64,000 nt of DNA from Geothrix sp. GTDB lineage: Bacteria; Acidobacteriota; Holophagae; Holophagales; Holophagaceae. Shown in pieces: positions 1-64,000 of the stretch. The notes under the pieces are model-generated. The model worked only from the letters and a program-made list of their open reading frames with translations. It was not told the DNA's origin and did not search any database. Each line of letters starts with the position of its first letter. Position 1 is the stretch's first letter. Made by a program: the position numbers and the translations under genes. The stretch is from NCBI RefSeq assembly GCF_030219325.1, contig NZ_CP126625.1:794857-858856 (forward strand). Reading direction: 5' to 3'.

Positions 1-405
1 TTCGCCCTCGGGCAGGGCCTTGCCGATCAGCCAGTAGAACAGCGCCACGAGGGCCATGGCGGCGGCGGTGCCGAAGAGGGCGCCCAGGATGCTGAAGGGG
101 AGGATGAACTTCTTCTGCATCTCGATGATCATGTCGATCTGCGAGGACTGGACCTGGGGGTTGCGCTCGAGGATGGGGCGCAGCATCTCGTCCACGTCCA
201 CCTTGAGGCCCCAGGCGACGGTGATGACCAGGGCGAAGGTGATGAGGACACCCAGGGCCCAGCCCCAGCTCGGCGCCTTGCTCAGCCGCTGGAAGAGTTC
301 CACCGGCGCCGTGAACACCCCCGCGATCTGATCCAGTAGGCCGGGGGCCTGGGGAGGGGTCGGCTCGGGCTGATGGCCATACAGGGATTCGGGCTGGTCG
401 CTCAT
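1..405 (-). CDS. YIP1-family membrane protein, partial (C-terminus beyond window)
   Basis: The reading frame starts at ATG 405 and runs off the left edge, so only about 135 N-terminal residues are visible. A Pro-rich cytoplasmic leader is followed by a segment typical of YIP1 proteins (GVFTAPVELFQRL), then two hydrophobic spans around residues 48-68 and 100-130. YIP1-type proteins are multi-pass membrane proteins of poorly defined role. A full-length paralog with the same F-x-x-P-x-E-L-F signature lies at 15892-16662. The gene is divergent from the aminotransferase gene at 626, with 220 bp between them. Confidence 0.75.
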   Translation of the reverse strand, partial: MSDQPESLYGHQPEPTPPQAPGLLDQIAGVFTAPVELFQRLSKAPSWGWALGVLITFALVITVAWGLKVDVDEMLRPILERNPQVQSSQIDMIIEMQKKFILPFSILGALFGTAAAMALVALFYWLIGKALPEGE

Positions 406-546
406 GGGGGCTCCGTGGCATTCACGATAGGGGGGTCTGCGCGCCATTGTCGCAGGCCACCGCCCAACGGCGGGATTCGGCCGCCGGCCGGTGCATGGTT
501 CCCGGGGGATGGCCCCTGACAATTCGTCAAGAAAACATTGAGAAAC

Positions 547-575
547 CTGACAACCGTGCCCGGCGGGACTAGAGT
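547..575 (+). promoter_or_regulatory. Candidate sigma-70 promoter for the aminotransferase gene
   Basis: CTGACA at 547-552 and TAGAGT at 570-575 are separated by exactly 17 bp and lie 50 bp before the start codon. A short inverted repeat, TGAC-N5-GTCA, lies just upstream (about 517-529). This is a motif match by eye only. Confidence 0.35.
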
Positions 576-625
576 TTTAGACCTCGAACCTCGCCAGTCC
601 CCCACTCAACCCATCCGGAGGTCCC

Positions 626-1837
626 ATGGCCACCCTCGCCGCCAAGTCCGAGTCCCTGATCGCGCAGGAGAACCAGTTCGGCGCGCACAACTACCATCCG
701 CTCGACGTCGTCTGCACCAAGGGCGAGGGTGTCTTCCTCACCGACGTGGACGGCAAGAAGTACATGGACTTCCTGGCCGCCTACTCCGCCGTGAACCAGG
801 GCCACAACCACCCGAAGATCGGCGAGGCCATGATCGCCCAGATCAAGACCCTGGCCCTCACCAGCCGCGCCTTCCGCAACGACCAGTTCCCCCCGCTGCT
901 CGAGAAGCTCTGCAAGCTGACGGGCTTCGACAAGGCCCTGCTCATGAACAGCGGCGCCGAGGCCGTGGAAACCGCGCTGAAGGCCATGCGCAAGTGGGGC
1001 TACGACAAGAAGGGCATCGAGTACGGCAAGGCTGAAATCATCGTGGCCGACGGCAACTTCCACGGCCGCACCATCTCCATCGTGGGCTTCAGCACCGATC
1101 CCGACAGCACCAGCAAGTTCGGCCCCTTCACCCCCGGTTTTGTGATCGTGCCCTACGGCGATCTGGAAGCCGTGAAGAAGGCCATCAACCCGAACACCTG
1201 CGCCATCTTCATGGAGCCCATCCAGGGTGAGGGCGGCGTGGTCATCCCGCCCGAGGGCTTCCTCAAGGGCCTGCGCGAGGTGGCCACGGCCAACAACTGC
1301 CTGCTGGTGCTGGACGAGATCCAGTCCGGCCTGGGCCGCACGGGCAAGATGTTCGCCTTCGAGCACGAGGGCATCCGTCCCGACGGCATCACCATCGGCA
1401 AGGCCCTCAGCGGCGGCTACTACCCCGTCAGCGCCTTCCTGGCCAACGACGAAGTCATGGACGTGTTCACCCCCGGCATCCACGGCAGCACCTACGGCGG
1501 CAATCCGCTGGCCTGCGCCGTCGCCAGTGCCGCCCTGGATGTGCTCGTCGACGAGAAGCTGGTGGAGCGCGCCGCCGAACTCGGCGAGTACTTCGCGAAG
1601 CGCCTGCGCGGCATGAAGTCCGACAAGGTGGAGCTGGTGCGCGTGCGCGGCCTGTGGGCCGGCGTGCAGCTCAAGGAGAGCGCCGGCAAGGCCCGTCCCT
1701 ACTGCTACCAGCTCAAGGATCGCGGCATGCTCTGCAAGGACACCCACGAGCAGATCATCCGCCTCGCGCCCCCCCTCGTGATCACGAAGGAGCAGATCGA
1801 TTGGGCCGTGGACCAGCTGGAAGCCGTCCTCGCCTAG
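626..1837 (+). CDS. rocD: Ornithine aminotransferase (ornithine-oxo-acid transaminase)
   Basis: A class III PLP-dependent aminotransferase of 403 aa. It is predicted to convert ornithine plus 2-oxoglutarate to glutamate semialdehyde plus glutamate in the cytoplasm (arginine/proline metabolism). Visible hallmarks are NSGAEAVETALK near residue 110, the LDEIQSGLGRTG block holding the cofactor Asp, and the Schiff-base lysine K259 in TIGKALSGGYYP. The length fits RocD. Acetylornithine aminotransferase (ArgD) is the main alternative, but the N-terminal YHPLDVV and the GGYYPVSAF block fit the RocD branch. The start is supported by GGAGG seven bases upstream. The gene appears monocistronic, with a strong hairpin just downstream. 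Confidence 0.9.
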   Translation: MATLAAKSESLIAQENQFGAHNYHPLDVVCTKGEGVFLTDVDGKKYMDFLAAYSAVNQGHNHPKIGEAMIAQIKTLALTSRAFRNDQFPPLLEKLCKLTGFDKALLMNSGAEAVETALKAMRKWGYDKKGIEYGKAEIIVADGNFHGRTISIVGFSTDPDSTSKFGPFTPGFVIVPYGDLEAVKKAINPNTCAIFMEPIQGEGGVVIPPEGFLKGLREVATANNCLLVLDEIQSGLGRTGKMFAFEHEGIRPDGITIGKALSGGYYPVSAFLANDEVMDVFTPGIHGSTYGGNPLACAVASAALDVLVDEKLVERAAELGEYFAKRLRGMKSDKVELVRVRGLWAGVQLKESAGKARPYCYQLKDRGMLCKDTHEQIIRLAPPLVITKEQIDWAVDQLEAVLA

Positions 1838-1856
1838 CTGGAAAGTCCGACTCCCG

Positions 1857-1885
1857 ACCGCGCCCCCTGCTCCAGGGGGCGCGGT
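1857..1885 (+). terminator. Strong hairpin downstream of rocD
   Basis: A perfect 11-bp stem ACCGCGCCCCC / GGGGGCGCGGT with a 7-nt loop lies 20 bp after the rocD stop. No T-tract follows, so it may act as a weak or factor-assisted terminator or as an mRNA 3'-end stabiliser. Confidence 0.55.
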
Positions 1886-1959
1886 GCGTTCAGGCCTGTC
1901 CATCCTCCCTGGTTGCAACCTGGAGGGCGCCAAGGGAGGAACCCGGAATAGGTCGAACA

Positions 1960-2020
1960 GACTAAGATGCTTTAGGTCAAATTAAGATAATATTAATGTT
2001 ATGCTTGCTGGACATTGATC
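1960..2020 (+). promoter_or_regulatory. AT-rich promoter island before the SDR gene
   Basis: The 196 bp between the rocD hairpin and the next start codon hold no gene. They do contain a sharply AT-rich stretch (about 1968-2000, with TAATAT and TTAATGTTAT) in an otherwise GC-rich context. This is the likely promoter of the gene at 2082. I do not assign exact -35 and -10 boxes. Confidence 0.3.
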
Positions 2021-2081
2021 GCTGCGATGCCGTCTTTGGGTGCCTCGAGGGACCCGGGACGCCAGGTCGAAGGGGGAGTCC

Positions 2082-3572
2082 ATGCGAGTACTGGTCACGG
2101 GAGCCACGGGATACATCGGGGGACGCCTGGTCCCCCGCCTCATCGCCAAGGGGCACTCGGTGCGCTGCCTGGCCCGGGATCCCCAGCAGCTCCAGGGGCG
2201 GCCCTGGCCCGGCGTCGAGATCGTGCAGGGGGACCTGGGGAGTCCCGAGACCCTCCCCTTCGCCCTGGAGGGCATCGACGTGGCCTACTACCTGGTCCAC
2301 GCCATGGCCGACGGCAAGTCCTTCCGGGAGCAGGACCGCAAGATGGCCCGCGCCTTCGGGGAGGCGGCCCGGCGAGCCAGGGTCCGGCGCATCGTCTACC
2401 TGGGCGGCCTCGGCGACCCGGGCGAGCTGCACAGCAAGCACCTGATCAGCCGCCAGGAGGTGGGGCAGAACCTCGCCCGGGCTGGCGTGCCCGTGGTGGA
2501 GTTCCGCGCGGCGGTGATCGTGGGGTCCGGCTCGGCCAGCTTCGAGATGATCCGCCACCTCACGGACCGCCTGCCGCTGATGGTGGCCCCGCGCTGGGTG
2601 GAGACCCGCTGCCAGCCCATCGGCATCCGCAGCGTGCTGGACTATCTGGAGGAGGCCCTGGACCACCCCGAGGCCCGGGGCATCTACGAGATCGGCGGAA
2701 CCGACATCCTGACCTACCGGGAGATGATGCTCGGCTATGCCCGGGCCAAGGGCCTGCACCGCATCATCCTGCCGGTGCCCATGCCGAAGCGGAATTTCAG
2801 CAGCCGGGTGATCGACCTCCTGACCCCGATCCCGCACCGCATCGCGGCGGCCCTGCTGGAGAGCCTCCGCACCGAGGTGGTGGTGCGGGACGATCGCGCC
2901 CTCCACACCTTCGCCGTGCGACCCACCACCTACGCCGAGGCGCTGGACCGCGCCCTGGGGCGCATTGCCGCGGACGACGTGGAGACCACCTGGGCCTCCA
3001 GCCTGGCCAGCACGGTCCGGAAGGATCCCGTGGGGCGGCAGCTGGACAACCAGGAGGGGTTGCTGGTGGAGCGCCACTGGCGCAAGGTGCAGGCTTCTCC
3101 CGAGCGCGTCATGGATATCATCTGCGCGCTGGGGGGCGAGCAGGGCTGGCCCGCCGGCAACGCCCTCTGGCAGCTCCGGGGCGCCATCGACCGGGCCATG
3201 GGCGGCGTGGGCATGCGCCGGGGACGGCGGCATCCCAAGGACCTGCGCGTGGGCGATCCCCTGGACTTCTGGCGGGTGGAGTCCTTCGAGCCGGGGCGGA
3301 TCCTGCGCCTGCGCGCCGAGATGAGGCTGCCCGGCCGGGCCTGGCTGCAGTTCGAGGTGCGCCCGGAGGGCAGGCAGACCCACCTGGAGCAGACCGCCTT
3401 CTTCGAGCCCCACGGCCTCTCCGGCAACCTCTACTGGTACTCGGCCATGCAGCTGCACCGGTTCATCTTCCCGGGCCTCATCCGCGCCATCCAGACCCGC
3501 GCCGAGGAGGACCACACCCTGGACTACACCCTGCCTGGCCTGCCGGCCCCGACCCTGCTCGTGCAAGAGTGA
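2082..3572 (+). CDS. NAD(P)-binding SDR (atypical) with C-terminal DUF2867-like domain
   Basis: A 496-aa protein. The N-terminal Rossmann fold opens with VLVTGATGYIGGRL, the glycine-rich nucleotide-binding motif of NAD-dependent epimerase/atypical SDR proteins, followed by GDLGSPETL and a YLGGLGD strand. From about residue 310 the protein changes to a DUF2867-type domain (polyketide-cyclase-like fold) ending in LPGLPAP. This two-domain layout is known from YtfG/NmrA-related proteins of unknown substrate. I chose ATG 2082 because AAGGGGGA lies just upstream. A GTG 42 bp earlier has no such site. The substrate is unknown. The MOSC gene follows 43 bp downstream. Confidence 0.8.
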   Translation: MRVLVTGATGYIGGRLVPRLIAKGHSVRCLARDPQQLQGRPWPGVEIVQGDLGSPETLPFALEGIDVAYYLVHAMADGKSFREQDRKMARAFGEAARRARVRRIVYLGGLGDPGELHSKHLISRQEVGQNLARAGVPVVEFRAAVIVGSGSASFEMIRHLTDRLPLMVAPRWVETRCQPIGIRSVLDYLEEALDHPEARGIYEIGGTDILTYREMMLGYARAKGLHRIILPVPMPKRNFSSRVIDLLTPIPHRIAAALLESLRTEVVVRDDRALHTFAVRPTTYAEALDRALGRIAADDVETTWASSLASTVRKDPVGRQLDNQEGLLVERHWRKVQASPERVMDIICALGGEQGWPAGNALWQLRGAIDRAMGGVGMRRGRRHPKDLRVGDPLDFWRVESFEPGRILRLRAEMRLPGRAWLQFEVRPEGRQTHLEQTAFFEPHGLSGNLYWYSAMQLHRFIFPGLIRAIQTRAEEDHTLDYTLPGLPAPTLLVQE

Positions 3573-3615
3573 AGGGGGGCCGTCGAGGCGCCCCCGAACT
3601 TCATGTGGAGTCCCC

Positions 3616-4077
3616 ATGTTCCAGGGCTGCATCGAGTCCATCCATATCGCGCCTTCAGCCGAAGCCGCCATGCGCAGCGTCGACCAGGTGGTGGCCATCG
3701 CCGGCGTGGGGCTGGAGGGGGACCGGTATGCCACACGGACGGGCAGCTTCTCCGCCAAGCCCAAGCCGGGACGCCAGCTCACGCTCATCGAGGCCGAGGC
3801 CATCGAGGCGCTGGAGCGGGAGCTGGGGATGGTGCTGGCCCCCGGCGAAACCCGGCGCAACCTCGTGACCCGCGGGGTGGCCCTGAACCACCTGGTGGGG
3901 CGCGAGTTCACCGTGGGCGGCGTGCGCCTGCGCGGCCACGAGCTCTGCGAGCCCTGCGGCGACCTGGCCCGCATGACGGCCAAGCCGCAGATCCTGCCGG
4001 GGCTCGTGCACCGCGGTGGGCTGCGGGCTGAGATCCTCGAAGGCGGTCTGCTCCGCGTCGGGGATCTGATCGACTGA
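3616..4077 (+). CDS. MOSC domain protein
   Basis: A 153-aa single-domain MOSC protein (the C-terminal fold of molybdenum cofactor sulfurase). Family features are the early GVGLEGDRYA segment, the LTLIEAEAIEAL strand-helix, the TRRNLVTRGVALN motif and the conserved cysteine region ELCEPCGDLA (about residues 116-125). Stand-alone MOSC proteins are thought to handle Mo-cofactor sulfur or reduce N-hydroxylated substrates. No molybdenum gene is adjacent, so the exact role is open. It probably shares a transcript with the SDR gene upstream. Confidence 0.85.
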   Translation: MFQGCIESIHIAPSAEAAMRSVDQVVAIAGVGLEGDRYATRTGSFSAKPKPGRQLTLIEAEAIEALERELGMVLAPGETRRNLVTRGVALNHLVGREFTVGGVRLRGHELCEPCGDLARMTAKPQILPGLVHRGGLRAEILEGGLLRVGDLID

Positions 4078-4153
4078 GGTGGGCGTTGGGCGTGCGGTTG
4101 CTGTCGTTCGTTGTTGATCCTCAGGTTGCTTTGTCGGATGCTTGAGCCGCATT

Positions 4154-4199
4154 GCAGGCTGTCGCCTGCGTTCTGGGAGGGCGCGCCCTCCAGGGAGGT
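4154..4199 (+). promoter_or_regulatory. Twin hairpin overlapping the ribosome-binding site of the TPR operon
   Basis: GCAGGC-TGTC-GCCTGC (4154-4169) is followed by the perfect 16-bp palindrome GGAGGGCGCGCCCTCC (4176-4191), which ends three bases before the Shine-Dalgarno GGAGG (4195-4199). CCCTCC (4186-4191) could alternatively pair with the Shine-Dalgarno GGGAGG, which would give a translational switch. The structure is read by eye and function is inferred. Confidence 0.35.
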
Positions 4200-4204
4200 C
4201 AGCC

Positions 4205-4807
4205 ATGCGCTCCATCGGTCTGTCACTCGCGTTGGGATGCGCCCTCGGGGCCCAGGTTCCCGACCGCCCCACGGAGGCTTTCTTCAAGGGGGATCCCACC
4301 CAGGTGATGCTGGCCTGTGCGGAGCGGGCCGCGAACCTGAAGCCCGGGAAGGACCGGGTGTTGGCCCAGGCCGGTCGCGCCCACCTCATCGCCGGGGACC
4401 GGGCCAAGGCGGAGGCCTATTTCCAGAGGGTGGTCGGCGGGGACGCGGAGGCCTTCCGGTGGATGGGCCAGGCCTGGCTGGAGTGCGGCAACCCCAAGCT
4501 GGGCGTGGCCGCGCTGCTCAAGGTCGCCGAGCAGGATCCTGCCGCCAAGAACATCCAGCGCGACGCGGCCGTGGTTCTCATGGATGCCGGGTTCGCCAAG
4601 GAGGCCGACGAGGTCATGACCGGGGCCTTCCGGGTGGCGCCCCGCGACTGGCAGAACGTGACGGCTTTCGGCCGGGCCTGCCTCCGGCAGAAGCGGCAGG
4701 ACCTGGCGGCCATCTGGTTCGAGCGGATCATGACCACCCGGCGCAAGACGGAGGGCCTCTGGAACGAGATCGCCCTGGCCTTCGCGGATCAGGGGGTGGA
4801 GCGATGA
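4205..4807 (+). CDS. Exported TPR protein (first of tandem pair)
   Basis: A 200-aa protein with a short hydrophobic leader (MRSIGLSLALGCALGAQ) suggesting export, followed by helical TPR-like repeats over roughly residues 30-195. The ATG at 4205 is preferred over an upstream TTG at 4142 because GGAGG lies six bases ahead and this start gives a clean signal peptide. It overlaps the next gene by four bases (ATGA) and is clearly paralogous to it, both opening with P-x-x-A-F-F-x-x-D and then C-A-E. TPR proteins scaffold protein-protein contacts. No partner is identifiable. Confidence 0.75.
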   Translation: MRSIGLSLALGCALGAQVPDRPTEAFFKGDPTQVMLACAERAANLKPGKDRVLAQAGRAHLIAGDRAKAEAYFQRVVGGDAEAFRWMGQAWLECGNPKLGVAALLKVAEQDPAAKNIQRDAAVVLMDAGFAKEADEVMTGAFRVAPRDWQNVTAFGRACLRQKRQDLAAIWFERIMTTRRKTEGLWNEIALAFADQGVER

Positions 4808-5469
4808 GCACCCGTGGCTGGAGCCTTCCCGTCTGTCTCGGCCTTCTGGCCCTGTGTCCGGCCTCGGCGCAGGCGCCCAAGGTTCCGGATGCGGCCTTCT
4901 TCTCCCAGGACCGAAAGGTGCTGATGCGGCTCTGCGCCGAGGAGGCCCGGCGTCTCGACCCCAAGGACACGCACTTGATGGTGGAGTACGGCGACACGAT
5001 GCTGGCACTCGGGGAACGCCAGAAGGCGGAAGAGGCCTTCGAGAAGGCCGTCGCCGCGAAGCCCACCGACCCCCAGACCCACCACCTCATCGGTCTGGCC
5101 TGGCTCCGCAAAGGCTTCCGGCCGGAGGCCCTGAAGGCCTACCAGGCCATGGTCTCCGTGGAACTCTCCGGTCGCTACGAGCGGCTGAAGAACATCCTCA
5201 ACAAGGCCGCCGTGGATCTCATCGCGGCCGGGGAGGTGAAGGTGGCCGCGGACTACATGGAGCGTGCCTATCAGCTGGACAAGAGCGACGCCAACAACTT
5301 CCTGGAATTCGGCCGCGCCGCCCTCCTGGCCGGTGAGAGGGACCTGGCCGCCCTCTATTTCGCCCGGGCCGCCAAGGCCGATCCCAATGACGTGGACGTG
5401 TGGCTGGAGATCACCAATGCCCATGCCGAGCTGCTCCTGAGAAGCGCCAGGCAGCCGGGAGCCAAATAA
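4804..5469 (+). CDS. Exported TPR protein (second of tandem pair)
   Basis: A 221-aa protein with a signal peptide (about residues 1-24, ending CPASAQA) and at least three TPR units: residues ~58-90 (EYGDTMLALGERQKAEEAFEKA), ~92-125, and ~160-195 (FGRAALLAGERDLAALYFARAA). It is translationally coupled to the gene upstream through ATGA. The two products probably arose by duplication and act together in the periplasm or at the outer membrane. Function unknown. Confidence 0.75.
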   Translation: MSTRGWSLPVCLGLLALCPASAQAPKVPDAAFFSQDRKVLMRLCAEEARRLDPKDTHLMVEYGDTMLALGERQKAEEAFEKAVAAKPTDPQTHHLIGLAWLRKGFRPEALKAYQAMVSVELSGRYERLKNILNKAAVDLIAAGEVKVAADYMERAYQLDKSDANNFLEFGRAALLAGERDLAALYFARAAKADPNDVDVWLEITNAHAELLLRSARQPGAK

Positions 5470-5494
5470 GACCGAGGGGCGAGTCCAGATCGAC

Positions 5495-5517
5495 CGCCAT
5501 CACCACGACCGATGGCG
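5495..5517. terminator. Hairpin between convergent genes
   Basis: CGCCATC (5495-5501) and GATGGCG (5511-5517) form a 7-bp stem in the 50-bp gap between the convergent TPR and MFS genes. There is no T-tract, so it is only a candidate bidirectional terminator. Confidence 0.3.
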
Positions 5518-5519
5518 CG

Positions 5520-6701
5520 TCAGCCTTTGGGGGCGGGCGCCCCGGGCGTCCGGAACCGCGCCAGGAGCAGCCCCGCCGCGCCGGCGATGAGGAAGGTGGC
5601 CAGCCAGACGCTCCTCGGGCCGGCCTTGGCATAGGCCAGGACGCCCAGCCAGGGGCCCAGGGCCAGGGCTGCGGCGAAGGCCAGGGAGAGCAGGCCCATG
5701 TACTCGCCGCGGCGGTCCGGGGGCGCCAGGGTGGCCACGGCATCGCTCATGGCGGGGAACAGGATCATCTCGCCGAAGGTCCAGATCACCGTCGTGACGA
5801 TCAGCATCGCATAGCTGGTGGCCCAGGCCGTGAGGCCGAAGCCGACGGCGAGGCAGAGCGAGCCCAGGAGCAGGAGCCGGCCGTGGCGCCAGTGGCCCAT
5901 GGCGAGGTTCAGGGGCACCTCGAGCGCCACGATCAGGAGGGTGTTCACCGTGAACAGGATGCCGAAGAAGCGGCTGCCCAGGCCGAGGTCGCGCACCACC
6001 CAGAGGGGCAGGGTGCCCTCGATCTGGAAGAACACCATCAGCGCGGGGATGAAGGGCAGCAGCAGGAAGAGCAGGTGCCGGTCCCGCCAGGGGCTGCCGC
6101 CGGGCGCGTGATCGTGCGGCAGGTCCGGGGTGGGTTGGGCCTTCAGCAGGAGGCTCAGCAGGGCGGCGCCGGCCAGGGTGCTGAGGCCATCGGTCCAGAA
6201 GACCCAGCGGTAGCTGTGGTGGGCGATGAGGCCACCCGCGGCGGGACCCACCGCCATGCCGAGGTTGACGGCCAGGCGGTGCAGGGCGAAGACGGCCTTG
6301 CGCTGCTCGGGCGCGGCGAGGCCGGTGAGCAGGGCCATGGCGCTGGGCCAGAAGGCCTGGGTGAGGCCAGCCCACAGGAAGATGAGCGCGAAGAGCAGGG
6401 GCTTCGTGCTGGCGAAGGGCAGGATCAGCAGCAGAGCGCCCGAGCTCCAGAGGCTCGCCTTCAGGACGTGGACATGGCCCAGGCGGTCCGCCAGGCGGCC
6501 GGAGAAGGGCCCCGCCGTCAGGGCGCCGGCTCCGTAGATCATCATCCCGTAGCCGGCTTCTGCGGGCGTCCAGCGGCGGCCCTCGGTGAGGTACAGCACC
6601 AGGAAGGGCAGGGCCATGGTGCCCAGGCGGTTGATCAGCGTGCTGGCGCAGACCAGCCAGACTTCGCGGGGAAGGCCGCGGAGGCCGCGCCAGGGGTTCA
6701 C
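5520..6701 (-). CDS. MFS transporter
   Basis: A 393-aa major facilitator with about 12 hydrophobic spans. It has the loop 2-3 signature GRLADRLGHVHVLKASL (variant of GxLaDrxGrrxxl) and a central hydrophilic loop around residues 190-215 (PTPDLPHDHAPGG). It resembles drug or small-molecule exporters of the MdtH type, but the substrate cannot be told. The chosen GTG start at 6701 overlaps the stop of the sulfurtransferase gene by four bases (GTGA), so the two are translationally coupled. A longer in-frame start would overlap that gene heavily and is unlikely. Confidence 0.85.
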   Translation of the reverse strand: MNPWRGLRGLPREVWLVCASTLINRLGTMALPFLVLYLTEGRRWTPAEAGYGMMIYGAGALTAGPFSGRLADRLGHVHVLKASLWSSGALLLILPFASTKPLLFALIFLWAGLTQAFWPSAMALLTGLAAPEQRKAVFALHRLAVNLGMAVGPAAGGLIAHHSYRWVFWTDGLSTLAGAALLSLLLKAQPTPDLPHDHAPGGSPWRDRHLLFLLLPFIPALMVFFQIEGTLPLWVVRDLGLGSRFFGILFTVNTLLIVALEVPLNLAMGHWRHGRLLLLGSLCLAVGFGLTAWATSYAMLIVTTVIWTFGEMILFPAMSDAVATLAPPDRRGEYMGLLSLAFAAALALGPWLGVLAYAKAGPRSVWLATFLIAGAAGLLLARFRTPGAPAPKG

Positions 6702-7528
6702 GGTCGGGGATCCCGGTCGCGATCGCTGCGGCACCACTCGCTCCAGCTGCCGACATAGAGGGCGGCGCCGGGGAGGCCCGCCACGTCCAGGGCCAGCAGC
6801 GTGTGGCAGGCGGTGACGCCGGAGCCGCAGTGGACGGCGAGGCGCTCCGGCGGCGTGCCGTCCAGCAGGGGGCCGTACAGGGCGCGCAGGGCCTCGGGGC
6901 TCTTGAAGCATCCGTCGGGTCCGAGGTTCTCGTTCCAGGGCAGGTTCAGCGAGCCCGGGATGTGGCCGGCCACGGGGTCGAAGGGCTCAGACTCTCCGCG
7001 CCAGCGCTCCTGGGAGCGGACGTCCAGCAGCTTGCGGCCGGGGTCCTTCCGCAGGGTCTCCACCTCCTCCGCGTCGACCGTGGGGAACTGCCAGCGCGCC
7101 ACCGGATAGGGCCCGAGGGTCGTCACGGGCGCGAGGTCCGAGGTCAGGGGCATCCCAGCCCCGAGGGCCTTCGGAAGCCCGCCGTCCAGCACGCGGACCT
7201 CCTCATGGCCCAGGGCCCGCAGCATCCACCAGAGGCGGGCCGCCGCGTTGCCGCCGCCGTTCGCATCGTAGAGCACGATCCGGGTGGCGGGGCCGATGCC
7301 CCAGGCGCCCACCTGCGCCGCAAAGCGCGGCAGCGAGGGCAGGGGATGGCGCCCTCCCCTCGCCGGATCGTGGCCCGGGTCGGAGGCGGTGCTGAGCTGG
7401 CGGTTCAGGTCGGCATGCAGGGCCCCCGGCAGGTGGCCCGCCGCGTAGTCCGTGGAATCGGGGCGGGCATCCAGCAGGCGGACCGAGGCAAGCTGGGATC
7501 GAAGGTCGGAAGCGGAGATCAGGTTCAT
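6698..7528 (-). CDS. sseA: Sulfurtransferase with two rhodanese domains
   Basis: A 276-aa tandem-rhodanese protein. The inactive N-terminal domain (1-125) carries LLDARPDSTDYAAGHLPGA. The active C-terminal domain carries LLDVRSQERWRGE and the catalytic loop CGSGVTAC with C234. That loop sequence is the one found in 3-mercaptopyruvate sulfurtransferases, whereas thiosulfate-specific enzymes carry more basic loops. It is predicted to move sulfane sulfur from 3-mercaptopyruvate or thiosulfate to cyanide or thiol acceptors. It is the first gene of a two-gene unit with the MFS gene. A GTG two codons upstream is an alternative start. Confidence 0.85.
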   Translation of the reverse strand: MNLISASDLRSQLASVRLLDARPDSTDYAAGHLPGALHADLNRQLSTASDPGHDPARGGRHPLPSLPRFAAQVGAWGIGPATRIVLYDANGGGNAAARLWWMLRALGHEEVRVLDGGLPKALGAGMPLTSDLAPVTTLGPYPVARWQFPTVDAEEVETLRKDPGRKLLDVRSQERWRGESEPFDPVAGHIPGSLNLPWNENLGPDGCFKSPEALRALYGPLLDGTPPERLAVHCGSGVTACHTLLALDVAGLPGAALYVGSWSEWCRSDRDRDPRP

Positions 7529-7625
7529 CCCCACAGTATGAAGTGGTCGATAGGGACATTACCCTGAAGCCTGCCCATAGATCTCGGTCAACGCATGCGT
7601 TGCCCGAGGAAGCCCCGGAGGCCCC

Positions 7626-8180
7626 ATGTCCGATGCCTATGTCCCCGAGTCCCGCTGGCGCCTGGCAGTGGCGTTCCTGCTCGTCGGCGGGGGCCTCCTG
7701 CTGGGCGGGGTGGCCCTCACCCGCGGGATGTCCGGCGGGGGCGGAGAAGGGGCTGCCAGTGGCGCGGACGTGAGCGGGGTGGCGATCCGGGATGCCGACG
7801 GCAACCGCCACACCCTGGCCGATTTCAAGGGCAAGGTGGTGCTGGTGGACGTGTGGGCCACCTGGTGCCCGCCCTGCCGCCGGTCGCTGCCCGAAGTCGC
7901 AGAACTGCAGAAGGCCGGCGGGGACCGCTACGTGGTCCTGCCCATCTCCGTGGACAGCGGGGGGTGGGGTGACGTGAAGCCCTTCCTGGCCCAGAACCCC
8001 CAGCTGGGACTCACGGCCTACCTTCCGGAGGGTGGTCGCGCGCTGGACGCCTTCGGCGAGGTCCGTAGCATTCCCACCACGCTGGTGATCGACCGGCAGG
8101 GCCGGCTCGTGAAGCGCTGGTCCGGGTACGGCGAGGGGATGGCGCGACGGGCCCTGGAGGAGGCCCTGAAGGCCCGGTGA
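7626..8180 (+). CDS. TlpA-like membrane-anchored thioredoxin
   Basis: A 184-aa protein. An N-terminal signal anchor spans about residues 12-31, followed by a Gly-rich linker and a TlpA/ResA-type thioredoxin fold with the redox motif WCPPC (C81, C84) and the cis-proline block SIPTTLVIDRQG. It faces the periplasm and is expected to reduce disulfides, for example during cytochrome c maturation. GGAGG precedes the ATG. It overlaps the start of the Sel1-repeat gene. Confidence 0.88.
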   Translation: MSDAYVPESRWRLAVAFLLVGGGLLLGGVALTRGMSGGGGEGAASGADVSGVAIRDADGNRHTLADFKGKVVLVDVWATWCPPCRRSLPEVAELQKAGGDRYVVLPISVDSGGWGDVKPFLAQNPQLGLTAYLPEGGRALDAFGEVRSIPTTLVIDRQGRLVKRWSGYGEGMARRALEEALKAR

Positions 8181-9436
8181 TGATCCCGACCCCACCTGTG
8201 GTGGCCTCCGGCTTCCGGCGGGCCTGGGCCCTGGCGCTTGGGGTGTTGATCGTCATCCTGGCGGGCCCCTTCCTGCTCCTGCCCACCCGCCTGGCCCGGG
8301 TGGCCGAGGCCTGGGCGGCGCTGCTGTTCCTGGCCCTTTGGGTCCTGATGGTGGCCCTGGTGATCGCGCGCCTGCTGTGGTCGACAACTGCGGTGTTCAC
8401 CTGGCTCGAGCGCCGCCTGCGTTCCTGGGTGGCCTGGTTCGCGGCGGACCCCGCGGGATTGTGGCTCCACTGGACCCGGCAGGCACACCGCTCCGAGATG
8501 GCCCATTGGTGCCTCGAGCAGGCGGTGGCGGCTGGCGGGGCGGAGGCGCAGTTCCAGCACGGTCTCATCTTCCTGGAAGGCAGTTTCGGTCCCAGCGGCC
8601 AGGACGCCGCCATGGAGCGCTTCCGCCAGGCTGCGGACCAGGGCCATCCCGAGGCGGCCTTCCGTCTGGCAGAGGTCCTCCGCACGGGGGCGGGCCAGAT
8701 CATCCCGGATCGTGCCGGGGCGGAGTCCTGGTACCTGCGGTCCGCCGGGTTGGGTTATGGCCCGGCGGCAGCCTGGCTGGCCCACGCCTATGGCCTGGGC
8801 GATGGGGTGCCGGCCGATGAAGTTCGGGCAAGGCGCTGGTCGGAGCAGGCGGAGCGCCTGCGCCCCCACCCGGAGCTCTCGCGCAGCGTCCTGCGGCACG
8901 ATGCCGCGCCCGAGGATCCCCTGGTGCGCCTGGTCGCCAGGACGGTCCACGGAATGGAGTCCCTCGCCGCCCGGGGCGTGGAGTATCGGGCCGGACGCTG
9001 GAGTCTGCTCCTGGGGGCCCTGGTCCTGGGAGTGGCCCTGCTGGGTACCTTCGGCTGGCTCATCTGGGCCGGGTCGTCCTCGTTGTTCCACCTGCCCCTG
9101 CTGATGGCTGCCTCCCTGCTGCTTCTGCTGGGCTGGCAGACCCGCCAGCTACGGGCGGACCGGCCACGGTCGGGCCGGGACCGGCTGCTGGAGGCGGCCG
9201 GGGCGGGGGATCCGGAAGCCTGTCACCGCCTGGGTCTGGCCTACCGCCAGGGCAGCCCCGACCGGCCCCGGGATGACCTCAGCGCCGCCCTCTGGTTCCG
9301 GAAGGCGGCGGACCTGGGTCACCGCGAGGCCATGCTGGCCCTTGCCGAGGCCTACCTGGGGGGACATGGTGTCCTGCGGGATCCCCGCGAGGCCGCCCGC
9401 TGGGCCGAAGCGGCCCGTCGCGAGTCAACTTCCTGA
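8180..9436 (+). CDS. Membrane protein with Sel1-type repeats
   Basis: A 418-aa protein with two membrane-spanning hairpins (about residues 16-70 and 275-320) separating two blocks of Sel1-like repeats. One block is ~100-210 (GAEAQFQHGLIFLEG, ADQGHPEAAFRLAEV, GLGYGPAAAWLAHAYGLGDG) and the other ~335-410 (GDPEACHRLGLAYRQG, ADLGHREAMLALAEAYLGG). Such repeats mediate protein contacts. ATG 8180 shares its first base with the TlpA stop. A GTG at 8177 is equally possible. It is coupled to tlpA, which suggests a joint envelope role. Confidence 0.75.
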   Translation: MIPTPPVVASGFRRAWALALGVLIVILAGPFLLLPTRLARVAEAWAALLFLALWVLMVALVIARLLWSTTAVFTWLERRLRSWVAWFAADPAGLWLHWTRQAHRSEMAHWCLEQAVAAGGAEAQFQHGLIFLEGSFGPSGQDAAMERFRQAADQGHPEAAFRLAEVLRTGAGQIIPDRAGAESWYLRSAGLGYGPAAAWLAHAYGLGDGVPADEVRARRWSEQAERLRPHPELSRSVLRHDAAPEDPLVRLVARTVHGMESLAARGVEYRAGRWSLLLGALVLGVALLGTFGWLIWAGSSSLFHLPLLMAASLLLLLGWQTRQLRADRPRSGRDRLLEAAGAGDPEACHRLGLAYRQGSPDRPRDDLSAALWFRKAADLGHREAMLALAEAYLGGHGVLRDPREAARWAEAARRESTS

Positions 9437-9469
9437 GTCCAGTGCCCGATGATGATGGCAGGGGGAGCC

Positions 9470-9976
9470 ATGTCCCGATCTTGGTTGGCGCTGGTGGTGC
9501 TTCTCACCCTCACGGGGTGCAGGGAGGATCCGCGCCGCATCGAGAATGAGAACCTCGGGATTGCCGTCACCTTCCCGGGACCTCCCAAGCTGCACCGGCA
9601 CACAGACCCTGGACCCTTCGGCGACGTGGAGTGGTTCGACCTGGCCATGAGCCCGGCGGGCCGCCTGGATGAGACCTTCAGCGTCGCGGTGGGCAACCTG
9701 CCTCCGGGGGACAAGGGCGGGACCACGCCCCGGGAGATCCTGACCACCTACCAGAACTTCCTCGGCTACCGGTTCGGCGCGCTCCAGCGCACGGAGCTGC
9801 CCGCGGACAAGGGGCCCGGATTCCGCTACAAGGTGAAGGGGCCCAACGGCGGCGTGGTGGAGGGCATCGTGGTCGTGCGCCGGGGGCGGCTGCACCATGC
9901 CCAGGCCATCGTGAGGAAGGAGGGCGATCCCAGGACGGAGGCCTTCCTGGGCGATCTGGAAGTCCGGACGCGCTGA
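9470..9976 (+). CDS. Predicted lipoprotein, unknown function
   Basis: A 168-aa protein. The leader MSRSWLALVVLLTLTGC carries a lipobox (LTGC), so the mature protein should start at the lipidated Cys. The body (ENENLGIAVTFPGPPKLH...) has the beta-rich look of small PsbP/DUF-type lipoproteins, but I do not recognise a family. GGGGGA precedes ATG 9470. An upstream ATG at 9449 would spoil the signal peptide. It follows the Sel1 gene by 33 bp. Confidence 0.7.
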   Translation: MSRSWLALVVLLTLTGCREDPRRIENENLGIAVTFPGPPKLHRHTDPGPFGDVEWFDLAMSPAGRLDETFSVAVGNLPPGDKGGTTPREILTTYQNFLGYRFGALQRTELPADKGPGFRYKVKGPNGGVVEGIVVVRRGRLHHAQAIVRKEGDPRTEAFLGDLEVRTR

Positions 9977-9988
9977 GCCAGCAGAGCC

Positions 9989-10630
9989 TCAGGCGTGTTC
10001 GAGCAGCGCCGCTTCCACTGCGGCGACCAGGTGCTCGGCCTCGGCATCGGGCGCCAGGTTCTGGTGCGTGCCCGGAACGGCCTCGCCGATGCCGACGAAG
10101 GGCATGCCGGCGGCCTGGGCCGCGACCAGGTCATGGGGGCGGTCGCCCACGTAGAGGTGGGGGCCCGGGCCGCCCCTCAGGGCCCGCTTCAGGAGGTCCG
10201 TCCGGTCGTGGCGCGGCAGCGAGCCCAGCCTGGGGATGACCGGGTCCACTCCCAGAACCTCGGCCTTGAAGGCCAGCAGCCCTGGCGCATTGCCGGAGAC
10301 GAGCCAGACCGGCCGGGAGGCGGCCAGCCGATGCATGCCCTCCAGGACGCCTTCGAACCTCAGCGCCCGCTGGATCCCCGGGGCGAAGGTGGCGCGGAAC
10401 CGCTCGACGCAGGCGGCCTCGTAGGCGGCGTAGCCCGCTTCATCCAGGTCGCGGCCGAAGCGCATCCGGTGCAGGTCGTCCACGATCTCCCAGTCCGTGG
10501 AGCCACGGCAGAGCCGCAGCTGCTCCAAGGTGGGAGTCGCCCCCCACAACCCGCCCAGGGCCTCGCGCAGCAGCACGAAGCCGGAGCTGAAGTGCCCCAG
10601 GGTTCCGTCGAGGTCAAAGCAGATCGGCAC
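9989..10630 (-). CDS. HAD-superfamily phosphatase (phosphoglycolate-phosphatase-like)
   Basis: A 213-aa protein with HAD motif I at the N-terminus (CFDLDGTLGHFSSG), a helical cap (about 15-85), motif II around SRPVWLVSGNAPG and motif IV YVGDRPHDLVAAQAAGMPFVG. The layout is that of Gph/Cof-like phosphatases. The substrate is not determinable. I chose GTG 10630 because GGGAG lies just upstream and the catalytic Asp then sits at residue 6, as is usual. It is convergent with the lipoprotein gene, with a 12-bp gap. Confidence 0.8.
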   Translation of the reverse strand: MPICFDLDGTLGHFSSGFVLLREALGGLWGATPTLEQLRLCRGSTDWEIVDDLHRMRFGRDLDEAGYAAYEAACVERFRATFAPGIQRALRFEGVLEGMHRLAASRPVWLVSGNAPGLLAFKAEVLGVDPVIPRLGSLPRHDRTDLLKRALRGGPGPHLYVGDRPHDLVAAQAAGMPFVGIGEAVPGTHQNLAPDAEAEHLVAAVEAALLEHA

Positions 10631-10695
10631 GACCGCACTCCCACGCTGGCCCAGGATCTCACGGGATGGCACCCTGGAAGGGAAGGTGGTACCCC

Positions 10696-11289
10696 GTGCG
10701 CCGGTTGATCGTCCTGCTCCTTTTGACTTTCTCGTTGCCGATCGGCGCCCAGGAAGGGCTCCGCTACCGGATCCAGCTCTGGATGCGCGGCGAGGAGCAG
10801 GCGATGGAGGCCCGCTTCCGGCTCCAGTCCGCCGCCGCGATCCGCAGCCACAACAAGGTGCAGAAGCCCCGCATGGGCGGGTGGCGCCTGGAGGCGGACC
10901 GCACGGAGGGCACGCCCTATGCACAGGCGATGCTGCTGGGCCGGGCCGAACGGCTGCTCTACCTCGCCGGCCCCTCGCCGCAGACCCGGCCTGAGCCCAT
11001 CGCCCTCCGCTTCGGCAACCGCAGCCTTCCCGTCTGGAGCCTCGAGATGCCGCGGGGCCTGCACGCCTCCACGGTGCTGGTGGAAGTGGCTCCGAAGCTG
11101 CTCGCCCTCTGCGACTTCAGCGTGCGGTTCGAGCAGGGGGACATCGCTCGGCTGGAATTGCACCTGGAGGGGCTGGACAGCACCGCTGGCCTCGCGCCTG
11201 CAGAAGCCGGGACCACGCTGCTCAGCACCCTCCAGGCCTGGGCCCGGGAGGCCGGGGAGGCCGCCGAGAGCACGGTGACGGTGCGCTGA
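10696..11289 (+). CDS. Exported protein of unknown function
   Basis: A 197-aa protein with a clear signal peptide (RRLIVLLLLTFSLPIGAQ) and a mixed alpha/beta body including VWSLEMPRGLHASTVLVEV. I recognise no family. GTG 10696 with a GGAAGG-like site ahead is preferred. ATG 10666 would add ten hydrophilic residues in front of the signal. It is convergent with another exported protein at 11299. Confidence 0.6.
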   Translation: MRRLIVLLLLTFSLPIGAQEGLRYRIQLWMRGEEQAMEARFRLQSAAAIRSHNKVQKPRMGGWRLEADRTEGTPYAQAMLLGRAERLLYLAGPSPQTRPEPIALRFGNRSLPVWSLEMPRGLHASTVLVEVAPKLLALCDFSVRFEQGDIARLELHLEGLDSTAGLAPAEAGTTLLSTLQAWAREAGEAAESTVTVR

Positions 11290-11298
11290 GGCGGCGCC

Positions 11299-12033
11299 CT
11301 AGAGCAGCGTGAGGGTCGTCGTCTTCTTCGTCTGGGACGAGGCACCGAAACCTGAGCTGCGATCCTCGCTGGTGGCGCGCGTGGCCACCAGGCGGTTGCC
11401 GATCCGGCTGAATTGAAGCTCCTGGGTGTTGCCGCCCTCGAAGCTGATGAACATGCGGCTACCCTTGTAGCTCACGCTGCTGGAGAAGGCCAGGGGCACG
11501 CCGTCCGCACCGACCCACACCTTGGCCTCGACCTTCAGTTCCTTGAGGTACTTTTTCTGGCTCTCGGGGATCTTCGGCGCCAGCTTCAGTACCAGGAGCC
11601 TGGCGGGCTTGCCCTGCCAGGTGTCCGCCTTCTCCTCCTGGACCTGGGCCTGGGCCAGATCGCGCAGCAGGGCCTCGGCGTGGTTCAGGGATTCCCCGAC
11701 CTCGAGGGGGTCCACGTTGCGCAGCGCGGTGCGGGTGGGGGCCGGGCGGTCGGGCTCCCGTTCCTGGGCGGCGAGTTCCTTTGCGGCCTGCTGGAGGGTG
11801 CCGCGGCCCCAGGCCACCTTGAGGCCCTGGGGGCCATCCTCGAGCTGGGCCGTGACCTTGCCCTGGCTGATGACGGGTTTCTTGTCGTCCGTGGTCTGGC
11901 GCCAGAAGCTATGGTCCAGGGTGGCCTTCACGGGCTCGGAGCCCTGGAGCTTCTGCAGGGACGAGCGCAGGTCGTCCAGGCCATTGGCCCCGAGGGGCAA
12001 GGCCAGGGATAGCAGAAGGATGGACAGACGCAT
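11299..12033 (-). CDS. Exported protein of unknown function
   Basis: A 244-aa protein with a signal peptide (MRLSILLLSLALPLGANG). The body has a Lys-rich stretch (LKVEAKVWVGADGVPLAFSS) reminiscent of outer-membrane lipoprotein-sorting (LolA-like) folds, in which such a strand is followed by a strand carrying GNTQELQFSRIG. I cannot assign a family. It is divergent from purF, with 78 bp between. Confidence 0.6.
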   Translation of the reverse strand: MRLSILLLSLALPLGANGLDDLRSSLQKLQGSEPVKATLDHSFWRQTTDDKKPVISQGKVTAQLEDGPQGLKVAWGRGTLQQAAKELAAQEREPDRPAPTRTALRNVDPLEVGESLNHAEALLRDLAQAQVQEEKADTWQGKPARLLVLKLAPKIPESQKKYLKELKVEAKVWVGADGVPLAFSSSVSYKGSRMFISFEGGNTQELQFSRIGNRLVATRATSEDRSSGFGASSQTKKTTTLTLL

Positions 12034-12111
12034 GAGGACTCCGGGCTGGACCAGGGATGCCGAAGCTACGGCCCGAGGTTCCCGGAGGTTATCCTGGGAC
12101 CCGGGGGAAGC

Positions 12112-13476
12112 ATGCCGTTCAGGGATGAATGCGGGGTTTTCGGGATCTGCCGCCAGACGGAAGCCTCCCGCCAGACCTACCTGGGTCTTTACGCCCTGCA
12201 GCACCGTGGCCAGGAGGCCGCCGGCATCTGCTCCGGTGACGACCAGGGCCTGCACCTCCACAAGGCGCAGGGCTACGTGGCGGACGTGTTCACGGAGGCG
12301 GTGCTGGACGCCCTGCCGGGCGACGCGGCCATCGGCCACACGCGCTACTCCACCACCGGCGGCAACGTGGCCTCGGCCGCCCACCCCTTCCTCATCCACG
12401 GCCGCTTCGGCCAGGTGGCCCTGTGCCACAACGGCAACCTCACCAATACCGGCGAGCTGCGCGACCGGCTCATCGCCGAGGGCCACACCTTCACCAGCCC
12501 CTCCGACAGCGAGGTCCTGCTGGCCCTCATCAACCGCGCCCAGGCCGACACGCTGGAAGATGCCGTGGTGGCGGCCCTGCGGGAGGCCAAGGGGGCCTAC
12601 TCGCTGCTGATCCTCACCGACGACGCGCTCATCGCGGCGCGGGATCCCCACGGCTTCCGGCCCCTGGCCATGGGCCACATGGGCGAGACCCACGCCTTCA
12701 GCTCGGAAACCTGCGCCTTCGACCTGGTGGGCGCCAGCTATGACCGCGACGTGGTCCCCGGGGAGATGGTGGTGGTGTCGCGGAAGACTGGCGAGATCCG
12801 GTCACGCTTCCCCCTGCCCAAGGTGCAGCCGAAGCCCTGCGTGTTCGAGCACATCTACTTCGCCCGGCCGGATTCGCTGGTCTACGGCCAGAGCGTGATG
12901 GTGGCGCGGCGCGAGATGGGGCGCCGCCTGGCTCTGCGCCATCCCGTGGAGGCCGATCTGATCGTGCCCGTGCCGGACAGCGGCGTGAGCGCGGCCCTGG
13001 GCTATTCCGAGCAGTCCGGCATCCCCTTCGACTTCGGCATCATCCGCAACCACTACGTGGGCCGCACCTTCATCGAACCCAAGCAGAACATCCGCAGCTT
13101 CGGCGTGAAGGTGAAGCTGAACCCCGTGCGGCACCTGCTGGCGGGCAAGCGCGTGGTGCTGGTGGACGACAGCATCGTGCGCGGCACCACCAGCAAGAAG
13201 ATCGTGCAGATGGTGCGCGAGGCCGGCGCCAGCGAGGTGCACATGCGCATCGCCTGCCCGCCCACGACGCACTCCTGCTTCTACGGCATCGACACGCCCA
13301 AGCGCCAGCACCTCATCGCCTCGTACATGCCCCTCGCGGAGATCACTGCCTTCGTGGAGGCGGACACGCTCGGCTACCTGAGCCTGGAGGACCTCGAAGG
13401 CTGCATGGGTGATGATGGCACCGGCTTCTGCTACGCCTGCTTCACCGGCGACTACCCGGTGGCCCCGGGCGGATGA
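12112..13476 (+). CDS. purF: Amidophosphoribosyltransferase
   Basis: A 454-aa enzyme for the first committed step of purine synthesis (PRPP plus glutamine to phosphoribosylamine). The N-terminal nucleophile is C7 in DECGVFGI, so a short propeptide is removed. HRGQEAAGI follows, and the PRPP-binding motif VVLVDDSIVRGTTS lies at about residues 348-361. Cys residues near KPCVFEH, HSCFYG and the C-terminal GFCYAC match the 4Fe-4S ligands of the Bacillus-type enzyme, which implies an oxygen-sensitive form. The ATGA overlap with the next gene indicates coupling. Confidence 0.95.
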   Translation: MPFRDECGVFGICRQTEASRQTYLGLYALQHRGQEAAGICSGDDQGLHLHKAQGYVADVFTEAVLDALPGDAAIGHTRYSTTGGNVASAAHPFLIHGRFGQVALCHNGNLTNTGELRDRLIAEGHTFTSPSDSEVLLALINRAQADTLEDAVVAALREAKGAYSLLILTDDALIAARDPHGFRPLAMGHMGETHAFSSETCAFDLVGASYDRDVVPGEMVVVSRKTGEIRSRFPLPKVQPKPCVFEHIYFARPDSLVYGQSVMVARREMGRRLALRHPVEADLIVPVPDSGVSAALGYSEQSGIPFDFGIIRNHYVGRTFIEPKQNIRSFGVKVKLNPVRHLLAGKRVVLVDDSIVRGTTSKKIVQMVREAGASEVHMRIACPPTTHSCFYGIDTPKRQHLIASYMPLAEITAFVEADTLGYLSLEDLEGCMGDDGTGFCYACFTGDYPVAPGG

Positions 13477-13805
13477 GCACCGGCCCCTCGGGCCCCCCCC
13501 AGGCCCGCTTCGAGGACGGGCTGCGTTTCCTCGCGGCCGCCCTGGCACTGGACATCGACCATCGGAACAGCGCCGCCATCGTCTCGGCCGGCTGCGATGC
13601 CATCCAGTGCTTCCTCGCCGTCTTCGAGGCGGCGGCCCGTCACCATTTACCGGACCCCGCAGGCGAGACAGCCCGCCTGCGGGGCCAGCTCGAGGCCCTG
13701 CTTACGCCCAGGCAGTCCCCGGAAGCCGCAGCCCGCCATGCCCTCGAGGCTGCCCGGCTGGCGCGGGATCAGGCCTCCCGCCTGCTGCCTCGCCTCCTCG
13801 GCTGA
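13473..13805 (+). CDS. Small helical protein coupled to purF
   Basis: A 110-aa protein, almost entirely helical and Ala/Arg/Leu-rich (ARHALEAARLARDQASRLL), overlapping the purF stop by ATGA. The pattern of a compact helical bundle with a central C-D-A-I-Q-C helix is faintly reminiscent of HEPN or DUF-type bundles, but no motif is diagnostic. Function unknown. Confidence 0.55.
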   Translation: MSTGPSGPPQARFEDGLRFLAAALALDIDHRNSAAIVSAGCDAIQCFLAVFEAAARHHLPDPAGETARLRGQLEALLTPRQSPEAAARHALEAARLARDQASRLLPRLLG

Positions 13806-13807
13806 GA

Positions 13808-14185
13808 TTAGAAATTCACACTGCCCAAAGGGACGTTCTGCGGCACGGGATTCCCGCCGAAGCGTTCCACCGGCAGCGCCGCCGAAGCGAGGTTCCCGGC
13901 GGGGACGGTGGCCCCCTGGGAGCGCCAGAACCGCCGGAGGTCCTCGCGGAACCAGACGATGAACTCCTGGAAGGCCACCTGGCGCAGTTCCTCCCGCGTG
14001 AGCTCGCCGAACACCTCCACCACGGCCGAGGCGGAGGCCTCGGGCACGCGGAAGGTCTTCCAGGGCCTCGAGTCACCCTCCGCGCGCGCCAGCACCCTCG
14101 TCAGGAAGACTCCATCGCGCCCGGGCAGAGGCGGCTCCCCGGCCAGCAGGCCGGAGGCGAGGCAGAGGCAGATCAGGGCGCGCAT
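13808..14185 (-). CDS. Small exported protein of unknown function
   Basis: A 125-aa protein with a signal peptide (MRALICLCLASGLLAG) and a helical middle rich in aromatic and basic residues (FQEFIVWFREDLRRFWRS). No family recognised. It is convergent with the gene at 13473 (2-bp gap) and divergent from miaA. Confidence 0.55.
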   Translation of the reverse strand: MRALICLCLASGLLAGEPPLPGRDGVFLTRVLARAEGDSRPWKTFRVPEASASAVVEVFGELTREELRQVAFQEFIVWFREDLRRFWRSQGATVPAGNLASAALPVERFGGNPVPQNVPLGSVNF

Positions 14186-14257
14186 GGACTTGATATGGTG
14201 CCAGAGATGCCGAGGTTCCCGTCCCAACCGGCCGGGGTCTGCTGATAGGTTTGACCC

Positions 14258-15139
14258 ATGCCCATCGCCATCCTCGGACCCACGGCCTCCGGCAAATCCG
14301 CCGTGGCCGTGGCCGTGGCGCGCCGCCTCGGGGGCGCCGTGGTCAACGGCGATCCCTTCCAGGCCATCCAGGGGCTGGCCATCGGCACTGGGCAGCCGGA
14401 CGCGGCCGAGCAGGGCGGGGTGCCGCACCTGGGCTACGGAGCGCTGCCCCTCTCGGCCCGCCCCAATCCCAAAGCCTTCGGGGCATCGGTCAGGGGGTGG
14501 CTGGCCGAGGCTTCCAAACCGGTGCTGGTGACGGGATCCGGTCTGTACCTGCGGGGCATCTGGGACCAGCTCTCGGATCTGCCCCCGGTCGATCCGGCGC
14601 TGGTGGACCGGGTCCGATCCTGGGGGGTCCGGCTGGGCGTGCCCACCCTTCACCGCTATCTGGCGGCCGTGGATCCGGCCCGCGCCGCGGCCCTGCACCC
14701 CCACGACGCAGCCCGGGTCCAGCGGGCCCTGGGTCTCCACTTGGCGACCGGTGGCGCCCCGTCGGAGTTTCTCTCCAGACCGGCCACCGGCGTTCCCCCG
14801 GGATGGCGGGTGCTGGTGGTCGCGCCCGGCCGCGAGCGCCGCCGCGAGCGCGTGGTGGCGAGGGTGGCCGCGCAGGTGGCGGCAGGCTGGCTGGACGAGG
14901 TGGCGGGCCTGGTGGCGACCGGCCATGCCGACGACCTGAGGGCCCTCCGGCCCCTGGGCTATGCGGCCTGGATGGCGGGCGGCGATCCCCATGCGACCCG
15001 GCTCGACGTGATCCAGGAGACCCAGGCCTACGCCAAGCGCCAGGCCACCTGGTTCCGCAACCAGCTGCCGGAGGCGCCGGTCTGGGATCCGGATCTGGAG
15101 CCGCTGGGGGCGGCCTTCGAGCGGCTGGGGCTGGGATGA
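14258..15139 (+). CDS. miaA: tRNA dimethylallyltransferase (divergent MiaA)
   Basis: A 293-aa enzyme expected to transfer a dimethylallyl group to A37 of tRNAs reading UNN codons. The P-loop GPTASGKS opens the protein, VTGSGLYLRGI matches the conserved GGTGLY block, and QETQAYAKRQATWFRNQ matches the C-terminal motif. The DSxQxY and GTAKP motifs are degenerate here (GDPFQAIQGLAIGTGQP). No other family fits better. There is ATGA overlap with the next gene. Confidence 0.85.
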   Translation: MPIAILGPTASGKSAVAVAVARRLGGAVVNGDPFQAIQGLAIGTGQPDAAEQGGVPHLGYGALPLSARPNPKAFGASVRGWLAEASKPVLVTGSGLYLRGIWDQLSDLPPVDPALVDRVRSWGVRLGVPTLHRYLAAVDPARAAALHPHDAARVQRALGLHLATGGAPSEFLSRPATGVPPGWRVLVVAPGRERRRERVVARVAAQVAAGWLDEVAGLVATGHADDLRALRPLGYAAWMAGGDPHATRLDVIQETQAYAKRQATWFRNQLPEAPVWDPDLEPLGAAFERLGLG

Positions 15140-15888
15140 GGCCGGAGAGCTGGTACGAGGGCCGGACCTCGCTGGAGCTGCTGCGGGGGGAAGGCTGGGC
15201 CTGGATAGGTCTGCGCTCGGGCGACGGCCTGAACCGCCTGCACAGCGACCTGCTGGTGGCCCTGGACCAGCTGTTCATCGAGCTGCGCTGGGCAGGGACG
15301 CGCCGTGTGGCCCTCAGCGCCGCGGGGTGGATGGCAGGCGTGCCGTCCGGGCTTTGCCTGGACAGCACGCAGGGGGCTCCGGGGGGGACATCGCTGGCAT
15401 CAGCGAGCAGGCGGTCCCCCCCGGCTGCGTTAGCACGCGGGCACCACTTCTCCGCCGGGGCCGATCTGCACGAGGTGGGCGCGCTGGATGCCGTGTCCGC
15501 CGAACCCTTCTCCCGGCGCGGTCAGCGGGTCATGGCGCACCTGCTCTGGTCCGGCTGGCGCAGCCTCACCCTGATTTCCGGCGTGGCCATGGGGGGCGGC
15601 TGCGACCTCGCCCTGCACGGCCAGGAGCGCTGGGCCGTGGCGGCCGATGCCGAAGGCCGGCACGGCCTGCGGCTGGCCCATCCCGCCGCGAAGCACGGCA
15701 TCCTCACGGGTTTCGGGGGCACCGTGCGGCTGCCCGAAATCCTGGGGCGCCGCGGGGCGGACCGCCTGTTCCGGGATTTCGAGACCTGGAGTGAGACCAC
15801 GGCCCTGCAGCTGGGTGCCATCCATCGGGTGGTAGCTCCAACCGCGATCGGTTCGGAGGTCCACGTATGGCTGGCAGGATCCGGCTAG
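15136..15888 (+). CDS. Enoyl-CoA hydratase/isomerase-fold protein with in-frame insertion
   Basis: A 250-aa crotonase-fold protein. The oxyanion-hole segments are HHFSAGADL (103-111) and GVAMGGGCDLAL (149-160), and GILTGFGGTVRLPEILG follows. The usual first catalytic Glu position is Asp in GGGCDL, and the second lies in PAAKHG with no acidic residue, so classic hydratase activity is doubtful. Residues 65-102 form a low-complexity insert exactly where the fold normally passes directly from beta-strand RRVALSAAG to HHFSAG. The DNA encoding it is a palindromic repeat (see 15328-15441). Start ATG 15136 overlaps the miaA stop. Confidence 0.75.
   Translation: MRPESWYEGRTSLELLRGEGWAWIGLRSGDGLNRLHSDLLVALDQLFIELRWAGTRRVALSAAGWMAGVPSGLCLDSTQGAPGGTSLASASRRSPPAALARGHHFSAGADLHEVGALDAVSAEPFSRRGQRVMAHLLWSGWRSLTLISGVAMGGGCDLALHGQERWAVAADAEGRHGLRLAHPAAKHGILTGFGGTVRLPEILGRRGADRLFRDFETWSETTALQLGAIHRVVAPTAIGSEVHVWLAGSG
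15328..15441 (+). repeat. In-frame two-hairpin palindromic element inside the crotonase-fold gene
   Basis: A 114-bp (38-codon) segment. Hairpin 1 is GTGCCGTCCGGGC-TTT-GCCTGGACAGCAC (about 15340-15367). Hairpin 2 has a perfect 11-bp stem CCGGGGGGGAC (15379-15389) / GTCCCCCCCGG (15414-15424) enclosing the 6-bp stem TCGCTG-GCAT-CAGCGA. It is flanked by CGCGGG on both sides (15321-15326 and 15436-15441). Removing it restores a continuous crotonase fold. The same order of blocks recurs at 42714-42779. Confidence 0.6.
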
Positions 15889-15891
15889 AAG

Positions 15892-16662
15892 CTAATGGCG
15901 CGCCGCTGCAAGGATCGGAAGGGCCATGATGAGCAGCGGGATCAGGCAGCAGCAGGCCAGGAAGAGAGGCGTCAGCACGGCGCAGATGCCGCGCCAGGTA
16001 TCCGTTTTGTGCATGCGGGCCAGGCCCATGCCCGTGACGATCAGGCCGGCGATCTGGATCAGCATCCCGATCAAGGGGATGAATCCGCCGAGTTGCAGGA
16101 AGGCGTGGGCATAGCCGTAGGCCCGGATGCTCTGGCTGGTGCCCACGCCAGGCTTGAGTCCACCCCACAGCCAAAGGAAGAAGTGGTTGAAGGCGCCGCC
16201 GATGACCATGCCCAGGAAGCTGAATAGGGGCAGGAGCAGCAGGGTCGCGCCGAAAATCACAGGCAGGACCGCGGCGATGGCCTTGCCGTCGCCCTTTCCG
16301 GTCTGTTCGAGGGCCGCGAACATGGCGCCCATCCCCAGGAGGAGGAAGGCCATTGCGGCGAGCAGGAACGCGGGGATGGAGAGCAGGAGCAGGAAGCGCC
16401 AGGGTGCGCCCAGCCCTTCTGTGACGGGCACGCGGTCGAACAGTTCCATGGGGTTGCTGAACACCAGCCGGAACATGCCGCCCACCCGGGACCAGAAGGT
16501 GGGGAAGGTCTCGGGATCCTCGAAGGGCACGGGTCGCAGCGCCGGCAGGAGCGCCTGAGGCTCCTCGGCGAAGGGAGGTGGCATGGGCGGCAGGTTTGCC
16601 GGGGGCTCATTCAGCTGAATGACCGGGGGGATCGCATCGTTGGGGCCGGTGATCTCGCTCAT
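15892..16662 (-). CDS. YIP1-family membrane protein
   Basis: A 256-aa protein with a Pro-rich cytoplasmic N-terminus (residues 1-55), then the YIP1 block MFRLVFSNPMELFDRV, followed by about five hydrophobic spans ending in a Cys-rich span (LTPLFLACCCLIPLLIMALP). It is a paralog of the partial gene at the left edge. Start ATG 16662 lies behind CTCCGGAG. It is convergent with the crotonase-fold gene (3-bp gap). Molecular role unknown. Confidence 0.78.
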   Translation of the reverse strand: MSEITGPNDAIPPVIQLNEPPANLPPMPPPFAEEPQALLPALRPVPFEDPETFPTFWSRVGGMFRLVFSNPMELFDRVPVTEGLGAPWRFLLLLSIPAFLLAAMAFLLLGMGAMFAALEQTGKGDGKAIAAVLPVIFGATLLLLPLFSFLGMVIGGAFNHFFLWLWGGLKPGVGTSQSIRAYGYAHAFLQLGGFIPLIGMLIQIAGLIVTGMGLARMHKTDTWRGICAVLTPLFLACCCLIPLLIMALPILAAARH

Positions 16663-16690
16663 CCGTCGCTCCGGAGGTTGAGGTACGCTA

Positions 16691-18223
16691 TCACGCTTCG
16701 CGGAAGTCCCTGGGCCGCAACCCCAGCTTTTCCAGGCGGGAGAGCAGCGTGGAGGGCGCCAGGTCCGCCAGGGCCGCGGCCCCGTCGGGGCCGGCGATCT
16801 TGCCCTGCGTGTGCTGGAGGAGGCGCTCCAGGTAGGTGCGCTCCTGGGCCTCCCAGGTGGGGGGGCGGCTGGTGCGCTCGCCCCGGAGGGGCAGGGCTCC
16901 GGGTGGGAGCTGAAGCTCACGGCCGGCCGAGAGGATGGCGGCGCGCTCCAGCACGTTGTGCAGCTCCCGGACATTGCCCGGCCAGGCGTAGGCCTCCAGC
17001 TGATCGCGCACCGCCGGCGGCAGCCGCACGGCGGGACGGCGGTTCTCCCGGGCGAAGCGATCCAGGAAGCCCTCCGCCAGGGCGGCGATGTCCTGGGGCC
17101 GTTCGCGGAGGGGCGGCAGGTGGATGGGGAAGACGCTGAGCCGGTAGAAGAGGTCCTCGCGGAAGCGCCCTTCGGCCACGGCGGCGCGGAGGTCCGCGTG
17201 GGTGGCGGCCACCAGCCGCACGTCCACCTTTCGGGGCTTCTCGCTGCCGAGGGGATCGATCTCCTTTTCCTGGATGGCGCGCAGCAGCTTGGGCTGGAGG
17301 TCCAGGGGCAGGTCGCCGATCTCGTCGAGGAAGAGCGTGCCTCCGTCCGCCAGTTCGAACCTCCCCTTGCGGGCCGAGGCCGCGCCGCTGAAGGCCCCCT
17401 TCACGTGGCCGAAGAGCTCGGATTCGATGAGCGTGGCGGGCAGGGCACTGCAGTTCACCTTGATGAAGGGTTTCTCGCGGCGGGGCGAGAGGTGGTGGAG
17501 GGTCTGGGCCACCTTCTCCTTGCCGGTCCCGGTCTCGCCGGTGATGAGCACCGTGGCGGCGGTGGCGGCCACCTGCCGCAGCTGGTCGAGGATGTTCTGC
17601 ATGGCGGGGCTTTCGGCGCGGAGGGGCTCCTGCAGCACGTCCCGCCGTTGCACCTCGCGGAAGTAGCTGACCTCCTCCGCCAGGGTCCGCTCCCGCTCGG
17701 CCAGCCGAGTCAGGTGCTCCGCCTGCTTGAGGCCCAGGGCCAGCAGCGAGGCGAAGACGCCCACATGGTGCAGCACGCTGTCCGGGTACTGGCGGCAGAC
17801 CATGGCGTCGAGCGTCATGAGGCCAAAGGTCTCGCCGCGGCTCCGCAGCGGCGCCACCATGCAGCTGTGGCCGTGGGGCATCTCCAGGAGGCCGTGGAAG
17901 GTGTCCTCGCCGGGATCATCCTCCTCGAAGGTGGCGGGCCGCGAGCGGGCCTTGAGGGCGTTCTGGAGGCGCAGGTTGCCGCGCACGGGGATGCGGGCCT
18001 CCGCCAGCTGGGGCGTGGCGAGGGGCCCGACGGCGTGGGCCACCCGGAGGCTGTCGCCGTCCCGCAGCAGGACGGTGGCCAGGTCATAGGGCACCAGCTG
18101 GCCCAGGCGCTCGAAGGCGTGGGCCACCATGCGGTCGGGTTCCTCGCCCAGGGTGAGGAGGGCACCGGCTTCCTCCACCAGGCGGGCCCCCGTGAGGGCG
18201 GCATCGAGATCCGGGATGGGCAC
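16691..18223 (-). CDS. Sigma-54-dependent activator with GAF sensor
   Basis: A 510-aa enhancer-binding protein. An N-terminal GAF domain (about 15-170) is followed by a coiled linker (170-200), an AAA+ domain with Walker A GETGTGKE (229-236), sigma-54 contact loop GAFSGA (276-281) and Walker B GGTLFLDEIGD, and a C-terminal Fis-type helix-turn-helix (about 470-510). The canonical loop is GAFTGA, so Ser replaces Thr here. The GTG start at 18223 is supported by GGAGG six bases upstream. It is divergent from the kinase gene. Possible targets include the flagellar operons, which carry sigma-54-like sites, but that link is inferred. Confidence 0.88.
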   Translation of the reverse strand: MPIPDLDAALTGARLVEEAGALLTLGEEPDRMVAHAFERLGQLVPYDLATVLLRDGDSLRVAHAVGPLATPQLAEARIPVRGNLRLQNALKARSRPATFEEDDPGEDTFHGLLEMPHGHSCMVAPLRSRGETFGLMTLDAMVCRQYPDSVLHHVGVFASLLALGLKQAEHLTRLAERERTLAEEVSYFREVQRRDVLQEPLRAESPAMQNILDQLRQVAATAATVLITGETGTGKEKVAQTLHHLSPRREKPFIKVNCSALPATLIESELFGHVKGAFSGAASARKGRFELADGGTLFLDEIGDLPLDLQPKLLRAIQEKEIDPLGSEKPRKVDVRLVAATHADLRAAVAEGRFREDLFYRLSVFPIHLPPLRERPQDIAALAEGFLDRFARENRRPAVRLPPAVRDQLEAYAWPGNVRELHNVLERAAILSAGRELQLPPGALPLRGERTSRPPTWEAQERTYLERLLQHTQGKIAGPDGAAALADLAPSTLLSRLEKLGLRPRDFREA

Positions 18224-18341
18224 AGGTACCTCCGGGCCTGATTCTCGGTATTTCGAGAGATGGGTCAAGGGCTTCCGCCTTGGAGAATCACAACCGTCTT
18301 TCGAAAGGTATACTCCGAGGTCACCCTTCCTGAGGAAACGC

Positions 18342-20873
18342 TTGTCCTCCGACGCCACGCACTTCGGTTCCTACCGGCTCCTCTCTCCGCTCGGAGAGGG
18401 CGCCATGGGCGAGGTCTGGCGCGCCCTGGACCTGCGGCTGGAACGCGAGGTGGCGCTCAAGATCCTGAAGGACGCGGATGATCTGCGCCGGAAGGCGCTC
18501 ATCGGCGAAGCCAAGCTGGCCTGCCAGCTGAACCACCCGAACATCGCCCACATCTACGATGCCGGCGACGTGGATGGCACGCCCTACATCGCGATGGAGC
18601 TGGTGGAGGGGCGGACGCTGCGGGCCCTGGTGGGTCGGCCCCTGGAGGCGGAGGCCCTGCAGGACCTGGCCCGGCAGGCGGCCTCGGCCCTCTCCCACGC
18701 GCACCAGAAGGGCATCGTCCACCGGGACATCAAGCCGGAAAACCTGCTCCTGACCGACGAGGGCCAGCTGAAGATCCTCGATTTCGGCATCGCGCGGCGG
18801 GGCGCCGAGGACGTGGGCCTCGGCCCCACCTCGCACCACCTGACCCTGGTGGAGCGCACGGCGCCGGGCTACAGCCAGGGCACGCCGGCCTACATGAGCC
18901 CCGAGCAGGCCAATGGGCAGGCCCTCACCGGCCAGTCGGACCAGTTCAGCCTGGGCGTGGTGCTCTACGAGCTGGCCACGGGCGTGCACCCCTTCCTGCG
19001 GGGCAACCTGGTGGACACCCTCTACGCCGTGACCCGGGACGAGCCCCGCCCGTTGGCTGAGCTGCGGCCCGACCTGCCCCGCACGGTCCAGGACGTCATC
19101 CACCGGCTGATGGCCAAGGCGCCCAGGGAGCGGTTCCCGAACCTGCAGACCCTGGCGATGGGCCTCTCCGAGAACATTGCCACGGCAGCGGTGCCCCACC
19201 TCAGCCGTCCAGTGGCGCTGCTCCGGCGACCCCGGCGCTGGGGCTGGCTCCTGGCTACGGCCGGGGCAGTGCTGGCCGCCTCGGTGGCGGGCCTCTGGTG
19301 GACCCGGCGCACGGATGGCACGGGCCTGGGTGAGGCCCGCCGGGCCTCCCGCGAGGACTTCACCAAGGGCCGACGCGTGGTGGCCATCCTGCCCCTGGAG
19401 CAGATGCAGCCCGATGCGGAGCACGCCTGGCTCAGCAACAGCTTCGCCGACGCCATGGCCTTCGGCCTGGTGCGGCGGGAAGACATGGCGGTCGTGGACC
19501 GGCTCCGGGTCGTCGAGGCCATGCACCAGCTGGGCGACACGCCCGGCCAGGCCCCGAAGGCCGTCGGCGAGCTGGGGCGCCAGCTCAAGGCCGAGCTGAT
19601 GGTGCTCGGCAGCTACCAGGTGGTGGGCGGCCAGCTGCGCATGTTCGTGCGCGTGGTGGATGCACTCCGCGGCGCGACCCTCCACCAGTTCCAGATGGAC
19701 CGGCCCGTGGCGGACCTGCTGAAACTCGAGGATGAACTCCAGCAGCGCCTGCCTCAGGAGATGGGGCTGGGCAGCGACCCCGGCTCCCTGCGCTCCCAGG
19801 CCAAGTTGCCGCGGACCCGCGAGCTCTACACCAGGGCCCTGCAGGTCATCACGGATGGGAACCAGGACTCGGTACGGCTGGCCAACACGCTGCTCGCCTC
19901 GGCCATCGAGCTGGAGCCGGACTACGCGCCGGCCCGGGCGGAATTCGCCTGGACCCTGGCCGAGCTGGGCGCCACCACGGCCCTGGGCAGCGGGCGCTAC
20001 GAGGAGGCGCAGACCCTGCTGCGTCAGGGGAAGGCGGCGGCGGAAAAGGCCATCGCCCTGGATCCCAGCGCCTCCCAGGCCTATCGGGCCATGGCTTCGA
20101 TCCTCCTTCGCATGGGCGACCTGGAGGGCTCGAGCCGGGCGGCCCTGCAGGCCGTGCGGCTGGACCCGGCGGACCACAAGGCCTATGACGTTCTGGCGGA
20201 CGTCTTCGCTGGCCTGGAGGGCGAGGACAACCACCAGGCGGCCCGGCGCTACTTCGAGAAATCGCTGGACCTCTTCCCCGAGGGTTGGCAGGCCCACCAC
20301 CGCTATGGCGTGCTGCTGCAGAACGAGGGCGAGCTGCCCGCGGCCCTCCTGCATGCGGATCGCGCCGTGGCCCTCCGGCCCGCGGCGGAGTACGCCTACG
20401 TCACCTCCGCGGATGCGCTCCTGTGGATGGGGCGGGCCCAGGAGGCGGAAGTCAGGCTGCGGGCCGGTCTCCGCGAGATCCCTGGTTCCAACGTGCTGCG
20501 CAGCCTCATGGCCTACACGGCCTGGGAGCGGAACGACCGTCCGCTGGCCGGGACCTATCTCCGAGAGCTGGAGGGCGTGTGGCCACCGGACCACTCCAAC
20601 ACCGCCCTGCTGGCGGGCGTGAAGCTGGCCGTGGCCGGGGATGGCGCCGGGGCTCGCGCCGGCTTCGAGGCCTACCGCCAGAAGCTTGCCGCCATCGATC
20701 TTTCCCAGCGGAAGCACAATGAGCGGCGGGTGATTTCGGTGAATCTCTACTTCATGGCGCGCATGGTGGCGCGGCTGGGGGATCCTGCCGGTGCCCAGTC
20801 CATCGTGGAGCTGGCGGACCGCTTCCACCCCGGCAAGCTGCGCGTGGCGAAGCAGGACCCGGTTTTCCGGTAG
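18342..20873 (+). CDS. Membrane Ser/Thr protein kinase with TPR C-terminus
   Basis: An 843-aa Hanks-type kinase. Visible elements are the G-loop GEGAMGEV (18-25), Lys40 in VALKIL, catalytic HRDIKPEN (127-134), DFG (147-149), and YMSPEQ before the APE-like helix. A single transmembrane span lies around 300-320 (WGWLLATAGAVLAASVAGLWW region). It is followed by an extracytoplasmic segment resembling the TolB-amino-terminal/adenylate-cyclase type (VVAILPLEQM...FADAMAFGL) and a TPR array (about 480-840). No ATG or GTG fits. TTG 18342 with GAGGA upstream is the best start. A TATACT -10-like box lies at 18309-18314. It is divergent from the sigma-54 activator. Confidence 0.88.
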   Translation: MSSDATHFGSYRLLSPLGEGAMGEVWRALDLRLEREVALKILKDADDLRRKALIGEAKLACQLNHPNIAHIYDAGDVDGTPYIAMELVEGRTLRALVGRPLEAEALQDLARQAASALSHAHQKGIVHRDIKPENLLLTDEGQLKILDFGIARRGAEDVGLGPTSHHLTLVERTAPGYSQGTPAYMSPEQANGQALTGQSDQFSLGVVLYELATGVHPFLRGNLVDTLYAVTRDEPRPLAELRPDLPRTVQDVIHRLMAKAPRERFPNLQTLAMGLSENIATAAVPHLSRPVALLRRPRRWGWLLATAGAVLAASVAGLWWTRRTDGTGLGEARRASREDFTKGRRVVAILPLEQMQPDAEHAWLSNSFADAMAFGLVRREDMAVVDRLRVVEAMHQLGDTPGQAPKAVGELGRQLKAELMVLGSYQVVGGQLRMFVRVVDALRGATLHQFQMDRPVADLLKLEDELQQRLPQEMGLGSDPGSLRSQAKLPRTRELYTRALQVITDGNQDSVRLANTLLASAIELEPDYAPARAEFAWTLAELGATTALGSGRYEEAQTLLRQGKAAAEKAIALDPSASQAYRAMASILLRMGDLEGSSRAALQAVRLDPADHKAYDVLADVFAGLEGEDNHQAARRYFEKSLDLFPEGWQAHHRYGVLLQNEGELPAALLHADRAVALRPAAEYAYVTSADALLWMGRAQEAEVRLRAGLREIPGSNVLRSLMAYTAWERNDRPLAGTYLRELEGVWPPDHSNTALLAGVKLAVAGDGAGARAGFEAYRQKLAAIDLSQRKHNERRVISVNLYFMARMVARLGDPAGAQSIVELADRFHPGKLRVAKQDPVFR

Positions 20874-20877
20874 GCCC

Positions 20878-21627
20878 TCAAGCGATGGAGGTCCTAGCCT
20901 CGGTCACCAGGCCCTCGATGCGGGCCCGCACTTCCTTCATGAGGGCGTCGCGGTCCGGGTACCCGGCCGGATGCACGGGTTCCCCCACCATCAGGGCATA
21001 ACGCCCGGGCCGGATTCTCACGCTGCCGGAGGAAAGCACGTGGAAACCGCCCACCGTGGCCATGGGGACGATGGGCACACCCGCCTCCAGGGCCAGGGCG
21101 AAGCCCCCCTTCTTGAAAGGCAGCATCTCGCCGCTGCGGCTGCGGGTGCCCTCGGGGAAGATCACGACGTTCTTGCCGCCCCTGATCTGGGTGGCTGCGT
21201 CGCGGATGCTGCGGATGGCGCGCTCCCGATCGCCACGGTCGATGAAGATGACGCCGGCGGCCCACCCCGCCCAGCCGATGAAGGGCATGTATTTCAGTTC
21301 CTTCTTGGCAATGTAGACGGCGGGTACCGGCAGGGCCGCGACCAGGATGGGGGGGTCCATCTGGCTTTCATGGTTCGACATGAAGATTACGGACTGGCGA
21401 CCCTCGCGGATGTCCTCCGGCAGGTGCTCCCAGCCCTTCAGGGTGAAGGGGATGTGGCAGAACCAGGCCATGCCGCGGGCGAACATCGGCCCGATGGCGA
21501 AGAAGGCCCGGCGCCGGCCGAGGAAGGGCACCGCCAGCAGGATGCCAAGGACGGTCAGGGGCACCGTCACCAGGGCCCAGATCATCATCACGACCGCGCC
21601 GAATCCCGTGTCCCGCCAGTTGGCCAC
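20878..21627 (-). CDS. plsC: 1-acyl-sn-glycerol-3-phosphate acyltransferase
   Basis: A 249-aa membrane-associated acyltransferase. One or two N-terminal hydrophobic spans (10-60) precede the catalytic motif NHESQMD (NHxxxxD) and the phosphate-binding motif FPEGTRS. It is expected to convert lysophosphatidic acid to phosphatidic acid at the cytoplasmic face. Length and motif order match PlsC. It is convergent with the kinase gene (4-bp gap) and divergent from the small gene at 21673. Confidence 0.9.
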   Translation of the reverse strand: MANWRDTGFGAVVMMIWALVTVPLTVLGILLAVPFLGRRRAFFAIGPMFARGMAWFCHIPFTLKGWEHLPEDIREGRQSVIFMSNHESQMDPPILVAALPVPAVYIAKKELKYMPFIGWAGWAAGVIFIDRGDRERAIRSIRDAATQIRGGKNVVIFPEGTRSRSGEMLPFKKGGFALALEAGVPIVPMATVGGFHVLSSGSVRIRPGRYALMVGEPVHPAGYPDRDALMKEVRARIEGLVTEARTSIA

Positions 21628-21672
21628 GCCACCTCCCCGTACCGTCTAAGCTAGCAGTAGTGGAGGTCTCCC

Positions 21673-21891
21673 GTGGACATCACCCAGCAGATCCTGGCCG
21701 ATCACGCCGCCCGGAAGAATGCCGACGGCATCACCTGGTTCCACGCCGAGGACCTGAAGCGCCTGGGCATCCAGGACCAGCTGTTCACGGTCATGCAGAC
21801 CGTCCAGCACACGCTGCGCCTCAAGAAGGCCCACCAGGTGGTGGAAAGCCACGGCTGCACGGACCGCTGGAGTGTGCAGGACGTGCACTGA
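21673..21891 (+). CDS. Small protein of unknown function
   Basis: A 72-aa protein starting at GTG 21673 with GGAGG six bases upstream. It is rich in His/Gln/Asp (DITQQILADHAARK, TVQHTLRLKKAHQVVESHGC) and has one Cys. It is predicted mixed helical, with no signal peptide or membrane span. No family recognised. It is tail-to-tail with ric. Confidence 0.6.
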   Translation: MDITQQILADHAARKNADGITWFHAEDLKRLGIQDQLFTVMQTVQHTLRLKKAHQVVESHGCTDRWSVQDVH

Positions 21892-21905
21892 TTCCCGGGC
21901 TCTGA

Positions 21906-22622
21906 TCAGGCCTGGAGGGCGGCCTCCAGCATCCGCGCCCGCGGGTGGAGGATCTGGTTCTCCAGGTAGATGTGGAGGTGGAGGTCCGCCTCCAGGGCCT
22001 TCAATCCATCGTAGAAGGCGCGGAAGGTGGCGCAGCCATCGGCGGGGACCGAGTAGCCGTCCGTGCAGGCGCGGAGCTGGACGAGCATGGCGCCCACGGC
22101 TTCATGTTCGGATTCCATGACGCGGATGGGGCTCTGCACGCTGGCGAAACAAGCCTCGGCGGCGACCCCGGCGTCCATCTGCCGGATGAAGGGGAAGAGG
22201 ATCTGCTCCTCCTTCATGAGGTGGGGCATGAGATCCCCAGCCAGGGCCTGGAAGAGGTCGAAGACCTCGCCCAGTTCGGGGTGGTTCTCACCGTGGGCGC
22301 CGAGCACCTTTTCGAGCAGGGCCTCCAGCCCCGGCAGTTCAGTGCGCAGGTAGGCGTGGTGGGTGGCCTCGATGTGGGCCAGGAGCTCCGTGAGGGAGGC
22401 GTCCATCCAATCCCGGGACGAGGGGGCGTCGGCGGTCGGTGTTTCGAGGCCCCCCAGGCCCGCCAGGATCTGGCCGGGGTCGCATCCCGCCGCCTCGCAG
22501 GCCTCCCGGAGGGAGCGGTGGCCGCCGCAGCAGTAGTCCACGCCCTGGCCTTCCAGGTACCGCATGGCCTGGGGCCAGGCCAGCACGATGTCGCCCACTT
22601 TGGTCTCCAAGTTGATGGTCAT
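21906..22622 (-). CDS. ric: Iron-sulfur cluster repair di-iron protein (RIC/ScdA/YtfE)
   Basis: A 238-aa protein. The N-terminal ScdA_N domain carries the family hallmark DYCCGG (C31, C32). The C-terminal hemerythrin-like four-helix bundle supplies di-iron ligands through conserved His and Glu (HIEATHHAYLRTELP, LMPHLMKEEQILFPFI, ESEHEAVGAML, LHLHIYLENQILHPRA). These proteins repair Fe-S clusters after nitric oxide or oxidative damage. Upstream (22680-22725) is an AT-rich stretch likely to hold the promoter. I could not identify an NsrR or FNR site there. Confidence 0.92.
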   Translation of the reverse strand: MTINLETKVGDIVLAWPQAMRYLEGQGVDYCCGGHRSLREACEAAGCDPGQILAGLGGLETPTADAPSSRDWMDASLTELLAHIEATHHAYLRTELPGLEALLEKVLGAHGENHPELGEVFDLFQALAGDLMPHLMKEEQILFPFIRQMDAGVAAEACFASVQSPIRVMESEHEAVGAMLVQLRACTDGYSVPADGCATFRAFYDGLKALEADLHLHIYLENQILHPRARMLEAALQA

Positions 22623-22759
22623 GGCGTCTCCGTGGGGCCTTCCCCGCCTTCAACATGGGCCATCGGGGGCGTGAATGGCGTCACATATCCGACTAAAAAG
22701 ATCTGAATTACCTATTTATGGTTTCCAGGTGTCTGCCCGGGCCCCGGACCAGCCTCAGG

Positions 22760-23056
22760 CTAGGGAATCGGGTCCAGGCCGCCGTTCGTGAAGGGGGAGC
22801 AGCGGATCAGCCGCCAAGTGGTGAGCAGGCCGCCGCGCAGGGTGCCGTACCTCTGGATGCAGCCCAGCCCGTAGTGGCTGCACGTGGGCGTGAACTTGCA
22901 CTGGGTGGGCAGGTGGCTGGAAAGGGTGGCCTGGTAGCTGCGGATCAGGCCGCGGCAGATCCAGGCGGTGGGCTGGAAGGGCACCGGCAGGAAGGCCTCG
23001 AGCACCAGGAACAGCCCGATGGCCGCCAGGGGGTGGGACAGCAGCCAGTCGGCCAT
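22760..23056 (-). CDS. yidD: Membrane protein insertion efficiency factor
   Basis: A 98-aa YidD/UPF0161 protein with the family pattern CKFTPTCSHYGLGCIQRYG followed by GGLLTTWRLIRCSPF. The N-terminal amphipathic or hydrophobic segment (1-30) is membrane-associated. It assists YidC-mediated insertion. The usual rpmH/rnpA/yidC neighbours are absent. Instead it begins one base after the ispG stop, so it is co-transcribed with ispG. Confidence 0.88.
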   Translation of the reverse strand: MADWLLSHPLAAIGLFLVLEAFLPVPFQPTAWICRGLIRSYQATLSSHLPTQCKFTPTCSHYGLGCIQRYGTLRGGLLTTWRLIRCSPFTNGGLDPIP

Positions 23057-23057
23057 C

Positions 23058-24164
23058 CTATGCCTTGGCCGCATCGGCCTCGGCCTTGACCTTGCGGGCC
23101 TCCTCCAGGAAGGCGGGGACCAGGTCCTCCTCCTTCACCTTCCGGATGAGCTCGCCCTTCCGGTAGATGAGGCCCTCGCCCGCGCCGCCCGCCACGCCCA
23201 GGTCGGCATCCTTGGCCTCGCCGGGCCCGTTCACCACGCAGCCCATCACCGCGTAGGTGATGTTCTCGTGGTTGATGAGTTTGAGGCCCTCCTCGATTTC
23301 GTTGGCCACCCGGTTGAGGTCGATCTGCACGCGGCCGCAGCTGGGGCAGCTCACCATGCGGAAGCCGCCGGTGCGCAGCGCCAGGGAGCGCAGCATCTCG
23401 TGGCCCACCCGGCACTCGTCCTCGCCCTCGCCCGTGAGGGAGACGCGGATGGTGTCGCCCAGGCCTTCGGCCAAGAGGATGCCCATGCCGATGCTGGACC
23501 GGATGGTGCCCCCGAAGGGCGTGCCCGCCTCGGTGATGCCCAGGTGGAAGGGATAGTCCACCTGCTTGGCCAGCAGGCGGTAGGCCTGCACGGTGCGGAT
23601 GACGTCGCTGGCCTTGAGGCTGATCTTGATGTCGCGGAAGCCCTCGCGCTCCAGCACGTCGATGTGGCGCAGCGCGCTCTCCACCATGGCTTCGGGGGTG
23701 GCGGCGCCGAACTGGTCCAGCAGGTCCTTCTCGAGGCTACCGCCGTTGACGCCGATGCGGATGGGGATGCCCAGCGACCCGGCCTTGTCCACCACGGCCT
23801 TCACGCGCTCCTGGCCGCCGATGTTGCCCGGATTGATGCGGAGGCAGGCGGCTCCGCCGTCTGCGGCCACCAGGGCCAGCCGGTAGTCGAAGTGGATGTC
23901 GGCCACCACGGGAATGGGGCTGCGGCCGCAGATCTCGTGGAAGACCTCGCCGGCCTTCTTGGTGGGGACGCTCACGCGCACGATCTCGCAGCCGGCATTG
24001 GCGTAGCCGTAGATCTGGTTGATCGTGGCTTCCACGTCGCGCGTGTCGGTCTTGGTCATGCTCTGGACGCTGATAGGGGCATCGCCACCCACGGGCACCT
24101 TGCCCACCAGGATCTGGCGGGTCTTGCGGCGCGGCGCGAGGGGCTGGGGTTCCTGCTCGGACAT
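23058..24164 (-). CDS. ispG: 4-hydroxy-3-methylbut-2-enyl diphosphate synthase
   Basis: A 368-aa IspG/GcpE, the penultimate enzyme of the MEP isoprenoid pathway, reducing ME-cPP to HMBPP with a 4Fe-4S cluster. Hallmarks are the N-terminal SVQSMTKTDTRDV, VADIHFDYRLAL, LRINPGNIG, and the cluster cysteines in SCPSCGR and VMGCVVNGPGE. The length is that of the compact bacterial form. It is followed directly by yidD. Confidence 0.96.
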   Translation of the reverse strand: MSEQEPQPLAPRRKTRQILVGKVPVGGDAPISVQSMTKTDTRDVEATINQIYGYANAGCEIVRVSVPTKKAGEVFHEICGRSPIPVVADIHFDYRLALVAADGGAACLRINPGNIGGQERVKAVVDKAGSLGIPIRIGVNGGSLEKDLLDQFGAATPEAMVESALRHIDVLEREGFRDIKISLKASDVIRTVQAYRLLAKQVDYPFHLGITEAGTPFGGTIRSSIGMGILLAEGLGDTIRVSLTGEGEDECRVGHEMLRSLALRTGGFRMVSCPSCGRVQIDLNRVANEIEEGLKLINHENITYAVMGCVVNGPGEAKDADLGVAGGAGEGLIYRKGELIRKVKEEDLVPAFLEEARKVKAEADAAKA

Positions 24165-24211
24165 GGGGCCTCAGTCAAAGATTCCATTCTAACCGCCTAT
24201 CCCCGTACGCA

Positions 24212-24237
24212 GCGCGCGGCCCGGTCGGGCCGCGCGC
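24212..24237 (-). terminator. Hairpin after flgE
   Basis: A perfect 11-bp stem GCGCGCGGCCC / GGGCCGCGCGC with GGTC loop lies 22 bp past the flgE stop, between flgE and ispG, both on the minus strand. A second small palindrome, GCTAGCGCTAGC, overlaps the gap next to the flgE stop. There is no T-tract. It probably ends the flagellar operon. Confidence 0.5.
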
Positions 24238-24258
24238 GGGATCAGGCGCGTGCTAGCG

Positions 24259-25530
24259 CTAGCGCTTGAGGTTGAGGGTCTCCTGCAGCAGCTCGTCCGT
24301 GGTGGTCACGATGCGCGAGTTGGCCTGGTAGCCGCGCTGGCTCACGATGAGCTTGGTGAACTCGCTGGCCACGTCCACGTTGGACAGCTCGAGGTTGGAG
24401 CCGAGGATGGCGCCACGGCCGCCCTGGTTGGCCAGGCCGATGGTGGGCGCGCCCGAGGCCAGGGTCTGGCTCCAGTGGTTGTTGCCCGCCTGCTCGAGGC
24501 CGTTCACGTTGGTGAAGCTCGACACGGCCAGCTGGGCCATCTTGAGGATCTGGCCGTTGGTGAAGGTGCCGGTGATCATGCCGTCCGAGTCCACGGTCAG
24601 GTCCCGCAGGGTGCCGGCCGGGAAACCGTTCTGGGAGCTGCTGACCGTCGTGCTGGCGGAGCTGAGGCCCGTGAAGGTCTGGCTGCCGTCGGCGTTGATG
24701 ATGTCGAAGTTGATGGTGCTGTTCGCCGCCGAGCCGCCGGGCCAGGAGATGGTCAAGACGCTGTTGTCGCCCGCCACGGGCGGTGTGGGGCCGCCATTGA
24801 GGGAGGAGATCTTGCCGTTGGCGTCGAAGGTGATGGTGCCGGGAAGCGCTGGGGCCCCGGTGATGGTGGAGCCGGCGGGGCCAGCCACGGCGTAGGTCCA
24901 GTCGTTGGCCGCGCCCTTGGTGTAGGTGATGGTCAGGTTCTGGGAGTTGCCCAGGCTGTCATAGACCTGGATGGCCGTCTGGAAGGTGCTGCCGGCCACG
25001 GCGTTGGCATTGAGGTTGACGCCCAGGGACATGTCGGTGGTGGCCTGGGCTCCGAGGGTGGCTGACGAGATCTGGACGGGCACCATGGCCGTGGTGGTGA
25101 CGACATTGCCGGCCGCATCGCGGTTCCAGCCCATGACGTTGGAACCGTCGCTCGCCACCAGGTAGCCGAGGCTGTCGCGGGTGAAGTTGCCGGCGCGGCT
25201 GAAGACCTGGGTGGCGCTCGGCGTCTGCAGGGTGAAGAACCCGTTGCCCTGGAGGGCCATGTCCAGGGCGTTGCCGGTGGCCTGGAAGGAGGACTGGGCG
25301 AAATCCTGGTTCACGGAGTTCGTCTGGACGCCCAGGCCGAACTGGATGGGGTTGCCGTTGCCCTGGGTCGAGGTCGCCCCCGCCGAGGCGAAGATGTCCC
25401 GGAAGGTCATGGTCGAGCCCTTGAAGCCGACCGTGTTGATGTTCGACAGGTTGTTGCCGATCACGTTCAGGGCGCTGGCGTTGCTGGAGAGTCCGGAGAG
25501 GCCGGAGTAGAAGGCGGAGTAGAGGCTCAT
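24259..25530 (-). CDS. flgE: Flagellar hook protein
   Basis: A 423-aa hook subunit. The N-terminal rod-type domain (SLYSAFYSGLSGLSSNASAL, NNLSNINTVGFKG) and the C-terminal domain (EFTKLIVSQRGYQANSRIV, ELLQETLNLKR) are the axial-protein signatures, with the variable hook domains between. It polymerises outside the cell into the curved hook. AAGGAG lies just upstream of ATG 25530. It is the last gene of the operon, after flgD. Confidence 0.95.
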   Translation of the reverse strand: MSLYSAFYSGLSGLSSNASALNVIGNNLSNINTVGFKGSTMTFRDIFASAGATSTQGNGNPIQFGLGVQTNSVNQDFAQSSFQATGNALDMALQGNGFFTLQTPSATQVFSRAGNFTRDSLGYLVASDGSNVMGWNRDAAGNVVTTTAMVPVQISSATLGAQATTDMSLGVNLNANAVAGSTFQTAIQVYDSLGNSQNLTITYTKGAANDWTYAVAGPAGSTITGAPALPGTITFDANGKISSLNGGPTPPVAGDNSVLTISWPGGSAANSTINFDIINADGSQTFTGLSSASTTVSSSQNGFPAGTLRDLTVDSDGMITGTFTNGQILKMAQLAVSSFTNVNGLEQAGNNHWSQTLASGAPTIGLANQGGRGAILGSNLELSNVDVASEFTKLIVSQRGYQANSRIVTTTDELLQETLNLKR

Positions 25531-25572
25531 GGGTTGCTCCTTGGGGTTGGGGTCAGGGGGAGGGAAGGGCGG

Positions 25573-26238
25573 CTAGGCGGTGATTTCGAGGACGTCGGCC
25601 AGGGAGAACACATTGCCTCCGGAGGCCAGGTAGATGCCGCCGCTCTTGAAGGTCACGGCGTCCACTTTCATGGTCAGGCTGGTGCGGAAGGCGGCAGGCT
25701 GACCGTCGTCCCCGGTGGCCTTCACGTCGACCTTGTACGAGCCGTCCGGCAGGACATTGCCGCTGGCATCCCTGCCGTCCCAGGTCATGGCCGAGAGGCC
25801 GCGGGCGAGATGGCCCTGAGGCAGGGTGGCCACGACCTTGCCGTTGGCGTCCTTCACGGTCAAGGTCACGTTGGCGGCGGCGCCCAGCTCGATGTTCATG
25901 CTGGCGGCGCCCGACCTGAGGTTGAACCCGGATCCATCCACCTTCACCGTCTTGCCCACGAGGCCAGCGGTCTGAGCCTGGAAGAGGCCGGCCGTCTGCG
26001 TCTGGAGGCCCGTCAGCAGGCTGTTGGTCTGCTGGGCCTGCTCGAGGCTGGAGAAGCTGGTCAGCTGCTGGACCATCTGGTTCGGATCCTGCCCGGCACC
26101 CGTCGGATCCTGGTTCTTGAGCTGGGCCACGAGCAGCTTGAGGAAGCCGTCCTTGTCCAGGGTGCTCTTGGGGGTGTTCGTGGTGTTCGATGTCGACGTG
26201 GTGACAGGCGTGGTCGTGCTGATCATGCCGGTTTCCAT
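25573..26238 (-). CDS. flgD: Flagellar hook capping protein
   Basis: A 221-aa FlgD. The N-terminus (residues ~28-60, LDKDGFLKLLVAQLKNQDP, then DPNQMVQQLTSFSSLEQ) is the conserved export/assembly segment. The C-terminus carries the FlgD Ig-like and tudor-like domains (TWDGRDASGNVLPDGSYKVDV). It caps the growing hook during FlgE polymerisation. ATG 26238 follows GGAGG by five bases. A second ATG four codons later is possible. Confidence 0.93.
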   Translation of the reverse strand: METGMISTTTPVTTSTSNTTNTPKSTLDKDGFLKLLVAQLKNQDPTGAGQDPNQMVQQLTSFSSLEQAQQTNSLLTGLQTQTAGLFQAQTAGLVGKTVKVDGSGFNLRSGAASMNIELGAAANVTLTVKDANGKVVATLPQGHLARGLSAMTWDGRDASGNVLPDGSYKVDVKATGDDGQPAAFRTSLTMKVDAVTFKSGGIYLASGGNVFSLADVLEITA

Positions 26239-26278
26239 AGGGACCTCCAGGGGTAGGGCGGAACAGAAAGCGTGCCGA

Positions 26279-29239
26279 TCAGGCGTAGAGCTCGACGTGG
26301 TGCGGGTTCAGGATGGATGGCGCGGAGATCGCGGGTGATTCTTGCCGGGTGATGATGGGTTCGGGAACGGCCGATTCACGGAGGACCGGAGCCGAGGGTG
26401 CCTCCTGGAAGGGCCGATGCCCCTGCTGGAGATCGAAGCTGCCCAGTTGAAGTCCCTGGTCCCTGAGGGCCTGCTCCAGGTGGGGGCGGCCTTCGCGGAC
26501 CACCTGCATCGAGGCGGATTCCGTGATCCAAAGGCGGGCGTGGACCTCGCCGCCATCCACCTTCAGATGGATCGTCACCTGGCCCAGGGAATCCGGGTGG
26601 AGCTGCAGTTGGGCCTCCTGGCTGCCTCCCTTCAGCATCCATCGCAGGCCGGTTTCCACCTGGGCCACGGGGGCCGGGGGTGGCGTGACGGGAGTCGAGG
26701 GGGCTGCAGGTGGGGTGGCGGCTTCGGGACCATGAGCCCTGGAAAGGGTGGTGAGCGCTGCCAGGGGAGATCCATCCGAACCCTGGGGAAGGGAAGGATG
26801 GGTCAAGGCGTCGCGCTGCGCGGCCAGACCATCCGGTGGGGGCAGGAGGGCCTCCGGATGCTGCATCGACGAGGCCGTGGCGCCACCCGCTTGAGTGGAA
26901 CCCTGTGGTTGAGCCGCGGGAATCACTGGAACCGCCGGCGCCGCCAGAGGGGTCGGGATCGATTTCAGGGAAGCGGAGGGGAGCTCGATGGCGCCGGGCG
27001 CCTTCGGATCGGAGGCGTGGGCCTCGGGGGTGCGCGGTTCCATTGGTAACGGCAGCGGCTCGGGACGGGCCACCTCGTTCGCCCGGATCGCCGGCTGGAG
27101 GCTGGCTCCCGACTCCAGGCCCCCGGCCGGAACCGCATCCGGCTTCTGGCCCCTGTGGCCATCGGCCGCCAGCGTCGAAACGGGAGCGGGGCTGGCGGGA
27201 TCGCCCTGCGATGGGGGCTGATGGGAAGCAGGCACGGAGGTGCCGTGGACCGCTGGGGCCAGGTCCGCCCTGACCCGGGCAGGGCCTTCGGGCGGGATGG
27301 AGGACATGGCCGGAAGGCCGATGGGATCGGGCTGGGGTGTGGGCCGGGTGGACGCAGGCGTGAAGGCACCGGGAGCTGGCAGTGCCGCGTCGGCCTTGAC
27401 CTGCCCCTGAGTTTCCGGCGCGGCCTTGGGCATGGCCGGAAGGCCGATGGGATCGGGCTGGGGCGCCGCCTGGACGGGCGCAGGCGCGAAGGTGCCAGGG
27501 GCAGGCAGGGCCGCGTCGATCGTCACCTGCCCATGAGCATCAGGCACGGCTTTGGGCATGGCCGGAAGGCCGATGGGATCGGGCTGGGGCACTGGCTGAG
27601 AGGCCGCCGGCGCGAAGGTGCTGGAGGCAGGTGGCGTGGCATCGGCCTTCGCCAGTACGGGATGTTCGGGCGTGGCCTTGGGCATGGCCGGAAGGCCGAG
27701 GGGATCAGGCTGGGGCGTGGCCTGGGTGGATGCAGGTGCGAAGGCGCCAGGAGTTGGCAGTGCCGCGCCGGCCTTGACCTGCCCACGGGCTTCGGGCGCG
27801 GCCTTGGGCGCGGCTGGAAGGCCTGTGGGATCGGGCTGAGGCGTGGGCTGGATGGGCGCAGGTGCGAAGGTGCCAGGGGCAGGCAGTGCCACCTCGGTCG
27901 TCACCTGCCCATGAGCTTCCGGCACGACCTTGGGCATGGCCGGAAGGCCGAGGGGATCGGGCTGGGGTGCGGGCTGGGTGGACGCGGGCGTGAAGGCACC
28001 AGGAGCCGGCAGTGCCGCGCCGACGTTGACTTGCCCATGAGCTTCCGGCACGACCTTGGGCAAGGCCGGAAAGCCGAGGGGATCGGGCTGGGGTGCGGGC
28101 GGGGTGGACGCAGGCGTGAAGGCACCAGGAGCCGGCAGTGCCGCGCCGACGTTGACTTGCCCATGAGCTTCCGGCACGACCTTGGGCATGGCCGGAAGGC
28201 CGAGGGGATCGGGCTGGGGTGCGGGCGGGGTGGACGCAGGCGTGAAGGCACCAGGAGCCGGTAGCGCCGCGCCGACGTTGACCTGCCCATGAGCATCGGG
28301 CGAGGCCTTGGGCAAGGCCGGAAGGGTGAGGGGATCGGGCAGGGGTGCGGGCTGGGTGGACGCAAGCGTGAAGGCACCAGGAGTCGGCAGCGCCGCGCCG
28401 ACGTTGACCTGCCCATGAGCATCGGGCGAGGTCTTGGGCAAGGCCGGAAGGGCGAGGGGATCGGGCAGGGGCGAAGGGTGGATGGACGAGGGTGTGGGGG
28501 CACCACGCTCTGCCGAAACCCCGTCCCCCTGGAGTGACTTCCGACCTTCGGATGGGGGCTTGGATGCTGGGGAGGTGATGCCGGGATCACCCAAAGGCAC
28601 AGACGGGGTGGGTACTGTGAAGAGGGGCGGAACCTGGGCTGTTTCTGCCGAGGTTTCCCTGGGGGAGGCCATGCGGGGCATGGAATCAACGGGGAGGCTG
28701 GCGGGACTCACCGGTGTCCCTGGTTGGACGGAGGGTCCACCGGCCAGAGAGCGAGAGACCGGGGGGGCCCCTGCCGCCGGGACCGGCGTGGATCCGGCCT
28801 GTTGGGCCTGGGCTCCCGGCGTTGCGACGTGAGGCTGGGATGGGGGAAGGGTCGCCTCCGGGTCGCCCGGAACGGAAGGGACTTCAGGGCGGGGCACCGC
28901 GGGGTCCGTCGGGGCGGCGGTTTCTCCAGTGGCCGCCGGGCGGGTGGGACGGGTGCGGGAAGCACCCCTGCGGGGACTCGGGGCGACCCGCGTTTCCGGG
29001 CCTGTGGGGACAGTGGCGGTGGGGGGCTCCGCGGACCTGCCTGCGGTCTCGCCTTGGCCCTGGGTGGTCGTCTCCATCGGCGGCTCGACGGTCCCGGCCG
29101 GGGCCGCATGAGGCCGGAGGTACTGGGCCATCAGGCCGGAGAACGGGCTCACGGAGGCCTCGCCCCCCTTGGCTTCCGGCCGTTCCGCCACCTGACGGTC
29201 GGGGACCGGCAGTACGGATACTCCACTGACCTGCGCCAT
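26279..29239 (-). CDS. fliK: Flagellar hook-length control protein with long repeat region
   Basis: A 986-aa, Pro/Ala-rich FliK. The long N-terminal part is unstructured and includes ten 42-residue repeats (residues about 255-674). The C-terminal Flg_hook domain (about 880-960, QLQLHPDSLGQVTIHLKVDGG) is the conserved FlhB-interacting switch. FliK acts as a secreted ruler for the hook, so its length relates to hook length. At 986 aa it is far longer than the roughly 400 aa of enterobacterial FliK. It is followed by flgD and flgE, as expected. Confidence 0.9.
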   Translation of the reverse strand: MAQVSGVSVLPVPDRQVAERPEAKGGEASVSPFSGLMAQYLRPHAAPAGTVEPPMETTTQGQGETAGRSAEPPTATVPTGPETRVAPSPRRGASRTRPTRPAATGETAAPTDPAVPRPEVPSVPGDPEATLPPSQPHVATPGAQAQQAGSTPVPAAGAPPVSRSLAGGPSVQPGTPVSPASLPVDSMPRMASPRETSAETAQVPPLFTVPTPSVPLGDPGITSPASKPPSEGRKSLQGDGVSAERGAPTPSSIHPSPLPDPLALPALPKTSPDAHGQVNVGAALPTPGAFTLASTQPAPLPDPLTLPALPKASPDAHGQVNVGAALPAPGAFTPASTPPAPQPDPLGLPAMPKVVPEAHGQVNVGAALPAPGAFTPASTPPAPQPDPLGFPALPKVVPEAHGQVNVGAALPAPGAFTPASTQPAPQPDPLGLPAMPKVVPEAHGQVTTEVALPAPGTFAPAPIQPTPQPDPTGLPAAPKAAPEARGQVKAGAALPTPGAFAPASTQATPQPDPLGLPAMPKATPEHPVLAKADATPPASSTFAPAASQPVPQPDPIGLPAMPKAVPDAHGQVTIDAALPAPGTFAPAPVQAAPQPDPIGLPAMPKAAPETQGQVKADAALPAPGAFTPASTRPTPQPDPIGLPAMSSIPPEGPARVRADLAPAVHGTSVPASHQPPSQGDPASPAPVSTLAADGHRGQKPDAVPAGGLESGASLQPAIRANEVARPEPLPLPMEPRTPEAHASDPKAPGAIELPSASLKSIPTPLAAPAVPVIPAAQPQGSTQAGGATASSMQHPEALLPPPDGLAAQRDALTHPSLPQGSDGSPLAALTTLSRAHGPEAATPPAAPSTPVTPPPAPVAQVETGLRWMLKGGSQEAQLQLHPDSLGQVTIHLKVDGGEVHARLWITESASMQVVREGRPHLEQALRDQGLQLGSFDLQQGHRPFQEAPSAPVLRESAVPEPIITRQESPAISAPSILNPHHVELYA
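27218..28477 (-). repeat. Ten tandem 126-bp repeats inside fliK
   Basis: Ten in-frame 126-bp units each encode a 42-aa repeat of the form P-x-P-Q-P-D-P-x-x-L-P-A-M-P-K ... G-Q-V ... A-L-P-A-P-G-x-F. The core block GGGATCGGGCTGGGG recurs every 126 bp (for example near 27450, 27576, 27828, 27954, 28080, 28206). Central units are almost identical and the outer ones degenerate, as expected for recent slippage or unequal recombination. An eleventh, decayed unit of 41 aa follows. Confidence 0.92.
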
Positions 29240-29277
29240 GGCCGCCTCGGTTCCGGGTCATCCGGATGAGGTGCAAG

Positions 29278-29293
29278 CGCCAGGACCGTGCCG
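29278..29293 (-). promoter_or_regulatory. Candidate sigma-54 (-24/-12) site before fliK
   Basis: On the minus strand CGGCACGGTCCTGGCG has GG and GC separated by exactly 10 bp, with GGCACG matching the -24 box. The -12 box is TGGC rather than TTGC. It lies about 40 bp upstream of fliK in the 111-bp gap after motE. By-eye motif match, weaker than the flgB site. Confidence 0.3.
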
Positions 29294-29350
29294 CGCTCAT
29301 TGGGCAGAAAGGTGCCATCCCCCCGCGATGAGGCGGGACGGGCTGCGGAT

Positions 29351-29896
29351 TCAGGCCGCGGGATCCTTGGGGCGGGACATCCCCACGCGTTCGGACAGGC
29401 GGCCCGCCAGCTTGGCGTCCAGGGGCGCCAGCTGGTCCATGAGCTTGCCAGCCTTCTTGGGGGTCATGCCGGCCAGGAGGGCCACGGCGACCTCCAGGTT
29501 CTGGCCGGCCAGTTCCTTCATGGCCTGGGCGCCGGCCGCTGGATCCATGGCCTCGTAGGTCCGGATGATCTGGGGATCGATCTCCGGCCGCACCTTCAGG
29601 TTCGCCACCTTGGCCAGGGCCTCCTGGACGGCCTTCTCCCGGATCGCGAGGTCGCCGCGGTCCTTGTCCAGGGTGGCCTGCAAGGTGGTGAGGCGCTGCT
29701 CCAGCTGGCGCAGTTCGGCCTCCTTCTGGGCGATGGCCTTCTCGCGGTTCTGGAGCTGCGAAGCCAACTCGGCGACCTTGACGCCCTCGGCCATGGCGGC
29801 CTTGGGCTCGCCCTTGGGTTCCTGGGCCGACAGCCAGAGCACGCCCGCGGACAGCGCGACGGGCGCCGAGATCCAAAGCAGGAAGCGTGCGTTCAT
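29351..29896 (-). CDS. MotE-like flagellar chaperone (MgtE-N type)
   Basis: A 181-aa protein. An N-terminal membrane anchor (about 5-24) is followed by a coiled coil (45-105, QLQNREKAIAQKEAELRQLEQRL region) and a C-terminal MgtE-N-like helical domain (AMDPAAGAQAMKELAGQNLEVAVALLAGMTPKKAGK region, residues ~115-165). This matches MotE, which lies between fliJ and fliK in many flagellar operons and stabilises MotC or supports stator assembly. No motor stator genes lie in this window. Confidence 0.75.
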   Translation of the reverse strand: MNARFLLWISAPVALSAGVLWLSAQEPKGEPKAAMAEGVKVAELASQLQNREKAIAQKEAELRQLEQRLTTLQATLDKDRGDLAIREKAVQEALAKVANLKVRPEIDPQIIRTYEAMDPAAGAQAMKELAGQNLEVAVALLAGMTPKKAGKLMDQLAPLDAKLAGRLSERVGMSRPKDPAA

Positions 29897-29911
29897 GGGG
29901 ACTCCTTGGGG

Positions 29912-30361
29912 CTAGGCGCTCTGCCGGTGGTGTCGAAGGACGGCCAGTTCATCCATTTCCAGGGCCTCGCGCAGCTGCTGCTCCCTCGCGTGCTGGAGGG
30001 CCCGGCGTTCCTTGAGGCGGACGAGCATCAGGTGGTCCCGGTGGGCGTGGGTCAGGGCCTCCCGCGCGGCTGCGACCTGGGCCGAGGCCTGGCGGAGCCG
30101 CTCGTAGCCTTCAAGCTGGCGGCGCTCCAGCACCACGAGGAAGCGCTCACCCGCGCGCCAGAGCTCCAGGTCGAGCTGCTGGCCCACGGCGAGGCGGCGG
30201 GACTCGAAGATGGCGAGGCGCTGAGTCTCCAGGGACTCCAGGTAGGCCCGGACCTCCCGTTCCGCCTGGATGGCCCGTGACAATGCGCGTTCCGCCTCCC
30301 GCTCCAGGGCCTCCCGCAGCTTGCGGACGGGCTCGAGGCGGAAATGGAAGCGGGCGGCCAT
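29912..30361 (-). CDS. fliJ: Flagellar export chaperone FliJ
   Basis: A 149-aa almost fully coiled-coil protein opening with FHFRLEPVRKLREALEREAE, the FliJ N-terminal pattern. FliJ forms the central stalk of the FliI6 ATPase and links it to FlhA. Its ATG overlaps the fliI stop by ATGA, which ties its translation to that of fliI. The next gene is motE, 15 bp on. Confidence 0.88.
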   Translation of the reverse strand: MAARFHFRLEPVRKLREALEREAERALSRAIQAEREVRAYLESLETQRLAIFESRRLAVGQQLDLELWRAGERFLVVLERRQLEGYERLRQASAQVAAAREALTHAHRDHLMLVRLKERRALQHAREQQLREALEMDELAVLRHHRQSA

Positions 30362-31722
30362 CAGGCCTTGGCCTTCAGGAAGGGCGTGAGATCAATGCCG
30401 AAGATCTGCCCCATGGCCAGCATGGCCTGGCGGTGGTCGGAACTTTCGGCCGTCGCCTGGCGGAGGAAGGACTGGATGGCGGGCTGGAACTGGATGGCCT
30501 GGTCGATGCTCGTGCTTGAGCCTTTGGTGTAGGCCCCGATCTGGATGAGGTCCTCGGCGTCCTGGTAGGTGGCCAGGAGGTCGCGCAGCTTGCTGGCCAG
30601 CTGCTTCTGCTCCGGCGGTGCCAGGGCGCTGAAGAGGCGGGAGAGGCTCGCCAGCACATCGATGGCGGGAAAGTGGTTCTTGGAGGCCAGCTTCCGGGAG
30701 AGCACCACGTGGCCGTCCAGGATGCCGCGCACGGAATCGCTGATGGGCTCGTTCATGTCGTCGCCCTCCACCAGCACGGTGTAGATGCCGGTGATGGAGC
30801 CCATGCCCTCGAAGGTGCCCGCCCGTTCCATGAGGCGTGGCAGCAGGGCGAACACCGAGGGCGTGTAGCCCCGGGAGCTCGGCGGCTCCCCGGCGCTCAG
30901 GCCCACCTCGCGCTGGGCCATGGCGAAGCGGGTGACGCTGTCCATCATCAGCAGCACGTCCTTGCCCTGGTGCATGAAGTACTCGGCAACCGTGGTGCCG
31001 GCCATGGCGCAGCGCAGGCGCAGCAGGGGGCTCTGGTCGCTGGTGGAGACGACCACCACGCTGCGCTTCAGCCCCTCCTCGCCCAGATCGTTTTCGATGA
31101 ACTCGCGCAGCTCACGGCCCCGCTCGCCCACCAGGGTGATGACGTTCACTTCGGCGGAGGTGTTGCGGGCCACCATGCCCAGCAGCGTGGACTTGCCCAC
31201 GCCGGAGCCGGAGAAGATGCCGACGCGCTGGCCCTTGCCCAGGGTGAGCAGGCCGTCCACGGCCCGCACGCCCGTGGAGAGGATCTGGTCGATGCGTTTG
31301 CGCCGCATCGGATTGGGTGGCGGCCCCTGCAGGGGCAGGTGGGCGGTGGCTTCGATGGGCGGGCCACCGTCGAGGGGGCGTCCCAGGGGGTCGATGACCC
31401 GCCCGAGAAGCGCCTCCGCCAGGGGCAGTTCCGACTGGTGGCCGGTGCCTTCAACCCAGAGGCCGGGGCGGATGCCCTCGGTCTCCTCGATGGGCATGAG
31501 CAGGACCCGCTGGCCGGAGAAGCCGACCACCTCGGCGTGGACGAGCCGGGGTCTTCCCGCGGCATCCGCGCTGTGGATCAGCATCTGCTCGCCCACGGAA
31601 CAATCCGGGCCACTGGATTCCACCACCAGGCCCACCACCTTGGTGACCCGCCCCATCCAGTCGCCCTTGGGCAACCCGCGCAGGCGGGTCGCGAGGCTGG
31701 AGAGGTCCACGACCGAACTCAC
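30361..31722 (-). CDS. fliI: Flagellum-specific export ATPase
   Basis: A 453-aa F1-beta-like ATPase. Walker A is GIFSGSGVGKST, with VITLVGERGRELREFIE and the Walker B region DVLLMMDSVTRFAMAQREVGL following, ending in the signature PPSSRGYTPSVFALLPRL. It energises unfolding and delivery of flagellar substrates at the cytoplasmic base. The start is GTG 31722, overlapping the fliH stop (GTGA). Confidence 0.96.
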   Translation of the reverse strand: MSSVVDLSSLATRLRGLPKGDWMGRVTKVVGLVVESSGPDCSVGEQMLIHSADAAGRPRLVHAEVVGFSGQRVLLMPIEETEGIRPGLWVEGTGHQSELPLAEALLGRVIDPLGRPLDGGPPIEATAHLPLQGPPPNPMRRKRIDQILSTGVRAVDGLLTLGKGQRVGIFSGSGVGKSTLLGMVARNTSAEVNVITLVGERGRELREFIENDLGEEGLKRSVVVVSTSDQSPLLRLRCAMAGTTVAEYFMHQGKDVLLMMDSVTRFAMAQREVGLSAGEPPSSRGYTPSVFALLPRLMERAGTFEGMGSITGIYTVLVEGDDMNEPISDSVRGILDGHVVLSRKLASKNHFPAIDVLASLSRLFSALAPPEQKQLASKLRDLLATYQDAEDLIQIGAYTKGSSTSIDQAIQFQPAIQSFLRQATAESSDHRQAMLAMGQIFGIDLTPFLKAKA

Positions 31723-32450
31723 GGCGCGCCACCCTCCCGCATGCGGGCGATGAGCTGCATGAGACGTTCGCGGCGGCGCTCCAGGCTGCCGTTCAGGATG
31801 CCGTGCGGGGCCTCGATGCGCAGGCTGCCGCGGGAGAGGCTGCCGTCCGCCGACAGGGTGAGGCCGGCGTGGCCGATGAAGTGATCCCCGAGCCGCTCGA
31901 GGTCCACGGGGTTGAGGAAGACCTGCACCGGCAGTTCGCCATCCCGCCGTCCCCGCGGGAGGGGGAAGGGCAGCTCCTCCAGGATGTGCTCCATCAGGGC
32001 CTTCACGGCACCGGGCGACTGCTCGATCTGCTGGACGGCGAGGTGCTCACCGACAGCCAGAGACAGCGCCACGAGTTCCTCGTTCAGGGCCTCCCTCAGC
32101 ATCAGGCTGGTGGAGGCCAGCTCGAGCAGGTGTTCCTCGAGCCGCGCCATGTAGGACTTGTACTGACTCTCCCCGAACGCGTGGCCTTCCGCCTCGCCCG
32201 AGGCGAAGCCTTCTTCATAGGCCCGCCGCGCGATGTCCTGCGCCTGCCGTTCGGCCTCCTGGAGCCGATCCACGAGCCGCTGCTCGATGGGGATCTGGGC
32301 ACCGCCGTCGCCGAGGTCGGAAGCCACTGAATCCGAGCCCTCCTCGAAGGCGGACCGGGACATCATGGCGTCCACCGGGAAGTACGGATAGGCCTCCAGG
32401 TGGGTGTCCCGGAGGTCCTCCGCGCGGATGTAGCCCTTATTCGAGCTCAT
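31719..32450 (-). CDS. fliH: Flagellar assembly protein FliH
   Basis: A 243-aa protein. The Gly-containing helical segment ARRAYEEGFASGEAEGHAFG (GxxxG-like) leads to a coiled coil and a C-terminal domain (ALMEHILEELPFPL, VFLNPVDLERL...GSLRIEAPHGILNGSLERR) resembling V-ATPase subunit E/FliH. FliH dimers regulate FliI and dock it to the C-ring. It sits between fliG and fliI as usual. Confidence 0.88.
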   Translation of the reverse strand: MSSNKGYIRAEDLRDTHLEAYPYFPVDAMMSRSAFEEGSDSVASDLGDGGAQIPIEQRLVDRLQEAERQAQDIARRAYEEGFASGEAEGHAFGESQYKSYMARLEEHLLELASTSLMLREALNEELVALSLAVGEHLAVQQIEQSPGAVKALMEHILEELPFPLPRGRRDGELPVQVFLNPVDLERLGDHFIGHAGLTLSADGSLSRGSLRIEAPHGILNGSLERRRERLMQLIARMREGGAP

Positions 32451-32458
32451 GGTCTGCC

Positions 32459-33463
32459 CTAGGTGACATAGTCCTCGCCCCCGCCACCGCCGATGCTGAT
32501 GACGCCTTCCTCCTCCAGCTGCCGGACGATCTCCACGACCTCGTGCTGGGACTTCTCCACGTCCTTCAGTTTTACGGGGCCCATGAACTCCATCTCCTCC
32601 TTCATGAGCTCCACGGCACGGCTGGACATGTTGCGGAAGAACTGGTTCTGCAGCTCCTCGCTGGTGCCCTTGAGGGCGATGGTGAGGGTCTTCTTGTCCG
32701 CCCGCTTGAGGATCTCGGTGATGCCGTTGTCGTCGATGAGCAGGATGTCGTCGAACACGAACATCAGGTCGCGGATGCTGGCGGCCAGCTGGGGGTTCTC
32801 GGTCTCGATCTTCTCCAGCACGGCGCGCCCCGTGTTGCGATCCATGCGGTTGAAGAGTTCGGCCACGGCCCGGACGCCGCCATAGGCCTCGGTCGCGAAC
32901 GATCCCAGGGCTTCCAGCTTCTGTTCGAGGATGAGGCTGATGCGGCGCACCACCTCGGGGCTGATCTCCTGCAGGCTGGCCATGCGCATGGCCACGTCGC
33001 TGCGCAGCACCTCGGGTAGGCTGGAGATGAGCTCCGCCGCCTGGGAGGCATTCAGGTGGGCCAGGATCAGGGCGATGGTCTGGGGGTGCTCGTTCTGGAT
33101 GAACTTGGAGAGCTGCTGGGGGTTGGCGCGTTCCAGGCTGGTGAAGCCGGCGCTGGATTCCAGGGCCTTCACGAGGCGGTCGATGATCTTGCGCGCCACT
33201 TCGGGGCCCACGGACTTGATGAGCAGCTTCTTGGCGTACTCGATGCCGCCCTGGCTGATGTAGCTGCGGGCCTGGGTCATGGTGTGGAACTCCTCCATGA
33301 CTTCTTCCGCCACTTCGGGCTGCACGTGCTTGGTGATGGCGATCTCGCGGGAGATCGTCTGGATCTCATCCTCTTCGAGGTATTTGAAGATGTTGGAGGC
33401 GGTTTCGTCGCCGAGCGTGACCATGAGGACGGCGGCCTTCTGCATGCCGGTGAGTTTCGCCAT
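32459..33463 (-). CDS. fliG: Flagellar motor switch protein FliG
   Basis: A 334-aa protein with the three FliG domains. The N-terminal FliF-binding part is AAVLMVTLGDETASNIFKYL. The middle domain carries NEHPQTIALILAHL (the EHPQR-like motif). The C-terminal domain carries FVFDDILLIDDNGITEILK and the charged torque helix LTIALKGTSEELQNQFFRNM. It transmits stator force and sets rotation sense. It lies 3 bp after fliF. Confidence 0.96.
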   Translation of the reverse strand: MAKLTGMQKAAVLMVTLGDETASNIFKYLEEDEIQTISREIAITKHVQPEVAEEVMEEFHTMTQARSYISQGGIEYAKKLLIKSVGPEVARKIIDRLVKALESSAGFTSLERANPQQLSKFIQNEHPQTIALILAHLNASQAAELISSLPEVLRSDVAMRMASLQEISPEVVRRISLILEQKLEALGSFATEAYGGVRAVAELFNRMDRNTGRAVLEKIETENPQLAASIRDLMFVFDDILLIDDNGITEILKRADKKTLTIALKGTSEELQNQFFRNMSSRAVELMKEEMEFMGPVKLKDVEKSQHEVVEIVRQLEEEGVISIGGGGGEDYVT

Positions 33464-33466
33464 GGC

Positions 33467-35155
33467 CTACCTTCCTTCCTCGAGGAGCCAGGATCGCACC
33501 AGCGATGCCATGGTCTCGGGGTCTTCGTTCGAACCGTCCTGGAGGCGCTTCTTGATCAGCTCGCGGCGCCGGGCCTCCGGGGCACTGAAGGCCGCGTCGG
33601 CGTTGAGTTCCGCCTCGATCTCGGCCTCGATCTCGGTCATCGACTTCACCTGGATCGGCTTGCGGGTGGAGCCGCTGCCGGCACCTGCCATGGAGGCTTC
33701 GCCACCGTCGGCGCTGGCCACGCGCAGCGGGGTCGGCCGGTTGATGGCCGCGGACATGCGCCTGAGCATGGGCAGGATCAACATGAAGAACACAGCCAGT
33801 CCGACGACGCCGTAGATCAAGCCGGGAAGGAACTTGTAGGCGAGGGCCCAGCGCTCGGCGTTCCTGGCCTCCGCTTCTTCCTTGGGATTCACCTGGAGGG
33901 TGGCGAAGGCCATGTTCTCCACGGTGAGCTCGTCGCCGCGCTTGGGCTGGATGCCCACGGCGGCGGATACCTGGTCGCGGATCTTCTTCAGCTCCTCGGC
34001 GCTGCGGGCCGTGAACTTCTGGACGGGCTCACCCTTGGCGTCCTTGTCCCAGACGGACATGTGGTCCACGATGACCGCCAGGGTCACCCGCTTCACCGAC
34101 CCCGTGGCCTGGTCGATGGCCCGCACGGTCTTGGTGATCTCGTAGTTGGTGGTGGTCTCCTTTTTCTCGGAGCTCTCCGTGACGTTGGCCGAGGCGCCAC
34201 CAGTGGCGGGGGCGACGTTGCTGGCCGTGCCCGGCAGGCCGGCACCCGCGTCGCGCTTCTGGACCTTCTCATCCTTCTGCTGGACGCTGCGCTCCACCTG
34301 GCCCTGGGGATCGAACGTCTCCGAGTTGATCTTCACCTTGTCGAAGTCCAGGTCCACGTGGGCCGTGGCGCGCACCTTCCCGATGCCGACGACGGGCTCG
34401 AGGAGCTCCGTCACGCGGCGCACCAGGTGATCCTCCTCCTCCCGGGCCACCTTCTTCTGGGCGTCGCTGGCCCCCACCATGGGGTCGCGGCCGGTCCGGG
34501 AGAGGATGCGGCTGAACTGGTCGATGATCACCACCTGCTCGGGCTTCAGGCCCTCCACGCTGGCGGCCACGAGGTTGACGATGGCCTGGGTGTTCTCGTC
34601 GGGGAGGATGCGCGTGCCGCGGAGCTTCAGCAGCACGCTGGCCTTGGCGTCTTCCTTGTCCGTGAGGAAGGGGCTGTCGTTGGGCGGGGTGATGTGGACG
34701 GTGGCCTCGGCCACCTGCTGCAGCCCCTTGATGGTCTGGGCCAGCTGGGCCTCCATGGCCCGCCGGTGGATCACCTTCTGGGAGAAATCGGTGGTGCCCA
34801 GCCCGGCGTTCTCCAGCTTCTCGAAGCCCAGCTTGTCCCCGGTCAGCAGGCCGTCCCCGGCGAACTTCAGGCGGAGCTGGCCCACCTTGCTCTCGGGCAC
34901 GAGGATGGTGCGCTGGTCCCCACTCAGTTCGTAGGGAACCTGCATCTTGTCGAGCTGGGCCACGATGGAACTGGCCTCCTGGGAGGAGACATTGGACGCC
35001 AGGACGCCCTTGGCTTCCTGTCCAGCCCAGATGCCCAGGCCGGCCAAGGCCAGCAGCACTGTCATGGAAATGGCCAATACCATGACGCGCTGGGTAGCGC
35101 TCATGCCCTTGAAGGCGCTGGTCAGTTGTTCCGCGAGGTTCGTTTCCCCGGCCAT
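33467..35155 (-). CDS. fliF: Flagellar MS-ring protein FliF
   Basis: A 562-aa protein with an N-terminal transmembrane span (about 22-45, RVMVLAISMTVLLALAGLG region), two ring-building domains with the YscJ/FliF fold (PYELSGDQRTILVP, QTIKGLQQVAEATVHITPP), an extended beta-collar loop (about 260-330), a second membrane span around 440-465, and a C-terminal cytoplasmic tail that binds FliG. Some N-terminal residues are ring-assembly typical (AEQLTSAFKGM). Confidence 0.95.
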   Translation of the reverse strand: MAGETNLAEQLTSAFKGMSATQRVMVLAISMTVLLALAGLGIWAGQEAKGVLASNVSSQEASSIVAQLDKMQVPYELSGDQRTILVPESKVGQLRLKFAGDGLLTGDKLGFEKLENAGLGTTDFSQKVIHRRAMEAQLAQTIKGLQQVAEATVHITPPNDSPFLTDKEDAKASVLLKLRGTRILPDENTQAIVNLVAASVEGLKPEQVVIIDQFSRILSRTGRDPMVGASDAQKKVAREEEDHLVRRVTELLEPVVGIGKVRATAHVDLDFDKVKINSETFDPQGQVERSVQQKDEKVQKRDAGAGLPGTASNVAPATGGASANVTESSEKKETTTNYEITKTVRAIDQATGSVKRVTLAVIVDHMSVWDKDAKGEPVQKFTARSAEELKKIRDQVSAAVGIQPKRGDELTVENMAFATLQVNPKEEAEARNAERWALAYKFLPGLIYGVVGLAVFFMLILPMLRRMSAAINRPTPLRVASADGGEASMAGAGSGSTRKPIQVKSMTEIEAEIEAELNADAAFSAPEARRRELIKKRLQDGSNEDPETMASLVRSWLLEEGR

Positions 35156-35204
35156 AGGCGTTCCTCAGTCAGGGGTGAGGCCGCGCCGGGAAGCTCGGCC
35201 TGCG

Positions 35205-35525
35205 CTACATCTGCATGCGCATGACCTCGCGGTAGGCATCGATCAGTTTCGATCGGACGGCCATCATCATCTGGAAGCTAAGATCGGCCTTCTGGACTGC
35301 CAGCATGGCCGTGTGCATGTCTGCACTCTCCCCTGTCATCAAGTTCCGTGCCTCATCCTCGGCCTGGGCGGAGGCCTGGTTCACTTCCTGGAGGGCCTGC
35401 TTGAGGAGGTCACCGAAGGCCACCTCCCCGTCCGCCCCGCCTGCAGCGCTGCCCTGGCCGGACTTGGGGGCTCCGGAGAGGGGGCTGAGGGGGGACAGCT
35501 GGGGGATGTTCTGCAGGGGATCCAT
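35205..35525 (-). CDS. fliE: Flagellar hook-basal body protein FliE
   Basis: A 106-aa protein. The conserved C-terminus MTGESADMHTAMLAVQKADL...FQMMMAVRSKLIDAYREVMRMQM is diagnostic for FliE, the first axial protein joining the MS ring to the rod. The N-terminus is Gly/Ser/Pro-rich and disordered. It sits between flgC and fliF, the usual order. Confidence 0.93.
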   Translation of the reverse strand: MDPLQNIPQLSPLSPLSGAPKSGQGSAAGGADGEVAFGDLLKQALQEVNQASAQAEDEARNLMTGESADMHTAMLAVQKADLSFQMMMAVRSKLIDAYREVMRMQM

Positions 35526-35598
35526 GGGGGACTCGGGGGAAGGGCCTTTTACACGATCGGTCGGGGGTGGGCGGGGGGCAAGTCGAAATTCCGACAGG

Positions 35599-36018
35599 CT
35601 ACTGGACGCGCAGGATCTCCAGGGCGGAGGTGGCCATGGCCTTGGCCGAGCGGACCACGGCGATGTTGGCCTCGTAGGCCCGGCTGGCCTCGGTGAGGTT
35701 CACCATCTCATCCGTGGGATTGATGTTGGGGTAGCTCACCACGCCATCCGCGTTGGCGTCCGGGTGGCCCGGCTCGTAGCGCGTGAGGAAGGGCTCGTCG
35801 CTGGTGCGGATGGCGGCGACCCGCACGCCGGCGTTGGCCAGGGCTCCCGAGAACCCCAGGTCCTGCGCCTGGAAGACCGCGTCCCGGCGGCGGTAGGGGC
35901 CGCCCTCCTTGGTGCGCGTGGTCTCGCTGTTGGCGACGTTGGAGGCGATGAGCTGGACCCGCAGCCGCTGGGCGGCCATGCCGGTGCTCGCGATGTCGAG
36001 GATCTGGTTGATGCTCAT
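35599..36018 (-). CDS. flgC: Flagellar proximal rod protein FlgC
   Basis: A 139-aa rod protein. The N-terminal axial signature is LDIASTGMAAQRLRVQLIASNVANSETT-like (residues ~7-34), the internal block is GVVSYPNINPTDEMVNLTEASRAYEAN and the C-terminal helix ends ATSALEILRV. ATG 36018 overlaps the flgB stop (ATGA). Confidence 0.95.
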   Translation of the reverse strand: MSINQILDIASTGMAAQRLRVQLIASNVANSETTRTKEGGPYRRRDAVFQAQDLGFSGALANAGVRVAAIRTSDEPFLTRYEPGHPDANADGVVSYPNINPTDEMVNLTEASRAYEANIAVVRSAKAMATSALEILRVQ

Positions 36019-36437
36019 CAGTGCGCGCTCGCTTCTCGGATCATGGAATAGAGCTTCCGAAGCTCGACCTGCATGAGGGTGGAGGCGGTCTGGTAGGTGG
36101 TCTGGGTGCGGGCCAGCAGCATGTTCTCCCGGTCCAGGCTCACGTCGTTGCCGTCGTTGCGCTCGGCGTTGGGACGAAGGGCATCGGTGGTCGGCGGCAG
36201 GGAGACGCTGGTGCTCCCCTGGAGGTGCATGGGATGGGTCACCTGGAGGGAGTTGGGCGATGTTTGCCCAGAAAGAGCCGCCTTCATGGCCCCCTCGAAG
36301 CTGAAATCCCGGGTCCGGTAGCCCGGCGTATCCAGGTTGGCCAGGTTGGAGGCGATGAGGGTCTGGCGCCGGGAAGCCAGGGTCAGACCGCGATCCATGG
36401 CCTGGATCATGCCGTTGCCGCTGGTCAGGTCGAACAT
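36018..36437 (-). CDS. flgB: Flagellar proximal rod protein FlgB
   Basis: A 139-aa rod protein: ALTLASRRQTLIASNLAN-type N-terminus (DRGLTLASRRQTLIASNLAN), NLDTPGYRTRDFSFEGAMK, and a C-terminal helix (QTTYQTASTLMQVELRKLYSMI). It is the first gene of the minus-strand operon flgB to flgE (about 12 kb). A sigma-54-like site lies 50 bp upstream. Confidence 0.93.
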   Translation of the reverse strand: MFDLTSGNGMIQAMDRGLTLASRRQTLIASNLANLDTPGYRTRDFSFEGAMKAALSGQTSPNSLQVTHPMHLQGSTSVSLPPTTDALRPNAERNDGNDVSLDRENMLLARTQTTYQTASTLMQVELRKLYSMIREASAH

Positions 36438-36486
36438 GGTGCACCCTGCAGAATGGGCCGGGTGAGCCCGGCTTCCTGGTTAGGGA

Positions 36487-36502
36487 TGCAGAGCCCGTGC
36501 CG
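36487..36502 (-). promoter_or_regulatory. Candidate sigma-54 promoter of the flgB operon
   Basis: On the minus strand CGGCACGGGCTCTGCA matches the -24/-12 consensus TGGCACG-N4-TTGCW at nearly every position, with the essential GG and GC separated by exactly 10 bp. The -12 GC lies about 50 bp before the flgB start. Sigma-54 control of rod/hook operons is common. The motif was read by eye and transcription was not tested. Confidence 0.5.
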
Positions 36503-36602
36503 TTCGTCCACTGGCCTCGGGTGGGCTGCTGACCCCGGGTCGGCTCTGCTTGCATTCTGGGATGTCAGCCTTGCTACACTGGCCCCTCACCTCGAGGGCC
36601 CC

Positions 36603-36938
36603 ATGAATCTGAACACCCGCAAGCACAACGATGTGCTCATCCTCTACCCCGAAGGCAAGATCACCCTGGGTGATGGCGACCAGGAGCTGGGCGAGGCCGT
36701 GCGGACCTCCCTCTCCAACGGGGAGCGGAAGATCGTCATCAACTTCAGCAAGGTGAGCTACCTGGATTCCTCCGGCGTGGGCGAGCTCGTGGGTTGCTAC
36801 ACCTCCATCAAGGGCAAGGGCGGGGAGCTGCGCATCTGCGGGATGAGCGGCAAGATCTTCAGCCTCATCAAGATGACCAGCCTTCACTCGGTCTTCGAAG
36901 TGAAGGACACCGAGGACGAGGCCCTCGCGGGTTTCTAG
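36603..36938 (+). CDS. STAS-domain anti-sigma-factor antagonist
   Basis: A 111-aa single STAS domain (SpoIIAA/RsbV-like). The family phosphorylation motif is YLDSSGVGELVG with a conserved Ser, followed by GGELRICGMSGKIFSLIKMT. Such proteins switch anti-sigma kinases by partner exchange. No kinase or sigma partner is adjacent. The gene is divergent from the flagellar operon and 4 bp upstream of the Omp85 gene, so the two are probably co-transcribed. Confidence 0.9.
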   Translation: MNLNTRKHNDVLILYPEGKITLGDGDQELGEAVRTSLSNGERKIVINFSKVSYLDSSGVGELVGCYTSIKGKGGELRICGMSGKIFSLIKMTSLHSVFEVKDTEDEALAGF

Positions 36939-36942
36939 GACG

Positions 36943-39900
36943 GTGCGCCTTCGCGCCGTCCCCTTCATCGGCCTCCTGGTGCTGGCGACCGCCGGCGCCC
37001 AGGAGGCCGATTCGCTGCGCCGGCTGACGGCGATCCGCATTGAGGGCGGGGACGAAGAGGACCGCCGCTTCGCTGTGGCGGCCCTGGGATTGAAGGTGGG
37101 CCAGGAGCTGGATGGGGCTGCCTTCCAGCAGGCCCTGGCGGCCGTGCGCCTGGTCGACCGCTACCGCTCGGTGGAGGGGACCTTCGGAGTGGACGGGCAG
37201 GCGCTGCTCCGCCTCGATCCACTGACGCCCATGGCGACCTGGCGCTGGGAGGGCGATGCGGTTCCACGGGAACTCGCGAAGACCCTCCTGCCGGAGCTGC
37301 GCAAGGGGCAGCGCCTGGGGTCCCAGCGAAGGTCGGTCCTGACGGGCATCGCGGAGCAGCGCCTGAGAGAGGCCGGGTATCCTGCGGCCAAGGTCAGTGG
37401 CCTGCTGGAGCAGGGTGGACGCCACCTGCGCCTGGTCCTGGAACTGGGAGCGCCCGCCAGAATCCGGGAGATCCGGCTCGAGGGGGATCCCCGTCCCTAC
37501 TCCCGGGAGACCCTTTTGAAGGTGGCCGGCCTGCGGCCAGGGACTTCCTTCTGGACGCCCACCGTGGTGCGGGAGGCCCAGCGGCGGATCCGGCAGAGGC
37601 TCGTGAAGGACCGTCGACTCGAAGGCTCCGTCCGGTTGGAACCGACCAGCGAGCCGGAGGTGATGCTCCTTGAGGTCCGGCCGGGCCCCAAGGTGTACCT
37701 GCAGGCCAAGGGGCTGAATTTGCTGGCCCCTCTCTGGGGGCAGCCCAGGCTGTCGGAGTTCGTGCCCCTGGCGCGGGCCGAGCGGTACGCACCGAGCCTG
37801 CTGGACGAGGGCGCGGGAAGGATCACGACCTACTTCCGCAACCAGGGCTTTCCCGAAGCGAAGGTCAGCTACGAGCGGGTGGTGACCTCGGGAACGACGG
37901 AGCGGCCCGAGGCGGTGACGCTGACCTATTCCGTCGAGCGCGGCCCGAGGAGGACCCTCGGGAAGCTTTCCTTTGAAGGCCAGAAGGAGCTGTCGGAGGA
38001 GGAACTCCGGGCGGCAGTGGTGCTGCCCCGGCGCTTCCTGGTACTGCCTCCCCATGCCAAGGCCGAGGTCGTCAAGGGACTGGAAGACCGCCTCACCGCG
38101 TTCTACCTTCAGCGGGGCTTTCCCGAAGTGAGGGTCCGGCGCCGGGTGGACACGGCCGCGGATGGGTCGGTCGAGGTGCGCCTGATCATCCGCGAGGGCC
38201 AGCGCCGCTACCTGGATGCCCTGGTGCTCGACCTTCCCGATCAGCCCGGCTTCTCCCGCGAACGGCTCTCGCAGAGCCTGCTGCTTGCCATGTCCGATCG
38301 CCCGGTGCCTGTGGCCGGCAACACGTGGTACCGCTCGGACCGTCGGCACCTCCAGGGCTTCAAGGGGACCATGACACCCACGCCCCAGGGCGTCCGGCTC
38401 AGCTTCCAGCCCGCCCTGCCCCTGGTCCGCAACGACCTGGCGCTGGTGGTTTCCGACCTGCGGCAGCGGCTCTCCTCAGCCGGCGCTGCCAATCCCCAGG
38501 TGAAGCTGGCCTTCGAGGATGATGGTGACAAACCCATCGTCCGGATCCAGGTGCCTCCCCAGCCGCTGGACCACGCGAAACGGCTGGTGGTGCAGGGCAG
38601 CGACCGGACCCGGGCCGAGGCCGTGCTGAGGGAGGCGGAACTGCCCCAGGGGGCGCCGCTGGATCCGGTCAAGCTGGATGAGGGCCAGGTGCGCCTCGGG
38701 GGCCTGGGTGCCTTTCAGCGGGTGGACCTGCTCACGCTGAAGGACCTGCCCGAGCAGGAACAGCAGCCCTGGCAACGCGGCGATCTGGCTCTGCGCCTGC
38801 AGGAACGGAGCCCCTGGGTCTTCACGGAATCCTTCGGCTACGACAAGACTCAGGGCTACCACTTCGGTCTGAACGCACAGCGGTTGAACGTGGGGGGGAT
38901 GGGACGGGTCCTCGATTTCGGCCTCCGCGCTGGCGACAACACCCTGAACAGCGAACCCCTGCGCCGAGCATTTCCCACCGGTGACATCAAGCGCTCCGTG
39001 GACAGCTACAGCATCGGCTACACCGACCCCTGGTTCCTGCCGAACGCCCTCGACTCCTGGCTGGCCTCGCGCACCCGGCTCCACCTGGAAGGCGCCTACA
39101 TCGAGGAGGCCCAGGCGGCCTTCTTCGCCCGACGCCGGCGCTTCTCCCCGAGCCTCGACTGGAAGGTCGGCCAGAACCAGGCCGTCCAGATCGGCTACCG
39201 CTTCGAGCGGGTGGAGGTGGCCGCCAACACCGATAGCAACGGGGTTCCGCTGATCTCGGATAAGGACCTGTTCCTCATCGCCAGGACCCCGGCCCGCAGC
39301 ATCATCTCCGCCCCCTATGTGCAGGTCGCGGTGGACCGGCGGGACCGGCCCTACGACCCGACGGAGGGCACCTTCTTCCTGGGGCGGCTGGAGCTGGCGA
39401 ACCAGGTGTTCGGCACCTCGGCCAACAGCAGCTTCGTGAAGCTGGACCTCCGGCACCAGTGGAACTGGGGCCTGGGCTTCCATGCGGAGAACGGCGTGAT
39501 CATGGCCAGCCTCAGGCTCGGCCTGGCCCGGCCCACGGACCATGCCGCCGAGGACCTGCCTCTGTCCGAGCGGTTCTTCGGCGGTGGTTCCTTCACCGTG
39601 CGCGGCGTCGAGCCGGACATGCTGGGCGAGGTCCGGCGCACCGACGGCAGCGGCAACCTGCTGCCGCAGATCATCCCGCTCGGTGGCCAGGCCCTCGCCG
39701 TGGTGAACCTGGAGTACCGGTTCCCCCTGATCGGCCAGAGCATCTGGGCCGAGGTCTTCGTGGACTCCGGCCAGGTCTACCGCAGCCTGCGCCCCGAGGC
39801 CGGCGCCGTCTCGCCCTTCCCGCCCCTTCGCACCACCCTGGGCGCCGGGCTGATCCTCAAGCTGGGCTTCCCCCTCAAGCTCGAGTACGCTGCGGACTGG

Positions 39901-39987
39901 AAACGCATCATGGGCAAGCCCCGCACCGCGGATGAGCGGGACACCCAGCTGAAGAGCCTGCTCATCTCGGCGGGATTCCAGTTTTAG
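36943..39987 (+). CDS. Omp85-family outer membrane protein (BamA/TamA-like)
   Basis: A 1014-aa protein. A signal peptide (1-20, VPFIGLLVLATAGAQ) is followed by multiple POTRA-like repeats (about 25-620, for example LTAIRIEGGDEEDRRF, IREIRLEGDPRPYSRETLLKV, RTLGKLSFEGQKELSEEELR, KRLVVQGSDRTRAEAVLRE). The C-terminal 16-stranded barrel (about 630-1014) has the conserved FFGGGSFTVRGVEPD (VRGF-like) loop and a terminal Phe (SAGFQF). It inserts or translocates outer-membrane proteins. It is too long and too POTRA-rich to be a plain BamA and could be a second Omp85 paralog. GTG 36943 is used as start, and the Shine-Dalgarno is weak. Confidence 0.88.
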   Translation: MRLRAVPFIGLLVLATAGAQEADSLRRLTAIRIEGGDEEDRRFAVAALGLKVGQELDGAAFQQALAAVRLVDRYRSVEGTFGVDGQALLRLDPLTPMATWRWEGDAVPRELAKTLLPELRKGQRLGSQRRSVLTGIAEQRLREAGYPAAKVSGLLEQGGRHLRLVLELGAPARIREIRLEGDPRPYSRETLLKVAGLRPGTSFWTPTVVREAQRRIRQRLVKDRRLEGSVRLEPTSEPEVMLLEVRPGPKVYLQAKGLNLLAPLWGQPRLSEFVPLARAERYAPSLLDEGAGRITTYFRNQGFPEAKVSYERVVTSGTTERPEAVTLTYSVERGPRRTLGKLSFEGQKELSEEELRAAVVLPRRFLVLPPHAKAEVVKGLEDRLTAFYLQRGFPEVRVRRRVDTAADGSVEVRLIIREGQRRYLDALVLDLPDQPGFSRERLSQSLLLAMSDRPVPVAGNTWYRSDRRHLQGFKGTMTPTPQGVRLSFQPALPLVRNDLALVVSDLRQRLSSAGAANPQVKLAFEDDGDKPIVRIQVPPQPLDHAKRLVVQGSDRTRAEAVLREAELPQGAPLDPVKLDEGQVRLGGLGAFQRVDLLTLKDLPEQEQQPWQRGDLALRLQERSPWVFTESFGYDKTQGYHFGLNAQRLNVGGMGRVLDFGLRAGDNTLNSEPLRRAFPTGDIKRSVDSYSIGYTDPWFLPNALDSWLASRTRLHLEGAYIEEAQAAFFARRRRFSPSLDWKVGQNQAVQIGYRFERVEVAANTDSNGVPLISDKDLFLIARTPARSIISAPYVQVAVDRRDRPYDPTEGTFFLGRLELANQVFGTSANSSFVKLDLRHQWNWGLGFHAENGVIMASLRLGLARPTDHAAEDLPLSERFFGGGSFTVRGVEPDMLGEVRRTDGSGNLLPQIIPLGGQALAVVNLEYRFPLIGQSIWAEVFVDSGQVYRSLRPEAGAVSPFPPLRTTLGAGLILKLGFPLKLEYAADWKRIMGKPRTADERDTQLKSLLISAGFQF

Positions 39988-40118
39988 GGGATCCGCATGC
40001 GCGCGGCTGGCCCCGCGGCTGATCGCCTCCGGTGCTCCGCCGGAGCGTCTCCGTCGGCTGCTACCGGGCCGCCGCCGTTTCTCGGCGGTCCGAGACCGCC
40101 CGGATATCTGTACACAAG

Positions 40119-40139
40119 AAAGGCCGCGTTGCGGCCTTT
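40119..40139 (+). terminator. Rho-independent terminator of the Omp85 gene
   Basis: AAAGGCCGC-GTT-GCGGCCTTT followed by a further T forms a 9-bp stem with flanking A and T runs, so it can work in both directions. It lies about 130 bp after the Omp85 stop. Confidence 0.75.
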
Positions 40140-40143
40140 TACC

Positions 40144-40168
40144 TGGTTGGCGCGGGCGGTCTCGAACC
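40144..40168 (-). pseudogene. tRNA-Val 3'-end fragment (25 bp)
   Basis: 25 bp identical to the 3' end of the intact tRNA-Val (40315-40339), covering CCA, acceptor 3' strand and half of the T-arm. The match stops abruptly (next base A instead of G). The fragment lacks everything upstream, so it is a remnant or duplication scar and not a gene. Confidence 0.75.
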
Positions 40169-40290
40169 ATGCGTCCGGCTGGGCACGGGCCTTTTCGCTT
40201 CCAGCGCTCCGCAGGAGCGCCTCCAGCGAGGCCCTACCTGCCCGCCGGACTTTCTCGGCGGTCCGAGACCGCCCGATTGGGGTACGCGAA

Positions 40291-40312
40291 AAAGGCCGCA
40301 AAAGCGGCCTTT
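40291..40312 (-). terminator. Terminator of tRNA-Val
   Basis: On the minus strand AAAGGCCGC-TTTT-GCGGCCTTT is followed by TT, giving a run of five T after the GGCC stem, three bases after the encoded CCA. Classical intrinsic terminator. Confidence 0.85.
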
Positions 40313-40314
40313 GG

Positions 40315-40389
40315 TGGTTGGCGCGGGCGGTCTCGAACCGCCGACCCCCACCGTGTCAAGGTGGTGCTCTACCGCTGAGCTACGCGCCA
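40315..40389 (-). tRNA. tRNA-Val(GAC)
   Basis: A 75-nt cloverleaf with encoded CCA. The acceptor TGGCGCG pairs with CGCGCCA. D-arm AGCTCAGCGGTAGAGC, anticodon stem CCACC/GGTGG with loop TTGACAC (anticodon GAC), variable loop GGGTC region, T-arm GGCGG-TTCGAGA-CCGCC. Promoter and terminator are both visible. Confidence 0.97.
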
Positions 40390-40401
40390 ATGCGAACCCT
40401 C

Positions 40402-40429
40402 ATTTTAGCGGAACGGGCGCGGCTGTCGA
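40402..40429 (-). promoter_or_regulatory. tRNA-Val promoter
   Basis: On the minus strand TCGACA (40424-40429) and TAAAAT (40402-40407) are spaced by 16 bp, placing transcription start about 6 bp before the mature tRNA 5' end. Confidence 0.6.
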
Positions 40430-40485
40430 GCCTTCAGGGTGGATCGGACCCGCCTCGGGGGTCCCGAACCATAGCGCGGGGGCGG

Positions 40486-40602
40486 TCAGGGGTGGGTGGC
40501 GGGCCAGAAGAGCAGGGCGAGCAGGGCACCGGTCAGGATGAGGAGCCAGTCCAGCCACGCGGCGTGATCCGGGTCGAATCGGCGGAGGAAGTGGGCGGCC
40601 AT
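40486..40602 (-). CDS. Candidate 38-aa membrane miniprotein
   Basis: A 39-codon frame with GGAGG six bases ahead of ATG 40602. The product has a charged N-terminus (MAAHFLRRFDPDHAAWLD) and one hydrophobic segment (WLLILTGALLALLFWPA). It lies between glmS and the tRNA-Val promoter on the same strand. The start context and single-span design are gene-like, but such a short frame could be chance. Confidence 0.4.
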   Translation of the reverse strand: MAAHFLRRFDPDHAAWLDWLLILTGALLALLFWPATHP

Positions 40603-40668
40603 GGCTGCCTCCAGGAGTACCACCAGCGTTCCCAAGAATGGGACGCTCCCCAGGAGCCGCCGTGAATT

Positions 40669-40686
40669 CCCGGGAAATTTCCCGGG
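40669..40686 (-). terminator. Palindrome directly after glmS
   Basis: CCCGGGAAATTTCCCGGG, a perfect 18-bp palindrome, touches the glmS stop codon. A second imperfect hairpin (AGCGTTCCCA-AGAA-TGGGACGCT) follows about 30 bp later. It is likely a 3' end or processing signal without T-tract. Confidence 0.45.
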
Positions 40687-42519
40687 TCATTCCACGGTCA
40701 CCGACTTGGCCAGGTTCCTGGGCTGGTCCACGTCGCAGCCGCGAAGTACCGCAATGTGGTAGGCCAGCAGCTGCAGGGGGACGGCATAGACGATGGGGGC
40801 CAGCCAGGGGTGGACCGGAGGCAGCTCCAGCACGTCCTCGGCGATGCCGGCCAGGCCCGTGTCGCCCTCGGTGACCAGGGCCAGGATGCGGCCGTCGCGG
40901 GCCGCGGCTTCCTGCAGGTTGCTGAGGGTCTTGTCCCGGTGGGCGTCCTTGGGCATGAGTGCCACCACGGGCAGGGTCTTGTCGATGAGGGCGATGGGGC
41001 CGTGCTTCATCTCGCCCGCCGGGTAGCCCTCGGCGTGGATGTACGAGATCTCCTTCAGCTTCAGCGCCCCTTCCAGGGCGATGGGGTAGCAGGGGCCGCG
41101 GCCCAGGTAGAGGAAGTCGGTGGCGTCCTGCCAGCGCTGGGCCCACTGGATGATCTTAGGTTCCAGCGAATTCAGCCGTTCCAGGTGCGCCGGGAGTTCC
41201 CGCAGACCCTGCAGCAGCTCGGCCTTGAGCTGGGGATCCACGGTGCCCTTGGCCTCGCCGAGCTTGAGCGCCAGCAGGGTCAGGACCGCCAGCTGGGTGG
41301 TGAAGGCCTTGGTGGAGGCCACGCCGATCTCCGGCCCCGCGTGCGTCAGGATCGTGGCCTCGCACTGCCGGGTGGCGGTGGAGCCCATGACGTTGCAGAT
41401 GGCCAGGGTGCGGGCGCCGCGGGCGGCGGCCTCCTTCATGGCGGCCAGGGTGTCGGCGGTCTCGCCGCTCTGCGTGATGCCGATGATGAGGGTGCCGGGC
41501 TGGATGACGGGTTCGCGGTAGCGGTACTCGCTGGCGTAGTCCACTTCCACGGCCACCCGGCTCAGCTGCTCGATGAGGAACTTGCCCACGAGGCCGGAGT
41601 GCCAGCTGGTGCCGCAGGCCACGATGTGGATGCGGGTGAGGTCCGCCAGCTCTTTTTCCGTGAAGGGGAGGTCCAGCGGAATGGGTTCACCGTGGAGTGG
41701 AAGGCGATTCAGCAGCGTGTTCGAGAGGGCCTGGGGCTGCTCGAAGATCTCCTTCTGCATGAAGTGCTTGTGGCCGCCCTTTTCGGCCGCCACGGGATCG
41801 TAGGGGATGGTGACCACCGGGCGCGCCACGTCACCGCCATCCAGGCGGAAGATCCGAGCGCCTTCCCGGGTGAGTTCCACGAGGTCGCCATCCTCGAGGA
41901 AGATCACCCGGCGGGTGTGGGGCAGCAACGGCACGACGTCGGAGGCCAGAAAGGTCTCGCCTTCCCCCAGCCCCAGCACCATGGGCGGTCCGCTGCGGGC
42001 GGCCAGGATGCGGTCGGGATCGGTGGCGTGCAGGCAGGCCAGGGCGTAGATGCCCTTCATGCGCCCCACGGCCTCCCGGAAGGCTTCCGTGAAGGAGCGG
42101 CCCTGTTTCATGAGGTGGGACACCATCACGGGGAAGCACTCGGTGTCCGTCTCGGACTGGAAGGTCTCCCCAGCCGCCTTCAGTTCGGCGCGCAGTTCGA
42201 GGAAGTTCTCGAAGATGCCATTGTGGACCGCCACCACCTGGCCATCGGCGCTGCGGTGGGGGTGGGCGTTCTCCTCCGTGGGGCGGCCGTGGGTGGCCCA
42301 GCGCGTGTGGCCGATGCCCAGCGGGGTCGGATCCGACAGGTCCACTTTGCCAGCGAGGTTCACCAGCTTGCCGGAGGCGCGGATGACGTTGAAGGCGCCG
42401 GATCCGGAGGAGAGGGCGATGCCCGCACTGTCGTAGCCGCGGTACTCCAGGCTCCGCAGGCCGTTCACGAGGATGCCGGCGGCACCCTGCTGTCCGATGT
42501 ATCCGACGATGCCGCACAT
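40687..42519 (-). CDS. glmS: Glutamine-fructose-6-phosphate aminotransferase
   Basis: A 610-aa enzyme making glucosamine-6-phosphate for peptidoglycan and LPS. The N-terminal glutaminase starts with catalytic C2 (MCGIVGYIGQQ), then LEYRGYDSAGIA and GIGHTRWATHG. Two SIS domains follow (CGTSWHSGL, GITQSGETADTLAAM; and LEGALKLKEISYIHAEGYPAGEMKHG). It ends in the conserved RNLAKSVTVE. Length is standard. No glmS ribozyme is visible upstream. Confidence 0.97.
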   Translation of the reverse strand: MCGIVGYIGQQGAAGILVNGLRSLEYRGYDSAGIALSSGSGAFNVIRASGKLVNLAGKVDLSDPTPLGIGHTRWATHGRPTEENAHPHRSADGQVVAVHNGIFENFLELRAELKAAGETFQSETDTECFPVMVSHLMKQGRSFTEAFREAVGRMKGIYALACLHATDPDRILAARSGPPMVLGLGEGETFLASDVVPLLPHTRRVIFLEDGDLVELTREGARIFRLDGGDVARPVVTIPYDPVAAEKGGHKHFMQKEIFEQPQALSNTLLNRLPLHGEPIPLDLPFTEKELADLTRIHIVACGTSWHSGLVGKFLIEQLSRVAVEVDYASEYRYREPVIQPGTLIIGITQSGETADTLAAMKEAAARGARTLAICNVMGSTATRQCEATILTHAGPEIGVASTKAFTTQLAVLTLLALKLGEAKGTVDPQLKAELLQGLRELPAHLERLNSLEPKIIQWAQRWQDATDFLYLGRGPCYPIALEGALKLKEISYIHAEGYPAGEMKHGPIALIDKTLPVVALMPKDAHRDKTLSNLQEAAARDGRILALVTEGDTGLAGIAEDVLELPPVHPWLAPIVYAVPLQLLAYHIAVLRGCDVDQPRNLAKSVTVE

Positions 42520-42713
42520 GGGGGACTCCCGATCACAGGTCCCAACTTAGCGGGATGGGCCCTGGGATCCAATGTGGTTCCGCATACCCGCCTCGCCGCA
42601 CCCGCCGAACCACAGGTGTGGCAGACCCGCCCCGGCCAGTCGAAGGGCCATCGCGGAACGGCCTGCACCCCGCGTTACACGAAAGAACGCTGAGCGTTTG
42701 GTTGGGAGCCAAA

Positions 42714-42779
42714 GCGAAGCCCGGCTTTGCCGGGCTTCGCGCGGGGGTCCGGGGTGTGCGCGCAGCGCGGAACCCCCGG
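42714..42779. repeat. Two-hairpin palindromic element downstream of fliN
   Basis: A perfect 12-bp hairpin GCGAAGCCCGGC-TTT-GCCGGGCTTCGC (42714-42740) is followed by GGGGGTCCGGGG (42743-42754), inner GCGC arms, and GGAACCCCCGG (42769-42779). Block order and several sequence blocks (CCGGxCTTTGCCxGG; GGGGG(C)TCCGGGG; GCGGxxCCCCCxGG) match the element inside the gene at 15136. It may also terminate the fliN operon. The rest of the 266-bp gap (42520-42713) shows nothing gene-like. Confidence 0.6.
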
Positions 42780-42785
42780 AGGATA

Positions 42786-43712
42786 TTAGGCCAGGCTGCG
42801 GATCCTCGCGGCCCGGGTGTCGATCTCGGTGATGCGGAAGGCGAAGTTGCCATCCACGACCACCACCTCGCCCTTGGCGATGAGCTTGCCGTTTACAAGC
42901 AGCTCCACCGGCGCATCGGCGCTGCGGTTGAGCTCGAGGATGGAACCCGGCGTGAGCTTGAGCAGCTCGCCCATCTGCATCTCGGTCTGGCCCATGCGGA
43001 CCACCACGGGAAGCTGGATGTCCAGGAGCAGGTCCAGGTTGCCGGAATCGGGGGCAGGTCCCGAGGCCACGGGGGCCTGCCGGGGCGGGGCGGCCAGGGT
43101 GGCGGCCACGGAGGCCGGGGAGGGCTCGGGTGCCGGTGGGGCCTCCACGAGGCCGAGCTTCCGCTTCAGCTGCTGGAGCAGCAGATCGGGGAAGAGCAGA
43201 TGGATGGTCGTGCTCAGCGAGTCCTGGGTCGTCGGCAGGGAGAGGTCCTGGAAGCCGCCCTGGCCCAGCTGCTCGGCGAAGGCCGCGGCCTCCGGCTGGA
43301 TGGCCAGGATCTCCACATTGGCGATGGCGAAGGTCTCCCCGGCCAGGTCCGAGAGGGTCTGGTTGGCGCTGCCCAGCACCTGGTTGAAGGTCTCGGCCAG
43401 GGCGTCCTTGGAGTCGCCGACCAGCTCCTCGGCGGCCGCGCCCTCGCCACCCAGCATGAGGTCCACCAGCATGGTGCCCTCCTTGAGGGGGAGGGTGAAG
43501 AAGAGCGTGCCGTTCAGCCCCTTCTGGTAGTTGGCCTTGACGAGGATGCCGGTGCCCTCGTGCAGGGCGGCGACTGCGGGGGTCTCCAGCAGCTCGCCCG
43601 GCGCCGACTTGATCTGGAATTCGCGTCCCGTGAGCATGGAGAACACGGAGGCCATGCTCTCGGCGAAGGCGCTGCCGACTTTCTGGAAGAATTCAGTGTC
43701 TCGGGCATCCAT
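42786..43712 (-). CDS. fliN: FliN/FliY motor switch protein with CheC-like N-terminus
   Basis: A 308-aa protein. The C-terminal SpoA/FliN domain (about 230-305, LLLDIQLPVVVRMGQTEMQMGELLKLTPGS) builds the C-ring base. The N-terminal CheC/FliY-like domain (1-200) includes DALAETFN, which fits the CheC-family phosphatase pattern D-x3-E-x2-N (D103, E107, N110). The proline that follows in CheC/FliY is not seen. A Pro/Ala linker joins the two. FliY of Bacillus is the nearest architecture. It is last in the flhA-fliN operon. Confidence 0.88.
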   Translation of the reverse strand: MDARDTEFFQKVGSAFAESMASVFSMLTGREFQIKSAPGELLETPAVAALHEGTGILVKANYQKGLNGTLFFTLPLKEGTMLVDLMLGGEGAAAEELVGDSKDALAETFNQVLGSANQTLSDLAGETFAIANVEILAIQPEAAAFAEQLGQGGFQDLSLPTTQDSLSTTIHLLFPDLLLQQLKRKLGLVEAPPAPEPSPASVAATLAAPPRQAPVASGPAPDSGNLDLLLDIQLPVVVRMGQTEMQMGELLKLTPGSILELNRSADAPVELLVNGKLIAKGEVVVVDGNFAFRITEIDTRAARIRSLA

Positions 43713-43715
43713 CGT

Positions 43716-44732
43716 TCACCCCTCCGACCGGCTGCCGGTCACTTGGAACACGCGTTTCCCGTTGGGATTCAGGGCCACCAGGCCCATGAAGCGTGGAATG
43801 CCGTCCACGCAGAGGTCCAGCTCCGCATCGAAGCGCTTGGTCAGCGGGATGAGGTCGCCGGTCTTCAGCTGGAGGACCTCCTCCATGCTGAGGCTGGTGC
43901 CGCGGATCTCGGCAGCGGCCTCCATGCCGCAGCGCTTCAGGCTGGCCATGAGCAGGCGGGCTTCTTCGAAGCTCGAGGACTTCTTGTAGCCCGTGAACAT
44001 CTCCTGGTCGAACTTGGTGGAGATGGGCTCGAGAATGATGCTGGGGATGGCCAGGTTGATCATGCCGCTCACCGGGCCCATCTTCACTTCGAAGACCACC
44101 AGCAGCACGACTTCGTTGGGGGCCACGATCTGGATGAGCTGGGGGCTGGTCTCCCGCGCCTGGATGCGGAAATCGAGATCGATGATGCCCCGCCACGCTT
44201 CGCGCAGGTCCTCCAGCACCAGCTTCAGCACGCCATCGAAGATGCTCTGCTCGATGTCGGTCATGGTGCGCAGCTGCTTCAGGGGCTCACCGGGGCCGCC
44301 CAGCATCTTGTCGATGATGGGGAACACCAGGGTGGGGTTCACTTCCAGGGCCAGCGCGCCTTCCAGGGGCTTGATGGAGATGGCGTTGAAGCAGGTGGGA
44401 TCGGGGACGGAGAGCAGGAACTCCTGGTAGCTGAGCTGCTCGACGCTCACCAGGTTCACCTCGGTGATGGTGCGGAGGTAGGCGCTCAGGGAGCTGGAGA
44501 AATTCCGGGCGAAACGGTCGTGCATGAAGTGGAGCGACCGCATCTGCTCGCGGCTCACCCGGTCGGGACGGCGGAAGTTGTAGAGGGTGACCTTGCGCTG
44601 AACCTGGGCTTTTTTTGCCGGGGCTGGTGCCGCACCCCGGTCTCCCCCCGCGGCGGACGAAGCCTTCCCAGCCGGCTTGGTGTGGGACTTAAGTAGTGCG
44701 TCTACTTCCTCTTGGCTTAGGATTTTGGCCAT
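43716..44732 (-). CDS. fliM: Flagellar motor switch protein FliM
   Basis: A 338-aa protein. The N-terminal CheY-P binding segment LSQEEVDALL (residues 5-14) is followed by a basic Ala/Pro linker (15-45), the CheC-like middle domain (about 50-245, MRSLHFMHDRFARNFSSSL, PTLVFPIIDKMLGGPGEP) and a C-terminal FliN-like domain (LQLKTGDLIPLTKRFDAELDL). It couples CheY-P to rotation switching. Confidence 0.95.
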   Translation of the reverse strand: MAKILSQEEVDALLKSHTKPAGKASSAAGGDRGAAPAPAKKAQVQRKVTLYNFRRPDRVSREQMRSLHFMHDRFARNFSSSLSAYLRTITEVNLVSVEQLSYQEFLLSVPDPTCFNAISIKPLEGALALEVNPTLVFPIIDKMLGGPGEPLKQLRTMTDIEQSIFDGVLKLVLEDLREAWRGIIDLDFRIQARETSPQLIQIVAPNEVVLLVVFEVKMGPVSGMINLAIPSIILEPISTKFDQEMFTGYKKSSSFEEARLLMASLKRCGMEAAAEIRGTSLSMEEVLQLKTGDLIPLTKRFDAELDLCVDGIPRFMGLVALNPNGKRVFQVTGSRSEG

Positions 44733-44735
44733 GGA

Positions 44736-45653
44736 TTACCCTTCGATGTGCTTCTCCAGGAGCTTGCCCCGGAGCCGCAGCATGGCCTTGGTATGCAATT
44801 GGGATACCCGCGACTCGGTGATGTTCAGGAGGGTGCCGATTTCCTTCATGGTCAGCTCGTCGAAGTAGTAGAGCTGGACCACGAACTTCTCCTTCTTGGG
44901 CAGGACCTCCATGGCGTCCCGGAGGATGTCCTTGATCTCCGTGGACTGGAAGATCTGATGGGGGTCCTCCGCATCCGGGTCCGGCACGAAGCTGATGAGG
45001 CTCTCGCCCTCGCCATCCTCGCCCACCTCCACGAAGGTGCCGAGGGTGACGCCCTTCAGATCGTCCAGGTTCTTGTGCAGCTCCTCCAGGGGCATGCCCA
45101 GGTGCTGGGCCACTTCCTCGTCCGTGGCGGCCCGGCCCATCTGCTGTTCAAGGCTGTGGTAGGCCCCCTCGATGTCCTTCTTCTTCCGCCGGAGGCTGCG
45201 GGGCACCCAGTCCAGGTCCCGCAGGCCGTCCAGGATGGCGCCCTTGATGCGCAGCTCGGCGTAGGTCTTGAACTTGATGTTGCGGGCAGGCTCGAACTTC
45301 TCGATGGCGTCCATGAGGCCGAGGATGCCGCTGTTGATCAGGTCGTCCAGCTCCACGTGCGAGGGGAGGCGCGCGGCGATGCGGTGCGCCACGAACTTCA
45401 CCAGGGGGACGTAGTCCTTGATGATCTGTTCCCGGTTCTCGCGGTCAAAGGGCTCAGGGGGTTCTGAGGATTCCGCGGCCAGAGAGGAAGGTGGCAGGGC
45501 GGGCACCTGGAGGGGGAGGGCCTTCCCGTAGGCCTTGGCCGCGGCGAGTGCAGCCCAGGGGCGGAGCGCGACGGGAGCCAGCTCCACGGCCCGGAGGGCC
45601 TCGCCGCTGAGGGGCAGGCCGGGATCGGAGGGCTGGTCCGGAGTGGGGGACAT
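44736..45653 (-). CDS. fliA: Flagellar sigma-28 factor
   Basis: A 305-aa sigma-70-family factor of the FliA/WhiG branch: region 2 IIKDYVPLVKFVAHRIAARL and YAELRIKGAILDGLRDLDWVPRSLR, region 3 AYHSLEQQMGRAATDEEVAQHLGM, region 4 KKEKFVVQLYYFDELTMKEIGTLLNITESRVSQLH. A Pro/Ala-rich N-terminal extension of about 70 residues is unusual for this family. It directs late flagellar and chemotaxis genes. No FlgM is in this window. Confidence 0.93.
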   Translation of the reverse strand: MSPTPDQPSDPGLPLSGEALRAVELAPVALRPWAALAAAKAYGKALPLQVPALPPSSLAAESSEPPEPFDRENREQIIKDYVPLVKFVAHRIAARLPSHVELDDLINSGILGLMDAIEKFEPARNIKFKTYAELRIKGAILDGLRDLDWVPRSLRRKKKDIEGAYHSLEQQMGRAATDEEVAQHLGMPLEELHKNLDDLKGVTLGTFVEVGEDGEGESLISFVPDPDAEDPHQIFQSTEIKDILRDAMEVLPKKEKFVVQLYYFDELTMKEIGTLLNITESRVSQLHTKAMLRLRGKLLEKHIEG

Positions 45654-45663
45654 TCGTCAGGTC

Positions 45664-46533
45664 CTACTGGGGTTCATCGGAGGCGAGCTGCCTCCAGAAT
45701 GACGCAAAGCCGTCGGGCTGCAAGGACACTTGGCCCAGCAATTGACGGGCCAGGGCCTGGAAGGCCAGGGTGGCCGGACTCCGAGGGAAGAGATCCACCA
45801 CCCCCCGCTGCTGGCGGACCGCCTGCAGGATGTGCGGGTCGTTGGGGATCATGCCCAGCACCTTGAGCTGCTTGCCGAGGAAGCGCTCAGTGGCCGCCTG
45901 CAGCTGCTCGATCGTCTCCTGGGCCTCGTCGATGTTCTGGCCGTTGTTGATGAGCAGCCACAGGGGCTTGGTGGCTTCCCGCAGGTGCAGGACCTTCACC
46001 ATGGCATAGGCGTCCACCAGGCTCGTGGGCTCTGGCGTGGTCACCAGGATCACCTCCTGGGCGGCCATGAGCAGCTTCAGGACCGAGTCGTGGATGCCGG
46101 CAGCCGTGTCGATGAGCAGCCAGTCCGCCGTCTCCGCCACCCGCTGCAGGCCCTGGACCAGGCGCAGCTCGCTCATGGTGTCGAGGCGGGTCAGTTCCTG
46201 GATGCCGCTGCTGGCGGGGATGATGCGGATGCCCATGGGGCCTTCCAGCAGGATCTCCTCGATCACCTTCTCGCCGCGGAGGACGTGCTCCAGCGTGTAT
46301 TTCGGCGACAGCCCCAGCAGGATGTCGAGGTTCGCCAGGCCGAAGTCGGCGTCCATGACCACCACCCGCTGGCCCTGCTGGGCGAGGGAGAGGGCCAGGC
46401 CGGCCACGACGTTGGTCTTGCCGACCCCGCCCTTGCCGGAGGTGATGGCCACCACGCGGGCGGCGAAGAGCGGCGCCTCGGGGCGCTGCCCCTGGGCCAT
46501 GCTGCGGAGCCGGGATGCCTGGTCGCTGCTCAT
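45664..46533 (-). CDS. flhG: Flagellar number regulator, MinD-like ATPase
   Basis: A 289-aa MinD/ParA-family ATPase with the deviant Walker A SGKGGVGKTNVV, GQRVVVMDADFGLANLDILLG and DTAAGIHDSVLKLL. It limits flagellar number, antagonising FlhF. Its ATG overlaps the flhF stop by ATGA and the order flhF-flhG-fliA is the classical one. Confidence 0.93.
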   Translation of the reverse strand: MSSDQASRLRSMAQGQRPEAPLFAARVVAITSGKGGVGKTNVVAGLALSLAQQGQRVVVMDADFGLANLDILLGLSPKYTLEHVLRGEKVIEEILLEGPMGIRIIPASSGIQELTRLDTMSELRLVQGLQRVAETADWLLIDTAAGIHDSVLKLLMAAQEVILVTTPEPTSLVDAYAMVKVLHLREATKPLWLLINNGQNIDEAQETIEQLQAATERFLGKQLKVLGMIPNDPHILQAVRQQRGVVDLFPRSPATLAFQALARQLLGQVSLQPDGFASFWRQLASDEPQ

Positions 46534-47819
46534 TCGGCCTCCTTCATGGTGGCGGGGAGGATGAGGTCGGCCACCCGGCGGCTGGTGGCCAGCTCGAGGG
46601 CCTCGGGGACTTCTTGGCCCGTGCCGAGGTAGCTGAGAGGCCGCTTGACCCGCGCCAGGGTACTGAGGATGGGACCGTAGGTGGAGGTCTCATCGAGCTT
46701 GGTGAAGAGCAGGCGGGTGGGGCGCAGGGGCTCATAGCGGGCGGCGATCTCAGTCAGGTCGCGGGGCTTCGTGGTGGCGGACAGCACCAGGTGCGTCTCC
46801 ACTTCCGGCAGCTCGTCCATCAGGCCCCGCAGCTGGTTGAGCGTGTCGGTGTCCTTGGGGCTGTGGCCCGGCGTGTCGATGAGCACCAGGGCGCGGTCCT
46901 GGTAGAAGCGCAGGGCGCTGCGGAGGTCCTCCACCGTGAGGGCCACGTGCAGGGGCACCTGCAGGATCTGGGCGTACTGCTGCAGCTGGTCCACGGCCGC
47001 CATGCGGTAGGTGTCCAGGGTGAGCAGGGCCACCTTCTGTTTGAGGTGGAGCTGGGCATAGGCCGCCAGCTTGGCCACGGTGGTGGTCTTGCCCACGCCG
47101 GTGGGGCCCACCAGGGCGGCCACGCGCATCTTGCCGGGATCGAGCTGGATGGGGGGCGCCACGGGAATGAAGTCGGCGATGACGCGGCGCAGGAAGAGCC
47201 GGGCTCGCTCGGGATCCACGGTGCCCATGGAGGCGTCGCCATCCTGGTCGGTCAGTGCGCGCTGCGCGTACTCGCAGAGGCGCAGGGCGATGAGGGGCTC
47301 CACGTCGTTGGCGACGAGATCGCCGTAGAGTTCCAGCAGGCTCGGGGGCAGGTGGAGCTGGGCCGGCGGCATGCCCTGGCGCTGGATGCGGCTGAGCAGG
47401 GCCTTCATCGAATCCAGTTCCTTCAGGATGGAGGCATTGCGCAGGTCATTGTCCTTCAGGGCCGCCACGGCCCCCTTGATCTCGAGCAGCTCCCGGCGCA
47501 GGGGCTGAAGGTCCATGGCTGGTGCGGGGGGCGGAGCCTGGGGGGTGGCTTCCCGTGAGGGGCGGTGGGCAGCGGGACCGCTCAAGGGGGCGCGGAGCCC
47601 GTAGGTGAGGGGAGGCGCTCCCACGGCCAGGGGCGCAACGCCCGCCTGGGCCTCGTCCACGGCGGCCGTCACCTCGATGACGGATTCCTCGCCCATGCCG
47701 AGGGCCGCGGGGCGACGCCGGGTGCGGGTCGAGAGGATGAAGGCCTCCTCGCCCATGTCCTTCTTCACGACGTCGAGGGCGTCCTGCATGGATCCGGCTT
47801 CGAAGGTCTTCACGCGCAT
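46530..47819 (-). CDS. flhF: Flagellar placement SRP-type GTPase
   Basis: A 429-aa protein. An N-terminal basic B domain (MRVKTFEAGSMQDALDVVKKDMGEEAFILSTRTRRR; residues 1-36) is followed by a Pro/Ala-rich linker (60-115), an N domain and a G domain with G1 GPTGVGKTTTVAKL, DTYRMAAVDQLQQYA, DTPGHSPKD and TKLDETSTYG. It recruits early flagellar components to the pole. It lies between flhA and flhG. Confidence 0.95.
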   Translation of the reverse strand: MRVKTFEAGSMQDALDVVKKDMGEEAFILSTRTRRRPAALGMGEESVIEVTAAVDEAQAGVAPLAVGAPPLTYGLRAPLSGPAAHRPSREATPQAPPPAPAMDLQPLRRELLEIKGAVAALKDNDLRNASILKELDSMKALLSRIQRQGMPPAQLHLPPSLLELYGDLVANDVEPLIALRLCEYAQRALTDQDGDASMGTVDPERARLFLRRVIADFIPVAPPIQLDPGKMRVAALVGPTGVGKTTTVAKLAAYAQLHLKQKVALLTLDTYRMAAVDQLQQYAQILQVPLHVALTVEDLRSALRFYQDRALVLIDTPGHSPKDTDTLNQLRGLMDELPEVETHLVLSATTKPRDLTEIAARYEPLRPTRLLFTKLDETSTYGPILSTLARVKRPLSYLGTGQEVPEALELATSRRVADLILPATMKEAE

Positions 47820-47829
47820 GCTTCACCCT

Positions 47830-49962
47830 TCATGAGACGGTTCCGAGGTTCACGACACGGACATCGATGGGCACCTCGCTGTGGCTCAGCACCACCAGGT
47901 GGGGCAGGGCACGCTCGAGCAGGCGCCGCAGGTGGGGTCGCACCACGGGATTGGTGAGCAGCACGGGCTGGGCGCCCGGCAGCATGGCCGCGATGCCGTT
48001 GGCGATGCGGGACAACAGCTCCTGCGTGCGGCCGGGTTCCAGGGCCAGGAAGCTGCCCCGGTCCGTCTGCTCGATGCCGCCCTGGAGGGTCTGCTCCAGG
48101 GTGGGGTCCAGCACCAGGACGCCCAGCTCGCCGTTCTCGGAGAGGTGGGGCCCGGTCAGGACGCGCCCCATGGCCTGGCGGACGTATTCGGTGATGAAGC
48201 CGACGTCCTTGGTCATGGTGGCGGCATCGGCGGTGGCCTCGAGGATGCGGCCCAGGTCGCGGACGGGCACCCGCTCGCGGAGGAGGTTGTGCATCACCTT
48301 CTGGAGGGTGGCCACGCTGATGACGTTGGGGATGAGGTCGTCCACCAGGCGGGGGGTCGTCTCCTTGAGGGTGTCCAGCAGGTGCTGGACCTCGGGCCGC
48401 CCGAGCAGATCAGGAGCGTGCTGTTTGATGAGCTCGGACAGGTGGGTGGTCAGCACCGTCGCCGGCTCCACCACCGTGTAGCCCAGCATCTGCGCCCGGT
48501 CCCGCAGGTTGTCGGGAATCCAGTAGGCGGGCAGGCCGAAGGCGGGCTCGGAGGTGGGGGTGCCCGCGAGGTCCTCGGTGGCGGTGCCGGGGTTCATGGC
48601 CAGGAACTGGGCGGGCTGGAGCTCGGCCCGGGCGATCTCCTCGCCCCGGAGGAGGATGCGGTAGGTGTGCGGCGGCAGCTGCAGGTTGTCCCGGATGCGG
48701 ACGGGGGGCACGACGATGCCCAGATCCGAGGCCATCTGGCGCCGGACGGCCTTGATGCGCTCCAGCACCGTGCCGCCCTGGTTCACGTCCAGCAGGGGGA
48801 TGAGGCTGTAGCCCACCTCCAGGCCGAGGGGGTCCACCTTGAGCAGGCCCTCCACCTTCTCGCTGGTGTCGGCGGCGGCGGTCTTGGCCTTTTCGGCGGC
48901 GGCCTGCTCGGCCACGGCGGCGGGCACGGCCTGGGGCAGCTTCCAGGCGGCGTAGGCCATGATCCCGAAGATGGCGGCCATCACCCAGAAGGGGAAGAGG
49001 GGCAGGCCCGGCACGGCGCCGAAGAGGAAGAGGACCGAGGCGGCGATGCCCAGGGGACGGGGATCCGCGCCCAGCTGCCCCATGACCTCGCTGCCCAGCC
49101 CCGAGGCATCGCTGCCGCTGCGGGTGGTGAGGATGGCGCCCCCCACGCTGATGAGCAGGCTGGGGATCACCGTCACCAGACCGTCGCCCACGGTGAGGAG
49201 GGTATAGACCTCCAGGGCCTGCATGACCGGCAGGTTGTAGCGCACGACGCCCAGGAGGATGCCCGCCACGATGTTGACGGCCAGGATGATCAGGGCCGCC
49301 ACGGCGTCCCGCTGGGTGAACTTCACGGCGCCGTCCATGGCCCCGTAGAACCCGGCCTCCTCCTGGAGGTCCTTGCGGCGCCTCCGGGCCTCCTGCTCGT
49401 CGATGTAGCCCGCATTCAGGTCGGCGTCGATGGCCATCTGCTTGCCGGGCATGGCGTCCAGGGTGAACCGGGCCGTCACCTCGGCGATGCGGCCCGCGCC
49501 GTGGTTGATGACCAGGAACTGGATGGCCAGCAGGATCAGGAAGACCACCAGGCCGATCACATAGCTGCCGCCCACCACGAACTGGCCGAAGGCCTTCACC
49601 ATGTGGCCGGCGGCGTCGGCGCCCTGGTCCCCGGCGAAGAGCAGGATCCGGCGGGTGGTGGCCACGTTGATGGCCAGACGGAAAAGCGTCACCACCAGCA
49701 GGACCGAGGGGTAGGAGCTGAACTCCTTGGGGCGGCGCACATACATGCCCACCATCAGGATCACCAGACTCAGCGTGATGTTCAGGACGATGAGCAGATC
49801 CAGCATGAAGGCGGGCAGGGGCAGGATCATCACCACCAGCACGATCATCACGAAAACGGGCGCAGCGAGATCCGACCGCTTGGCCAGGCGGCCCATATAA
49901 GGAAGCAGACGGTCCAGGAAGGTCAACATACCGACACCCGCAGGGTCCGGGGCGAGGGCCAT
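47830..49962 (-). CDS. flhA: Flagellar export gate protein FlhA
   Basis: A 710-aa protein. About eight transmembrane helices (residues ~25-340) contain the FHIPEP-type cytoplasmic loop (AGRIAEVTARFTLDAMPGKQMAIDADL, then RRRRKDLQEEAGFYGAMDGAVKFTQRD). The large cytoplasmic FlhA-C domain (about 370-710) binds substrates and chaperones. The start used (49962) has AAGGGG eight bases upstream. An internal ATG at 49929 gives MLTFLDRLLPYMGRL, closer to typical FlhA N-termini. FlhB, FliP, FliQ and FliR are not in the window. Confidence 0.96.
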   Translation of the reverse strand: MALAPDPAGVGMLTFLDRLLPYMGRLAKRSDLAAPVFVMIVLVVMILPLPAFMLDLLIVLNITLSLVILMVGMYVRRPKEFSSYPSVLLVVTLFRLAINVATTRRILLFAGDQGADAAGHMVKAFGQFVVGGSYVIGLVVFLILLAIQFLVINHGAGRIAEVTARFTLDAMPGKQMAIDADLNAGYIDEQEARRRRKDLQEEAGFYGAMDGAVKFTQRDAVAALIILAVNIVAGILLGVVRYNLPVMQALEVYTLLTVGDGLVTVIPSLLISVGGAILTTRSGSDASGLGSEVMGQLGADPRPLGIAASVLFLFGAVPGLPLFPFWVMAAIFGIMAYAAWKLPQAVPAAVAEQAAAEKAKTAAADTSEKVEGLLKVDPLGLEVGYSLIPLLDVNQGGTVLERIKAVRRQMASDLGIVVPPVRIRDNLQLPPHTYRILLRGEEIARAELQPAQFLAMNPGTATEDLAGTPTSEPAFGLPAYWIPDNLRDRAQMLGYTVVEPATVLTTHLSELIKQHAPDLLGRPEVQHLLDTLKETTPRLVDDLIPNVISVATLQKVMHNLLRERVPVRDLGRILEATADAATMTKDVGFITEYVRQAMGRVLTGPHLSENGELGVLVLDPTLEQTLQGGIEQTDRGSFLALEPGRTQELLSRIANGIAAMLPGAQPVLLTNPVVRPHLRRLLERALPHLVVLSHSEVPIDVRVVNLGTVS

Positions 49963-50022
49963 GCCACAAACCCCTTGATCCGATCACGGCTTCACGTTCG
50001 AGCCTGGGATTGGAGGTTTCCC

Positions 50023-50469
50023 ATGCCCATCTGCCGCCACACCATGCACCTGTCCGCCGCCCCGGCGGCCGTCCACCCCCTGCTGTGCCCCGTCCGGGAG
50101 CACGACTGGATCGAGGGGTGGCGGGCCACCGTCCTGCGCTCCGCCAGCGGCCTGGCCGAGGAGGGCTGCGTCTTCACCACCCCGGGCCCGGATGGCCCCG
50201 ACTGGCTCTGGATCATCGCGGTCCACCAGCCGGAACACCTCCGCTTCGCCATCCACGCCCTGGGCTCCCACGCCACCCTGCTGGATCTGCGCCTGGGGGC
50301 CGAGGGGGCGGGGACCCGCCTGGACTGGACCTACGACCTGGTCCCCCTGACCCCGGCCGGGAAGGCCTTCGCCGCGGGCTACGCCGCCCGGTTCCCCGTG
50401 GCCATGGCGCTGCTGGAGCGGCGGCTGGCGCATTTCCTGGCCACGGGTACCATGCTCCAGACGGTCTGA
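50023..50469 (+). CDS. SRPBCC-like ligand-binding protein
   Basis: A 148-aa protein with the PLLCPVREHDWIEGW segment typical of small SRPBCC (START-like) proteins, a central WLWIIAVHQPEHLRFAI strand pair and a long C-terminal helix (YAARFPVAMALLERRLAHFL). These hydrophobic-pocket proteins bind unknown ligands. GGAGG precedes ATG 50023. A MerR regulator follows two bases downstream, so the pair forms a sensing unit by context. Confidence 0.7.
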   Translation: MPICRHTMHLSAAPAAVHPLLCPVREHDWIEGWRATVLRSASGLAEEGCVFTTPGPDGPDWLWIIAVHQPEHLRFAIHALGSHATLLDLRLGAEGAGTRLDWTYDLVPLTPAGKAFAAGYAARFPVAMALLERRLAHFLATGTMLQTV

Positions 50470-50470
50470 C

Positions 50471-51058
50471 ATGCTCACCATCAGTGCCCTGGCCCGGCGG
50501 TTCGGCCTCTCCCGGAGCGCCCTGCTCCACTACGACCGCATCGGCCTGCTCCAGCCCAGCGGCCGGTCGGCCAAGGATCACCGCCGCTACAGCGAGGCGG
50601 ACGCAGCCCGGCTGGAGGCCATCTGCACCTACCGGAGGGCGGGTCTCCCCCTCGAGGCGATCCGGATCCTGCTGACGGATTCTGGACGGCTCACGGCCAT
50701 CCTGCGGGACCGCTTGGCCACACTGGAAGCGGAGATGGCCACCCTGCGGGGGCAGCAGCGTCTGGTCGTGGGCCTGCTGCAGGAGCCGGGGCTGCTGGAG
50801 GGCCTGCAGGCCATGGACAAGGCCACCTGGGTGGCCCTGCTCCGGGCTTCGGGCTTCACGGAGGCGGACATGGACCGCTGGCACGGGGCCTTCGAGCGCA
50901 CCGCGCCGGACCGGCACCAGCGCTTCCTCGCCTTCCTGGGCATCCCGCCGGAGGAGATCAGCGGGATTCGGGATCTCGCCGCAGCTTCAGGGCATCCCAA
51001 CGCTCCGGGGGATGGAAGCGCCAGCGCCAGCCCGACCAGCTCACCCGCTGGAAGCTGA
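50471..51058 (+). CDS. MerR-family transcriptional regulator
   Basis: A 195-aa protein. The N-terminal winged-helix opens with LTISALARRFGLSRSALLHYDRIGLLQPSGRS and DHRRYSEADAARLEAI (residues 1-55), followed by a dimerisation coiled coil (75-105) and an effector region. The last about 34 codons are Gly/Ser/Ala-rich and lie wholly in the antisense overlap with yraN, so the natural C-terminus may be shorter or eroded. The effector is unknown. Confidence 0.85.
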   Translation: MLTISALARRFGLSRSALLHYDRIGLLQPSGRSAKDHRRYSEADAARLEAICTYRRAGLPLEAIRILLTDSGRLTAILRDRLATLEAEMATLRGQQRLVVGLLQEPGLLEGLQAMDKATWVALLRASGFTEADMDRWHGAFERTAPDRHQRFLAFLGIPPEEISGIRDLAAASGHPNAPGDGSASASPTSSPAGS

Positions 51059-51353
51059 CCGCGCCCGGCCAGGGCACCCGGTCGAGCCAGGTGCGCAGTG
51101 CGCGCTGCAGGCGGAGTCGCTGCTCGGGCTCCAGGGCGGTGTCGGCTCCCACCCAGGTGCCGGGACGCCGGGCCTTCACCTCCAGCAGCCGCAGCTCCGG
51201 GCCGCGGCACACCAGGAGGTCCAGCTCCCAGCGGCCCAGCTTCTGGCGCCAGGCCACCAGGTCCCAGCCCCGGGCCCAGAGCAGCCAGAGCGTGAGCCGC
51301 TCGGCCCGCAGGCCGAGGCGCCGGGCGGCCTCGCCGCGTCGGGTGGAACCCAT
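50958..51353 (-). CDS. yraN: YraN/UPF0102 family endonuclease-like protein
   Basis: A 131-aa protein of the YraN family: GEAARRLGLRAERLTLWLLWARGWDLVA and the nuclease-like core GRWELDLLVCRGPELRLLEVKARR (Asp then Glu-x-Lys), which resembles archaeal Holliday-junction resolvase folds. Its function is not settled. It starts 7 bp after the trpB-type gene and its 3' 101 bp are antisense to the MerR gene. Confidence 0.82.
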   Translation of the reverse strand: MGSTRRGEAARRLGLRAERLTLWLLWARGWDLVAWRQKLGRWELDLLVCRGPELRLLEVKARRPGTWVGADTALEPEQRLRLQRALRTWLDRVPWPGAVSFQRVSWSGWRWRFHPPERWDALKLRRDPESR

Positions 51354-51360
51354 GGGCAGC

Positions 51361-52719
51361 TCAGTCCACCTTCGGCAGGTGGCGCAGGGACTCCTGGATG
51401 GCTTCGGCGGGGTACTCGTAGTCCTCCAGGCCGCCGGAGAAGTAGCGGTCGTACGAGGCCATGTCGAAGTGGCCGTGGCCGGTGAGGTTGAAGAGGATGG
51501 TCTTCGGCTCGCCGCTCTCCTTGCAGCGCAGCGCCTCGTCGATGGCGGCGCGGATGGCGTGGCAGGATTCCGGGGCCGGGATGATGCCTTCGGCCTTGGC
51601 GAACAGCACGCCGGCCTCGAAGGTGGCCACCTGGGGCACGGCCACGGCCTCCATGAGGCCCTCGTGCACGAGCTGCGAAATCAGGGGGCTGTCCCCGTGG
51701 TAGCGCAGGCCGCCGGCGTGGATGCCCGGAGGCATGAAGTCGTGGCCCAGGGTGTACATCATCATGATGGGGGTGTAGCCCGAGGCGTCGCCGTAGTCGT
51801 AGGCGTAGGCGCCCTTGGTGAGGGTGGGGCAGCTGGTGGGCTCCACGGCCACCAGCCTCAGGTTGGGGGTCTTCCCGCAGGCCTTGTCCGCCAGGAAGGG
51901 CAGGGCGATGCCGCCAAACGACGAGCCGCCGCCGCAGGGGCCGAAGATCACGTCCGGCCAGTCGCCGGCTTTCTCGAACTGCTTCTTGGCCTCCAGGCCG
52001 ATGATCGTCTGGTGCAGCAGCACGTGGTTGAGCACGGAACCCAGGCAGTAGTTGGTGTCGGGGCGCCCGGCGGCCTCCTCGACCGCCTCGGAGATGGCGA
52101 TGCCCAGGGAGCCCTGGCTGTCCGGGTGGGCGGCCAGGATGCCGCGCCCGGCCTGGGTGCGGTCCGTGGGGCTGGCCAGCACCTCGGCACCCCAGGTCTG
52201 CATCATGGAGCGGCGGAAGGGCTTCTGCTGGTAGCTCACCTTCACCATGTAGACCCGCACGTCGAGGCCGAACATCTGGCCGGCGAAGGCCATGGAGGAT
52301 CCCCACTGGCCAGCCCCGGTCTCGGTGGTCAGCCGCTTGATGCCGACCTGCCTGTTGTAGAAGGCCTGCGGCACGGCGGTGTTCGGCTTGTGGGAACCGG
52401 CGGGCGAAACGCCCTCATTTTTGTAGTAGATCTTGGCGGGGGTTCCGAGGGCCTGCTCCAGGCGGACGGCCCGCATCAGCGGCGAGGGCCGCCACAGCCG
52501 GTAGATCTCGCGCACCTCGTCGGGAATGGGGATCCAGCGTTCCCCCGACATCTCCTGCTCGAGGATGGGGCCGGGAAAGATCGCCAGCATCTGCTCGGGG
52601 CCGACGGGCTTGCCGTCCGGTCCCAGCGGCGGCAGGGGCGGGTTGGGCATGTCCGCGACCACGTTGTACCAGTGCGTCGGGATCTCATGCTGCTCGAGGA
52701 CGAATCGAGTGGCTTGCAC
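51361..52719 (-). CDS. trpB: TrpB2-type tryptophan synthase beta chain
   Basis: A 452-aa PLP enzyme of the TrpB2 subfamily. TrpB2 carries an N-terminal extension and works without a tight TrpA. Marker blocks are [15 protein letters not shown], the PLP lysine K111 in [33 protein letters not shown] and [13 protein letters not shown]. It joins indole and serine to form tryptophan. No other trp gene is nearby, which is typical for stand-alone trpB2. Confidence 0.92.
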
Positions 52720-52782
52720 GGCGGACTCCTGGGCTGGGGAAGTCGGCCATTCTAGCGCGTCCCGCCCCGGGGTGGCCCGCGC

Positions 52783-53352
52783 CTATTCGTCCCGGCGGGG
52801 CAGCAGCAGGCTGCGCTGGACGCGCTCGAGGTTGCCGTGGATGCGGACGATCTTCCAGGCCAGCACCATGGCGTAGCCCAGCCAGACCCAGAGCAGGCGC
52901 GGATCCACGGGGGTGCGCTTGAGCAGGTCGGTGCCCATGTCCAGGCGCAGGCCCTGGAGGTACCACACCACGACGCCGAAGGCGATGATGAGGTAGCCCC
53001 AGCGGATCCAGTAGGGTCGCAGGCCCTCCTTCACCTTCCAGCGCAGGAGCAGCCAGCGGTCGAAGCGGTCGGTCTTCTCCTCGGCGAAGTGCAGGGCCAG
53101 CAGCTGATCCACCAGGGGGGCGTAGCGGTGGACCTTCAGCTCCTGGATCTCCTCCTCACCGTTCACCTTGCGCAGGAAGGCCGAGCGGATCTTCCCGATG
53201 CACTCCTCCCAGGGGGCCTCCTCCCGCTGCAGCGAGAGGTGCAGGCGCACGATCCCCACCCAGAGCAGGGCCTGGGCCAGGAGCACCACCCACAGGGACC
53301 AGCCCTGCCAGCCCTGGGTGCGGACGAGTTCGAGGAAGCGGGCGAGATCCAT
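52783..53352 (-). CDS. Membrane protein of unknown function
   Basis: A 189-aa protein with three hydrophobic spans (about 18-38, 118-135, 150-170) and a cytoplasmic Glu/Lys-rich loop between (VNGEEEIQELKVHRYAP). No family recognised. It lies 13 bp downstream of the exonuclease gene and is likely co-transcribed with it. Confidence 0.6.
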   Translation of the reverse strand: MDLARFLELVRTQGWQGWSLWVVLLAQALLWVGIVRLHLSLQREEAPWEECIGKIRSAFLRKVNGEEEIQELKVHRYAPLVDQLLALHFAEEKTDRFDRWLLLRWKVKEGLRPYWIRWGYLIIAFGVVVWYLQGLRLDMGTDLLKRTPVDPRLLWVWLGYAMVLAWKIVRIHGNLERVQRSLLLPRRDE

Positions 53353-53365
53353 GGGGTGTCAGTCC

Positions 53366-54004
53366 TCAGACCTTGTTCCAGGGCACTTCGCCGATGGCGA
53401 GGAAGGCCTCGCCGTCCAGGCCCTGGTCCTCCGCGCGCTGGAGCAGGTGCTGCAGGGCCTCGGAGGTGGCCTCGGCATCCTGGAGGGCCCGGTGGGCGCG
53501 GGTGTTGGTGATGCCGAGGAACGCGCACAGCTCGGCGAGGCCGCGGCGGGGCAGCTCGGGGATGAGCTTCTTGGCCAGCAGGCGGGTGCAGATCAGGCGA
53601 TGCCGGCGCCACACGCCCTCGGGCAGCCAGGCCTTGAGGAAGCTGCCGTCATAGGGGGCGTGGTGGGCCACCCAGACGCGGCCTTCCAGCTTCGGGGCCA
53701 GCTTCAGGGCCACCTGCTCCCAGGGCGGCGCGCCCGCCAGCATGGGCAGGCTGATGCCCGTGAGGCGCTGGATCTCCTCGGGCAGGAAACCCTGGATGGA
53801 GGCCAGGCTCGACCAGCGGTCCTCCACCACCCGGCCGGACAGCCGCACCAGGCCCACTTCCGTGATCTCCGAGGGCTGGAGGAAACGCCCGTCCTTGCCC
53901 CAGCGGGCCTTGGGGCTGCCGCCGGTGGTCTCCAGGTCCAGCACCGCGAATCGCAACTCCCGCAGGGCGGGCGAGCCGGATTCGAGGAGCGGCTGCTGGT
54001 TCAT
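53366..54004 (-). CDS. DEDDh 3'-5' exonuclease (DnaQ-like)
   Basis: A 212-aa protein with exonuclease motif I FAVLDLETTGG, motif II around VAHHAPYDGSFLKAWL and motif III AHRALQDAEATSEAL. This is the DEDDh set of DNA polymerase III epsilon/exonuclease-X-type proteins. An insertion after motif I (SPKARWGKDGRFLQPSE) is unusual. Start ATG 54004 overlaps the zinc-ribbon gene stop (ATGA). The in vivo substrate is unknown, probably DNA repair or RNA trimming. Confidence 0.85.
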   Translation of the reverse strand: MNQQPLLESGSPALRELRFAVLDLETTGGSPKARWGKDGRFLQPSEITEVGLVRLSGRVVEDRWSSLASIQGFLPEEIQRLTGISLPMLAGAPPWEQVALKLAPKLEGRVWVAHHAPYDGSFLKAWLPEGVWRRHRLICTRLLAKKLIPELPRRGLAELCAFLGITNTRAHRALQDAEATSEALQHLLQRAEDQGLDGEAFLAIGEVPWNKV

Positions 54005-54423
54005 GCGCTGACCAGCGTCTTGAGCCCGTCCTTGAACAGCACGTCCACCTTCTTGCCCATCTTCCGCTGCACGCGGCCCAGGCCGAAGGTGGGGTGGTCC
54101 ATCCAGGCGCCCTCCTCCCAGGGTTCGGAGACGCGGTAGGGACGGGCCTTGGCGCCGCCCTGTTCCTGGCTCAGGACCTGCTGGAACTGGGACACGAGCG
54201 AACCCGGGCGGGGACCGCCGGCCTTGGCGGCGGCGGGGATGCGCGGGGCGCGGGGCAGGGGTTCGGGCTTGGCCACCCGGAACTTGTGGACCGAGCGGCA
54301 GTTCCCGCAGATGAGCCGGTCGGGCACGCCATTGGTGACGGTCAGCACCTGGTGCCGGGTCTCGCCGCCACAGCGCCCGCAAGGCGCGTCCACATCCTGG
54401 CCAGCGTAGTAGGTCTTCTGCAT
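54001..54423 (-). CDS. Small zinc-ribbon protein
   Basis: A 140-aa protein. A rubredoxin-like ribbon (CGRCGG at 15-20 and CGNCRS at about 39-44) is followed by a Pro/Ala linker and a C-terminal segment with WMDHPTFGLGRVQRKMGKKVDVLF, which looks like a CarD/Tudor-like strand set. No family assigned. It is translationally coupled to the exonuclease gene, which suggests a nucleic-acid role. Confidence 0.6.
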   Translation of the reverse strand: MQKTYYAGQDVDAPCGRCGGETRHQVLTVTNGVPDRLICGNCRSVHKFRVAKPEPLPRAPRIPAAAKAGGPRPGSLVSQFQQVLSQEQGGAKARPYRVSEPWEEGAWMDHPTFGLGRVQRKMGKKVDVLFKDGLKTLVSA

Positions 54424-54477
54424 GTTCCCAGCCTAGCATCCGCCGTTGCCCCGGGGAGGTGCCCCTTCTCCGGCCGC

Positions 54478-55850
54478 CTAGGGGTTGACCGCCGTCACGA
54501 GCTCGCCCTTCGCGTCCAGTCCCGCGAAGGTGTAGCCCTCGGCCCGCAGCTTCGGAATCAGGACGGGCAGCACCTTTCCTGCCCGGTCATGGATGTCGTG
54601 GAAGAGGATGATGCCGCGCCGCTCGTGGGCGATGACCTTCAGCACGCGGTCGGCGACGGAGCTGGGCACGGGATCCGCCCAGTCCAGGCTGTCGATGTTC
54701 CAGAGGACGGACCGCAGGTGGAAGGGCGTCAGGGCCTGGAGCTGCAGGGGCGTGCGCGCGCCGTAGGGGAAGCGGAAGAGCTGGCTGTGCGCCCCGGGGA
54801 TGGCCTGCAGCAGCTGGTCGGTCTCGCGGATCTCCAGGTCCAGGGGAGCGCCGGTCTCCTTGCTCAGCTGGGCGTGGCTGTAGCTGTGGTTCCCCACCAC
54901 GAACCCCTCATGCGCCAGTTCCGCGGTGAGGGGGGCGAGGTGCCCCAGGCGGACCTGCCCCGAGGCGTCCTGGGTGCCCAGGTTGCGTCCCACCTGGAAG
55001 AAAAGGGCCGGCACGCGCTGCTGCTTGAGGATGGCCATGATCTCGGCGGTGTAGAGGCGATGGGGGCCGTCGTCGAAGCTGAGGATCAGCACCTTGTCCG
55101 GGAGTTCCGTGCCGAAGAGCTCCTTCGGGCCGCCAGCCGCAGGGCCCGGCCCGGGCAGAGGGGTGGGTTCGACGCCGTGGGGCAGGAGGTCGGCCACGGA
55201 GACCCGGTGGCGGAGCTCCGTGACGTAGGCATCCCATCGTTCCCGCCGCCCCCCGGTGGCCGGCTGGCCCGGCGCTCCGAAGACCCCGCGGTATTCGGCG
55301 TCCACCTCGCGCTCCAGGTGATCGAGGGTGGCGAGATCCCGAGTGAGTCGCGCCTGCAGCGCCAGTCCCCCGGTGGAGCCGTCCTGGCCGAGGCCGTGCA
55401 GGAGGAGGCGCAGGGTATCGCGGAAGGCCAGCCGATCCAGATCGAGCAGCTCTGGATCCCCTTCCATCCAGTCGAGGAGGGTTCGGATCCTGGGGTCCCG
55501 GTCGGCCGCTGGCTGGGCCGAGAGCTTCGCCAGCGTCAGGTTGATCTGGTGGACGAGGTCCCGCCGGTCATGGTGGAGACGGTGGCCGGCATCCAGGGCC
55601 CGGGTGAGATCCCTCCCCTTGAGGCTGGCTTCATTGGCGAAGAGCAGCACGAGCTGGCGGTGCAGGCGGAGGTCCGATCGCAGGGCCTCCAGCAGGGGAT
55701 CGCCTTTCCACGCAGGGCCAGGGGGGGCGGCGAGGGCCGCCGCAGCGGCCTCCGGGGCCTGCACCGGGCCGTGTCCGGGGAGGTGCCGCAGCGTGAGCAT
55801 TCCCGCGCCGGCCAAGGCCAGGGCCAGACCCCACGCGAGAGGTCGGCGCA

Positions 55851-55851
<1 letters not shown>
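54478..55851 (-). CDS. Polysaccharide deacetylase (NodB homology)
   Basis: A 457-aa exported protein. A signal anchor (RPLAWGLALALAGAGML) is followed by a long helical region (30-250) and the NodB domain: motif 1 LSFDDGPHRLYTA, motif 2 NHSYSHAQ, motif 3 RFPYGARTP, motif 4 LFHDIHDRAG. It is a predicted metal-dependent deacetylase of envelope polysaccharide or peptidoglycan. ATG 55851 overlaps the valS stop (ATGA). Confidence 0.82.
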
Positions 55852-58469
<2,618 letters not shown>

Positions 58470-58497
58470 GTGCTTCCTTCGCCTTGGCATTTACCGG

Positions 58498-58524
58498 CTC
58501 GAAATCGGCTGCGCCGATTTCGAG
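58498..58524 (-). promoter_or_regulatory. Strong hairpin in the valS leader
   Basis: A perfect 12-bp stem CTCGAAATCGGC / GCCGATTTCGAG with a 3-nt loop lies 28 bp before the valS start. It has neither a T-tract nor T-box motifs. It could be an mRNA stability or translation element. The rest of the 212-bp gap up to the cytochrome gene shows no gene. Confidence 0.4.
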
Positions 58525-58681
58525 TGATAGAACGGCACTTCCTTGGAACACCCAGTCCAATGGATCAGTTTACCCGTGGAAGCAGGACGCTTCCAGGCTG
58601 AGACTGCAGAGGTGACGCCGAGGTCCGGTGGAATGCGATACGATGATCGCCATTCGCCCCGGAGGCGGGACGGGAGGGCAC

Positions 58682-59041
58682 ATGCGTCTGGTTCGGATCC
58701 TGGCACTGGGGCTGCTGAGCTGCTTGGCGGTGGGGGTTCGGGCGGCCGAGGACAAGCCCCTGCCGGCGCCCCACGTCAAGGCCAAGCTCATCTGCCATGA
58801 CTGCCATCAGAAGGAGAAGCCCACCACGGCGGCCGTGCCGGATGAGGCCTGCATGATCTGCCACGGCGACTACCCGGCCATGAAGGCCCTGACGAAGGAT
58901 GCCAAGCCGAACCCCCACGACCCGCCCCGGACCGAGGTCCACGCTTCCATTACTTGCACCGACTGCCACCGCCAGCACAAGCCGCCGGTGGTGAAGTGCC
59001 TGGAATGCCACGAGGGGAAGTTCGCCTTCAAGATCAAGTAA
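58682..59041 (+). CDS. Small tetraheme c-type cytochrome
   Basis: A 119-aa exported cytochrome. A signal peptide (1-21, MRLVRILALGLLSCLAVGVR) is followed by four CXXCH sites: CHDCH (38-42), CMICH (57-61), CTDCH (92-96), CLECH (106-110), with additional His residues as likely distal ligands. Size and spacing fit periplasmic small tetraheme cytochromes that shuttle electrons to the outer membrane. GGAGGG precedes ATG 58682. An upstream start would bury the signal peptide. Confidence 0.88.
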   Translation: MRLVRILALGLLSCLAVGVRAAEDKPLPAPHVKAKLICHDCHQKEKPTTAAVPDEACMICHGDYPAMKALTKDAKPNPHDPPRTEVHASITCTDCHRQHKPPVVKCLECHEGKFAFKIK

Positions 59042-59073
59042 GCAGCCGAGCATGACAGGATGAGAGGTCTCCT

Positions 59074-59820
59074 GTGGGTGGCCGCATGTCCAATCCAGTC
59101 TTGATCCTCGCCTCGGCCCTGGTCCTCGGTGCCGGGCCCATCCGCGCGGCGCTGCCCGTGGAGGGGCTCGTCCTGCCCTTCCGTCAGGTGGAGGTCGCGG
59201 CGCCGGTGTCGAGCCGCATCACGGACATGAAGGTGAAGGAGGGCGAGGCCGTGAAGGAGGGCCAGCCTCTGGCCCTCCTCTATGGGAGGCTGGAGGAGCT
59301 GGAGGCCCAGCGGGCCAAGGTCCTGCTGGAACGGCGGGAATTCGAGGCCAAGGGGGCCCGGAAGCTCTACGAGAGCCGCGTCATCCCCGAGGCCAGGGCC
59401 CTGGAAGCGCGCATCGACCTGGATCTGGCCCGGCTGCAGTACGAGACCGCGGCCGAGCAGGTGCGACTCCGGACGGTGTTCGCCCCCATGGACGGCATCG
59501 TGGTGACGCGCGCTCATGACGCCGGCGAGACCGTCACCACCGCCCAGCCCCTGTTCAGGATCCTGGATCTCAGCAAGGTGGTGGTCCAGATCGAGGTGGA
59601 GCCGAGGCAGCTGACCGCCCTGGCGCCGGGGCACCGGGTCCGGGTCTCTTTCCCCCTGGCGGTCCAGCCCATCCTCGCCGAGGGCGAGGTGGTCCTCGTG
59701 GACCCCTGTGCGGATGCCCAGGGGCGGGTGCGCGTGAAGGTGGTGGTGGAGAATCCGGAGCGCCGGATCCGATCAGGCATCAAGGCCCTGGTGGATCTGC
59801 CCGGCCCGGCTCAGCCCTGA
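59074..59820 (+). CDS. HlyD/RND-type periplasmic adaptor protein
   Basis: A 248-aa membrane-fusion-type protein. A signal peptide (about 1-26) is followed by a lipoyl-like half (FRQVEVAAPVSSRITDMKVKEGEAVKEGQPL), a short hairpin helix (50-100), the second lipoyl half (FAPMDGIVVTRAHDAGETVTTAQPLFRILDL) and a beta-barrel domain. Adaptors bridge inner and outer membrane. No transporter or OMP follows, so its partner is unknown. GTG 59074 has GAGAGG upstream. ATG 59086 is an alternative. Confidence 0.8.
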   Translation: MGGRMSNPVLILASALVLGAGPIRAALPVEGLVLPFRQVEVAAPVSSRITDMKVKEGEAVKEGQPLALLYGRLEELEAQRAKVLLERREFEAKGARKLYESRVIPEARALEARIDLDLARLQYETAAEQVRLRTVFAPMDGIVVTRAHDAGETVTTAQPLFRILDLSKVVVQIEVEPRQLTALAPGHRVRVSFPLAVQPILAEGEVVLVDPCADAQGRVRVKVVVENPERRIRSGIKALVDLPGPAQP

Positions 59821-61586
59821 AGGAACCGCTCGGGGTTGAAGCCGTTGACCATGGCCCCCCAGTGCCGCCCCCCGATGTGGATGGGCAGGGCCAGGTCGTT
59901 GAGGATCTCCCCGGTGTCGCGCATGTAGGTCTGGAAGAGGAAGGCCTCGGTGTTCCGCGCCCGCCGCTTCTCCGTTTCGACGGTGAAGTAGATCCGCTGG
60001 TGGCGGCTCTTCAGGACATCCGTCTTGGGATCGCCGGTCAGGGGCTCCGAGACGCCGGAGTGGTGGATGGCGAGGTACCCGTTGACGTCCAGGGCCACGG
60101 AGTAGATGGAACCCAGATCCCGGCGGGCCTCGTCGAAGAGGGGTTGGAGTTCCCGGCCGAAGACGGCGGCGTAGGAGGTCATGAACTTCTGGGGGTTCGT
60201 GTCGGGGACGGGCCGGTAGCTCTGGTCGAAGACCTCGACGCCCCGGGCCGCGAACTCCTGGATCCGGGCCTCCATGGCATCCCGCCAGCGGATGGTCCGC
60301 TGGATCACCGATTCGAGCTCGCCCGTGCCGGTGCGGAAGCGGGAGACCAGCTCCAGCAGCCGCTCCGTGGCGCGGTTCATGTCACCGGAGAATCGGGTGG
60401 ATTCCTGGAGACGGCCCTCGGCGGTTGCGCTGAGGCTCTGGATGTCCCGGGCCTGCTGATGGATCTCGATGCTGGTGCCGGAGATGCTGCCCACGGCCGA
60501 GGTGGCTCCCGTGAGCTGGGCGCTGTTCTCCTCGAAATCACGCACCAGCTTGGCGAAGTGCTCCGAGGCTCGGCCGAGGATGCCGGAAGTCCCCTGGAAA
60601 TCCACGGTGATCTCCTGGATCCCCTGGGAGGTCAGCTCCACCTCCTGGAGCATGTCGCCCAGGTTGCGGGAGATCTCCTCGGCGGCTTCGCCGACGTTGC
60701 CCGAAAGCTTCCGGACCTCCTCGGCCACCACCGCGAAGCCCTTCCCCGCCTCCCCCGCGTGGGCCGCCTCGATGGAGGCGTTGAGGGCCAGGAGCTTCGT
60801 CTGCTCCGAAACCCCCTCGATCAGCTGGACGACGTCGATGATGCGCTCCGACCGCTCATTCAGACGCACCACCAGCTCGGAGAACTCGGTCAGCCGCCGG
60901 TTCGTCGTGGCCATGGAGGCATCCGCCTCCAGCAGTTCGGTGCGGGTCATCCGGGCGGCTTCGAGGTTCTCCAGCGTGGAGGCGGTGATGTGGCCCGTGA
61001 CCTGGGCCACGTTGCCCACGGCCTCGGCCACGTCCTGGCTGGTCCGGGTGATGCGCTCCGACAGGGCCCCCTGGCGCTGGGCATCCACGGCGGAATCGGA
61101 GGCGAGCTTGGTGGTGCGGGTGGAGCCGACGGCGATGGACAGCCCCAGGCGCTTGGACGTGTCCAGGATGTCCCGGATCTCGCCGGCGAAGCGGTTGAAA
61201 CCGGCGGCCAGCCGGCCGATCTCGTCGTGGGTGTCGAGGCTGATGTCCTTCGAGAAGTCACCGCCCTGGATGATCCCGGTGATCTTCCGCAGGGGGACGG
61301 CCACGGACAGGTGGAAGGTGAGGAAGGCCCCCGCCGCGATGACCAGAGCCAGGACAGGGATGGCGATGGCCATGGACTCGGTCCGCGCCAGATGCTCGAG
61401 GGTGGCGGCATCCAGGCGGCCGGCAGCCGACAGGCTCGCCCGGAGGGTCCGCGTGACCTGCAGGGTGTACCCGCTCAGCACAAGGAGCATGAGGTAGATG
61501 GGCAGCATGCAGCCGAGGAGCTTCCGCAGAAGGGAGTTGAACAGGGCCTTCTCGCCCCACTGGTAGAGACCTTTGATCAGGTGCAT
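59811..61586 (-). CDS. Methyl-accepting chemotaxis protein with C-terminal sensor
   Basis: A 591-aa MCP. Two membrane spans (about 24-44 and 74-96) flank a very short periplasmic loop, followed by HAMP (~98-150) and the signalling hairpin with tip EGVSEQTKLLALNASIEAAHAGEAGKGFAVVAEEVRKLS (around 270-310). Instead of ending there, it continues with a soluble domain (about 430-591) ending HIGGRHWGAMVNGFNPERF, which looks like a PAS/Cache-type fold. The sensor is thus probably cytoplasmic. Its 3' end overlaps the adaptor gene by 10 bp tail to tail. Confidence 0.88.
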   Translation of the reverse strand: MHLIKGLYQWGEKALFNSLLRKLLGCMLPIYLMLLVLSGYTLQVTRTLRASLSAAGRLDAATLEHLARTESMAIAIPVLALVIAAGAFLTFHLSVAVPLRKITGIIQGGDFSKDISLDTHDEIGRLAAGFNRFAGEIRDILDTSKRLGLSIAVGSTRTTKLASDSAVDAQRQGALSERITRTSQDVAEAVGNVAQVTGHITASTLENLEAARMTRTELLEADASMATTNRRLTEFSELVVRLNERSERIIDVVQLIEGVSEQTKLLALNASIEAAHAGEAGKGFAVVAEEVRKLSGNVGEAAEEISRNLGDMLQEVELTSQGIQEITVDFQGTSGILGRASEHFAKLVRDFEENSAQLTGATSAVGSISGTSIEIHQQARDIQSLSATAEGRLQESTRFSGDMNRATERLLELVSRFRTGTGELESVIQRTIRWRDAMEARIQEFAARGVEVFDQSYRPVPDTNPQKFMTSYAAVFGRELQPLFDEARRDLGSIYSVALDVNGYLAIHHSGVSEPLTGDPKTDVLKSRHQRIYFTVETEKRRARNTEAFLFQTYMRDTGEILNDLALPIHIGGRHWGAMVNGFNPERFLQG

Positions 61587-61650
61587 GGGGAGCCCCCCGG
61601 TCCGCTCTGGCTGCCTCGGCTTTGCATGCCCATCCTCCGGGAACCCGGCC

Positions 61651-61677
61651 CCCTGGACGGACACAACCGTCCCAGGG
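61651..61677 (-). terminator. Hairpin between hemerythrin and MCP genes
   Basis: CCCTGG-ACGG (61651-61660) pairs with CCGT-CCCAGGG (61667-61677) around an ACACAA loop, with one bulged base. It lies in the 176-bp gap of two co-oriented genes. No T-tract, weak evidence for termination. Confidence 0.3.
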
Positions 61678-61762
61678 CCCAGCCCCACTCCCCTGGATCG
61701 GGAAGCGGCTGGCCTTGATTGAATCTGGATGGGTTCTGGTCCGCCGGACGCTGGTCAGGGCC

Positions 61763-62422
61763 CTAGTCGCTCGACATGCGGTCCCACATGTCCTCCCACT
61801 CCAGCTCGGTCCACCACTCCCGCTCGAGGCCCTGGCACGTGGTGCCGTAGGACGGGCACACCACGCAGCCATCGCCGCGGTGGACATCGGGATCCAGGGT
61901 GGGCGGGTAGCGTGAGATCAGGGCCAGACCCGCATCCCGGGCCGCGGCCTCCGCTTCGGTCATGGGCCGGGAGGGCAGCTCCTGGATGTGGAAGCGCCGC
62001 AGGCGCTCCTGGCCCTCGGGGAACAACACCGAGTTCTCGGCGTCGATGTGCCGCCAGAGGGAATGGCTGTAGTCCACGGCGAGGGCCTGCAGGCGGGTTC
62101 GATCCGGCCCGGACAGGGGGGAGCCGAAGAGGCCTTCCATGGCATCGAGCAGCCCGCCCATGCGCCGGTGCTCGCCAGTCAGGGCGGCGATGGGGCCGCG
62201 CTCCAGGGGAAGTTCCGCCTTCTCCGACAGGGCCCGGAAGAGGACGACCTCCTCCTTGTCGTGGTGGAAGTCCCCGGCGTAGCGCCGGAAGAAGGCCAGG
62301 AACCGGACGCCATCCTCGGGATCGCCCTGGTCCGCCAGACGGGCCGCGACGAAGGTGCGGAGGGAGCCCACCACCTGCTCGATGAGTTCGTGTTCCTGTC
62401 GGAGGTCCTCGATGAGCTGCAT
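61763..62422 (-). CDS. Hemerythrin-domain protein with Cys-rich tail
   Basis: A 219-aa protein. A hemerythrin HHE four-helix bundle (about 1-150) offers di-iron ligands in RQEHELIEQ, DFHHDKEEVVLF, TGEHRRMG and WRHIDAENSVLFP. The C-terminal tail (185-205) carries GCVVCPSYGTTCQG with three Cys. It begins 4 bp after the bioB stop, so it is translated with bioB. Oxygen or NO sensing, or iron delivery to bioB-like Fe-S proteins, is conceivable. Confidence 0.85.
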   Translation of the reverse strand: MQLIEDLRQEHELIEQVVGSLRTFVAARLADQGDPEDGVRFLAFFRRYAGDFHHDKEEVVLFRALSEKAELPLERGPIAALTGEHRRMGGLLDAMEGLFGSPLSGPDRTRLQALAVDYSHSLWRHIDAENSVLFPEGQERLRRFHIQELPSRPMTEAEAAARDAGLALISRYPPTLDPDVHRGDGCVVCPSYGTTCQGLEREWWTELEWEDMWDRMSSD

Positions 62423-62426
62423 GGGA

Positions 62427-63374
62427 TCAGACCCTCGCCGGGGCGCCTTCCACCCGCATGCCCAGCGCGTTCAGCAGCCAGTGGTCGTGGTTGCCGCCGG
62501 GGTTGGGCGTGGTGAGGAGCTTCTCGCCGGTGAAGATGCTGTTGGCGCCCGCGAAGAAGCACAGCGCCTGCAGCTCGTCGCTCATCTGGGTGCGGCCGGC
62601 GCTGAGGCGGATGCGGCTCTTGGGGAAGAGGATGCGGGCCGTGGCGATCATGCGCACCAGCTCCAGCGGGGGCAGGGGATCCACGTTCGCCAGCGGCGTG
62701 CCGTCCACGGCCACGAACTGGTTGATGGGGATGCTCTCCGGCGCGGGATCCAGCTCCGTCAGCTCCTGCAGGAAGTGGATGCGCTGGTCGATGGTCTCGC
62801 CCATGCCCACGATGCCGCCGGAGCAGACTTCCAGGCCCGCGGCGCGCACGGCGGCGATGGTCTCCAGGCGTTCGTCGAACTTGCGGGTGTGGATGATCGT
62901 TTCGTAGAAGTCGCGGCTGGAGTCGATGTTGTGGTTGTAGACCTGGCAGCCGGCGGCCTTCAGGCGCTTGGCTTGCGGCTCATTCAGCATGCCGAGGGTG
63001 ACGCAGACCTCCATGCCCAGGCTGGAAACGCCCTGCACCATCTCCAGCACGGCGTCGAAGTTGGCGTCGTCCTTCACCTCGCGCCAGGCGGCGCCCATGC
63101 AGTAGCGGGTGGAGCCGTTGGCCTTCGCCTCGGCGGCCCCTGCCAGCACCTTTTCCACGTCCTTGAGGGGCTCGACCTTCAAGGACGTGTTGTAGCGGGC
63201 GCTCTGGGGGCAGTAGGCGCAGTCCTCGGGGCAGGCGCCGGTCTTGATGGAATCCAGGGTGCAGAACTGGATCTCCTCCGCGTTCCAGTGCTGCCGGTGG
63301 GCCGTGGCCGCCCGATAGAGCAGCTCGGGCACGGGCAGATCGTGGATGGCGCGGATGTCGGAGGCAGAGGACAT
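62427..63374 (-). CDS. bioB: Biotin synthase
   Basis: A 315-aa radical SAM enzyme that inserts sulfur into dethiobiotin. The radical SAM cluster motif GACPEDCAYCPQS supplies C48, C52 and C55. MGAAWREVKDDANF, NHNIDSSRDFYETI and GGIVGMGETIDQR are BioB-typical, and SAGRTQMSDELQALCFFAGANSIF carries the second-cluster region. It is upstream of the hemerythrin gene. No other bio genes are in the window. Confidence 0.96.
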   Translation of the reverse strand: MSSASDIRAIHDLPVPELLYRAATAHRQHWNAEEIQFCTLDSIKTGACPEDCAYCPQSARYNTSLKVEPLKDVEKVLAGAAEAKANGSTRYCMGAAWREVKDDANFDAVLEMVQGVSSLGMEVCVTLGMLNEPQAKRLKAAGCQVYNHNIDSSRDFYETIIHTRKFDERLETIAAVRAAGLEVCSGGIVGMGETIDQRIHFLQELTELDPAPESIPINQFVAVDGTPLANVDPLPPLELVRMIATARILFPKSRIRLSAGRTQMSDELQALCFFAGANSIFTGEKLLTTPNPGGNHDHWLLNALGMRVEGAPARV

Positions 63375-63541
63375 GAGGACCTTGTCGGAACGTGAACCTA
63401 CAGACTAGTGCACCCGGATGGTGGGGTGGAACCGCGGATCGTGGCGGACGGGCATGCTGCCCAGCGTCCTTGTTTCGTTCTCCGGGGATTATGGAACGGA
63501 TCCTCGCGCATCTGTTTTCCGGCATGAGGGTTAGGTTTTGC

Positions 63542-63569
63542 TTGAAATGCGTAAGTAGTTACATAAATA
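63542..63569 (+). promoter_or_regulatory. Promoter with palindromic operator before marR
   Basis: TTGAAA (63542-63547) and TAAATA (63564-63569) are 16 bp apart. The spacer contains the palindrome GTAA-GTAG-TTAC (63551-63562). An operator in this position would fit autorepression by the MarR-family product. The remaining gap to bioB (63375-63541) shows no gene. Confidence 0.45.
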
Positions 63570-63589
63570 TTTATAGGCAAGGAGGAACC

Positions 63590-64000
63590 ATGACGGACCT
63601 CAAGGACTATGGCGGACTGCTGATGGGTTCCCGGCTCCGGCGATTGAGCGAGGCCTTGTATGCCGGGGTGGACGAGATCTACCGCGAACACGGGGTGCAG
63701 CTGTCGTCCCGCTGCTTCCCGATCCTCTTCCTCCTCCGGGACAACGGGGCCCTTGCCATCACGGACCTGGCCGCGCGCCTGGGCCAGAGCCATCCGGCGC
63801 TCAGCCAGATGAGCCGCAAGCTGCTCTCCGAAGGCGTCGTGACGGAGCGGGCGGATCCCGCCGATGATCGCCGCCGGCTGCTGGACCTTTCCCGGAAGGG
63901 CCAGGCCCTGATGGCCCGTCTGGGCCCGGTCTGGAAGGCGGTGGAGGGCGCCATGGAGGATCTCGCCGGTGCCGAGTTGAGCCCTGTCCTCCTGCGCATG
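63590..64000 (+). CDS. MarR-family transcriptional regulator, partial (3' end beyond window)
   Basis: The first 137 residues of a MarR protein, with the frame running off the right edge. The winged helix spans about 45-105 (ITDLAARLGQSHPALSQMSRKLLSEGVVTERADPADDRRRLLDLS), including the wing D-x-R-R. GGAGG lies five bases before ATG 63590. Likely autoregulated through the palindrome in its promoter. The regulated genes are unknown. Confidence 0.9.
   Translation, partial: MTDLKDYGGLLMGSRLRRLSEALYAGVDEIYREHGVQLSSRCFPILFLLRDNGALAITDLAARLGQSHPALSQMSRKLLSEGVVTERADPADDRRRLLDLSRKGQALMARLGPVWKAVEGAMEDLAGAELSPVLLRM

Follow-up and report, generated by a model that had tools for sequence, protein, structure and literature searches.

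The segment that interrupts a crotonase-fold gene in this Geothrix genome is not specific to crotonase: it is one copy of a dispersed repeat family that, among the genomes searched, is restricted to the Holophagaceae, with empty sites in relatives and in-frame insertion in at least four genes. We consider it likely that the family belongs with the REP/RPE class of palindromic mobile elements, is non-autonomous, and is translated into a disordered loop wherever its length and frame allow.

The host locus lies in the window (the whole 64,000-nucleotide stretch that was analysed), where the end of miaA and the start of the crotonase gene overlap as ATGA. Its features are as follows.

14258-15139, plus strand: miaA, tRNA dimethylallyltransferase (PF01715, E 1.9e-40).
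15136-15888, plus strand: host gene, a crotonase/enoyl-CoA hydratase-fold protein of 250 aa, insert included (PF00378, E 2.8e-10; of 46 distinct ortholog sequences, 43 are insert-free and correspondingly shorter).
15337-15432, plus strand: inserted element, 96 bp in frame, GVPSGLCLDSTQGAPGGTSLASASRRSPPAAL, delimited by ortholog alignment with boundaries certain to a few bases only; covariance model R1 matches 15334-15436 (90.2 bits, E 1.5e-15), this same copy having gone into building the model.
15338-15370, no strand assigned: hairpin H1, arms 15338-15352 and 15356-15370, locus-specific in sequence, with covariation that keeps the pairing.
15379-15424, no strand assigned: hairpin H2, perfect 11-bp arms 15379-15389 and 15414-15424 plus an inner TCGCTG/CAGCGA stem, nearly invariant in sequence family-wide.
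15430-15433, minus strand: element end, reading TTAG (minus-strand CTAA), from the tabulated ends of 100 copies; not read as a stop here.

As the first-pass annotation had proposed, the PF00378 reading frame carries an extra in-frame segment with strong DNA palindromes between RRVALSAAG and HHFSAGAD, and the crotonase sequence closes up without it. The ortholog set comprised 45 loci in named genomes, of which three are distant crotonases and the remainder orthologs from Geothrix, other Holophagaceae and unclassified Acidobacteria MAGs. Nearly all are insert-free and cleanly joined, reading for example GWMADRGHHF or GWMAGRGHHF; the insert is common only to the window and two other loci, L031 (genome G052) and L032 (genome G017), and these residue-sharing orthologs also have the DNA palindromes. 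The alignment reduces the proposed size of 38 codons (114 bp) to 96 bp, or 32 codons, since the edge residues GWMA and ARG are native. Likewise, the perfect 11-bp stem with its inner stem is present, whereas the two hairpins, described as nested, stand side by side. The CGCGGG reported on both sides does occur, but as native coding sequence that is unconserved in the other two carriers, and it is therefore not a target-site duplication.

The insert is unusual in both fold and composition. H1 in this copy is a 15-bp hairpin with 87% complementarity, and the 114-nt segment 15328-15441 folds at -71.3 kcal/mol compared to -54.8 +/- 4 for dinucleotide shuffles (z-score -4.1; none of 200 shuffles equally stable). 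When the window was tiled into 1332 stretches of 96 nt, none folded as stably as the 96-nt insert itself. Its codon-usage score is -0.85 per codon, strongly non-coding, versus +0.38 and +0.32 in the flanks.

Further copies, which the first-pass annotation had suggested seeking, recur with the same structure in the window's own genome and throughout the genus. Plain BLAST with the segment returned four in the own genome (E 7.5e-14 to 3.5e-5, at a cut-off of E < 1e-4), and R1, built from an alignment of 28 copies (A2), found 14 there at E < 0.01 and 19 at E < 1. R1 copies occur in all 47 genomes of the genus, at 3-85 per genome, and the model also matches other genera of Holophagaceae; it gave no match in any further family of the class covered by the search, nor outside Holophagaceae in a 297-genome sample of the phylum. 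Copies measure about 78-99 bp. The two hairpins are conserved in different ways: H2 is almost invariant in sequence, while H1 varies and retains its pairing, with changes on both sides in 14 of its 15 pairs and 86% of cells paired. Over the whole structure, 108 double-change cells were counted, versus 35 in shuffles and 20-27 in slid-partner controls. Rfam returned nothing above gathering score for the insert or for ten loci with other copies, and a sub-threshold match to a microRNA family (16.7 bits) was dismissed as chance. Separately, tandem arrays of the element were seen at L134/L211 and L226 and in genomes G019 and G048 (period about 99 bp in the latter two, whose copy numbers of 84-85 are far above those of other congeners), and at one locus (L003, 1480-1660; G000:C1 about 1027038-1027200) the H2 stem is split by a further palindrome of ~60 bp, a nested palindromic insertion.

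Most copies are intercistronic, and those lying in frame within genes are a minority. For placement, 100 copies were collapsed to 54 distinct loci, with genes called by a simple codon-usage score rather than from annotation. With every copy turned to the orientation of the crotonase one, the gene flanking H2 runs towards the element on the opposite strand at 41 of 52 scored loci (p 4e-5), and at 28 loci the distance between the foot of H2 and that gene's stop codon (TGA, TAA or TAG) is exactly the same; together these give the usual order gene 1 stop - H2 - H1 - gene 2. In most intercistronic copies, the stop codon of the upstream gene occupies the position of the TTAG end. A second copy in the window obeys the same order.

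42710-42792, plus strand: second copy, short-type, between the fliN-like and glmS-like genes (R1 34.6 bits, E 5.4e-5).
42786-43712, minus strand: fliN-like gene, an ORF named from reading its translation, with its stop inside the element end.
40687-42519, minus strand: glmS-like gene, an ORF named likewise.

Copies end mostly in YCAG and TYAR (crotonase orientation), and the stop-bearing end CTRA is also found in several intragenic copies, where it falls in a different reading frame or on the opposite strand. TCAG at both ends was considered as a target duplication and found unsupported: the same 4-mer occurs at both ends in just 18 of 100 copies, and the intragenic inserts include the CTRA end.

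This placement lends some plausibility to a different emphasis, in which the family functions first and foremost in operons, as a cis-acting RNA element kept under selection because it protects 3' ends, serves in RNA processing or stalls ribosomes just past the stop codon, and the intragenic copies are accidental. The strong covariation of H1, and the fixed H2-to-stop spacing and orientation bias across the 54 loci, are consistent with such a role, as is the finding that ribosomes are stalled at E. coli REPs lying within 15 nt of a stop codon (PMC12306157). However, the range of copy number between congeners and the empty homologous sites in sisters are the behaviour of a mobile repeat. We hold selection for an RNA function as the primary explanation to be a tentative possibility; it is compatible with mobility, and the two readings are not exclusive.

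Copies inside other genes were sought by comparing the translated copy with the genus, a search of open frames only, which out-of-frame insertions would escape. In leuS, a 96-bp in-frame copy is present in G015, G056, G021 and G017 and the site is empty in the other matched genomes (41 of 47 matched); frames measure 849-853 aa in three carriers and are cut by the contig in G017, versus mostly about 817 elsewhere. Each carrier has a single leuS match, a spare copy not being seen, and the insert falls between the catalytic and anticodon-binding domains. In addition, priA carries a 96-bp in-frame copy in G011 and G053, and hrpB a 93-bp one in G017, the orthologs of both being empty. The hosts were assigned by family matches (leuS_bact and Anticodon_1; primosomal protein N' and PriA_3primeBD; HrpB). 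At the miaA-crotonase junction, the sister MAG loci L058 (empty) and L059 (filled, 2900-3010) differ by 78 bp added at the miaA stop TGA, which is retained in both, and the element in L059 also lengthens the crotonase N-terminus in frame; any target-site duplication in this pair would be at most the 2-bp GA. The expectation of other intragenic copies with lengths divisible by three is thus borne out in leuS, priA, hrpB and the N-terminus of a crotonase ortholog. Two groups of loci were left out of the intragenic cases as ambiguous, since the start of a second gene may lie within the element or beyond it: L204, L205, L214 and L219, where the element links an nth (endonuclease III-like) ORF and a BtuF-like binding-protein ORF in one open frame of 524-562 aa, which may be a fusion or may include a start inside the element, and L242 and L244, with cysteine-desulfurase-like N-terminal ORFs.

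Gene trees of crotonase and leuS, built without the insert, show that carriers of same-site inserts are patchily distributed. In the crotonase tree the window groups with the insert-free L033 (SH-aLRT 95), and a single carrier clade is weakly rejected (AU p 0.044); for leuS a single clade is strongly rejected (AU p 1.4e-6), and the starred branches force three changes. Because carriers do not form clades, repeated independent insertion into one hot spot in each gene might be entertained, but identical end points would demand strong site specificity, and copies sharing a site resemble one another in their variable H1 arms (0.58-1.0) more than other copies generally do (mean 0.47), a sign of shared ancestry combined with loss or lateral transfer. 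We therefore regard independent insertion as doubtful, and loss with lateral allele exchange as favoured, if not settled, by these comparisons. Moreover, the inserts of the window and L031 are 97% identical while their flanks are 81-84% identical, a contrast more in keeping with lateral exchange, or with constraint, than with simple descent.

Open frames suggest that the inserts are translated. Across ten intragenic copies the host frame contains no in-frame stops, and the other frames have some; the lengths of 96, 96, 96, 93 and 78 are all multiples of three, a regularity that is partly ascertained, since open frames were searched. The codon score is negative in all ten inserts and most flanks score as coding, the upstream flank of priA including sequence 5' of the start codon. 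An AlphaFold model of the window's crotonase, made with 20 orthologs, keeps the crotonase fold with a mostly confident core and has a disordered insert, residues 70-102 scoring pLDDT about 30. A leuS fragment gave a poor model (pLDDT 58), used solely for the observation that the insert is unstructured there too. A floppy loop tolerated by the host protein is thus the likely consequence. Strong hairpins inside essential genes could instead mark segments removed from the product, either intron-like or bypassed by ribosomes, and bypassed hairpin inserts do occur in some yeast mitochondria; under any such process, however, neither lengths divisible by three nor open frames would be needed, and we judge it very improbable. 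The 32 added residues form an open in-frame stretch that two other species conserve in part, and might be taken for a normal protein loop of this lineage, with palindromes as a by-product of GC-rich codons. This reading is practically untenable and is refuted by the dispersed copies: the same DNA element occupies non-coding positions elsewhere and is found in reverse orientation in other genes. Its composition is not codon-like, and its fold is exceptionally stable.

We compared the element with known palindromic repeats. By the accounts of RPEs given in PMC10969869 and PMC3733652, these Rickettsia elements are in-frame palindromic repeats, and intragenic REPs are recorded there from a number of species, many of them lying in genes of replication and repair. 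The Geothrix element is like RPEs and their Wolbachia counterparts, so far as those accounts describe them, in being a short palindromic repeat with in-frame copies in unrelated genes (crotonase, leuS, priA and hrpB); this likeness is one of behaviour, and membership of the RPE class is not claimed. It is unlike them in having two different adjacent hairpins, one covarying and one conserved in sequence, in its host, a GC-rich Acidobacteriota lineage, and in that intragenic copies are a small minority. With REPs and REP dimers, as the GTAG and CGTC super-families are outlined in sections of Di Nocera 2013 (PMC3733652), it shares a location mostly 3' of genes, some arrays and some intragenic copies. 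However, its stems of 15 and 11 bp differ from the 8-9 bp (CGTC) and 5-13 bp (GTAG) given in those sections, where Acidobacteria are absent from the phyla listed for the two super-families. No GTAG motif was found at the hairpin foot, where ends are mostly of the two types above. Nor does the element show the combination defining CGTC REPs (an 8-9-bp stem, a 4-5-nt loop, an unpaired CGTC end and a CCA tail), the H1 loop being 3 nt and only some copies having CGTC at the foot of H1. A search for the Y1/RAYT transposase (PF01797) gave no match in the own genome and a match in one of 15 near Geothrix genomes, the other 14 having none; a RAYT/REPtron origin was accordingly rejected. The element thus resembles RPEs and REPs in behaviour yet, in the features tested, does not fit the definition of either GTAG/RAYT or CGTC repeats. 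Intragenic copies are also described for bacterial MITEs such as ERIC and BOX (PMC10969869), which are similarly non-autonomous and palindromic and sometimes have an open frame across the element; in the Geothrix element, by contrast, terminal inverted repeats enclosing it from end to end were not seen, nor was any clear target duplication. A search of the open-licence literature for palindromic elements in Geothrix or Holophaga returned nothing relevant.

On the mobile-element reading, copies would spread as DNA through an enzyme acting in trans, which may have been lost or is still to be found, because a Y1/RAYT gene is not detectable in the own genome. Insertion or retention may favour positions at stop codons, since the upstream ORF would be undamaged there, and within genes the survivors would be copies with a length divisible by three and an open frame. 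Such copies would be translated as a disordered loop at a tolerant position, in crotonase just before the oxyanion-hole segment, so that the host protein would still work. Precise loss, lateral allele exchange or both could then make the same-site insert patchy among species. A bolder form appears unlikely, in which a Holophagaceae-wide mobile hairpin integrates at stop codons and excises without a trace, an identical in-frame insert thereby coming and going from one species to the next in leuS and other essential genes.

Rickettsia offers the best-documented palindromic insertions that keep the reading frame, and the soil and sediment Acidobacteriota related to Geothrix would provide a further case. 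The availability of empty and filled orthologs in many sequenced relatives, together with several cultured Geothrix species, would make the entry of such elements into coding genes, their exit and any effect of the added loop directly testable.
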